In this document: positions 1 to 34,403 of the stretch, one piece after another
Position numbering within the stretch: the stretch's first letter is position 1
How the letters are laid out: every line of letters starts with the position of its first letter
Assembly (NCBI GenBank): GCA_025356475.1
Contig: JANXSX010000082.1
Coordinates: 1 to 34,403 of the forward strand
Direction: 5' to 3'
DNA from: Isosphaeraceae bacterium
Lineage (GTDB): Bacteria; Planctomycetota; Planctomycetia; Isosphaerales; Isosphaeraceae
DNA length: 34,403 nt
Program-made: the position numbers and the translations under genes
The notes under the pieces: model-generated
What the model was told of the DNA's origin: nothing
The model's database searches: none
Seen by the model: the letters and a program-made list of their open reading frames with translations, nothing else

Positions 1-1022
1 ACGACCATCGGGATGTTGTGACCTGGGATCGCGTTTGCTGAGCCATCTTTGTTGTACTTGCCGATACGTGGCCCAAGAATCTTCGCAGTCACCAAGGCCG
101 TGACACCACCGGTCATGTGCACAACGCTTGAACCTGCGAAGTCAACGTGACCATTGCCAAGCCCAAAGTTGGTCCCGAGGTCGGCAAGCCAGCCACCCGC
201 CCAGACCCAACAGCCATAGATCGGGTAGATGAACGCGCAGAGGAAGGCGGAGAACAGGCAGAATCCTGCGAACTTCCAGCGTTCGGCCAAAGCACCGGTT
301 GGAATCGTTGCAGCGGTGTCCATGAACACCATCTGGAACAGGAACAGCACCAGAACCGAAGCATCGTTTGAGTCGCCAGCCAGGGCGAAACCCTTGTAGC
401 CGAAGAGATCGAACGGCTTACCCATGAATTCGAAGGTGAACATTTTGTCGAGCACGTTCGGGCCGTCGAACTGCATGACTGGCCCCCAGCCACCCGCCAT
501 CAGGCCGAAGCCGACGAAATAGAAGCTCAACATACCGATCGCGTAGACCACGAAGTTCATCGCCATGGTATGAGCAACGTTCTTGTGCCGGGTCAGGCCG
601 GTCTCGAGAAGTGCAAAACCCGACTGCATGAACATGACCAAGAAACCGCCGATCAACGTCCAGATGACGTTTGCACCGATCCGGATCATCTTGAGATCTT
701 TGGCCAGAGTCTCCATGGTGACTTTGTCGCCATCTTTGGTGAGTGCCGCCGTTGTGCTGGCACCTTCGCCGGAATAGCTTGCACCCGTCGAGTCCGACTT
801 AGGGGCAGGTCCATAAGGTGCCGGTAGGACCGGGGCGGGGGTCGGAGCGGCAGCGGGGGTTTCCGCACTCGCCGTAGGCGATTCGACTGCCTTGGCTGGC
901 TCCTCAGCCTTTGGGGCGGGGACCGGGTCCTGGCCCCATGTCGTACTCGCAACTAGCCCGGCGAACAGCGCCAAGCCCAGCACGACCGTTGATCCCCACC
1001 ACGACGCTCGTCGACGCATCAT
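1..1022 (-). CDS. amt: Ammonium transporter Amt, C-terminus cut by window edge
   Basis: Inner-membrane Amt/Mep/Rh channel for ammonium uptake. The frame is open from the ATG at 1022 to position 1, giving 340 codons. A GGGAGG ribosome-binding site lies just upstream; a second ATG follows immediately, so the start could be 1019. Residues 1-30 form a signal peptide (Arg-rich, then hydrophobic, ending near TTWGQ). Residues about 31-85 are an Ala/Pro/Glu-rich linker unusual for Amt. The transporter core begins with GFALLETGLTRHKN. The family signature DFAGSSVVHMTGG is present, with Asp294 and His302 spaced exactly like E. coli AmtB Asp160 and His168, so the channel looks functional. The end of the protein, and any glnK partner, lie outside the window. 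Family assignment is very secure; the role of the linker is unknown. Confidence 0.96.
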   Translation of the reverse strand, partial: MMRRRASWWGSTVVLGLALFAGLVASTTWGQDPVPAPKAEEPAKAVESPTASAETPAAAPTPAPVLPAPYGPAPKSDSTGASYSGEGASTTAALTKDGDKVTMETLAKDLKMIRIGANVIWTLIGGFLVMFMQSGFALLETGLTRHKNVAHTMAMNFVVYAIGMLSFYFVGFGLMAGGWGPVMQFDGPNVLDKMFTFEFMGKPFDLFGYKGFALAGDSNDASVLVLFLFQMVFMDTAATIPTGALAERWKFAGFCLFSAFLCAFIYPIYGCWVWAGGWLADLGTNFGLGNGHVDFAGSSVVHMTGGVTALVTAKILGPRIGKYNKDGSANAIPGHNIPMV

Positions 1023-1186
1023 CACTCAAATCCTCCCGCCTGACAGAGAACGACACAACTACAACAAAACCCTCATGGGCTTGTGGGCAGAATGAACAAG
1101 TCGAAGGAGACGAGGGAAATCGGCCTTGCAGACCCGGAGGCACGGCAGCCTCATCGGAAGGCGCACGATACATTTAGAATAGATAT

Positions 1187-1202
1187 TGGAAATCCCGTAC
1201 CA
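1187..1202 (-). promoter_or_regulatory. Possible sigma-54 (-24/-12) promoter upstream of amt
   Basis: On the minus strand TGGTACG is followed after four bases by TTCCA. The -24 half matches the sigma-54 consensus TGGYACG exactly. The -12 half (consensus TTGCW) has C for the normally invariant G. Sigma-54 control is common for ammonium transporter genes, which is why it is listed. The predicted transcript would have a leader of about 150 nt before the ATG at 1022. The mismatch in the key -12 dinucleotide keeps confidence low. Confidence 0.28.
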
Positions 1203-1380
1203 TTTCAGCGGCATTTTTAGTTTTTGGCAAACAATCGACATTACCTTCTTCAATCAAAGGCTTTAGGTCGATTGAATGGACTCGACCTCTCCGATGCATC
1301 CACCCCACCTTGCCAGCTTCGGGTGCAAAGATGCGAGCGAATCGGGCAGACCTGCCCGACACCCGGTTCCTGAAACGAGA

Positions 1381-1419
1381 CGAGCCGCCGACCCCCTCGT
1401 GGAGGGGATCGACGGCTCG
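1381..1419 (-). terminator. Terminator hairpin downstream of the porin gene
   Basis: An 18-base inverted repeat with two mismatches: the left arm starts CGAGCCG, the right arm ends CGGCTCG, and the GC-rich top CCCCTC/GAGGGG closes a 3-base loop. It begins 34 bases after the porin stop codon. The base composition on the minus-strand exit side is only weakly T-rich (TCTCGTTTC), so it is not a textbook intrinsic terminator. Confidence 0.65.
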
Positions 1420-1452
1420 TGAGAGTCCGGAGGGCAGGGCTGGCAACCTGGC

Positions 1453-3063
1453 TCAGAACAGGAAGATCACATCGAAGGCCAGTGTAAACATGCTGTTGCG
1501 TGTCCCGTCACTGTACGGGTGACCCGAACGGGCAAAGTCGTATCGAGCTTCAGGACGGATCCAGATCCAATCCTTAGGCTTGTAGATTGCACCCAAAGTA
1601 AACTCACTGTAATTCGTGGCGATTCCGGTTCGGACACCGTTATTGTCGCGGAAGATTTCACTCCGCCACACGCCTGTCAGCTTGGGAGTGAACTGATAAA
1701 GGAACCAGTTACCGAAGCTGTACCAACCCGCACTCTGTAGCTGCTTGTTCTTCGGCGAGATGGTATTGGCGAATGGGACTGCCTGTTCGTTGGCCTGGTC
1801 GGTCTCCATCACCTGTGTAAATTTATCTGTCCACTTGCGGGTCAAAACGCTTGTGAACAGCACCCGTTGGTCGGCACCATAACCGGTGTTGACCTGGCCA
1901 GCAAACTGCTTGGGTGGGATTGGGGTACCGGTCGGGTAGATCTGAGTCCGGGTTGGGAGATAATTGGGGAACTGGTTCGGGCCCCAGACCGTGGTGAAGG
2001 CGAAGGAAGTCTTGTCGTCTTTGGAAGTCACGCTGAAGCCACCCATGTAGCCCCACTTGTAATTGCTGTTGATCCAGCGGTCCCAACCGTTGATCGCGCC
2101 ATTGTAGATGTTAATCTTGTCGGTCAGGTGGAGCGTGGTCATAGCAGCGAAGTGGGTGAATGGTTGGCCATAGTTGAACATGTAAGGCACGGAGAGCAAG
2201 GGACGGGCCGTGGCAGGAACTTGTTCATAACCGGCCAACGTGTACATGCGGCCACCTTTGATGTCGATGCCCCCTTTTGTCAGCCAAGGCAAGTGAACTT
2301 CACCATAGGCCTGAGCAAGGTCGAAGCCGGAGAAGCCGTTCGTCTTGAACGCGTTGTCGGCGAAACCGTATGCCTTGTTGAACTGCCAGTCGTTCCCGTA
2401 GAGGCTATCCACCCGGAAGCCGAAGTTAATCTCGTCGTTCTGTTCAAGCGGGTTTTCAACGATCAGGTAGTACTGATTACCCTGCCATGAATTGGCCCGG
2501 TGGTTGGGGTTTACACCGAAATTCTCGCCACTCTTGGGACGGCCGTTGGTGTTACCGGTATAGCTGTTTTGCAGCCAACCGTAGATCTTGACCGGCGCAT
2601 CTCCGGGAGCACCGAGAGCCTTCATAAGCAGTGTCGTCGACTCGTTCTTCTTCTCCGCGTCACTGGTGGCCTCCCCCGCTGACGCAACCCCTGTCGGGCT
2701 CCCAGCGCCAAGTTCCCGCTCGGAGGCCGGCAGGGACAGATCCGTATTTGTGTCGATGGGAGAGGGAGGAGCGGGAGCAACGTCGGTCGCAGAGGCGGCC
2801 GGAGCTACTGGAGGTAAGCTCGGGCTCGGATTAGCGGGAACCTGTTGGAGGTCCTCAGTTGTGGCCTGGACCCGGCGAACTCCCGACCCTGTCGTCTTCG
2901 CGACAACCGCTCTTCCGGAAGGAGATATCGCAGTTCCACTCGAGCCCTGTCCCAGGAGTGAGCGGCGAATTGATTCTTGAGCCTGTGAACTGGTCGTGAA
3001 ACAACCGAGCAAACAGGCAAAAGTCGCTAGTGCGACTCCGTTATGTACTCGCTTCATGGACAT
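1453..3063 (-). CDS. BBP2-like outer-membrane beta-barrel porin
   Basis: 536-residue predicted outer-membrane channel. Residues 1-29 are a signal peptide ending SSQAQ. Residues about 30-155 are a Pro/Ser/Ala-rich linker. From about 158 (VKIYGWLQNSYTGN) to the C-terminal Phe the sequence is a barrel of alternating polar and aromatic strands typical of the planctomycete putative beta-barrel porin-2 (OmpL-like) family, for example GFRVDSLYGNDW and GGRMYTLAGYEQ. It ends AFDVIFLF, a terminal aromatic as usual for BAM substrates. The start at 3063 has GAGG eight bases upstream; an in-frame ATG lies two codons later. It precedes amt in the same direction but has its own terminator, so co-transcription is doubtful. 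The solute is unknown. Confidence 0.88.
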   Translation of the reverse strand: MSMKRVHNGVALATFACLLGCFTTSSQAQESIRRSLLGQGSSGTAISPSGRAVVAKTTGSGVRRVQATTEDLQQVPANPSPSLPPVAPAASATDVAPAPPSPIDTNTDLSLPASERELGAGSPTGVASAGEATSDAEKKNESTTLLMKALGAPGDAPVKIYGWLQNSYTGNTNGRPKSGENFGVNPNHRANSWQGNQYYLIVENPLEQNDEINFGFRVDSLYGNDWQFNKAYGFADNAFKTNGFSGFDLAQAYGEVHLPWLTKGGIDIKGGRMYTLAGYEQVPATARPLLSVPYMFNYGQPFTHFAAMTTLHLTDKINIYNGAINGWDRWINSNYKWGYMGGFSVTSKDDKTSFAFTTVWGPNQFPNYLPTRTQIYPTGTPIPPKQFAGQVNTGYGADQRVLFTSVLTRKWTDKFTQVMETDQANEQAVPFANTISPKNKQLQSAGWYSFGNWFLYQFTPKLTGVWRSEIFRDNNGVRTGIATNYSEFTLGAIYKPKDWIWIRPEARYDFARSGHPYSDGTRNSMFTLAFDVIFLF

Positions 3064-3333
3064 GGGCAGAGCCTCACGAAAAGGCCAGATGAGGTAAGTG
3101 GAAGGGTCGGCCAGTCAGGAGAGGACCATTGGCTCAGCGCTGCACGCGCACTCCGCGTAACAGCAACCCACGCCACTTTTATCGGCAGTCCGGTCGGATG
3201 GATTAACCGGCTTTTCACAAGAGCAACGATTCTTGGGGTTTCAACCATTCCGGTTGAATTCACTTTGTCCCCAAAGCCCCAGGCATGTGCGAAGAGTGGA
3301 AACGTTTTGAAAAAACACTCAGACACGATTTGC

Positions 3334-5256
3334 CTAATACCTGTGCAGGTCAGACTGGTTTCCAGCACTGCCGGGGTTTAGCCTCGCGGAGCGTCGGTTC
3401 GAACGCTGCGACTCCTTGGGGGAATCCTCCAGACTTCTCGATTCGCTGTCACGAATCTTCCACTCAACGAGAACGAGCTTGCCACTCCCCGGAACGTGGA
3501 ATCGGGCCGGGGGCATGGGACCTCCTCCTCCTGGTGGTCCAAATTCTTCGAGACGGTCGCCGTCTCCGGGAGGTCGTGGCGGGGGTCCTCCCCAGCCTAA
3601 CCAACCCCGCCTTGGGCCTTCAAATCGAGGTTTGCCTGCTCGTCTCTCAGGACCCCCTCGCTCGGGAGGAGGGCCGCCCCCTCGCCCCGAAACGGCAATA
3701 TCAGCGACCCGGACCCACTCATCGTCATTGTGGAAACGACTCGACACCGACTTGAGCCGATCCTCCGTTGTGATCCAGTACACCTTGTGCCGCCCGCCTG
3801 ACCAATCCGCAAGCTGATTGCGAAAGGCTTCACTCCGCTCGAGAGGACTCAGGATCTCGATCTCTGCGGCCTGATCCTCGGGGCGACCCATTCGTGGTCC
3901 GACAGGGTGGGCGGGGCGGGCTTGGCGATCGAACGACTCCTCGGGCGCGAGCTTCCAGCCCCCGACAAAGTCGAGATGTTGTTGAAGACCACTTTGCGCC
4001 AGGAGCACGCTTCCAGGTTCGACATATTTCTGCAACTCAAGGGTCACATCGGCGAGCACTTGATTATCGTGGCGAAGAGGGAGTAGCTCGAAGATTGAGA
4101 GGGGCAGACCCCAGATCAAGGTCACGATTAACACAATCTTGGTCTGTCTACGACCTCCAGCGAAATCATCATCCGTACGTAGTTTCAAGAACCATACCGC
4201 AGCGATTGTATAGATGAAGAATGTCGGCAATAGAAACCTCATGGAGTTATGACCGGGTCGCCAATAATAGGCCATGTACAAGAGTGTGATGGGCAAGGTC
4301 AGTCCCACCAGAAGCTGACCCTGCCTCTTGGTATCCTGTCGTTTGCAGAGTGCCACCATCCCTCGGATACCTACGATCATGACGTAGCCGACGCCGATCG
4401 TTAGAGTCAGAAAGAGGTAAGGAATGGCATACATCACGAAATAGCCGGGACCGAAGCCTGTCTGCTCTCCTGAGATGCTATACCCTGTTTTCCAGAAGGC
4501 GCCGAAGGCTACCTGATTCCGAACGGCCAGTGCGATCATTGGCAGACCCGCTCCAATAATCCCGACAATGAGTGAGCGATACCCATCCGTTTGCCGCCAT
4601 GTCATGACCACATAACCTGCGCAGGCGAGCACAAACAAAGTCTCCGGGTATCGGATGGTCGGAATCATGCCCAGGCAGAGTCCTGCAAATGCCGACCAGC
4701 CCGCGCCTCGGGTTTGATCCCACTTGGCGAGTCCGAAGAGTCCCCACATGAGAAAGAAGCAAACCGCCGTATGCGAATCCGCCCCAAGTGCGTGCGCATT
4801 CCCGAACGGATTGACGGCCATCAATAGCGCTGCAAGTAGTCCCCAAGCAGGGCCGACCCAATGTCTCACAACCAGGAAGAGCGCCAAGAGTGAGAAGGAC
4901 CCCATCATCGGAATCACGTATAAAGACGCATTTGGACCCGCCGATCGATAGACGATGGCCAGAATCGCAGGCAAGCCGGGTGGATACTGGCCGTAATACT
5001 GATTCGCTCGCGCAAGCATCCAGTGATCGCCGACATATTGGGCTGGCGAAGCGACCATGATGTCCGATCGACTTTCCATCGCGATCAATCGCGCCTGTGC
5101 CAGGTATCCATTGGCGTCCGGCGTCGAGATCGCCGGCGCGAAGAAGCACATCAGTAAGAGAAAATGCATCCCGACCAGGACTGTGATCGCGACTTTTCCG
5201 TCTCCGCACCAACTCCGCTCGCCCTCCTGGAGCACTCCGAGATCACGATCACTCAT
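3334..5256 (-). CDS. GT-C family membrane glycosyltransferase (GT39/ArnT-like)
   Basis: 640-residue integral membrane protein, probably a polyprenyl-phosphate-sugar-dependent glycosyltransferase. The first membrane helix (about residues 22-42) is followed by an extracytoplasmic loop with STPDANGYLAQA, whose Asp47 sits where GT-C enzymes keep a catalytic acidic residue. About ten further hydrophobic segments follow to about residue 400 (for example LLVGLTLPITLLYMAYYW), with the short periplasmic YPPGLP motif seen in ArnT/GT39 relatives. After a soluble segment there is a Gly/Pro/Arg-rich tail (about 545-610, many GGPPP blocks) that is unusual for the family. I chose ATG 5256 because GGAGG stands eight bases before it; a TTG 18 bases upstream lacks a proper site. 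The acceptor cannot be told from sequence. Confidence 0.75.
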   Translation of the reverse strand: MSDRDLGVLQEGERSWCGDGKVAITVLVGMHFLLLMCFFAPAISTPDANGYLAQARLIAMESRSDIMVASPAQYVGDHWMLARANQYYGQYPPGLPAILAIVYRSAGPNASLYVIPMMGSFSLLALFLVVRHWVGPAWGLLAALLMAVNPFGNAHALGADSHTAVCFFLMWGLFGLAKWDQTRGAGWSAFAGLCLGMIPTIRYPETLFVLACAGYVVMTWRQTDGYRSLIVGIIGAGLPMIALAVRNQVAFGAFWKTGYSISGEQTGFGPGYFVMYAIPYLFLTLTIGVGYVMIVGIRGMVALCKRQDTKRQGQLLVGLTLPITLLYMAYYWRPGHNSMRFLLPTFFIYTIAAVWFLKLRTDDDFAGGRRQTKIVLIVTLIWGLPLSIFELLPLRHDNQVLADVTLELQKYVEPGSVLLAQSGLQQHLDFVGGWKLAPEESFDRQARPAHPVGPRMGRPEDQAAEIEILSPLERSEAFRNQLADWSGGRHKVYWITTEDRLKSVSSRFHNDDEWVRVADIAVSGRGGGPPPERGGPERRAGKPRFEGPRRGWLGWGGPPPRPPGDGDRLEEFGPPGGGGPMPPARFHVPGSGKLVLVEWKIRDSESRSLEDSPKESQRSNRRSARLNPGSAGNQSDLHRY

Positions 5257-5578
5257 CACCAGATCCTCCGACAACCTAAGATTCCCAGATTCGATGAGGG
5301 AGAAACCGTAAAATGACCTTCAGAGTTTACCGAGTTGACGCGGAGTCGGACGCCGGCCGAACCTGTCCAGTGGAGCATCCCCCTTCCTTTTGAACACGGA
5401 AGCGTTGCTTCTCGACCACCCACGATGGCTTTGGATTCGTCCAAAAACGAGAGGTGACCGAGGTCGCAACCCGTTGGCGATGGGTGTCGAACAAGATCGT
5501 CGCGTGGACGCGACGCCTCAGTATGGCTACACTCAAGCTCGAATTGGCCACACCGATTTCTCTCGATGGAGACTGAAC
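5257..5578. other. Divergent intergenic region
   Basis: About 320 bases between the start of the glycosyltransferase gene (minus) and the small plus-strand gene at 5579. It contains the ribosome-binding site of the former and the promoter and dyad of the latter (5499-5533). I see no further gene: overlapping open frames lack ribosome-binding sites. Confidence 0.5.
5499..5533 (+). promoter_or_regulatory. Promoter with overlapping dyad for the small basic gene
   Basis: -35-like TGGACG (5505-5510) and -10-like TACACT (5528-5533) are separated by 17 bases. A perfect 7-2-7 palindrome, GTCGCGT-GG-ACGCGAC (5499-5514), covers the -35 element and could be an operator. Expected transcription start near 5540, leaving a leader of about 39 nt before ATG 5579. 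Confidence 0.45.
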
Positions 5579-5719
5579 ATGGTCCGAACTGACTCGTTGA
5601 GGGCTCAGAAGCGACGAAGACGGAATATCAATCGTGCCTTGGCCCGACATCGGCTTCATGAGCTCGGAGTCTCCACCAAGCCCCCAACGACCGAGTCGGT
5701 TGCTGCTACGTCAAAGTGA
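5579..5719 (+). CDS. Small basic protein, 46 residues, unknown function
   Basis: Not recognised. The ATG has GGAGA seven bases upstream. A promoter-like pair lies at the right distance before it, and a perfect 15-bp terminator hairpin starts 50 bases after the stop. That complete set of signals is the main reason to call a gene. The product starts MVRTDSLRAQ, has a dense basic run KRRRRN (residues 11-16) inside a predicted helix to about residue 30, and ends with a Thr/Ser/Ala-rich tail. The charge suggests nucleic-acid or ribosome contact, but that is a guess. A longer in-frame version starting at 5390 has no ribosome-binding site and would cross the promoter. Confidence 0.5.
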   Translation: MVRTDSLRAQKRRRRNINRALARHRLHELGVSTKPPTTESVAATSK

Positions 5720-5769
5720 CTCGATCTGCCATTTGTTTGAGAGTTGGGTCCGCGTCTCGGACCGAATCG

Positions 5770-5808
5770 CGAAAACGGGAGCGGCGCTAAGTCCCGCTCC
5801 CGTTTTCG
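5770..5808 (+). terminator. Strong intrinsic terminator
   Basis: Perfect 15-bp inverted repeat (CGAAAACGGGAGCGG and its complement) with a 9-base loop, followed by TTTC. The A-rich foot of the left arm and T-rich foot of the right arm make it usable mainly on the plus strand. The only plausible gene it serves is the 46-codon frame ending at 5719. Confidence 0.8.
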
Positions 5809-5827
5809 TTTCATAGAGCGATTTGAG

Positions 5828-5836
5828 TGGTATACT
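5828..5836 (+). promoter_or_regulatory. Extended -10 promoter candidate upstream of the repeat array
   Basis: TG-G-TATACT forms an extended -10 element, with TTTCAT about 16 bases upstream as a weak -35. It lies just beyond the terminator and before the tandem array, so a transcript starting near 5843 would run through the repeats towards aspS. Based on motif only. Confidence 0.35.
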
Positions 5837-6004
5837 GAATTGCTCAGCGCAATCCCAGGTATTTCCACGCGCAGAGCATGAAGTTGAGGACACCAGTCAG
5901 CTTGCGAGCGGTTCGGACTCTCGATCGAACGTGTAGACCAACTCTCACCGAGTCCGTGGTGACCAAACAGACCCAATCGGGGGTATCGACTCCAGGCCCA
6001 CATT

Positions 6005-6388
6005 ACGAATTGAACCCAATTTGTGGCGAGGTCTCATTACTACGGATCGAACCCAATTTCGGACGACTCCAGCCAAACTGCGAATCGAACCCAATTTCTG
6101 ACGTCCTTGAGCAAACTACAAATCGAACCCAATCTACAACCCGGTTGACTCCGAGTGCGAATCGAACCCAATTTTGGATCAGCTAGGTCGGGCTACCAGC
6201 CAAACTGCGAATCGAACCCAATTTTGGGCCTCTCGGGGCAAACTACGAATCGAACCCAATTTCCACCCGGCGGATTCTGAATACGAATCGAACCCAATTT
6301 CGGACGTCTCTCGGCCAACTACGAATCGAACCCAATTTCGGACGAGGTCGGGCTGGCTACCGGCCAAACTGCGAATCGAACCCAATTT
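6005..6388. repeat. Ten-copy interspersed tandem repeat, 18-bp core, about 38-bp period
   Basis: The core RCGAATCGAACCCAATTT begins at 6005, 6042, 6080, 6118, 6157, 6207, 6245, 6283, 6321 and 6371. Spacings are 37, 38, 38, 39, 50, 38, 38, 38 and 50. Most cores differ from consensus at 0-2 positions. The in-between segments (about 20 bases) are degenerate relatives of each other and often end CAAACT just before the next core. The two 50-base steps both carry an extra GGTCGGGCT segment, giving a higher-order unit of about 164 bases. On the minus strand the core reads TTGGGTTCGATTCG, which resembles a tRNA T-arm sequence without the partner stem. It is not a coding repeat, since 38 is not a multiple of three. 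Function unknown. Confidence 0.95.
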
Positions 6389-6434
6389 GGACCCGTCCTT
6401 TTGAAGGCTGAACTGGCGACCCGATCCTCGAAGC

Positions 6435-6464
6435 TTGACGGTGCGATCCGCCGATCGTTAGGCT
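6435..6464 (+). promoter_or_regulatory. Candidate aspS promoter
   Basis: TTGACG (6435-6440) and TAGGCT (6459-6464) are separated by 18 bases, about 70 bases before the aspS start. The -35 is good and the -10 poor. It lies between the repeat array and a C-rich leader. Confidence 0.35.
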
Positions 6465-6535
6465 GCTTCCTTCAAACCACGGTTTGTCCTTGGCCCTTCC
6501 ACGTCCACCCCGACCCCGCCGATTATTGAAATCCT

Positions 6536-8296
6536 ATGCTGAAACGGACTCATACCTGCGGCGACCTAAACCTGGAACAGGTTGGGCAAACGGCGATTCT
6601 CAACGGCTGGGTCGACGCCTGGCGCGACTTTGGGGGGCTCGTCTTCATCGACGTGCGCGACCGATATGGGATCACCCAGGTCGTCTTCGAGCCCGAAGTC
6701 GGTGAGGAATTGCAGGCGCGGGCTCGGGATCTGCGGGCGGAATTTGTGATTGGGGTGAAAGGGGTCGTGGCAAAGCGACTCCCAGGTAAGGACAATCCGA
6801 AGTTGAGCACCGGCCAGATCGAGCTCCGGGTCGCCGAACTCGAGATTTTCAACGCTACGCCGACGCCCCCGTTCGAGATCCAGGGTCCTGAGCCCAACGA
6901 AGAACTCCGGCTTAAGTATCGCTACCTGGACCTTCGCCGGCCAAGTGTTCAGCAAATCTTCATCCTGCGCCACAAGATGGCCCAGGTGATGCGAAACACC
7001 ATGTCGTCTCTAGGCTTTCTCGAAGTTGAGACGCCAATCCTGGGCAGGAGTACCCCAGAAGGAGCCCGCGACTTCCTGGTCCCAAGTCGGGTTCATCCTT
7101 CACATTTTTATGCATTGCCTCAGTCTCCGCAGCTCTACAAGCAAGTGCTGATGGTGGCGGGCTTCGACCGGTATTTCCAGATCGCCCGCTGTTTTCGAGA
7201 TGAGGACCTTCGGGCCTCCCGACAACCCGAGTTCACCCAGCTCGATATTGAGATGTCTTTCGTCGAAGATGAGGATGTGCTGGCGACGATGGAAGGCCTG
7301 GTCCTGGCCCTTTCTCAAGAGTTCACGGGCGTGACCTTGAGCTTGCCACTCCCTCGCAATGATTATTATGACATGATGGAACGGTTCGGCTCCGACCGGC
7401 CCGACCTACGTTATGACCTGCAGCTCAAAGATGTCGCCGACCTCGCAGCCGAGACCGACTTCAAAGTGTTCCAGCTTGCCAAAGAGGCTGGTCACCGGAT
7501 TCGAGGCCTGTGCGCATCGGGCGGAGCCGAGAAGTACAGCCGCAAGGATCTCGATGGGTTGACCGAATACGCTTCGAGATTCGGAGCCAAAGGACTCGTC
7601 TGGCTCAAAGTTGACAACGAGACCATGACAGGCCCAACGGCCAAGTTCTTCACACCCGAGGTCCAGGCCAAGCTACGCGAACGCTTCTCAGCCAAAGCAG
7701 GTGATCTGATCCTGATCGTTGCCGACAGCCAAGCGGTGACAAGTCAGGCGCTATCAAATCTGCGTGCGAGACTTGCGTTAGAGCTGAACATGTACGATCC
7801 CAAGAGTTTCCATTATTCGTGGGTTGTCCGGTTCCCACTTCTTCATTGGGACGCAGATGCGAACCGCTACGTCGCGGAGCATCACCCGTTCACGATGCCG
7901 TTGGCGGAGGACCTCCACTTGCTGGATACTGATCCCGCCAAGGTCCGAGCGCAGGCATATGACTTGGTCATCAACGGTGAAGAAGCGGCGGGAGGCACGA
8001 TCCGAATCCACGACTCAAAGATCCAAGCCAAGGTTTTCGGGTTATTAGGACTCTCGCCCGAGGAGGCTGAGGAAAAGTTTGGCTTCTTGCTGGGTGCTCT
8101 CAAAAACGGAGCCCCTCCTCACGGGGGAATCGCGTTCGGGTTCGACCGACTTGTGATGCTCTATGCCGGGCTCACCAACATTCGCGACTGCATTGCATTC
8201 CCAAAAACCGCCAAGGGAACCGATCTCATGACCGGTGCCCCGGGAACTGTGGATGCCAAGCAGTTACGCGAACTTCACGTGAAGTCCACAGAATAA
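6536..8296 (+). CDS. aspS: Aspartyl-tRNA synthetase
   Basis: 586-residue bacterial-type class IIb synthetase that charges tRNA-Asp, of usual length. The N-terminal OB-fold anticodon domain has LNGWVDAWRDFGGLVFIDVR. Class II motif 2 reads FRDEDLRASRQPEFTQLDIE (about residues 220-240). The bacterial GAD insertion domain occupies about 290-410. Motif 3 is HGGIAFGFDRLVMLYAG near 530. In the anticodon domain, the position that is Leu in E. coli and His in many non-discriminating enzymes is Phe here, so the tRNA specificity cannot be read from it. No clear ribosome-binding site precedes ATG 6536; the leader is C-rich. It stands alone on this strand and converges with the following gene. Confidence 0.97.
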   Translation: MLKRTHTCGDLNLEQVGQTAILNGWVDAWRDFGGLVFIDVRDRYGITQVVFEPEVGEELQARARDLRAEFVIGVKGVVAKRLPGKDNPKLSTGQIELRVAELEIFNATPTPPFEIQGPEPNEELRLKYRYLDLRRPSVQQIFILRHKMAQVMRNTMSSLGFLEVETPILGRSTPEGARDFLVPSRVHPSHFYALPQSPQLYKQVLMVAGFDRYFQIARCFRDEDLRASRQPEFTQLDIEMSFVEDEDVLATMEGLVLALSQEFTGVTLSLPLPRNDYYDMMERFGSDRPDLRYDLQLKDVADLAAETDFKVFQLAKEAGHRIRGLCASGGAEKYSRKDLDGLTEYASRFGAKGLVWLKVDNETMTGPTAKFFTPEVQAKLRERFSAKAGDLILIVADSQAVTSQALSNLRARLALELNMYDPKSFHYSWVVRFPLLHWDADANRYVAEHHPFTMPLAEDLHLLDTDPAKVRAQAYDLVINGEEAAGGTIRIHDSKIQAKVFGLLGLSPEEAEEKFGFLLGALKNGAPPHGGIAFGFDRLVMLYAGLTNIRDCIAFPKTAKGTDLMTGAPGTVDAKQLRELHVKSTE

Positions 8297-8327
8297 GTGG
8301 ATATAGGGTGGTCGCCCACCCCATTCT

Positions 8328-9425
8328 TCAAGCTCCCCGACGTCTCCAGAACACCAAACCCGTCCCGATTAGACTGAAGAGCACGACCGTGCCTGGCTCG
8401 GGGACGGGGGACACGGGAACTGCTGACCCCAACGGAGTCAGCAAGAAATTCGCATGCTTGAGTGGGTCGCTCGCTCCAACGGCTTTCGCCAGGATCTGGC
8501 CGGCATCGTTGATTGAGAGGGCATCCACCAGGGTCCAACCCAGGCTTGGGTCGACCAAGTCGTTCAGGTTACTGAACTTACCGTTCGCGTAGAAAGCAGC
8601 CCGGTTCGAGCCTGCGAAATTGCCCACAACTTGTCCGAATGCGTTGATCGCATGGGGACTAAAGCCTTCCCCGCCCGTTCCGGTAAGCGTTGTAATTGAG
8701 GTACCCAGAGCCGAGATAAATCCCTGACTCGACTGGGTTGAAGCCGAGTTGGCGGTGCCGATGATCTGGCCAGACGCGTTAATCGAAAGGTTCGTGAGTG
8801 AGGACGTTGTCGATGGGAGCGACATGTACTGACTCAGGTGGCCGTTCTGCCAGACTGCAGGCTGGTTGCCACCAACGGAGCCAACAACCGCTCCCGCTGA
8901 AGTGATTCCCTGGGGTGTGAAGCCGGGAGCCACAATCGGAGTATTGACCCCATTCCACTGGACATAGTAGCTGGCCGTACCCGTGGAATCGACATGAGCC
9001 CGGAGCATTTGCCCGGAAGTGTTGATCCCACGAACGATGTCCGGCCCGAGGTCCTGCGTCACCCCCCCTTGGACGAGGAAGGCATGAGCATTTGCAGGAT
9101 TGCCTGAAGTCACTCTGCCAACAACTTGGCCTGCGTCATTGATGTCGGTCGGGATCGCGTAGGGGGACTCGACCGAGAGGGGAGAGTAGGGGGTCACCAC
9201 CCCTGTGTGGCTATTGAAGGTGAACCCCTGGGGGTCGCCAGTCTTATTGAAACTGCTGGGCGACCCGAGATACCCCGTCGGATCCGAGAAACCGATCGCA
9301 ACGCCTGCATTATTGATTTTCGTGACAGGCAGGTCGCCTAAATTCGTCGCATTGTAGATCGGGCCCGCAAGGAGTCTGGGACCAATCATCGACAGCGAGA
9401 GGCAAATCATCAGGGTGCGGAACAT
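8328..9425 (-). CDS. Secreted HAF-repeat protein with PEP-CTERM anchor
   Basis: 365-residue exported protein. A signal peptide (MFRTLMICLSLSMIGPRLLA) leads into repeated units such as NDAGQVVGRV, SAGAVVGSVG, SASGQIIGTA-type and NAFGQVVGNF, the pattern of HAF extracellular repeats, probably a beta-propeller. The C-terminus is a classic PEP-CTERM signal: VPEPGT, a hydrophobic helix, then FWRRRGA. Such tails are handled by an exosortase, which is not in the window. I moved the start to 9425 because GGAGGGAG stands 8-15 bases before it and the signal peptide begins there; ATGs at 9443 and 9461 would put extra charged residues in front. It converges with aspS, 31 bases between the stops. Surface or matrix role is inference. 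Confidence 0.85.
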   Translation of the reverse strand: MFRTLMICLSLSMIGPRLLAGPIYNATNLGDLPVTKINNAGVAIGFSDPTGYLGSPSSFNKTGDPQGFTFNSHTGVVTPYSPLSVESPYAIPTDINDAGQVVGRVTSGNPANAHAFLVQGGVTQDLGPDIVRGINTSGQMLRAHVDSTGTASYYVQWNGVNTPIVAPGFTPQGITSAGAVVGSVGGNQPAVWQNGHLSQYMSLPSTTSSLTNLSINASGQIIGTANSASTQSSQGFISALGTSITTLTGTGGEGFSPHAINAFGQVVGNFAGSNRAAFYANGKFSNLNDLVDPSLGWTLVDALSINDAGQILAKAVGASDPLKHANFLLTPLGSAVPVSPVPEPGTVVLFSLIGTGLVFWRRRGA

Positions 9426-9557
9426 CGGGGAATCTCCCTCCATGGAGTCTGCTGGACTCATACATGCTTGCTTTCACATCTTCGCGTCTGCAACTCTGTA
9501 GGATCTCGCTGGATCCGTCAAGGTCGATTCAATAGTGCGTGTTCTCTTAAAACAACA

Positions 9558-9591
9558 GAGGCCCCCGGCAAATGGAATTGCCGGCGGCCTC
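9558..9591 (-). terminator. Intrinsic terminator of the GMMGG pilus-type operon
   Basis: Stem GAGGCC plus CCGGCAA pairs with TTGCCGG plus GGCCTC around one C-C mismatch, with a 6-base loop. On the minus strand it is followed by TTGTTTTAAG. It begins 32 bases after the stop codon at 9624. Confidence 0.85.
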
Positions 9592-9623
9592 AAGTTGGTT
9601 CAAGGGAGTGTCTTATCGCTCAC

Positions 9624-11834
9624 TTAGCGAGGGCCGCCGCCTCTCATTCCACCACCACCCATTCCGGGCATTCCTCCGCCGGCACCGCCCATCATCCCGC
9701 CCATCCCGCCGGCACCGCCCATTCCTGGCTCACGCTTCTTCGATGATTCCTTGACCGAGCGAGTATAGGTATCAGCCATCTCGCGGCGAACCTCGTCGTC
9801 TTGATCTTTTGCCTGGTTGCGAACGACAACCGAGCCATCGGCTCGCATAACGAGTGTCAAGGCCGGGACGCTGAGCTTACCTGCGATCCCCAGACTCTTG
9901 GGGATGGCAGCGGTCCCCCCCATTGAGTCGATCACGACTTGACGGGCCACAAAGTCGATGGGCTTCGACTTGGCACCCGACCCGTCGGACACTGGAACAG
10001 CAGCGGTTGAGAAGTCACCGATCATCGAGCCAGGGCCCGCTGCATAAGACTTGACCACCGTGACGCCGTCTTCCGGGTTGAAACGGGTGATCTGGTACCA
10101 GACCTCGTCCCGCTTGGTCCCTTCATCCTTGCGGATGGCATATGCGGTGATATCTGCCGGAACGGTGACCTCGTCGGTCGGCTCGCTCCAGTCGCCGGCG
10201 AGTTGATCGCTGGACGTGTCGGTACCGGGGCTTGTATCGTCGCGATTGTAGTTCGGGTTGAAGACCACGAGCCTGGCCCGATATCGGTAAATAACGTCGG
10301 GAACGACCGTAAAGTCGAGTGAGCGAACCATTACTTCTTCTTCTTCGGACTTGGCGAAACTCGTATCCTCGACGGTAGCCGGTGCATCTGCCGATCCCCC
10401 GCCATACATTGCGCCGCCACCACCGCCACCTCCGCCACCGGCCCCCGAGAGACCCATCATCCCCGGCATTCCGCCACCACCACCGGAGGCTCCCCCCATC
10501 ATTCCGCTGCGACCGCCGCCTCGCCCAGACATCATACCGGCCATATCCTCACCACCCCGACCTCCACCCATCGCCATCATACTGCTGCCACCGCCTGACC
10601 TTGCGCCTCCACCAGGCATTCCTCCACCGGCTCCCATCATCATCCCTCCGCCGCCACCGGACCCCATCATGCCGGGGCCACCCATCATGCCGCCTGCGGT
10701 CGGGTTACTCTGGATCTCTCGGAGTTCCTTGGGAACCAACTTGGCGACGTGGACCTTCTCCCAGTACCCCGCTTTGAGGAACGGGAGCGGATCAACCAAG
10801 GCCTCAAGCCGAACGTTATCAGGCGTCAACTCGTCGGGATCCACTTCAACGAGGTTGTCAATCACCACATAGTTCTTGTCCGTATCGAGCTTGCTCCATC
10901 GCGACCAGTCTCCCTTATCCGTCTTGACCTGGCGTTCGAGCTCGATCTTGGAGTAGTTGGGATAAGCGAACGCTGGGTCCTTCAAAGCCGCGAGATAGTT
11001 CTCTTTGAGCTTCCGATTGTCGAGGACACCCGTCACCGAGACCCAGCGAAGTCCCTTGGTTGATGACGTGTAATTGGTGTTTGCGGTCGAAGCATCTGCC
11101 GCCCCCCCAGCGGCGGTCCGCTCCTTCTCCTTAGCGGATTCCTTGGCGGTGTCGACGCTACCCGCGAGCTTACGGGCGAGCTTGGTCTTCTCCTCAGCCT
11201 CCTTACGTTTGGTCTCTTCCTTCTCACGAGCTGAGCCCGCACCTGCGGCTCCGCCCGCGCCTGGCATGCCGCCCATGCCACCGCCGAAGCTCATCCCACT
11301 CCCGCCACCAGCACCACCTGGGGCTCCTCGCTTCTTGCGGGGGTTATTGAAACCCTTCTTGACCTCACCAGCCTTCAAGGCTTCGGCAATCTTCTCGCCC
11401 TTTTCGTCAAGATCATATAGGTCTGTACCACCACGACCGGCATAGGCGATAAGTTCGCTGGGGACAACCAACTTCGGCTGGTCGCGAATCAGACCCGCAC
11501 CGGGCTCGGGAGTCACCCACGCACGCCCGGGCCTGAATTGGTCAGCCACCAAGACGTTATTGGCTTGCCCATCAACGATCGCCTCGAAGCTCGTGTCCTT
11601 GATGTTCTCAGCTTCAAGACGTGTCAGGATGTCAGCACGATCCTGCCGTTTCTTGAGGTTCGAGTCGGCGTCAGAGGCGGCTTTATTGACCTGATCCGGC
11701 GTAATCGAGATCGTGGGCTTGATGATCGCGACGACCATGAAGACCAGACAGAGTGTGGCAGTGAGAGCCATCACGGCCTTCTCACCGTGCTTAAGGCCCA
11801 GGTTTTTTAGCTTTTCGACTGCGGGATTGGCCAT
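9624..11834 (-). CDS. Bitopic GMMGG-rich envelope protein, third gene of pilus-type operon
   Basis: 736 residues, function not recognised. A short cytoplasmic segment is followed by one membrane helix at about 21-40 (MALTATLCLVFMVVAIIKP); the rest is probably periplasmic. Segments in order: coiled or helical region 45-80; first Gly/Met-rich stretch about 170-200; Lys/Glu-rich helix 203-240; folded domain about 260-375 (GLRWVSVTGVLDNRKLKENY); a long Gly/Met stretch 378-480 with many GGMMG blocks; folded domain about 500-695 (VVPDVIYRYRARLVVFNPNY); and a Gly/Met tail. The start at 11834 has AGGAG ten bases upstream; the longer frame from 11972 adds residues with no signal and no site. Its place after PilM/N- and PilO-like genes suggests a fourth-subunit role like PilP, but no PilP motif is visible. 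Confidence 0.72.
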   Translation of the reverse strand: MANPAVEKLKNLGLKHGEKAVMALTATLCLVFMVVAIIKPTISITPDQVNKAASDADSNLKKRQDRADILTRLEAENIKDTSFEAIVDGQANNVLVADQFRPGRAWVTPEPGAGLIRDQPKLVVPSELIAYAGRGGTDLYDLDEKGEKIAEALKAGEVKKGFNNPRKKRGAPGGAGGGSGMSFGGGMGGMPGAGGAAGAGSAREKEETKRKEAEEKTKLARKLAGSVDTAKESAKEKERTAAGGAADASTANTNYTSSTKGLRWVSVTGVLDNRKLKENYLAALKDPAFAYPNYSKIELERQVKTDKGDWSRWSKLDTDKNYVVIDNLVEVDPDELTPDNVRLEALVDPLPFLKAGYWEKVHVAKLVPKELREIQSNPTAGGMMGGPGMMGSGGGGGMMMGAGGGMPGGGARSGGGSSMMAMGGGRGGEDMAGMMSGRGGGRSGMMGGASGGGGGMPGMMGLSGAGGGGGGGGGAMYGGGSADAPATVEDTSFAKSEEEEVMVRSLDFTVVPDVIYRYRARLVVFNPNYNRDDTSPGTDTSSDQLAGDWSEPTDEVTVPADITAYAIRKDEGTKRDEVWYQITRFNPEDGVTVVKSYAAGPGSMIGDFSTAAVPVSDGSGAKSKPIDFVARQVVIDSMGGTAAIPKSLGIAGKLSVPALTLVMRADGSVVVRNQAKDQDDEVRREMADTYTRSVKESSKKREPGMGGAGGMGGMMGGAGGGMPGMGGGGMRGGGPR

Positions 11835-11991
11835 GGTCGTTGCACTCCTGCGAAGCCTATGTTTCGTACCTGGCTCGGTTGACCAACATGTCAGCCAGGT
11901 TGAATTCGTTGTCGCTCTGTCGGTCGTATCTCTGGAGAGACTGCCCACAGCAGGTGGCTTCCAACGAGCCAACTACTGTGGATTGAGGTCC

Positions 11992-13671
11992 TCAGGATTT
12001 GGGAGGTTCCTCAGGCTTCGGAGCATCCGTTTTGGGAGTCTCTTCCGGCTTCGGTGTGTCCGACTTGGCGGGCTCCCCAGTCTTGGGTGTGTCCGACTTG
12101 GGAGCATCAACCATGGGCTCGTCAGCCTTCGGTTCCGAAGCTTTGGGGGCGTCGGTGGAGGCAGGTTCACCTTCAGTCTTCGTGGCGGAATCGGCTGCTG
12201 GGTCAGCGCCTAGGGTCGATTCGACGGGGGCGGCCTCTTCCTTGGTCGGTGGGTTGTAGAACCTGGCCTGACCGTAGACGACGACCTCGACGATGTTATA
12301 GTAGGGATCCTGGAGCTTATTCTGATTCTTCTTGGCGAGTTCGGCCCTTTTTTCGCGGTTTTCCTTGCTATTCGGATCGGCGGCCTTCCCTTTCGGCGCG
12401 GCAGTGGCCCCTCCCATACCCATGCCCCCACCGCCCATCATCATGCCCCCTTCACCACTCATTCCCATACCCATGCCCATACCAGCGCCGCGAGAGCCTC
12501 GCATCATCGCCGCGTTTCCGCCTCCCATCATCATGCCCATGCCGCCGCCACCCATCATTCCTCCGGCATAACCACCGTAACCATCGAAGCTTTGCTGGGC
12601 ACCCTTCTCGGGCTTCACCACGCGCTGACCAGGCTTGAGGACTTCGATATCCATCACCTGAATCGACATGGGTGAATTTTCGAGTGCGACCAGGAAGTCC
12701 TGGACCCGAGCCTGATCGCAGAGGACCGACATCTGAACCGGTAGGATTTTGTACTGGTTGGTTTCGGTCGCCGGCTTGATGTAGTAAACCTTGTCACTCG
12801 ACTCGCTCGCTCCTCCTCCGCCAGCTCCCGCAGCCCCCCGATACATCGCAGCCATGCCGCCGGCTTCGCCGCCCATAGCTGCGCCAGGGGCTGCGGATGC
12901 GTCGGCGGTCGGTTCCTCACCTGGTGCGAAGAGGTCGGGAGCTTCTTCGAGAGTCTCTCCCTTGGCGATCGAGCGTTGATCCTGGGCGAGGCTGTTGCCG
13001 ACTTCAAGCAAGTTGATCTGCTTGATGATTGCCCCATCCCAATTCTTGGCATTGCCGTTCACTGCGGCGACGACTTCGAGAAGGGTCCTCTGGATCCACA
13101 AACGCTCTTTCGCCGCCCAGACCTTACCCAGGCTTGGCAGTTTGGACTCATCGAAAACGGCTGGACGGAGCAACGCTTCCTTCATAGGAGCGAGTACAAC
13201 GCCTGTTCCATCCACTGGATTGAATGGCTTGAAGGTTTTGTAGACGGCTTCGACATCGTCTGAATAATCGACGACGTACTCGTTGATCGTTCGTTGGACG
13301 AAGCCCTTGTCGACGGTCTCTGGGTACTTTCGTCCCCACTCAGTGAAACGCTCGTTGACGACTTCCGGCCAGGTGAGAAGCGGAGCCTGTCGAGCATAAA
13401 GCTTCTCCCACGTCTTGTGAACGTCGGTCGACAGAATCGCCTTCTTCTCGTCAACGATCGGCTTGTACTGATCGTTCGGGGGCGAGCCACCGGCGTACTG
13501 TTGAACGTCTTTGAAAGCCCCCTCGACCGCCTTCGTTTTGGTCTCCCCAGCGACTTTCACGGGCCCGGAACCAACAAAGTACGCAACGATCGCTAGCAAA
13601 TTCGCCAGCCCGATCGTAATCCAGAAGCGGTACTTGACCGCTTGTCTCAGGTAGAACTTGACTTGATCCAT
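11992..13671 (-). CDS. PilO-like bitopic inner-membrane protein with GMMGG segments
   Basis: 559 residues. One N-terminal membrane helix (about 16-34, FWITIGLANLLAIVAYFVG) is followed by a periplasmic helical region. Around residue 300 a segment with KILPVQMSVLCDQARVQDFLVALENSP resembles the ferredoxin-like fold of PilO (beta strand, then FL-x-x-LE helix). Two Gly/Met-rich stretches (about 255-290 and 365-430) flank it. The C-terminus is a Lys/Pro/Glu/Thr repeat tail (KPEETPKTDAPKPEE). It starts 69 bases after the PilM-like gene, in the same direction. The only ribosome-binding site (GGAG) is 12 bases from ATG 13671 and lies inside a small hairpin. The PilO call rests on topology, context and the short motif, so it is moderate. 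Confidence 0.7.
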   Translation of the reverse strand: MDQVKFYLRQAVKYRFWITIGLANLLAIVAYFVGSGPVKVAGETKTKAVEGAFKDVQQYAGGSPPNDQYKPIVDEKKAILSTDVHKTWEKLYARQAPLLTWPEVVNERFTEWGRKYPETVDKGFVQRTINEYVVDYSDDVEAVYKTFKPFNPVDGTGVVLAPMKEALLRPAVFDESKLPSLGKVWAAKERLWIQRTLLEVVAAVNGNAKNWDGAIIKQINLLEVGNSLAQDQRSIAKGETLEEAPDLFAPGEEPTADASAAPGAAMGGEAGGMAAMYRGAAGAGGGGASESSDKVYYIKPATETNQYKILPVQMSVLCDQARVQDFLVALENSPMSIQVMDIEVLKPGQRVVKPEKGAQQSFDGYGGYAGGMMGGGGMGMMMGGGNAAMMRGSRGAGMGMGMGMSGEGGMMMGGGGMGMGGATAAPKGKAADPNSKENREKRAELAKKNQNKLQDPYYNIVEVVVYGQARFYNPPTKEEAAPVESTLGADPAADSATKTEGEPASTDAPKASEPKADEPMVDAPKSDTPKTGEPAKSDTPKPEETPKTDAPKPEEPPKS

Positions 13672-13674
13672 GGT

Positions 13675-13688
13675 CGGAGGTTGCTCCG
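13675..13688 (-). promoter_or_regulatory. Hairpin covering the ribosome-binding site of the PilO-like gene
   Basis: In the minus-strand RNA, CGGAG-CAAC-CUCCG forms a perfect 5-bp stem with a 4-base loop, three bases before the AUG. The stem contains the GGAG ribosome-binding site and its complement, so it could lower translation of this gene relative to its upstream neighbour. Confidence 0.4.
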
Positions 13689-13740
13689 TATTCGTGTGCC
13701 ATCGTGAGTTTGAGTCAATGCCGCAGCTCGTAGCCGGACG

Positions 13741-16149
13741 TTATTTCTTGGGCTCACCCACCGGGGCGGATGGAACATCGACCGGAGCAGCTCCTTCAGC
13801 AGCGGGCACCGTGGCCTTGACCGACTTTAGGAAGTCGTTCACAAACTTCTGGGAGGCCTGTTGCGAGGCCTTATCCAACTCATCTTCGGTCGGCGTCGTT
13901 ACGGAACCCTTGACCTTCTCAGCCTCGAGTAGTTCCTTGCGGATCTCATCCATCGCTTTGGGAGGTGCTGCGGTCGTGGGTGGTTGCCAAGCGAACTGGA
14001 TCAAGAAGTTGGTACGCGTCAGAGTGGTCTGAGCCTTCTTGGTGGCATCTCCCCCCATCCCGGGTCCGCCTCCCATCATTCCGCCAGCTCCGGCCATCCC
14101 AGCTCCACCCATCCCAGGTCCGCCCATCATCATTCCCTCGCCGCCCATAGCCCGACCTCGTCCGCCACCTGCACCAGAACCAGATCCAGAACCACCAGGG
14201 CCACCGGCACCTCCCATCATCCCGATCATCCCTTCCATACCGCCGGCGGCTCCACCTTCTGCCGAAGCAGGAGCGCTGGCCCGAGCAAGAATCGGAACGC
14301 CGCTGGCGAGGTTATTGGTGCTGGCACCAGCCTCGGTCGTCCAGCCCTTCTCGATAGTCATCCAGGCGGGATCGACGTGATGGACGCCAAATTGGCGCAA
14401 CTCGGGTGAGAGCAACGGCGGCATGATCTTCTTGACCATGAAGTCATAAGGACCGAGCTTCCACGTGACGCCCGCCTTGCGATCTTCGGCCGAGGGATTT
14501 GGGTTGTAGTAATGGCCGGTGACCTGAACCACCCAACCCGCCCCTTCCGGGGCTTTCTCTCGATCGAGCGGATGCATAAACTTTTTGAAGTCAGGATCGA
14601 GCAACGCAAACCAGCCCGTATTGAGGTCTTCTCGCCACACCGGTTTGATTGCGTCGATATGAACTGTGAGAGCTTGAAGCTTGGGACGGTCCGCCGTCTT
14701 GGCCGGGTCGAGCTTGGGCTTGATCGACGGATCGAGCAAAGGATTGTAGATGTAAGCGTTCAAAATCTTGAGGAATTGGGGCCATTTCGCACGTTCGGTG
14801 TCGTCGACGATCAACGACTTCCCTTCTTCGAATTTGGAGTTCCACTCGGTCTTGGCGGTCTCGAAGGCTGCCTTGTAATCCGATCCGTTCTTGGAAGTGG
14901 ATTTGGCAGCTTCGGTCGCCAGCTTGAATGCCGTTGTGTCGACCTTCGCAAGCACCTTGTATTCGCCCAGGAACAGGGCGGCACACCCGAGCATCATCAA
15001 CGCCGATGCGGCAAGAACCCATGGCTTCTTGCGACGGATCATCCGAACTTTCTCGATCTCGGGAGGGAGCAAGTTCGTCCGTAACGCACTCTTGCCTAGC
15101 CCCTGTAGAGCCAGCCCATAAGCAACGGCGAACGAGGCCAGATTCTCTTGGAACTGAGGGGCGTTCTTCACATCGTCGCCAACGAGTCTGGGGAAGGCCT
15201 CAACCTTCTCGACCTCGTGGGTCAAATTCTGCTGGAGGAACTTCTGAAGGCCGGGTAGCTTGAATCCGTTACCCAGGCCAATCACCTTGGTGATCTTCGC
15301 TGTGCGGTTAACGCTGGAATAGAAGCCAATCGAACGGTTGATTTCGGCGGAGAAGTCGTTAAAGACCCCTCGCATGGCTGTAAAGATCGCGCGGGGATCT
15401 GGAGCCTTGGTGGCGTTACGCTTCAGGTGCTCAGCCTTCGCAAAGGTCTGCTTGAGCTCCTTCGTAAGAGCACGCGTGAAGTGGTTGCCACCGATAGGGA
15501 CGTTTCTCTGCCAGATCCGAACGCCATCGGTGATGATCAGGTCGGTGTTGTCCGCACCAATGTCGATAAGAACAACAGAGCCATCGACGTTATTGCCTTT
15601 GATCAGGTCGAAGGTGACATAGTTGTAGAGGGCGATCGGTGCCATCTGGACGACGTCGACTTCAATTCCCGCCACACGAAGCGGCAGAATCGCTCGATTG
15701 ATTTGATCGCGTTTCATCGCGAACAGACCAACCTCAGCCATCATGAAGTCCTCGTCGGCGTCCTCGTCATCGCCGCCAATCTGCTGGTACGACCAGATGA
15801 CCTCTTCTAAGGCGAACGGAATCTGCTGCCGAGCTTCGAACTTGACGATGTCCGGGATCCGCTTCTTCTCGACCGGCGGAAGCTTGATAAACTTGACCAG
15901 GCCGGCTTGTCCGGGGACCGCAATCGCGACCTTGCACCCCTTGAGATCGTTCCGATCCATGAACGTCTCAAGCGCCTCACGGACCAGGCTATCTGGCTCA
16001 GCGTCGGGTTGACTGAGGATCTTGGGATACTCGATGAAGTCGAATGCCTCGGCAACAACTTGGTCGTTGCTCTCGCCGGGGACGAGTTTGAGCGCTTTGA
16101 GCGCGGCCTGGCCGATGTCGATCGCCCAGACGGCCTGGATCTTGGCCAT
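13741..16149 (-). CDS. pilM: PilM-PilN-like fusion protein of a type IV pilus/type II secretion-like system
   Basis: 802 residues. Residues 1-350 are a PilM-type actin-like ATPase fold: AVWAIDIGQAALKALKL (phosphate 1 loop), VAIAVPGQAGLVKFIKLPP, VVLIDIGADNTDLIITDG (second loop) and KVIGLGNGFKLPGLQKFL. A typical PilM ends here. This one continues with LRTNLLPPE (Asn359), the conserved N-terminal motif with which PilN binds PilM, then a membrane helix (about 376-395) and a periplasmic domain to about 620. A Gly/Met-rich stretch (about 630-710) and a helical C-terminus follow. So PilN-like parts appear fused in one chain. AAGGAG stands eight bases before ATG 16149. It is first in the operon with the PilO-like and third genes. 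PilM identity is firm; the PilN reading is inference from motif and topology. Confidence 0.88.
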   Translation of the reverse strand: MAKIQAVWAIDIGQAALKALKLVPGESNDQVVAEAFDFIEYPKILSQPDAEPDSLVREALETFMDRNDLKGCKVAIAVPGQAGLVKFIKLPPVEKKRIPDIVKFEARQQIPFALEEVIWSYQQIGGDDEDADEDFMMAEVGLFAMKRDQINRAILPLRVAGIEVDVVQMAPIALYNYVTFDLIKGNNVDGSVVLIDIGADNTDLIITDGVRIWQRNVPIGGNHFTRALTKELKQTFAKAEHLKRNATKAPDPRAIFTAMRGVFNDFSAEINRSIGFYSSVNRTAKITKVIGLGNGFKLPGLQKFLQQNLTHEVEKVEAFPRLVGDDVKNAPQFQENLASFAVAYGLALQGLGKSALRTNLLPPEIEKVRMIRRKKPWVLAASALMMLGCAALFLGEYKVLAKVDTTAFKLATEAAKSTSKNGSDYKAAFETAKTEWNSKFEEGKSLIVDDTERAKWPQFLKILNAYIYNPLLDPSIKPKLDPAKTADRPKLQALTVHIDAIKPVWREDLNTGWFALLDPDFKKFMHPLDREKAPEGAGWVVQVTGHYYNPNPSAEDRKAGVTWKLGPYDFMVKKIMPPLLSPELRQFGVHHVDPAWMTIEKGWTTEAGASTNNLASGVPILARASAPASAEGGAAGGMEGMIGMMGGAGGPGGSGSGSGAGGGRGRAMGGEGMMMGGPGMGGAGMAGAGGMMGGGPGMGGDATKKAQTTLTRTNFLIQFAWQPPTTAAPPKAMDEIRKELLEAEKVKGSVTTPTEDELDKASQQASQKFVNDFLKSVKATVPAAEGAAPVDVPSAPVGEPKK

Positions 16150-16694
16150 GCGGTCACTCCTTGGTCAGATCAATCGAGGACAAGACGAGTCGGTCGAGTA
16201 AGCAGACCGTTTCCTCCGGGTGTCGGGCACCCAGAGGACGGCCATCGGATTCGTTCGAAGTAACAAAGCGGAAGGAAACCTACGTGTCAGACGGCGAAGC
16301 GGGGACAACCCGACCTTGCAAAAGAACTTTGCGGGGGTGAATACCCCAAGGTCAAGCCGAGCCCAAGACCTGCAAGCTATCACAGGGAGACGTCTGGTTC
16401 AACGCAACCGCCACGATCAAGGACTGTCGTGCGGATCCTCTCACCACGTCACTTCATTGGACGAACGCCAGTAGGGAAAGTTCCCAAGCCTGTCCGAATT
16501 CCCTGAGAGTCACCCCACGAGCACGGACCTCGAACCCAGGAAGGCGTCGAAGTTTACCACACCGTTGGTCGCGGGGACGGCATAGAGCCTTGGCCGATCT
16601 TGGCAGGTCCTGATCGACCGTGTTAGTATCAGTGTCCGGGCCGGGATCTCGGTGTCCCATCGCGCGCGGCTATCGATCGAAGGAGTCTTTCCTC
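16150..16694. other. Divergent intergenic region between pilM and the TPR gene
   Basis: 545 bases with no convincing gene. Near its right end lies the TPR-gene promoter (16600-16629). A short perfect hairpin GGGGT-GAAT-ACCCC sits in the middle, around 16334-16350. I found no clear promoter for pilM on the minus strand and no tRNA or known RNA motif. Confidence 0.5.
16600..16629 (+). promoter_or_regulatory. Sigma-70 type promoter for the TPR gene
   Basis: TTGGCA (16600-16605) and TAGTAT (16624-16629) with an 18-base spacer. Expected start near 16636, 59 bases before the ATG at 16695. Confidence 0.5.
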
Positions 16695-19052
16695 ATGCGA
16701 CGACCGCTTCGACTCCTCTCAGCAGCCTTGCTGAGCCTCCCCATCGTTATTCCCGCCAGATCCGCCTCTGCGGATGGACCGATCGAGAAACCCAGCAATG
16801 GGTCGAAGCAGTCGATCCTCAAAGAACTGTTCGACCAGGAGATAGGTCAGGACCAGCCCCAGCCATTCGTCCCGACCAAGCCAAGAAGCCTCGCAGACGG
16901 CAAACGGCTCGAAGCTCTACAACTCTTTACCTCAGCCCGGGCCATGGAGGAGAATCGACGCTTCCGCGAGGCGGTCGAACTCCTAGAAAAGGCACAGCTC
17001 GCTGATCCCGACTCGTTGCCGATCCTCCGTCGATTGAGTCAACTGTTGCTCATCCTCCGGAAAGATGACCAAGCCATCGCCTTCAGCCGCAAGGTCCTCC
17101 AAGCTGATCCGGGTGACACCGCGACTCTGGAACAACTCGTCCGCTTCTATGTGACTCGTAAGAATACGCCGCTCGAAGCGGAGAGTCTGCTTAAGGAGAT
17201 CCTGGCCAACCCAAAGCTGGAGGGGAAACCGGGCGCTGTCCTGCTTGCCAATCATGAGTTGGGCAAGCTATACGCTGGGGCCCTTAACCGTCCTGAAGAC
17301 GCCGCAGTCTGCTTCGCCAAAGTGGTCACCGCGCTCGACGATAAGACAGCCAACAAAGTCTCACCCGCCGACTTGAAACGCATCCTGGGTGCCGGCGAGG
17401 CTAATACGTATCTCCTCTACGCCCAAGTCTTTCTAGCCGCCAAGAAGCCCGATCTCGCAATTGTTGCCCTCCAGCGAGGTCTCGTCTACGACCCAGATCA
17501 TCCGATCTTGCCGTTGGTCTTGGCCGAGACTCTCCTTGAGACCGATCAGGCCAGGCTGGCACTGCCTCTCATCGAAGGGTTCATGAAGCGTCAGCCCCAG
17601 GGGCGTGAGGTTTACGACCTCCTCATCACGACCCTCAAGACTTTGAACCGCGATGCAGAGATCGTCCCTCGGCTAAAACGAGCCGCCGAGCTCGACTCGA
17701 AGAACCTGACCCTTCAGTATGCTCTCGCCGAGCAGTACAAGCTTTCCGGTCAGGCAGAGATGGCTAGCGCCCTCTACCGGAAGCTAATGGACCAACAGCC
17801 CGATATTCGGGGCTTCCCTCCGCTCTTTACAACCTTGCTCAAGGCCAAGAAGACTGAAGAACTGCTCAAACTCATGGAGTCCGCCTTCAAGCAATTGGGC
17901 CGACTCGAAGCCATGAAAGAGCAGATGGACGCCCTTGTCGCCGACTCCGATTATACGGACCAGGTGCTTGATACCGGCCTAAAAATGCTCTCGGGCGATC
18001 CGCCATTGCTTGGCCAGCAGTCCTGGCTCCTTCTTCTCAAGATCGCCACCGAGGCTGAGAAGCTGGACAAGCTTATCTCGATCCAACACCTATTCCTGGC
18101 CAAGTTCCCCAGCGTCCCTGCCTATCACGAAGTGGCGATGACCCAGGCGCGGTTGGGGAAATACGAAGAGGCTGCTGGTACTCTCGATGAGCTGATCCAG
18201 AAGTTCCCAAACGAACGGACCGCGGGCATTCTGAAGTTCCTGGGGCAACTTCGCCGAGCCACCGGTAAGCTTGACGCTGCGATCGAGGCGGCTCGCGAGG
18301 CTAGAAAACTAGACCCAGCCGATAGCAAGATTGTGGAGCTGATCGCCCTCTGCCTGACCCAGAAGGGCCAGACTGACGAAGGCTTGAACCTGCTTCGCGA
18401 CACCGCAAAGCTCGATCCCACTAACTCAGACGTTCTGATCCTGATCGGCGAACTCCTTCGACAGGCGGGCAAAGATCAAGAAGCACTAGCCCAGTTGAAT
18501 TCGGTCGCAGAACGATTCGCCAATAACGATAGCGTCGTGCAACGAGCCCGGTCTACGATGTCGATCGTTTACACCGGTCTTGGTGACTTCGCCAAGGCCG
18601 AGGCCGAACTCGAGATCCTGCTAGCGCGGACGCCAGATGACGCGGGGGTCAATAATGACCTTGGTTATCTCTATGCAGACCAAGGCAAGAACCTCGAGAA
18701 GGCCGAGGTGATGGTCCGCAAAGCCATTGATGCCGAGCCCGACAACTTCTCTTACCTGGATAGCCTGGGCTGGGTTCTCTTCAAGAGGGGTAAGGTTGAG
18801 GAATCGCTCGTCCCTCTTCAGCGTTCACTCAAACTGATGGATCGTCCCGACGCCACGATCCAAGATCATCTTGGAGATGTCCACTTCGCTCTCAAAGACT
18901 TCACCAAGGCCAGGGCTTCCTGGGAAGCAGCTCACGCGATCGCGATCACAATGACGCCCCCCGATAAGAAGGCGGGCGACATCAAGAAGAAGCTGGATTC
19001 GCTCGAAAAGCTAGGGGTCAGCCCGAAGGCCTCCACCGGCAAGAACCCGTAA
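16695..19052 (+). CDS. Exported tetratricopeptide-repeat protein
   Basis: 785 residues. A signal peptide (MRRPLRLLSAALLSLPIVIP, cleavage near ARSASA) is followed almost entirely by TPR helices. Typical units are FREAVELLEKAQLADPDSLP, DQAIAFSRKVLQADPGD, DAAIEAAREARKLDPADSK and KAEAELEILLARTPDDAGVN; I estimate at least ten. The last part contains NDLGYLYADQGKNLEKAE and YLDSLGWVLFKRGKVEES, a pattern common in large TPR proteins. GAAGGAG is eight bases before ATG 16695; a longer frame from 16620 adds non-signal residues. It is divergent from the pilus-type operon, so a periplasmic scaffold role for that system is possible but unproven. Confidence 0.85.
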   Translation: MRRPLRLLSAALLSLPIVIPARSASADGPIEKPSNGSKQSILKELFDQEIGQDQPQPFVPTKPRSLADGKRLEALQLFTSARAMEENRRFREAVELLEKAQLADPDSLPILRRLSQLLLILRKDDQAIAFSRKVLQADPGDTATLEQLVRFYVTRKNTPLEAESLLKEILANPKLEGKPGAVLLANHELGKLYAGALNRPEDAAVCFAKVVTALDDKTANKVSPADLKRILGAGEANTYLLYAQVFLAAKKPDLAIVALQRGLVYDPDHPILPLVLAETLLETDQARLALPLIEGFMKRQPQGREVYDLLITTLKTLNRDAEIVPRLKRAAELDSKNLTLQYALAEQYKLSGQAEMASALYRKLMDQQPDIRGFPPLFTTLLKAKKTEELLKLMESAFKQLGRLEAMKEQMDALVADSDYTDQVLDTGLKMLSGDPPLLGQQSWLLLLKIATEAEKLDKLISIQHLFLAKFPSVPAYHEVAMTQARLGKYEEAAGTLDELIQKFPNERTAGILKFLGQLRRATGKLDAAIEAAREARKLDPADSKIVELIALCLTQKGQTDEGLNLLRDTAKLDPTNSDVLILIGELLRQAGKDQEALAQLNSVAERFANNDSVVQRARSTMSIVYTGLGDFAKAEAELEILLARTPDDAGVNNDLGYLYADQGKNLEKAEVMVRKAIDAEPDNFSYLDSLGWVLFKRGKVEESLVPLQRSLKLMDRPDATIQDHLGDVHFALKDFTKARASWEAAHAIAITMTPPDKKAGDIKKKLDSLEKLGVSPKASTGKNP

Positions 19053-19119
19053 ACCCTTCTCTTCTGCTCCTTCGATCTGACCGATCGATTGCAATGCACC
19101 GTCAGGAAAGGTCTGCAAC

Positions 19120-19863
19120 ATGGCAGGGCATTCTCACTCGGCAAACATCGCCCATCGTAAAGGGACCGTCGACGGTAAGCGAGCGAGGCTCTTTACCAAG
19201 CTCTGCCGAGCCATCTATGTGGCCGCACGCATGGGGGGTGCCGACCCCGACTCGAACCTGAGACTTCGTTACGCGATCGATAAGGCTCGGTCCTATTCCT
19301 GCCCCAAGGACAACATCGAGCGGTCGATCAAGAAGGGGACGGGCGAACTCGCCGCTGAGAATTACGAAGACATCATGTACGAAGGATACGGACCTGGTGG
19401 GGTCGCCGTCATGTGCGATGTCCTCACTGACAATCGTAACCGGACCGCAGGCGACCTCCGAAAAGCCTTTGAAGTCTGCGGCGGGAACCTCGGTGCCTCG
19501 GGTTGCGTTAGCTACCTCTTCAGCTACAAGGGGATCTTCCTCGTCGAGGCCAAGACGATCGCCGAAGACACGCTGATGGAGATCGCTCTCGAAGCCGGCG
19601 CTGATGACATGCAGCAGGTTGAGGACTACTTCGAGATCACCTGCGACCCCAAAGTCTTCGACTCGGTTCGGAAAGCTCTAGAAGCCCAAAAGGTCGCAGT
19701 CGACGCCGCTGAGAACCGATACATCCCAGCCAATACGGTCGAACTCGACGCCGACAACGCCAAGCGGATGATTCGACTCCGTGATATTCTGGACGAGAAC
19801 GACGATGTTCAGAACATCTACGCTAACGACATTATCCCCGACGAATTCCTGGAATCCGCGTAA
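19120..19863 (+). CDS. yebC: YebC/PmpR family protein
   Basis: 247 residues, full length for the family. The N-terminus MAGHSHSANIAHRKGTVDGK matches the family start MAGHSKWANI-x-HRK, except that the usual Lys-Trp is His-Ser. PKDNIERSIKKGTGE and GYGPGGVAVMCDVLTDNRNRT are hallmark segments. Long annotated as a transcriptional regulator; more recent work on the family points to relief of ribosome stalling at proline runs, so the regulator label should be used with care. That latter role would fit a genome with Pro-rich proteins such as those seen here. It lies 67 bases after the TPR gene and 110 before dapL, possibly co-transcribed. Confidence 0.95.
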   Translation: MAGHSHSANIAHRKGTVDGKRARLFTKLCRAIYVAARMGGADPDSNLRLRYAIDKARSYSCPKDNIERSIKKGTGELAAENYEDIMYEGYGPGGVAVMCDVLTDNRNRTAGDLRKAFEVCGGNLGASGCVSYLFSYKGIFLVEAKTIAEDTLMEIALEAGADDMQQVEDYFEITCDPKVFDSVRKALEAQKVAVDAAENRYIPANTVELDADNAKRMIRLRDILDENDDVQNIYANDIIPDEFLESA

Positions 19864-19973
19864 ACTGTCGCGTGGTGATAGCCAAGCCTCAAACACAGTT
19901 CAAACAGTTCTGTGAACTTCACCCCTCCCTCATCGATATCGATCACAATCTCCGAGCGAGTCAGGATTCTCAG

Positions 19974-21146
19974 ATGGCGACCACCCCATTTATCAAGTCC
20001 GATCGTCTTCAGAAGCTCCCTCCTTATCTCTTTGCGGAGATCGATAAAAAGAAGAAAGCAGCGATCGCCGCAGGTCGAGATATCATCAATTTGGGGGTCG
20101 GCGACCCCGATCGTCCCACCCCGGAACCGATCATCCGCAGCCTTCAACGAAGCGTCGAAGTCCCCGCTTACCATCAGTATGCTCTCGATCAAGGCGCTCC
20201 CGAGCTCCGCCAATCGATCGCCACTTTCATGAAGAAGCGTTACTCTGTTGACCTCGATCCGGCGAATGAGATCCTCCCGCTGATCGGTTCAAAGGAAGGT
20301 ATCGCGCACTTCCCGTTCGCAGTCCTCAATCCTGGCGACATCGCTCTTGTCCCGGACCCCTGTTACCCTGTCTATCGATCAAGCACCATGTTCGCGGGTG
20401 CCGATGTCTACACGATGCCCCTACTACGTGAGAACGGGTTTCTGCCTGATCTCGACGCCATTCCTGCCGATGTCTACCACCGAGCCCGACTGCTCTTCCT
20501 CAACTACCCCAACAATCCAACCGGGGCGATTGCCGATCTGGCATTTTATGAGAAGGTTGTCGCCCTGGCCAAGCAACACAATCTGGTGATCGCCCAAGAC
20601 GCGGCCTACAACGAGATGGCCTACGACCGCCCGGCCCCCAGTATCTTGGAAATACCAGGTGCGAAGGACGTGGTTGTCGAGTTCCACTCGCTCTCCAAGA
20701 CCTTCAATATGACCGGTTGGCGTGTCGGTTTCGCAGTCGGCGGAGCCCCTCTCATCAGCGCACTTGGGCAAGTCAAAGCCAACACGGACTCAGGGATTTT
20801 CACGGCGATCCAGTTCGCCGGCAAAACGGCTCTTGACGAATACGACACGATCACGCCACCGATCCGGGCTCTCTATCGCGAGCGCCGCGACGCGTTTGTG
20901 ACGGCGATGAAGGGGATCGGTTGGGATGTCTCCACACCTCCGGCAACGTTCTATATGTGGATTTCTTGTCCCAAGGGTTACACATCCAGTGACCTATGCG
21001 CCAAGCTCTTGGACGAAGCGAATGTGGTGACAACGCCCGGTATTGGGTTCGGCAAGAGCGCGGAGGGTTACATCCGAGCCGCTCTCACCGTTGAGACTCC
21101 GCGACTGCTCGAAGCGGTGGCGCGAATCGGCAAGCTTAGCCTTTGA
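19974..21146 (+). CDS. dapL: LL-diaminopimelate aminotransferase (class I PLP aminotransferase)
   Basis: 390-residue PLP enzyme of fold type I. It probably converts tetrahydrodipicolinate and glutamate to LL-diaminopimelate for lysine and peptidoglycan synthesis. It opens with RLQKLPPYLFAEIDKKK and INLGVGDPDRPTP, both typical of DapL. The Asn/PLP region reads FLNYPNNPTGA. The Schiff-base lysine is in SLSKTFNMTGWRVGF. The C-terminal substrate Arg region is GYIRAALTVE. ATG 19974 is chosen because the homologous start MATTPFIKSDRLQKLPP and an AGGA site eight bases upstream agree; the longer frame from 19872 does not look like a DapL N-terminus. The aminotransferase call is certain; DapL over other aspartate-type aminotransferases is likely, because planctomycetes and chlamydiae use this route. 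Confidence 0.88.
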   Translation: MATTPFIKSDRLQKLPPYLFAEIDKKKKAAIAAGRDIINLGVGDPDRPTPEPIIRSLQRSVEVPAYHQYALDQGAPELRQSIATFMKKRYSVDLDPANEILPLIGSKEGIAHFPFAVLNPGDIALVPDPCYPVYRSSTMFAGADVYTMPLLRENGFLPDLDAIPADVYHRARLLFLNYPNNPTGAIADLAFYEKVVALAKQHNLVIAQDAAYNEMAYDRPAPSILEIPGAKDVVVEFHSLSKTFNMTGWRVGFAVGGAPLISALGQVKANTDSGIFTAIQFAGKTALDEYDTITPPIRALYRERRDAFVTAMKGIGWDVSTPPATFYMWISCPKGYTSSDLCAKLLDEANVVTTPGIGFGKSAEGYIRAALTVETPRLLEAVARIGKLSL

Positions 21147-21194
21147 AGGAGCAGGGGGGCATCGCTCAGTTCGACGGTCTCGATAAGGTGAGCG

Positions 21195-22289
21195 ATGCCC
21201 AGCCATCAAAAGCCAAAGCCAGCTCTCATCGCGATTGGGAGCAACTTGGGAGAACGCCGAGCCACAATTGACTACGCCGTCGATCGGCTCGGTCGCCTTG
21301 CCCTGACCCGCCTCGAAAAGGTTTCCCGATACCATGAGACCGAACCCATCGGTGGACCGACAGGGCAGGGGCCATTCCTCAACGCTTGTGCTTTGCTAGC
21401 CACGAGCCTTACTTCCATCGAACTCTTCGGTGAACTTCAAAAGATCGAGAACGACGCAGGACGCACACGAATCGTCCATTGGGGCGAGCGGACGCTCGAC
21501 CTCGACCTTATCCTTTATTCTGACGCGATCATCCAATCCGAGGGGTTGGTGGTCCCCCATCCTCGCATGGCTCACCGATCCTTCGTGCTCGAGCCCGCCG
21601 CAGAGATTGCCGGCACGATGGTCGATCCGTGGACGCGACGAACAATTCGAGATCTCCGCGATAATCTGAGCCGCCGACCTAAATACCTTGCCTTAGTAGC
21701 GCCTATTGGACCCCGGCGAGATCAACTTGTTGCAGACTTGGCGTCCTCGCTGCATGCATCACTCCTGGCTGGCGAACGCTCAGGAGGAGATAGTCTCACG
21801 CAGGCTGGCCCCACCTCCTCTTCTACAACAGAGCTGCATGACCAATTCGCCGAAGCATCGCAGTCGTTAAGCCTTGAGCGATGGCCCAAGTCGGACACCT
21901 GGGTTGTGAGCGACTTCTGGATTGATCAGTTCTATATTTCTGCTCAGCTTCAATTTGCCTCCAACACTTGCCGGTTGTTGCCATTCCGCGACCGATTCCT
22001 TACAGGCAGGTCGAACCTGCTCCAACCGACGCTTGTCGCATTTTGGGACCCTCCTGAACTAACCTGGAATCAAGACTCAGCCAATGTTCAACCGCACCCC
22101 GAACAGGTTGAATTGCAAGATCTGGGCATCCAGTCCCTGACTAATAGCTGGCGACGGTTGCGTCGGGCATATTATGACTATCGTGAGACGATTCCGTGTC
22201 GGGACCCTGTCCTGATCATTTCTTCTCCTGACCGTGAACAGGTATTGGCTGAGATCCTGTCGGCCTGTCGTTCATCCTCAATACATTGA
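21195..22289 (+). CDS. folK: HPPK (FolK) fused to a degenerate deoxynucleoside-kinase-like domain
   Basis: 364 residues. Residues about 8-150 are 6-hydroxymethyl-7,8-dihydropterin pyrophosphokinase (folate synthesis): ALIAIGSNLGER, GPFLNACALL, WGERTLDLDLILYSD and VPHPRMAHRSFVLEPAAEIA are the family motifs. A normal FolK ends there. The remaining ~200 residues follow the layout of a deoxynucleoside kinase: KYLALVAPIG at the P-loop position (about 162-172), WVVSDFWIDQFYISAQLQF at the DRS-like region, LLQPTLVAFWDPPEL where kinases have the Asp-Ala-Pro-Pro strand, and a final helix and strand. The P-loop GPIGxGKT has become APIGPRRD (169-176), losing the phosphate-binding Lys and Ser/Thr, so kinase activity is unlikely. 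It begins 48 bases after dapL and ends 62 before smpB. Confidence 0.88.
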   Translation: MPSHQKPKPALIAIGSNLGERRATIDYAVDRLGRLALTRLEKVSRYHETEPIGGPTGQGPFLNACALLATSLTSIELFGELQKIENDAGRTRIVHWGERTLDLDLILYSDAIIQSEGLVVPHPRMAHRSFVLEPAAEIAGTMVDPWTRRTIRDLRDNLSRRPKYLALVAPIGPRRDQLVADLASSLHASLLAGERSGGDSLTQAGPTSSSTTELHDQFAEASQSLSLERWPKSDTWVVSDFWIDQFYISAQLQFASNTCRLLPFRDRFLTGRSNLLQPTLVAFWDPPELTWNQDSANVQPHPEQVELQDLGIQSLTNSWRRLRRAYYDYRETIPCRDPVLIISSPDREQVLAEILSACRSSSIH

Positions 22290-22351
22290 CCAGTTGCGAT
22301 ACCCGGGTCTAGAATCCGCCGAGTCTGATCCGCCTGGGAGGCCATCCGTCC

Positions 22352-22849
22352 ATGTCCAAGAATACGGGGAAATCCAAAGCTAAGGGGAAAGACGAGGGCT
22401 CCGGCATCAAGGTCGTTGCCCGGAATAGGCGGGCTCGATTCGAGTTCGAGCTGCTCGAGTCCGTTGAGGCAGGGATCGTTTTGACGGGAACCGAAGTGAA
22501 AAGTCTCCGGATCGGCAAGGCGTCCCTCGAAGAAGCCTACGCAGGTCTGGACCACGACGAAGTCTGGCTCTACGGCTGTGATATCCCTGAGTATCTCCAA
22601 GCCAACCGTATGAATCATAAACCCAAGAGGCCGCGCAAGTTACTCCTCCACCGAACCCAGATCGACAAGCTCGATGCCAAGACCTCCGACCGTGGAATTA
22701 CGATCGTCCCGCTCCAAATTTACTTCAAGGACGGAATGGCCAAGGTCGAGATCTGCCTCGCCAAGGGGAAGAAACTCCACGACAAGCGTGAGTCAATGAA
22801 GAAACAAGACGCCAAACGTGAGATCGATCGAGCCCTCCGTCAACGATGA
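22352..22849 (+). CDS. smpB: SsrA-binding protein SmpB
   Basis: 165-residue trans-translation partner that binds tmRNA and carries it to stalled ribosomes. After a Lys-rich N-terminal extension of about 17 residues come the family motifs: [29 protein letters not shown], then [22 protein letters not shown] (shown here only to mark the region), [11 protein letters not shown] and [17 protein letters not shown]. The C-terminal tail after [13 protein letters not shown] is the part that mimics mRNA in the entry channel. GGGAGG lies about 12 bases before the ATG. It is directly followed by ssrA in the same direction, so both components of the system are neighbours. Confidence 0.97.
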
Positions 22850-22880
22850 GCTTGAGAACCTTGCAAACTTGCAGGCCAAC

Positions 22881-22908
22881 TTGATTCTGGGATCTTAGCC
22901 TTTATACT
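22881..22908 (+). promoter_or_regulatory. ssrA promoter
   Basis: TTGATT (22881-22886) and TATACT (22903-22908), 16-base spacer. Transcription is expected near 22915, about 30 bases before the mature tmRNA 5' end. In between, a perfect hairpin CCGATCA-GTAA-TGATCGG (22917-22934) forms in the precursor leader and should be removed by RNase P processing. Confidence 0.65.
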
Positions 22909-22944
22909 ATTGATTACCGATCAGTAATGATCGGCCTGGCAATC

Positions 22945-23311
22945 GGGGGCGAACCAGGTTCGACCGGATGGCCGAGGTGGCTGGTGGCGTGCCGAGGTTG
23001 GTCAGCAGGCCTCGTAAAAAGCGGACCAAATTTTAGTTGCCAAGAGCACTCCAGCTCTCCGTCTCGCTGCCTAATTAGGTAGCCAGACGGTCTCGCGGCG
23101 TCTCTTCTCCCGAGAGAGCCGTCCGGGATCGCCAATTCGGGATTGACTATGTCTAACCGCCAGTTGCGACACAGTTGAAACTCATGACCGGCTAAGTTTG
23201 AAAGCACCCTGCCGATCGGGGGCTGAGAACCGACAATTAAATGAACGGCTACGCACGTAGATGCCTTCATTAGAGCGTCTCGGGACGCGGGTGCAATTCC
23301 CGCCGCCTCCA
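22945..23311 (+). ncRNA. ssrA: tmRNA (transfer-messenger RNA)
   Basis: The 5' end GGGGGCG pairs with CGCCTCC at 23304-23310 to make the acceptor stem (one G-U pair), with A23311 as discriminator. CCA is not encoded and must be added. The 5' part has GGTTCGACCGG as in tmRNA D-regions. The T-arm is GCGGG-TGCAATT-CCCGC, with G where the T-loop normally has the second U. The tag frame begins after TTTTAGTT with GCC at 23039 and reads AKSTPALRLAA then TAA (23072-23074), an 11-residue degradation tag ending in the usual LAA. A TAG triplet just before the resume codon fits the family. About 367 nt, normal length. SmpB is encoded immediately upstream. Confidence 0.95.
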
Positions 23312-23312
23312 T

Positions 23313-23348
23313 AAATAGCCACTTGCGATTCGTCGCAAGTGGCTATTT
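23313..23348 (+). terminator. ssrA intrinsic terminator
   Basis: Perfect 16-bp stem (AAATAGCCACTTGCGA and its complement) closed by a TTCG loop, ending in a T run. It starts two bases after the mature tmRNA end. The A-rich foot means it could also stop transcription from the other strand. Confidence 0.95.
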
Positions 23349-23466
23349 TTATGTGTAGAGAAGCGACTTCGAGCCAGGGCGATTCACGGTTCGGTACACT
23401 TACCATCGTTTGGTTTTGCTTTCAACTCGTTCTGTCGAATCCTCGACGGCTAGGAAGGATATTCTT

Positions 23467-23988
23467 ATGCAAGCTCCGCTAATTTCGATTTCGATCATCG
23501 GAGTCTCCGCCATCGGATTGTTCCTGTCTTGCCCTTGCCCCGTCCATGCTCAGATGTCTTCGTCCTCCGGATCGCTCGGGGGTTACGGTGCATCAACGAT
23601 CGGTTCGTATTACACAAACAGCGGGGCAGGGGGATATCTGCCATATGGTGGCAGCATGAGAGGCGGCTACTTGCCTGCTTCTAGCCCTAACCAGCGAACC
23701 ACGCTCTGGCGGAACCCATCAACTCCGATTGGCGGTCGATCCTCGGTGATGTCGGCAGGGACGTCGCGGGGTGGAGGAATGACGAGAGGGGGCTCGATGC
23801 CGAGTGGATTCCCGGAGTTGGGCTCAACGTCAGGGATGGGAATGGGAAGTCTGTCCAGGACACGATCAATGAGTTCTTCAGGAATGACACGTCCGTCTAC
23901 AAGCATGAGTGTCATGCCGCCAGGTTTATCAATGCCGTTTCGAGTACCCAGCGGTCCGGCAAGTAGCGGCTCAATGTCGATGCCTTAG
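23467..23988 (+). CDS. Secreted Ser/Gly/Met-rich low-complexity protein
   Basis: 173 residues, not recognised. A signal peptide (MQAPLISISIIGVSAIGLFL, cleavage after PVHA) precedes a disordered chain rich in Ser, Gly, Met and Arg, with blocks such as SSSSGSLGGYG, GGYLPYGGSMRGG, GMGMGSLSRTRSMSSSGM and MPPGLSMPF. AGGAAGGAT is well placed before ATG 23467; a longer frame from 23410 would hide the signal peptide. Composition recalls the Gly/Met segments of the pilus-type operon. Its stop is 13 bases from the end of the convergent outer-membrane efflux gene. Structural surface or metal-binding roles are both only possibilities. Confidence 0.65.
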   Translation: MQAPLISISIIGVSAIGLFLSCPCPVHAQMSSSSGSLGGYGASTIGSYYTNSGAGGYLPYGGSMRGGYLPASSPNQRTTLWRNPSTPIGGRSSVMSAGTSRGGGMTRGGSMPSGFPELGSTSGMGMGSLSRTRSMSSSGMTRPSTSMSVMPPGLSMPFRVPSGPASSGSMSMP

Positions 23989-24001
23989 AAGTCGCAGAGG
24001 C

Positions 24002-25645
24002 TTAAGGCGATGCACGGGGCAAATCCCTTTCGGGAACTGTTCCCGGAGACGTCGCTGGCTCTGTGAGAAGTAGGCGAGGTGCGAACGGACCAGGTCTATT
24101 TGAAAGAATGTTAGCACGAGAAGCATCTCGACCGCTTGGCCTGATTTCCGCTTCGGGAGGCGGCAAAGGCGTTTCGGCTTGGGCGGTCAGTTCGATACCA
24201 ACGGCGCGTTCCAGGGATGCGAGGGCTTTCCCGAGTTCCGACTCGACCTGAGCGATTTGAAGCTCGACCTGGAGTACTTCACGCCATGCGCTGATCAGCG
24301 TGAGGTAGTCGACGTTGCCGGTCCGATAATCGTTCGCGGCGATTTCTAGGGCTTGCCGGCTCCTTGGCAATATGCGAGCACGAAGTAGTTCAAGAATCTC
24401 GCGCTGGGCTTTTGCTTGAATCATCAAATCTTTGATTTCGCGGTATGTTTTATCTCGCTCCGACTCAAAGAGTTGAGAATCCGCACGAGTACGGGCCTGC
24501 GCTTCTTGGACACCGGCATCGAGTTTTTTGTGGTAGATTGGCATGTTGAAACCGACGAACAGGCCAGCGTTATCCCGGCCATCGGCAGCAGGGGAAGCGG
24601 CATTCCGCTTGGTCATTAGGCCATAGTTCACACCGAGCGTGATATTTGGATAATAGCGTTTTCTCGCGAGATCGACTGCTCGTTCGTCGCGTGCAACGGC
24701 GGCGAGCCTCCCTTGAAGTTCCGGTTTAGCGAATGCAGCGAGACGATAGAGCTCGTCGATGGCGGTGGGCACAGCACTCGGTGGAAGCGCTTCGAGAGCC
24801 TGGAGTTCGGCTTCGGGACTGATATGAAGTTGTTGCGCAAGATCGGCACGAGCCGTCGCAAGCGATTGCCGAGTCGTGACTAACTCACGATCAAGGTCGG
24901 CCAAGAGGACCTCAGCGCGAAGCACATCCTGCTGACTTGTCGAACCGGTTTCGTAACGTTTTCGAGCGAGGTCGATAAAATCAAGGACGAGCGCTCGGTT
25001 CTCACTCAGGATCGTCTCGGCGCGGCCATTGAAGAATAAGTCGTAGTAGCCCCTCTTGATCGTCGCGACGACGTCCAACTCAGCAGCCGCCAACTCGGCG
25101 ATTGCCACATCTACGTCGGCCGCAGCAGCAGCCCCTCGTAAGCGTAGGGTGCCCAACCAAGGAAACTGTTGCGCGATCATCATTTCGTAGGGCATGTATC
25201 CCATCAGCGAATACTGAGGGCCGTTTGATGGGAATGGAAAGATTGTGTTAGAGACCACGGGATCTTCTAAGGAAGTCACCTGTGGTATCCGAGCCCTCAT
25301 CGCCTCAACATTCGATCGAGCAGCTCGGACGGTGCGGTTCTCGATCAAAGCTCGTCTGAGGAAGATCTCGACAGGCTGAGGACCTGTAAGCTCGGATGGG
25401 GTCGGGATTGAGAGCGGGTCGGTAACGACGGCCAACGGAGTCGATCGCCGTATCTGATGCTCAAAGCCAGTGCGCTTCAGGTTGGAATCTGAGAGGGCAG
25501 GGCTTGGGCCTTTTCTCGAAGAGACGGAAGTTCGATCGATCGGGGTGCTCGAGACGACTAGCTCGTTCCGAGCTGCTAGACCAGCGCAACCACACAGTGA
25601 TGTCACGCATGCAATGATGAAGAACTTGGGCCATCGTAACTTCAT
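24002..25645 (-). CDS. TolC/CusC-family outer-membrane efflux lipoprotein
   Basis: 547 residues, the outer-membrane duct of an RND metal-efflux complex. The signal peptide ends in a lipobox-like LCGC with Cys20 as probable lipidation site. Two OEP repeats are visible: the first around 110-290 (AAAADVDVAIAELAAAELDVVATIKRGYYDL, RKRYETGSTSQQDVLRAEV) and the second around 300-480 (DLARKRYYPNITLGVNYGL, ANDYRTGNVDYLTLISAWREVL). The repeated YETGS/YRTGN pattern is typical of the coiled-coil hairpins. It is divergent from the CusB/CusA-like operon, 251 bases apart, and probably supplies its outer-membrane partner. Confidence 0.9.
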   Translation of the reverse strand: MKLRWPKFFIIACVTSLCGCAGLAARNELVVSSTPIDRTSVSSRKGPSPALSDSNLKRTGFEHQIRRSTPLAVVTDPLSIPTPSELTGPQPVEIFLRRALIENRTVRAARSNVEAMRARIPQVTSLEDPVVSNTIFPFPSNGPQYSLMGYMPYEMMIAQQFPWLGTLRLRGAAAAADVDVAIAELAAAELDVVATIKRGYYDLFFNGRAETILSENRALVLDFIDLARKRYETGSTSQQDVLRAEVLLADLDRELVTTRQSLATARADLAQQLHISPEAELQALEALPPSAVPTAIDELYRLAAFAKPELQGRLAAVARDERAVDLARKRYYPNITLGVNYGLMTKRNAASPAADGRDNAGLFVGFNMPIYHKKLDAGVQEAQARTRADSQLFESERDKTYREIKDLMIQAKAQREILELLRARILPRSRQALEIAANDYRTGNVDYLTLISAWREVLQVELQIAQVESELGKALASLERAVGIELTAQAETPLPPPEAEIRPSGRDASRANILSNRPGPFAPRLLLTEPATSPGTVPERDLPRASP

Positions 25646-25836
25646 GACGGAGGATCCTTTTGTGGACAGGCGATCAGCGAAAAGTGCTGACGTCGTCCAG
25701 ATTCAAGCGCACGATGAGCCCTCGAGTGAGTTCGGCGTTCCGGTTGCAACGACTACAGGGAAAATGCCAGCACTGATTCTTTCTGGGAATTGATGAACAT
25801 TTCATTGGGACAGTGCGTAAATTGAAGGTGATGGGC

Positions 25837-25864
25837 TTGCTCGATGACCGAATCGAGTTATAAT
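25837..25864 (+). promoter_or_regulatory. Promoter of the metal-efflux operon with dyad operator in the spacer
   Basis: TTGCTC (25837-25842) and a perfect -10 TATAAT (25859-25864) are 16 bases apart. A perfect 6-6-6 inverted repeat, CTCGAT-GACCGA-ATCGAG (25840-25857), fills the spacer. An operator between -35 and -10 is the arrangement used by metal-responsive repressors or MerR-type activators, though the spacer is not the 19 bases typical of MerR. Expected start near 25871, 26 bases before ATG 25897. Confidence 0.6.
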
Positions 25865-25896
25865 CCAATTAGGTCTTTTCCCATCAAAGGTATCTC

Positions 25897-26367
25897 ATGG
25901 TTCGGACTTCAGCCATCTATCGGGTCTCGCTGGTCACCTTCGCGGTGACCACGGGACTCGCGTTGGGTGGAGGTAAGGCGTTAGCCTGTTCAAAGCCGAG
26001 TTCGAATCCAGCTCTTCCGCCATGCTGCATAGGGATGGTTCAGCAAAGTTGCAATTGCTGCCCGTCCGCTAATTCGGTCGACCTGGAAATTGTCTCCGAA
26101 ACTTTTTTAAATGCGAGCGTTGGTTCAGTTTCCCTGGCGGACTCATTGTGTTCCTGCTTTTCCCAGCCGAAAGATTCTGGCTCTCCAGCTCCCGAGCGCT
26201 CTTCGAAAACGAATGGCGATGAGCGATCTGAGCGACTCGCCGAACCTTCCCTGCTGAGTTTTTGTGAGCCTCGTCACGCGGGTGCCCTGACCCGTCGTCG
26301 TACCTCTTGGCTCATCACTTGGGCCTCTGCGCCGCTCTATCTGTGCAACTCTCGTCTCCTGATCTAA
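25897..26367 (+). CDS. Cys-rich exported small protein at head of metal-efflux operon
   Basis: 156 residues, not a recognised family. The signal peptide runs to ALA30. The mature part begins with Cys31 and has clustered cysteines: C43-C44, C52, C54-C55 and later CSC (85-87), in ACSKPSSNPALPPCCIG and QQSCNCCPS. The middle is Ser/Glu-rich and the C-terminus Arg-rich. Cysteine pairs in an exported protein next to RND metal-efflux genes suggest periplasmic metal binding or sensing; this is inference. An AAGG site lies seven or eight bases before the ATG. The gene stands directly behind a strong promoter with a dyad and about 190 bases before the adaptor gene. Confidence 0.6.
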   Translation: MVRTSAIYRVSLVTFAVTTGLALGGGKALACSKPSSNPALPPCCIGMVQQSCNCCPSANSVDLEIVSETFLNASVGSVSLADSLCSCFSQPKDSGSPAPERSSKTNGDERSERLAEPSLLSFCEPRHAGALTRRRTSWLITWASAPLYLCNSRLLI

Positions 26368-26556
26368 TCTGGCTCTCGCGTCTTGGGTCAAGGCAATCGC
26401 CTTGCAACCTTAGGCGTCCGCGCGTATTGGCTTCCCGCAGCCGAGCGTTGCAACGCCCCTACGCCCCGCCTCAGTCGTCACGTTTCTCGACCGAGCGGTT
26501 CAGGTGACGTTCTCCGAACAACTATTGTTCCGAGTACGTCGCTGGGAGCACGATCC

Positions 26557-28260
26557 ATGTCTTCGACAACGAATGGCCTTCCAGGCCTTGATTCTTCGTC
26601 TGCGCCTTCGGTAGTGCCCCTCTCAAGGTGGCAAAAAATCCGGATGGTGGTCAAGGTCGTCGAGCTACGGCTCCGCTTTATCGCCCTAATGGCGGCCACT
26701 GGCCTGATTTTTGGCTATTGGGACACGATTAAGAACCACTATGAGAAATGGACTCGCCCTCCAGGTGTGATCCATTCTGCCGCGTCGGATACTGAGTTTT
26801 ATTGTCCGATGCATCCGACCGTAATCCAGCCGACGCCGGGGAGTTGCCCGATCTGTGGGATGCCCCTCTCGAAGCGGAAAATCGGCGAGAAGGAAACACT
26901 TCCTATCGGTGTGACTGCAAGGGTCCGTTTGGCGAGCTCACGGATCGAGCAGGCTGGGGTCAAGACGGTGGAGATCAGTTACGAGCCGCTTGCCGAAACG
27001 ATCACCACGGTCGGATCGGTGGTGATCGACGAGCGACGTCTCAAACGGATCTCGTCAAAGATTCGTGATCGAGTGCGTGTTGAATCTCTGTTTGTCAACT
27101 TTACTGGCATAACGGTGAAGGCAGGCCAACCCCTCGCTGAAGTCTATGGCCCGGAACTTTATCAGGCGACACGGGAACTGCTCCTGGCTCAACAGAGGGC
27201 GAACCAACCTGTTGTGGCTTCTCGGAGCGAACTTGGCCGAACCGTTCTTGGTCGCCCCGACGAGTTATTGAATGCCTCGCGACAAAAGCTCGTACTTTGG
27301 GGACTCTCAGACGTTCAAATTGATGAAATTCTGGTCAAAGGTGTCGCATCAACCAAGATGCCGATCCTTTCACCTATTGACGGTGTCGTTGTGAAGAAAA
27401 ATGTGGTCGAAGGTCAATACATTATGGAAGGGGAGGCGATGTTCGAAATCGCTGACCTTACTCATGTCTGGGTCCAAGCCCAAATCTATGAAGACCAGAT
27501 CGACCTGGTTCGTGTTGGCCAGTCTGTCGAAGCCAAGGTTGAAACCTATCCTGGCCAGATCTTTCGTGGAGTCGTGGCGTTCCGCGACCCGGTCCTGAAT
27601 CCTCAGACGCGGACCGTCAATGTTCGCTATGACCTCGACAATGCCGATGGCCGACTCATGCCGGGAATGTTCGCGACCGTAACTTTCGCCACACCCGTAG
27701 CTGAGACACCGGCGTTTCGTGACCTGCTCGCTCATATGCCCGCTCCCAAGGATCTGACGCGCAGGGTGAGCCTGACGGTTGATGAGCAAAAGCTCTGCCT
27801 GGTCACCAATCTCAAGCTCGGCTCGATGGGAGATCCGGTAGCAATTGAGATCGAAGGCAAGAAGATTTGGATGTGTTGCGACAACTGCGAGACCCAACTC
27901 AAGGCAAATCCGGCAAAATTCCTCACAAGACTCGCGGGACCGCCAAAAGACGGAGTACTGGCGGTGCCGGAATCGGCTGTCATTGATACGGGAACCCGGC
28001 AGATCGTTTATGTCGAGGTCGAGCCAGGTGTTTATGAAGGACGGGTTGTGGTTCTTGGGGCACTCTCAGGTGACGTCTACCCCGTCCTCTCGGGACTTTT
28101 TCTCGGTGACCGAGTTGCGACTGCCGGTTCATTTCTGATCGATGCCGAGACACGATTGAATGCGTCCCCCGGACCGGTCGCAATTCCTCCATCAGGTGAA
28201 CAGCCTCCCGTCGCAGTCGTACCCGCCGCTGTGTCGAAGACGTCTACACACGTTCACTAA
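26557..28260 (+). CDS. cusB: CusB-like periplasmic adaptor with two metal-binding modules
   Basis: 567 residues, membrane-fusion subunit linking the RND pump to the outer-membrane duct. An N-terminal membrane helix (about 39-54) is followed by a heavy-metal-binding domain with CPMHP and CPICGM (Cys83, Cys97, Cys100). The HlyD-type body follows: lipoyl halves (VNFTGITVKAGQPLAEVYGP; ILSPIDGVVVKKNVVEGQYI), hairpin 200-270, and barrel to about 385. An extra ~80-residue insert then carries Cys414, LGSMGDP and C440-C441-x-x-C444 before the usual VLAVPESAVIDTGTRQIVYVE end. ATG 26557 has GGGAG ten bases upstream; a longer frame from 26383 adds Arg-rich residues with no site. Ends in HVH, 23 bases before the pump gene. 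Confidence 0.92.
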   Translation: MSSTTNGLPGLDSSSAPSVVPLSRWQKIRMVVKVVELRLRFIALMAATGLIFGYWDTIKNHYEKWTRPPGVIHSAASDTEFYCPMHPTVIQPTPGSCPICGMPLSKRKIGEKETLPIGVTARVRLASSRIEQAGVKTVEISYEPLAETITTVGSVVIDERRLKRISSKIRDRVRVESLFVNFTGITVKAGQPLAEVYGPELYQATRELLLAQQRANQPVVASRSELGRTVLGRPDELLNASRQKLVLWGLSDVQIDEILVKGVASTKMPILSPIDGVVVKKNVVEGQYIMEGEAMFEIADLTHVWVQAQIYEDQIDLVRVGQSVEAKVETYPGQIFRGVVAFRDPVLNPQTRTVNVRYDLDNADGRLMPGMFATVTFATPVAETPAFRDLLAHMPAPKDLTRRVSLTVDEQKLCLVTNLKLGSMGDPVAIEIEGKKIWMCCDNCETQLKANPAKFLTRLAGPPKDGVLAVPESAVIDTGTRQIVYVEVEPGVYEGRVVVLGALSGDVYPVLSGLFLGDRVATAGSFLIDAETRLNASPGPVAIPPSGEQPPVAVVPAAVSKTSTHVH

Positions 28261-28283
28261 GCGACCAAGGAAGGAGGTTGGGG

Positions 28284-31200
28284 ATGATTGAGAACATCAT
28301 CGAGTGGTCGATTCGTAATCGCTTCCTCGTCATAATCGCCGCACTTGCAGTGGGTATCGCGGGCACACGTGCCGCCATGACAATGCCGGTTGACGCGATT
28401 CCTGACCAGTCCGAAAACCAGGTGATTGTCTTTACCGACTGGATGGGCCGAAGCCCCCAGGAGATCGAAGATCAGGTCACTTATCCACTTTCGGTCAATC
28501 TCCAAGGATTATCGGGAGTCAAGGTTGTCCGGTCGTCTAGCGAGTTCAATTTCTCGATGATCAGTGTGATCTTTGACGAATCGACCGACTATTATTTCGC
28601 CCGCCAACGTGTACTCGAACGCTTATCGATCGCCTCGACGTTTTTACCTCCTGGCGTAATTCCATATCTCGCGCCTGATGCGACGGCTGTCGGCCAAATC
28701 TTCTGGTACACGCTCGAATCCGATGAGGGAATGGATCTGGGAGAACTCCGGGCCATCCAGGATTGGTACGTTCGCTACCAGCTCAACTCGGTCCCTGGAG
28801 TGGCCGAGGTTGCGAGTGTGGGGGGTGCCCCTCGCGAATATCAAATCGATCTCGATCCCAACAAGCTCCGGGCGTACGGCATCAGCCTTGGCGAGGTGGA
28901 TCTGGCCGTCGCTCGCTCGAATTCCTCGGTAGGAGGTCGAGTCATCCATAAAGGCAATGCGGAGTATCTGATCCGCTCGGTGGGATGGATTAAGGGTGTT
29001 GAGGACCTGAGACAAACTGTGATTGCGGAGCGACAGGGAGTTCCAATTTATCTGAAAACGGTGGCCACGGTTCAGCTTGGACCGTCGTTCAAGCGGAGTG
29101 TCCTGGAGAAGGATGGCAAAGAGGTCGTTGGTGGCGTCGTTGTGATGCGCTATGGGGAGAACCCTCTCGAAGTGACCCGCAAGGTCAAGGAGAAGATCTC
29201 CACACTCTCGACAGGGCTTCCTGCGGGAGTGCGGATCGTTCCGTTCTATGACAGGACGCCACTGATCAAGAAGGCGATGGCCACAATAATTGATACGGTC
29301 AAAGAGGAATTGACCATTTCCACAGTAGCCATTCTCTTGATCATGGGTCACCTCGGAGGCGCGTTTATTGTATCAATCACACTGCCACTGGCGATTCTTT
29401 TTAGCTTTCTGATGATGAAGTTGTTCGGTATCCCGTCGAATATCATGAGTCTCGCAGGGATTGCGATCAGCGTTGGGATTCTTGAAGATCAAGCCGTCGT
29501 CATGACTGAGAATGCCGCGCATCATTTGACCAAGCACTTCGGTCAACAACGGATCACTGGCGATGTTCTTCATATTATCATCCCTGCCTGCCGGACTGTA
29601 GGGCGGCCCATTTTCTTCTCGGTATTGATCACGATTCTTTCATTCCTGCCGGTATTCGCTCTGACAGGCAGATCCGGAAAGCTTTTTCATCCACTCGCGT
29701 ATACCAAGACGTTCGCACTGATTGGTGTCGCGGTCCTGGCGATTACTTTGGTTCCAGCTCTGATTCCGATTTTCCTTCGAGGGCGAATCAAGTCGGAGGA
29801 TGAGAGTTGGTTGGTTCGAACGATGATCGCCATCTTCAAGCCAATGCTTTCCTGGTTGATGGATCGCCCCACACTCGTCTGCTGGCTATTCGCTTGCATC
29901 TTAGGATGTGGATATCTTGCATCCACAAGACTCGGGTCGGAATTTGTGCCTCCGCTGGATGAGGGCTCGATCCTCGACATGCCGACGAGTGTACCTCGAA
30001 TGTCAGTGACGCAGGCAGCAGCCGATCTGAAAGCTCGTGACGCCATCCTACGGGGCTTTCCCGAAGTTACGATGGTTGTCGGCAAAGCGGGAAGGGCCGA
30101 AACCCCGACCGATCCCTCTCCGCTCGACATGGTCGAGACCGTCATCAACTTGCGTGATCGCGAGTTTTGGCCCAAACGAAAGCTGAAATTCGAAGATGCA
30201 GTAAGCCAGACTATGGCGGCTTTCGCGATGTTGGAGTCACAGGGTGTGCTTCAGCCGATCAGCAAGGAAGATCGCGAAGCCCTCATCAACGATTCTGCAA
30301 TGGAGGTTGTGTCTCGAGTGGACGCGACGTTGCGTGATCTGGCGCTCCTCCGACTCAAGGAACATCGCCCAGAGCTTGGGCTGATCCTCGTTCGTGAAGC
30401 CATCAATGAGTTGCTCAAACGAGTCGATCCGTCCGCAGTCTTTCGGTCAGCAACGGCAGTGGAGCGAACTGAGCTTGAGAGGACACTGGCGGCGATTTAT
30501 GGATCCCGGCTCGCTCTTGACCCTGCTCACGATGATGTCGCCGGCCTGCTCAAAGAGACCGCTCGGCGGTTGGTTGACCTCGGAGTTCTTCACCAAAAGC
30601 CGGACTTGCTATCGCCTCAGCCGACGACCTGGGAACGGACCGAGGCTCTGGTTGGTGGCTTGCTTGGTGCGGTTCCGAGCACCTTTTACGACAGGATGAC
30701 CGAGCACGTTGCAGCCACCCACGATGACGAGTTTCGAGCCAAGATGAAGACCTTGAATTGGGAACTCTTCGATCGTGCCGTGGGAGACGCAACCTTCGCT
30801 GCACTCGACGAACTTGCACATAAGGCCAAGGACCGGAAGTTTGTGTTGCGCGAACCGACCGCCGAGGAACTGAAAACCTACCGTGCCAAGTTAGAAAAGC
30901 CATTTGGCGATCGGCTCTTCCTTTGGCAGAAGGGGAAACAGGATCTCGTGGACGAGATGGCCTCAACTCTGCAGGTCCCTGGGTGGGGGAACATCTTCAC
31001 CCAGCCGATCATCAATCGAATCGAAATGCTCGCCACGGGCGTGCGGACCCCAGTTGCGGTGAAGGTCTTCGGCGACAACTTGGATACAATTCAGCAGGTC
31101 AGCCAGGAAATCGCGGCGGTCTTGCGAGGAGTTCGAGGGGCGAGCGGAGTGGTGCCGGACCAAATTGTCGGCAAGGGTTATATCGAGATCGACATCGACC

Positions 31201-32297
31201 GCGCCAAAGCGGCTCGGTACGGAATCCAGGTCGGTGACATTCAAGATGTGGTGGATGTCGCGCTTGGCGGCAAGCCATTGACCGTGACTGTCGAAGGACG
31301 CCGCCGATTCCCTGTACGTGTGCGTTATGCTCGTGATTTCCGAACCGACGAAAAGTCGCTCGGGCGCTTACTCGTGGCCGCACGTGGCGCTGGTGGGGGG
31401 GCAAGCGGGGACTCGCCCGGAGGAATGGGCATGGGTTCAGCCCCTGCAGTAAATTCGGGAGGCGCAACGACAACGCCTCTTCAAGTGCCGCTGGCGGAGG
31501 TCACCACGATCCGGGTCGTTGAAGGCCCGTCAATGATCAAGAGTGAAAATGGACTGTTACGTTCTTATGTGCAATTAACAGTAACGGGTCGGGATGAAGT
31601 CGGTTTCGTAGATGAGGCGAGAAGGGTTGTCTCGGAGAAGGTCAAGCTTCCCGAGGGGATGTACATCGAGTGGTCCGGGCAGTTCGAGAACGAACTGAAG
31701 ACGCGAAAGACCTTGCAAATCGTCTTTCCCGCTGTGGCTGCGATCATCGTGCTGATCCTCTATCTAACCTACAAGAGTTGGGTCGATGCGATGCTTATGA
31801 TGACCAGTGTACTTGGAGCACTCGCCGGAGGAGCGATCTTTCAGTGGGCCTTCGGCTTCAACTTCAGTGTCGCGGTTTGGGTTGGCTACATTGCATGTTT
31901 TGGCATGGCGACGGAGACCGGAATCGTCATGCTCGTTTACTTGCGTGAAGCTGTTGACGAACGCGGAGGCCTGAGCGCAATTCGCTCGGTCGCTGAACTG
32001 CGAGAGGCGATTCTTAATGGAGCCATCCACCGGCTACGCCCTAAGCTTCTAACCGAAGGCACCACGATTATCTCGATCGCGCCGATGCTCTGGGCGACTG
32101 GCGTTGGTTCGGAGATTGTCCGACCCATGGCGGCCCCTGTACTGGGCGGATTATTGATCGCTGACGAAGTCATTGATGTTTTCTTACCAGTGCTTTACTT
32201 CGCCGCGAAGAAGTGGCAGTGGAGAAAGCTCCACGGTCTCGGGCCTCTTGATGATCAACGGATTTTGGACATTGCAACAGAGGCCGTACCGTCATGA
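28284..32297 (+). CDS. cusA: CusA/CzcA-family heavy-metal RND efflux pump with large porter insertion
   Basis: 1337 residues; relatives are usually about 1030-1070. It uses the proton gradient to expel metal ions from cytoplasm or periplasm. N-terminal MIENIIEWSIRNRFLVI and PVDAIPDQSENQVIV are typical. The TM4 relay keeps Asp402 and Glu409 (ILEDQAVVMTEN) and lacks the extra Asp of divalent-metal pumps, as in Cu/Ag-type pumps. Met566 (DMPTSVP), Met616 (LDMVETV) and Met915 (IEMLATG) match the E. coli CusA Met573/623/672 triad, with the first interval (50) identical. The second is 299 instead of 49, because about 250 helical residues (630-880) are inserted between two tryptophan-containing segments. 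A second Gly-rich insert (GGMGMGSAP) lies near 1040. AAGGAGG is six bases before ATG 28284. Confidence 0.93.
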   Translation: MIENIIEWSIRNRFLVIIAALAVGIAGTRAAMTMPVDAIPDQSENQVIVFTDWMGRSPQEIEDQVTYPLSVNLQGLSGVKVVRSSSEFNFSMISVIFDESTDYYFARQRVLERLSIASTFLPPGVIPYLAPDATAVGQIFWYTLESDEGMDLGELRAIQDWYVRYQLNSVPGVAEVASVGGAPREYQIDLDPNKLRAYGISLGEVDLAVARSNSSVGGRVIHKGNAEYLIRSVGWIKGVEDLRQTVIAERQGVPIYLKTVATVQLGPSFKRSVLEKDGKEVVGGVVVMRYGENPLEVTRKVKEKISTLSTGLPAGVRIVPFYDRTPLIKKAMATIIDTVKEELTISTVAILLIMGHLGGAFIVSITLPLAILFSFLMMKLFGIPSNIMSLAGIAISVGILEDQAVVMTENAAHHLTKHFGQQRITGDVLHIIIPACRTVGRPIFFSVLITILSFLPVFALTGRSGKLFHPLAYTKTFALIGVAVLAITLVPALIPIFLRGRIKSEDESWLVRTMIAIFKPMLSWLMDRPTLVCWLFACILGCGYLASTRLGSEFVPPLDEGSILDMPTSVPRMSVTQAAADLKARDAILRGFPEVTMVVGKAGRAETPTDPSPLDMVETVINLRDREFWPKRKLKFEDAVSQTMAAFAMLESQGVLQPISKEDREALINDSAMEVVSRVDATLRDLALLRLKEHRPELGLILVREAINELLKRVDPSAVFRSATAVERTELERTLAAIYGSRLALDPAHDDVAGLLKETARRLVDLGVLHQKPDLLSPQPTTWERTEALVGGLLGAVPSTFYDRMTEHVAATHDDEFRAKMKTLNWELFDRAVGDATFAALDELAHKAKDRKFVLREPTAEELKTYRAKLEKPFGDRLFLWQKGKQDLVDEMASTLQVPGWGNIFTQPIINRIEMLATGVRTPVAVKVFGDNLDTIQQVSQEIAAVLRGVRGASGVVPDQIVGKGYIEIDIDRAKAARYGIQVGDIQDVVDVALGGKPLTVTVEGRRRFPVRVRYARDFRTDEKSLGRLLVAARGAGGGASGDSPGGMGMGSAPAVNSGGATTTPLQVPLAEVTTIRVVEGPSMIKSENGLLRSYVQLTVTGRDEVGFVDEARRVVSEKVKLPEGMYIEWSGQFENELKTRKTLQIVFPAVAAIIVLILYLTYKSWVDAMLMMTSVLGALAGGAIFQWAFGFNFSVAVWVGYIACFGMATETGIVMLVYLREAVDERGGLSAIRSVAELREAILNGAIHRLRPKLLTEGTTIISIAPMLWATGVGSEIVRPMAAPVLGGLLIADEVIDVFLPVLYFAAKKWQWRKLHGLGPLDDQRILDIATEAVPS

Positions 32298-32379
32298 ACC
32301 ACCCCAACCTCGCACGAAGTACCCCAGGGACTTGCCCCTACTCCAGCATTGCCTTGTCTTACCGATGAGAGTCGAGCTT

Positions 32380-32407
32380 GGGGCTCTCGTCGTGTGACGA
32401 GAGCCCC
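32380..32407 (+). terminator. Terminator after the RND pump gene
   Basis: Perfect 12-bp stem GGGGCTCTCGTC/GACGAGAGCCCC with loop GTGT, followed by TTCCTT. It begins 83 bases after the pump stop codon and separates it from the next gene at 32441. Confidence 0.8.
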
Positions 32408-32440
32408 TTCCTTGACAGTGACATGAGGAGTTTGCGACCA

Positions 32441-33610
32441 ATGAAATCAATGCTAGTAACGGTTCTGGGGTTGATCAATCTAAGCTCAGCAGCCTCGACT
32501 GAGGTCTCGGGAGCGCCATTTCCCGTCGTGACGGTCACCGTGATCGGCCAGGAAGATCAAGGGGCCAAGCAACCGCAGGCCGTGGTTGACGAGGAAGGTC
32601 GAATTTTCGTCACTTTCGGAGTCAAAGACACGATCCGCTGCGCGACCTCGACTGATGAGGGCAAGACCTTTCAAGCGACCACTGTCGGATCCGCTGGAAA
32701 GCTCGCGCTCGGCATGAGACGAGGACCGAGGATTGCCGTTGCCGGTGGGACGCTCGTTGTGAGCGCTATCGTCGGAGCAACCGGGAATGGTCGAGATGGT
32801 GATCTCCTGGCCTGGCGATCGACGGATCAGGCCAAGACATGGACGGGGCCGACACGTGTAAACTCCGTCGATGGTTCGGCGAGAGAGGGATTGCATGGCA
32901 TGGCCGGGGGCCCTGACGGCTCAATTTACTCTGTGTGGCTCGACCTGCGGAGCAAGAAAACGGAACTCTATGGTGCTCGCTCGGTTGACGGTGGACTCAC
33001 TTGGGAAGCCGATCGACTCATTTATCGCTCCCCGGATGGAAGCATCTGTGAATGCTGCCATCCATCTGTCTGCATCGCTCCGGATGGGACACTTCATGTG
33101 ATGTGGCGAAACAGTCTTAACAGCGCAAGAGATCTCTACGCCTTGAGTTCCAAGGATGGAGGGAAAACATTTAACGCTGCCGAGAAGCTCGGGCAGGAAT
33201 CCTGGTCGTTGAAAGCCTGCCCAATGGATGGAGGGGCCATCGCCGTTGGTCCCGCGAACAAGGTGGAGACGATCTGGATGAGGGAGGGGGCGATCTTCGA
33301 GGCAAGACCAGGCCAGCCAGAACGTAAATTAGGTCCTGGATTCCAGGGATGGGTTGCGTACGGTTCAGCAGGCCCCTTCGCTGCCTGGCTGGGTCAGCGA
33401 TCGGGACCACTCATGATACAAATTCCTACCGAGTCAAAGCCCTTTGTTCTGGCGAATGAAGCAGGCAGCCCGATGGTCACCAGCAGCCCAAATGGACGAG
33501 ATCCTATTGTTGTCGTCTGGGAAGCGAAACCGGAAGCCGGGGGAATCCTCGCGGCAGTTCTCTCACCCGCTCAGGAGCAACAAGCTCCCGTCCCCAAGAT
33601 CAAGAAATGA
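32441..33610 (+). CDS. Exported sialidase-fold (BNR repeat) protein with CxCC motif
   Basis: 389 residues. A short signal peptide (MKSMLVTVLGLINLSSAAST) leads a beta-propeller with Asp-box-like repeats: STDEGKTF, STDQAKTWTG, SVDGGLTWE and SKDGGKTF. Sialidase catalytic Arg triad and Tyr/Glu pair are not evident, so a glycosidase role is doubtful. Instead it has C203-E-C-C206-H-P-S-V-C211 and a later CPMDGG (Cys260), both placed at strand ends where they could meet in the propeller centre as a metal site. ATG 32441 has AGGAG ten bases upstream; ATG 32423 would overlap that site. It lies between the RND pump and a metal-module protein, which supports a metal-related role by context only. Confidence 0.75.
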   Translation: MKSMLVTVLGLINLSSAASTEVSGAPFPVVTVTVIGQEDQGAKQPQAVVDEEGRIFVTFGVKDTIRCATSTDEGKTFQATTVGSAGKLALGMRRGPRIAVAGGTLVVSAIVGATGNGRDGDLLAWRSTDQAKTWTGPTRVNSVDGSAREGLHGMAGGPDGSIYSVWLDLRSKKTELYGARSVDGGLTWEADRLIYRSPDGSICECCHPSVCIAPDGTLHVMWRNSLNSARDLYALSSKDGGKTFNAAEKLGQESWSLKACPMDGGAIAVGPANKVETIWMREGAIFEARPGQPERKLGPGFQGWVAYGSAGPFAAWLGQRSGPLMIQIPTESKPFVLANEAGSPMVTSSPNGRDPIVVVWEAKPEAGGILAAVLSPAQEQQAPVPKIKK

Positions 33611-33746
33611 GGATATCGTTGCCAACCTGGCATTCCCCTCCGCCAATCAAGTGATTTACTCCGACCGACAGTTCAGAGCCTACAGAGTCGCTTAAACTTT
33701 GCGGCGTGTGACGCCGTGAATCCCAATCCCGAAGAGGAGAGTTCTG

Positions 33747-34403
33747 ATGCGTCTATGGAATATGAAGTTTCTCGCGATCGTTCTCGGCAGTCTCACTTTC
33801 GGTCTCAGTGCCGCAGTCTCTGCACACGAGGGGCATGATCATCCCGAACATGGCGGTGTTGTCTCGGCGACGACGAAGCATCATTTTGAGGTCGTCTTCA
33901 CCAAGACGGGGCTCACGCTTTACCCATTCACTGAGGAGCACAAGCCGATTGCGGTCGATAAATTAACCGCCAAGGTGTCGTTCCTGGTCCCGGGCATTAA
34001 ACCTACCGATGCTTACGCGCTCAGGCCGGTGCCGACCACACCCGGGCAGCCCGTTCAAAGTCTTGGCCTTGCCATCGATTTGTCCAAGGCGACCCCTAAA
34101 GAGACGAAAGTCACTTTTCAGATTAGCGGCCTGAGTAGCCCCGCCGAGCCGGTCGCAACGCTCACACTCCCTCTTACCTTTGCTGCGTCGGGTGAAATTG
34201 TCATCACAAAAGCAACTCAGGCCGACCAGGCAAAGATTGATGCACAAAAAACGTGTGCAGTGACCAAAGAACCGCTCGGTTCGATGGGCATCCCACTCGT
34301 TGCAACACGTGGCGACAAGTCACTGATGCTTTGTTGCGGTGGTTGTGTGAAAACACTGACCGCGAACCCAGACAAATACTTTGGCCCCGTCGCCTCAGCT
34401 CCG
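33747..34403 (+). CDS. Exported His-rich protein with CusB-type Cys module, cut by right edge
   Basis: 219 codons are visible, with no stop before the window end. GAGGAGA stands seven bases before the ATG. The signal peptide ends near AAVSA and the mature part begins with a His cluster (HEGHDHPEHGG), then HH. A beta-rich domain follows (about 45-150). The C-terminal module has Cys170, LGSMGIP, and C196-C197-x-x-C200, then TANPDKYFGP. This is the same module with the same Cys spacing as in the CusB-like adaptor upstream. It resembles YHS/TRASH-type metal-binding segments. A periplasmic copper carrier or sponge is plausible; the specific function is unknown. Confidence 0.8.
   Translation, partial: MRLWNMKFLAIVLGSLTFGLSAAVSAHEGHDHPEHGGVVSATTKHHFEVVFTKTGLTLYPFTEEHKPIAVDKLTAKVSFLVPGIKPTDAYALRPVPTTPGQPVQSLGLAIDLSKATPKETKVTFQISGLSSPAEPVATLTLPLTFAASGEIVITKATQADQAKIDAQKTCAVTKEPLGSMGIPLVATRGDKSLMLCCGGCVKTLTANPDKYFGPVASAP

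Follow-up and report, generated by a model that had tools for sequence, protein, structure and literature searches.

The window, that is the whole 34,403-nucleotide stretch of DNA that was analysed (Isosphaeraceae bacterium, contig JANXSX010000082.1), carries genes for a CusA-like metal pump, a periplasmic adaptor and an outer-membrane factor, with the following features:

24002..25645, minus strand: outer-membrane factor (TolC/CusC-like), divergent (PF02321 OEP, E 3.9e-36)
26383..28260, plus strand: CusB-type periplasmic adaptor, 625 aa from TTG, true start may be later (HlyD_D23, E 7.3e-69)
26797..26868, plus strand: HMBD metal-binding motif in the adaptor (PF19335, E 1.5e-09)
27715..27957, plus strand: TRASH/YHS-like Cys domain spliced into the adaptor at the junction of barrel and membrane-proximal parts (adaptor alignment)
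28278..32297, plus strand: CusA-like HME-RND pump with arm, 1339 aa from TTG
29979..29981, plus strand: M568, equivalent to CusA M573 (metal triad; alignment to CusA)
30129..30131, plus strand: M618, equivalent to CusA M623 (metal triad; alignment to CusA)
31026..31028, plus strand: M917, equivalent to CusA M672 (metal triad; alignment to CusA)

The adaptor gene lies directly upstream of the pump gene, and the neighbourhood thus holds both a CusB-type adaptor and a TolC-type outer-membrane factor. The Cys domain of the adaptor scored below the curated cut-off of 27 against Arc_trans_TRASH (E 0.0047, 17.4 bits). Directly downstream of the pump gene, and possibly in the same operon, is a gene for a BNR-repeat (sialidase-like) protein (32378-33610, plus strand). 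The pump is encoded in a single open frame that begins at either TTG 28278 or ATG 28284, with its stop ending at 32297. The ATG is the more likely start, as it would fit the N terminus of CusA (MIE). Residue numbers below follow the TTG unless marked ATG; those of an earlier sequence-only reading, which began at the ATG, are two lower. The window contains no N bases and the third-position GC of the pump gene is 0.61 both upstream of the insert described below and within it.

The pump matches TIGR00914, the CusA/CzcA family model, well above the curated cut-off of 701.45 bits (E 5.2e-296, 984.6 bits) and its best solved relative is E. coli CusA (E 6.6e-233). The top Pfam family is ACR_tran (2.3e-208), with MMPL at 0.0081 and 15.6 bits falling under its cut-off of 20.5, such that the pump lies outside the HAE-2/MmpL sequence family. 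A model of pump residues 3-1150, which leaves the C-terminal transmembrane part outside it, has the CusA fold, with 813 residues aligned to 4dnt_A at Z 50.9 and rmsd 2.7 (VIA-align) and a Foldseek E of 1.5e-75 to the same chain. Alignment to E. coli CusA falls into three blocks (query 3-632, 889-1031 and 1067-1315), separated by the insert at 633-888 and by a smaller gap near 1032-1066. The intervals between the triad methionines are 50 and 299 residues in the pump and 50 and 49 in CusA, confirming the sequence-only reading that the first interval is conserved and that about 250 residues, 250 by the CusA alignment, are added between the second and third methionines. With E620 equivalent to the metal-binding E625 of CusA, the three-methionine site and its nearby glutamate are present, and all three methionines are invariant in an alignment of 51 rows; the insertion sits in PC1 beside an intact triad, as had been proposed. 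From these residues the pump is of the CusA type, with a predicted Cu(I)/Ag(I) specificity. It shares with CusA of E. coli (PDB 3k07, 3ne5, 4dnt) the fold of the modelled part, the methionine triad, E625, the proton-relay D405 and the adjoining adaptor and outer-membrane factor genes, but has the arm where CusA has six residues between the aligned blocks. Six of the CusA relay methionines were checked, of which M391 and M410 are kept while M271, M403, M486 and M501 are replaced. The PC1 subdomain of the pump is interrupted by the 250 residues between β3 and α2; because the family model is matched, this insertion is read as a variation within the HME-RND family.

The inserted arm can be divided as follows:

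30168..30926, plus strand: inserted arm, residues 631-883, between β3 and α2 of PC1 (CusA alignment; model secondary structure)
30189..30239, plus strand: root helix A, residues 638-654 (AlphaFold model)
30264..30422, plus strand: long helix 1 of the mast, residues 663-715, with conserved M675, D682, R686 and E695 (model; conservation)
30423..30683, plus strand: head, residues 716-802, with helices 727-747, 751-767 and 784-795; absent in some relatives (model; length variation)
30684..30833, plus strand: long helix 2, residues 803-852, with conserved E829 and D832 (model; conservation)
30861..30914, plus strand: root helix B, residues 862-879 (AlphaFold model)

In the pump model, PC1 runs from β3 (617-623) through the arm to α2 (885-895; ATG numbering), placing the arm between the tryptophan of the LKPQEQW segment of CusA and the start of α2. 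The splice lies 13 residues past M618, beyond the end of β3, which does not bear out the suggestion that the arm arises from the metal-binding cleft itself. AlphaFold modelling of the insert with short flanks (267 residues, from a 48-row alignment, A2) gave a mean pLDDT of 92.6 and a pTM of 0.82, with helices of 17 and 53 residues, then a three-helix head, then helices of 50 and 18 residues. The same elements were found in place in the model of pump residues 3-1150 (51 rows; pLDDT 82.2, pTM 0.77), in which ten-residue block means across the arm (631-880, ATG numbering) were 84-95 but fell to 80, 81 and 76 for the part of the head at 771-800. The two models, together with a DEKR content of 31.6% in the arm against 19.8% in the remaining pump, uphold the description of the insertion as helical and charged. 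As modelled, the arm is a root bundle, made of the two short helices and the lower parts of the two long ones, that bears a hairpin mast and a head. From their order and length, the long helices 663-715 and 803-852 would pack as an antiparallel hairpin, in which case R686 would face D832; at 1.5 Å per residue, helices of about 50 residues give a mast of about 75 Å. The arm would stand at the outer face of PC1, given that the helices of porter subdomains lie on the outside, as a survey of the fold describes (PMC8277102).

Searches for a known domain in the arm returned little. Neither Pfam nor NCBIfam gave a meaningful match to the insert (top NCBIfam E 0.17), and a Pfam scan of 32 arms returned ten families, each matching one arm (best E 0.002). 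A profile of the arm searched against PDB sequences found no RND chain, the best match being a sugar ABC ATPase at E 0.02, a likeness that was taken as chance. With the insert model alone, Foldseek found no structure at E 0.001 (best 0.58) and the best VIA Z score was 5.3, a level that helical bundles reach by chance. As the arm is a helical bundle, this absence of fold matches is no evidence either way on the novelty of the fold.

The distribution of the arm was followed with both pump-based and arm-based searches. Scanning genome contigs with six search peptides, one of which lay within the arm, identified 25 pump loci, of which 16 had the arm, one was cut before the site and eight were armless, the latter coming from Ignavibacteria/Kapabacteria, Akkermansiaceae, a Desulfococcaceae and a proteobacterial record. 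An arm profile (A1) matched in 38 of 45 genomes of the window's family, its own genome included, in 100 of 297 genomes of its class and in 22 of 392 of its phylum, the last count including one weak match in a short frame (G235); a single-sequence arm query matched in 19 of the same number. Few candidates were scored per genome, making these counts lower bounds. Outside the Planctomycetota, the profile gave two matches in 145 genomes of the phylum of the Akkermansiaceae genome and one in 198 of that of the Ignavibacteria genome, all weak and in short frames, and none in 148 genomes of the phylum of the Desulfococcaceae genome or in a run of 198 centred on G653, the genomes of which were largely those of the Desulfococcaceae-phylum sample. 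The frames of these three matches and of the G235 match are 372-460 aa long, too short for a pump, and the matches were taken as chance. An empty profile search shows little where the sample holds no known match; the same profile does match in Planctomycetota. Among the samples searched, which outside the Planctomycetota represent three phyla with Pseudomonadota as such not among them, an arm within a pump was therefore found in Planctomycetota only. Spread of the arm by plasmids was considered and set aside, as the insert had no match in 72,556 plasmid records although relatives of the pump are frequent in them, occurring in at least 5000. The culturable planctomycete Singulisphaera acidiphila is one of the carriers of the arm (L019). 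Three arm contigs (L016-L018) are titled Candidatus Kuenenia stuttgartiensis; for L016 the record title looks wrong, its genome having an arm match at the same coordinates as G475, a genome of the window's family.

In a tree of 91 pumps, a branch with support 100 separates all 62 arm rows from the armless Met-triad pumps and the CzcA-type pumps. The tree was a quick one (LG+G4, SH-aLRT only, insert columns excluded) with several long branches among the armless rows. Identical rows, rows of fewer than 900 residues and near-copies or repeats (L002, L016, L018, L037, L057-L059, L062-L064, L077, L085 and L116-L120) were left out. Among the rows examined, the arm clade contained no armless pump; many of its rows (L034-L076) came from arm queries, which biases the sample against such pumps, and the loci found with the whole pump (the 25-locus scan and the author-chosen L081-L115) give the same split between arm and armless rows. 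On this tree the arm was acquired once, in one branch of planctomycete pumps, and then kept. The alignment of planctomycete pumps that had been proposed to gauge its spread finds it spread over Planctomycetota, with all 62 arm rows in one tree group, and the occurrence of homologous inserts in many independent genomes, with their rows grouped in the tree, dismisses an assembly artefact or frame error. The proviso that a known RND subfamily, with a described function, might normally have this segment holds in its first half, the arm being normal in a planctomycete subclade; no such description was found in the literature searched. At the same site in PC1, L029 (Desulfococcaceae), L095, L100 and L102 have other insertions of 28-70 residues, which lie outside the arm clade and by eye are unlike the arm; this suggests a site that may tolerate insertions repeatedly. 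None of 14 CzcA-type rows had an arm-like insert, with the 70-residue insertion of L102 being a different one.

Within the arm, conservation is concentrated in a few residues. W631, R634 and R686 are invariant in all 62 arms, D682 is aspartate in 60 and glutamate in two, E829 is kept in 58, E695 in 56 and D832 in 54, while W883 is tryptophan in 53 and M675 is methionine in 45 and glutamine in 11. The earlier proposal that Trp629 and Trp881 (here W631 and W883) mark a duplicated edge did not survive alignment, in which W631 aligns with the tryptophan of most armless pumps (LKPxxxW) and W883 is characteristic of the arm clade. Over 61 rows, the core has a mean identity to the window of 0.68, compared with 0.36 in the arm and 0.28 in the head, which evolves fastest; the ratio of arm to core divergence has a median of 1.9 over 61 rows. 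R686 and E829 are 143-150 residues apart in most rows, whereas the six rows of one clade (support 100), which has lost mast and head, have a spacing of 43-46. Those six rows retain W631, R634, R686 and E695, with aspartate at D682 in five and glutamate in one, while E829 is kept in three, D832 in two and M675 in none. Two further outliers have short masts, with spacings of 69 (L052) and 28 (L022), and retain W631, R634 and R686; L022 keeps all conserved positions while L052 has alanine at 695 and glutamine at 832. The spacing of 114 in the plus-strand pump of L013 has unread bases within it. One other clade has a longer base loop, with 78 residues between E829 and W883 compared to about 54. 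W631, R634 and R686 are kept even where mast or head has been lost, so that part of the root stays constant in this alignment and the mast and head are dispensable. In the mast-less clade (L089-L093 and the minus-strand pump of L013) the loop after long helix 2 is longer, often with pairs or triplets of histidine, and a possible extra metal site near the root of the arm could be formed by this loop.

The loss of the mast goes together with a reduction of the adaptor. Where the mast is full or nearly full (R686-E829 spacing of at least 114), all 36 readable adaptors have lipoyl and hairpin regions, the hairpin stretch being 59-80 residues; L011, truncated at the end of its contig, and four loci without an adaptor are not in this count. 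In the mast-less clade, six of whose twelve pumps are in the tree, 12 of 12 adaptors are without both regions. These counts include near-copies such as L017 and L018. The same genome as the window has a pump of this kind on another contig (C26, locus L089), where a 1302-aa pump with a mast-less, headless arm (703-4611, minus strand) lies beside an adaptor of 486 aa (4656-6116, minus strand) without lipoyl and hairpin regions; this adaptor has HMBD and TRASH-like motifs, of which Pfam finds the HMBD only, and no outer-membrane factor was found within 8.5 kb. Eleven further systems share this kind of pump and adaptor. An outer-membrane factor was found near none of 11 mast-less loci (of 12 systems) and near 22 of 32 full-mast loci (of 36), using a profile grown from the window's own factor on the stretch around each locus, by which distant ones may be missed. 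Counter-examples are L022 and L052 (seen with its adaptor as L121), in which a short mast is accompanied by an intact adaptor; L121 still has an outer-membrane factor; near L022, on a contig that ends a short way upstream, none was found. The mast-less clade being a single branch, the correlation between mast and adaptor column amounts essentially to one evolutionary event and is no more than suggestive.

The metal-binding domains of the adaptor are less closely tied to the arm. At least one HMBD motif is present in the adaptors of all 34 arm systems and in 8 of 13 armless Met-triad systems, and a TRASH-like motif in 27 of 34 and 2 of 13 respectively, while the adaptors of CzcA-type pumps (14 pump rows) have neither. 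With HMBD also found without the arm and the TRASH-like motif variable, these domains were rejected as strict partners of the arm. The modules also vary in place, lying in the loop from barrel to membrane-proximal domain in the window and its near relatives, while L085 has three copies at the C terminus of its adaptor.

Insertions into porter folds have been described previously. In the available text of one survey (PMC8277102), the insertion points are limited, mainly to β2-β3, with small β-hairpins at β1-α1 and α2-β4 in SecDF, and β3-α2 was not found among them. The P1 head of SecDF and other decorated porter folds likewise carry an extra domain inside the β-α-β-β-α-β fold, as the same text describes (PMC8277102). 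A comparable case is MmpL5, a mycobacterial HAE-2 RND pump, whose second periplasmic domain contains an antiparallel helical hairpin that is likewise long and of about the same size (PMC12501195), as the arm would if its long helices pair. The coiled coils of MmpL4 and MmpL5 differ from the arm in lying at β2-β3, as stated in PMC8277102, rather than at β3-α2, and the arm unlike them has a root bundle and a helical head. A search of the literature on planctomycete CusA and on HME-RND insertions, with most subscription journals outside its scope, found no description of the arm. The arm would appear to be a helical accessory domain at an insertion point previously unlisted for this pump family, although a description may already be in print elsewhere.

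Since one clade lacks mast, adaptor column and outer-membrane factor alike, the arm is tentatively viewed, at somewhat less than even probability, as a rigid root with a mast that braces or docks the adaptor, serving as an assembly or coupling device. The root would form a rigid extension of PC1, from which the mast may run along the exterior of the pump towards the periplasmic adaptor, the direction and the partner both being putative. There it would brace or dock the lipoyl/hairpin column of the adaptor, or its metal-loaded HMBD/TRASH domains, and this contact would keep the trans-envelope complex together, with metal moved by the ordinary CusA cycle and the arm outside the ion path. When the adaptors of one clade lost the column, the mast may have been lost and the root have stayed. 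Of the two roles offered in the sequence-only reading, gating access or docking a partner, the second is the one that the comparative data favour. Several observations count against it, including the intact adaptors beside the short masts of L022 and L052/L121, a root that is not whole everywhere (the mast-less rows, and L052 without E695 and D832) and the HMBD adaptors found with armless Met-triad pumps (8 of 13). The head, at an identity of 0.28 against 0.68 for the core, is the fastest-evolving part, which would be odd for a tip that docks specifically.

The main rival, judged unlikely, places the function at the root, immediately ahead of a helix contributing to the PC1 wall of the metal cleft, from where the arm would act as a lever or gate, biasing opening and closing or limiting access of metal. 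The splice directly before α2 would allow this, as copper binding to E. coli CusA swings PC2 30 degrees from PC1 (PMC8092243), and W631, R634 and R686 of the root are always retained when the mast is not. The arm begins, however, beyond the end of β3, the triad is identical in Met-triad pumps with and without it, a 75 Å mast is superfluous for a gate, and the loss of the mast alongside reduction of the adaptor is left unexplained. Anchoring of mast and head to peptidoglycan, an outer-membrane protein or another planctomycete-specific periplasmic partner would suit a long, charged arm with a variable head found in pumps of Planctomycetota only, among the samples searched. It is considered quite improbable, given that no Pfam family is matched by more than one of 32 arms and that no significant fold match was found. 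The 196-residue coiled-coil insertion in the second periplasmic domain of MmpL5, modelled as a six-helix tube of about 13 nm and needed for efflux (PMC12501195), raises the idea that the three hairpins of the trimer form a helical barrel conducting or guiding substrate. Mycobacteria are without TolC-type machinery (PMC12501195), while the present pump, with its CusA fold over residues 3-1150 and adjoining adaptor and outer-membrane factor genes, already has a conduit; the different insertion point and a head that is the least conserved part and sometimes missing also make such a tube very unlikely. That the arm is a neutral or selfish elongation, tolerated without function, is in keeping with its 1.9-fold divergence and with mast or head missing in three lineages. 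Invariant residues, near-constant spacing across the phylum and an arm clade free of armless pumps in the rows examined, many of which came from arm queries, render it the most improbable of these readings. A brace or dock for the adaptor is favoured over a gate at the cleft or a tube like that of MmpL5.

Taken further, a brace or dock of this kind raises the possibility, doubtful at present, that each pump sends three masts to the adaptor or the outer-membrane channel as a built-in scaffold, pump and adaptor having co-evolved, and that loss of column and factor took the mast with it, leaving a two-component pump that possibly delivers to the periplasm and has a metal-binding stub for an adaptor. 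The cell envelope of planctomycetes is much debated. RND pumps have been regarded as a fixed fold with few places at which extra parts are spliced in, and the arm is a conserved, clade-wide accessory domain at another such place, in one of the best-studied pump families. The existence of pumps with a full mast, with no head and with no mast provides a natural experiment on what holds a three-part efflux machine together, in which the mast-less clade with its hairpin-less adaptors is a case where an RND metal pump may have dispensed with its outer-membrane channel.
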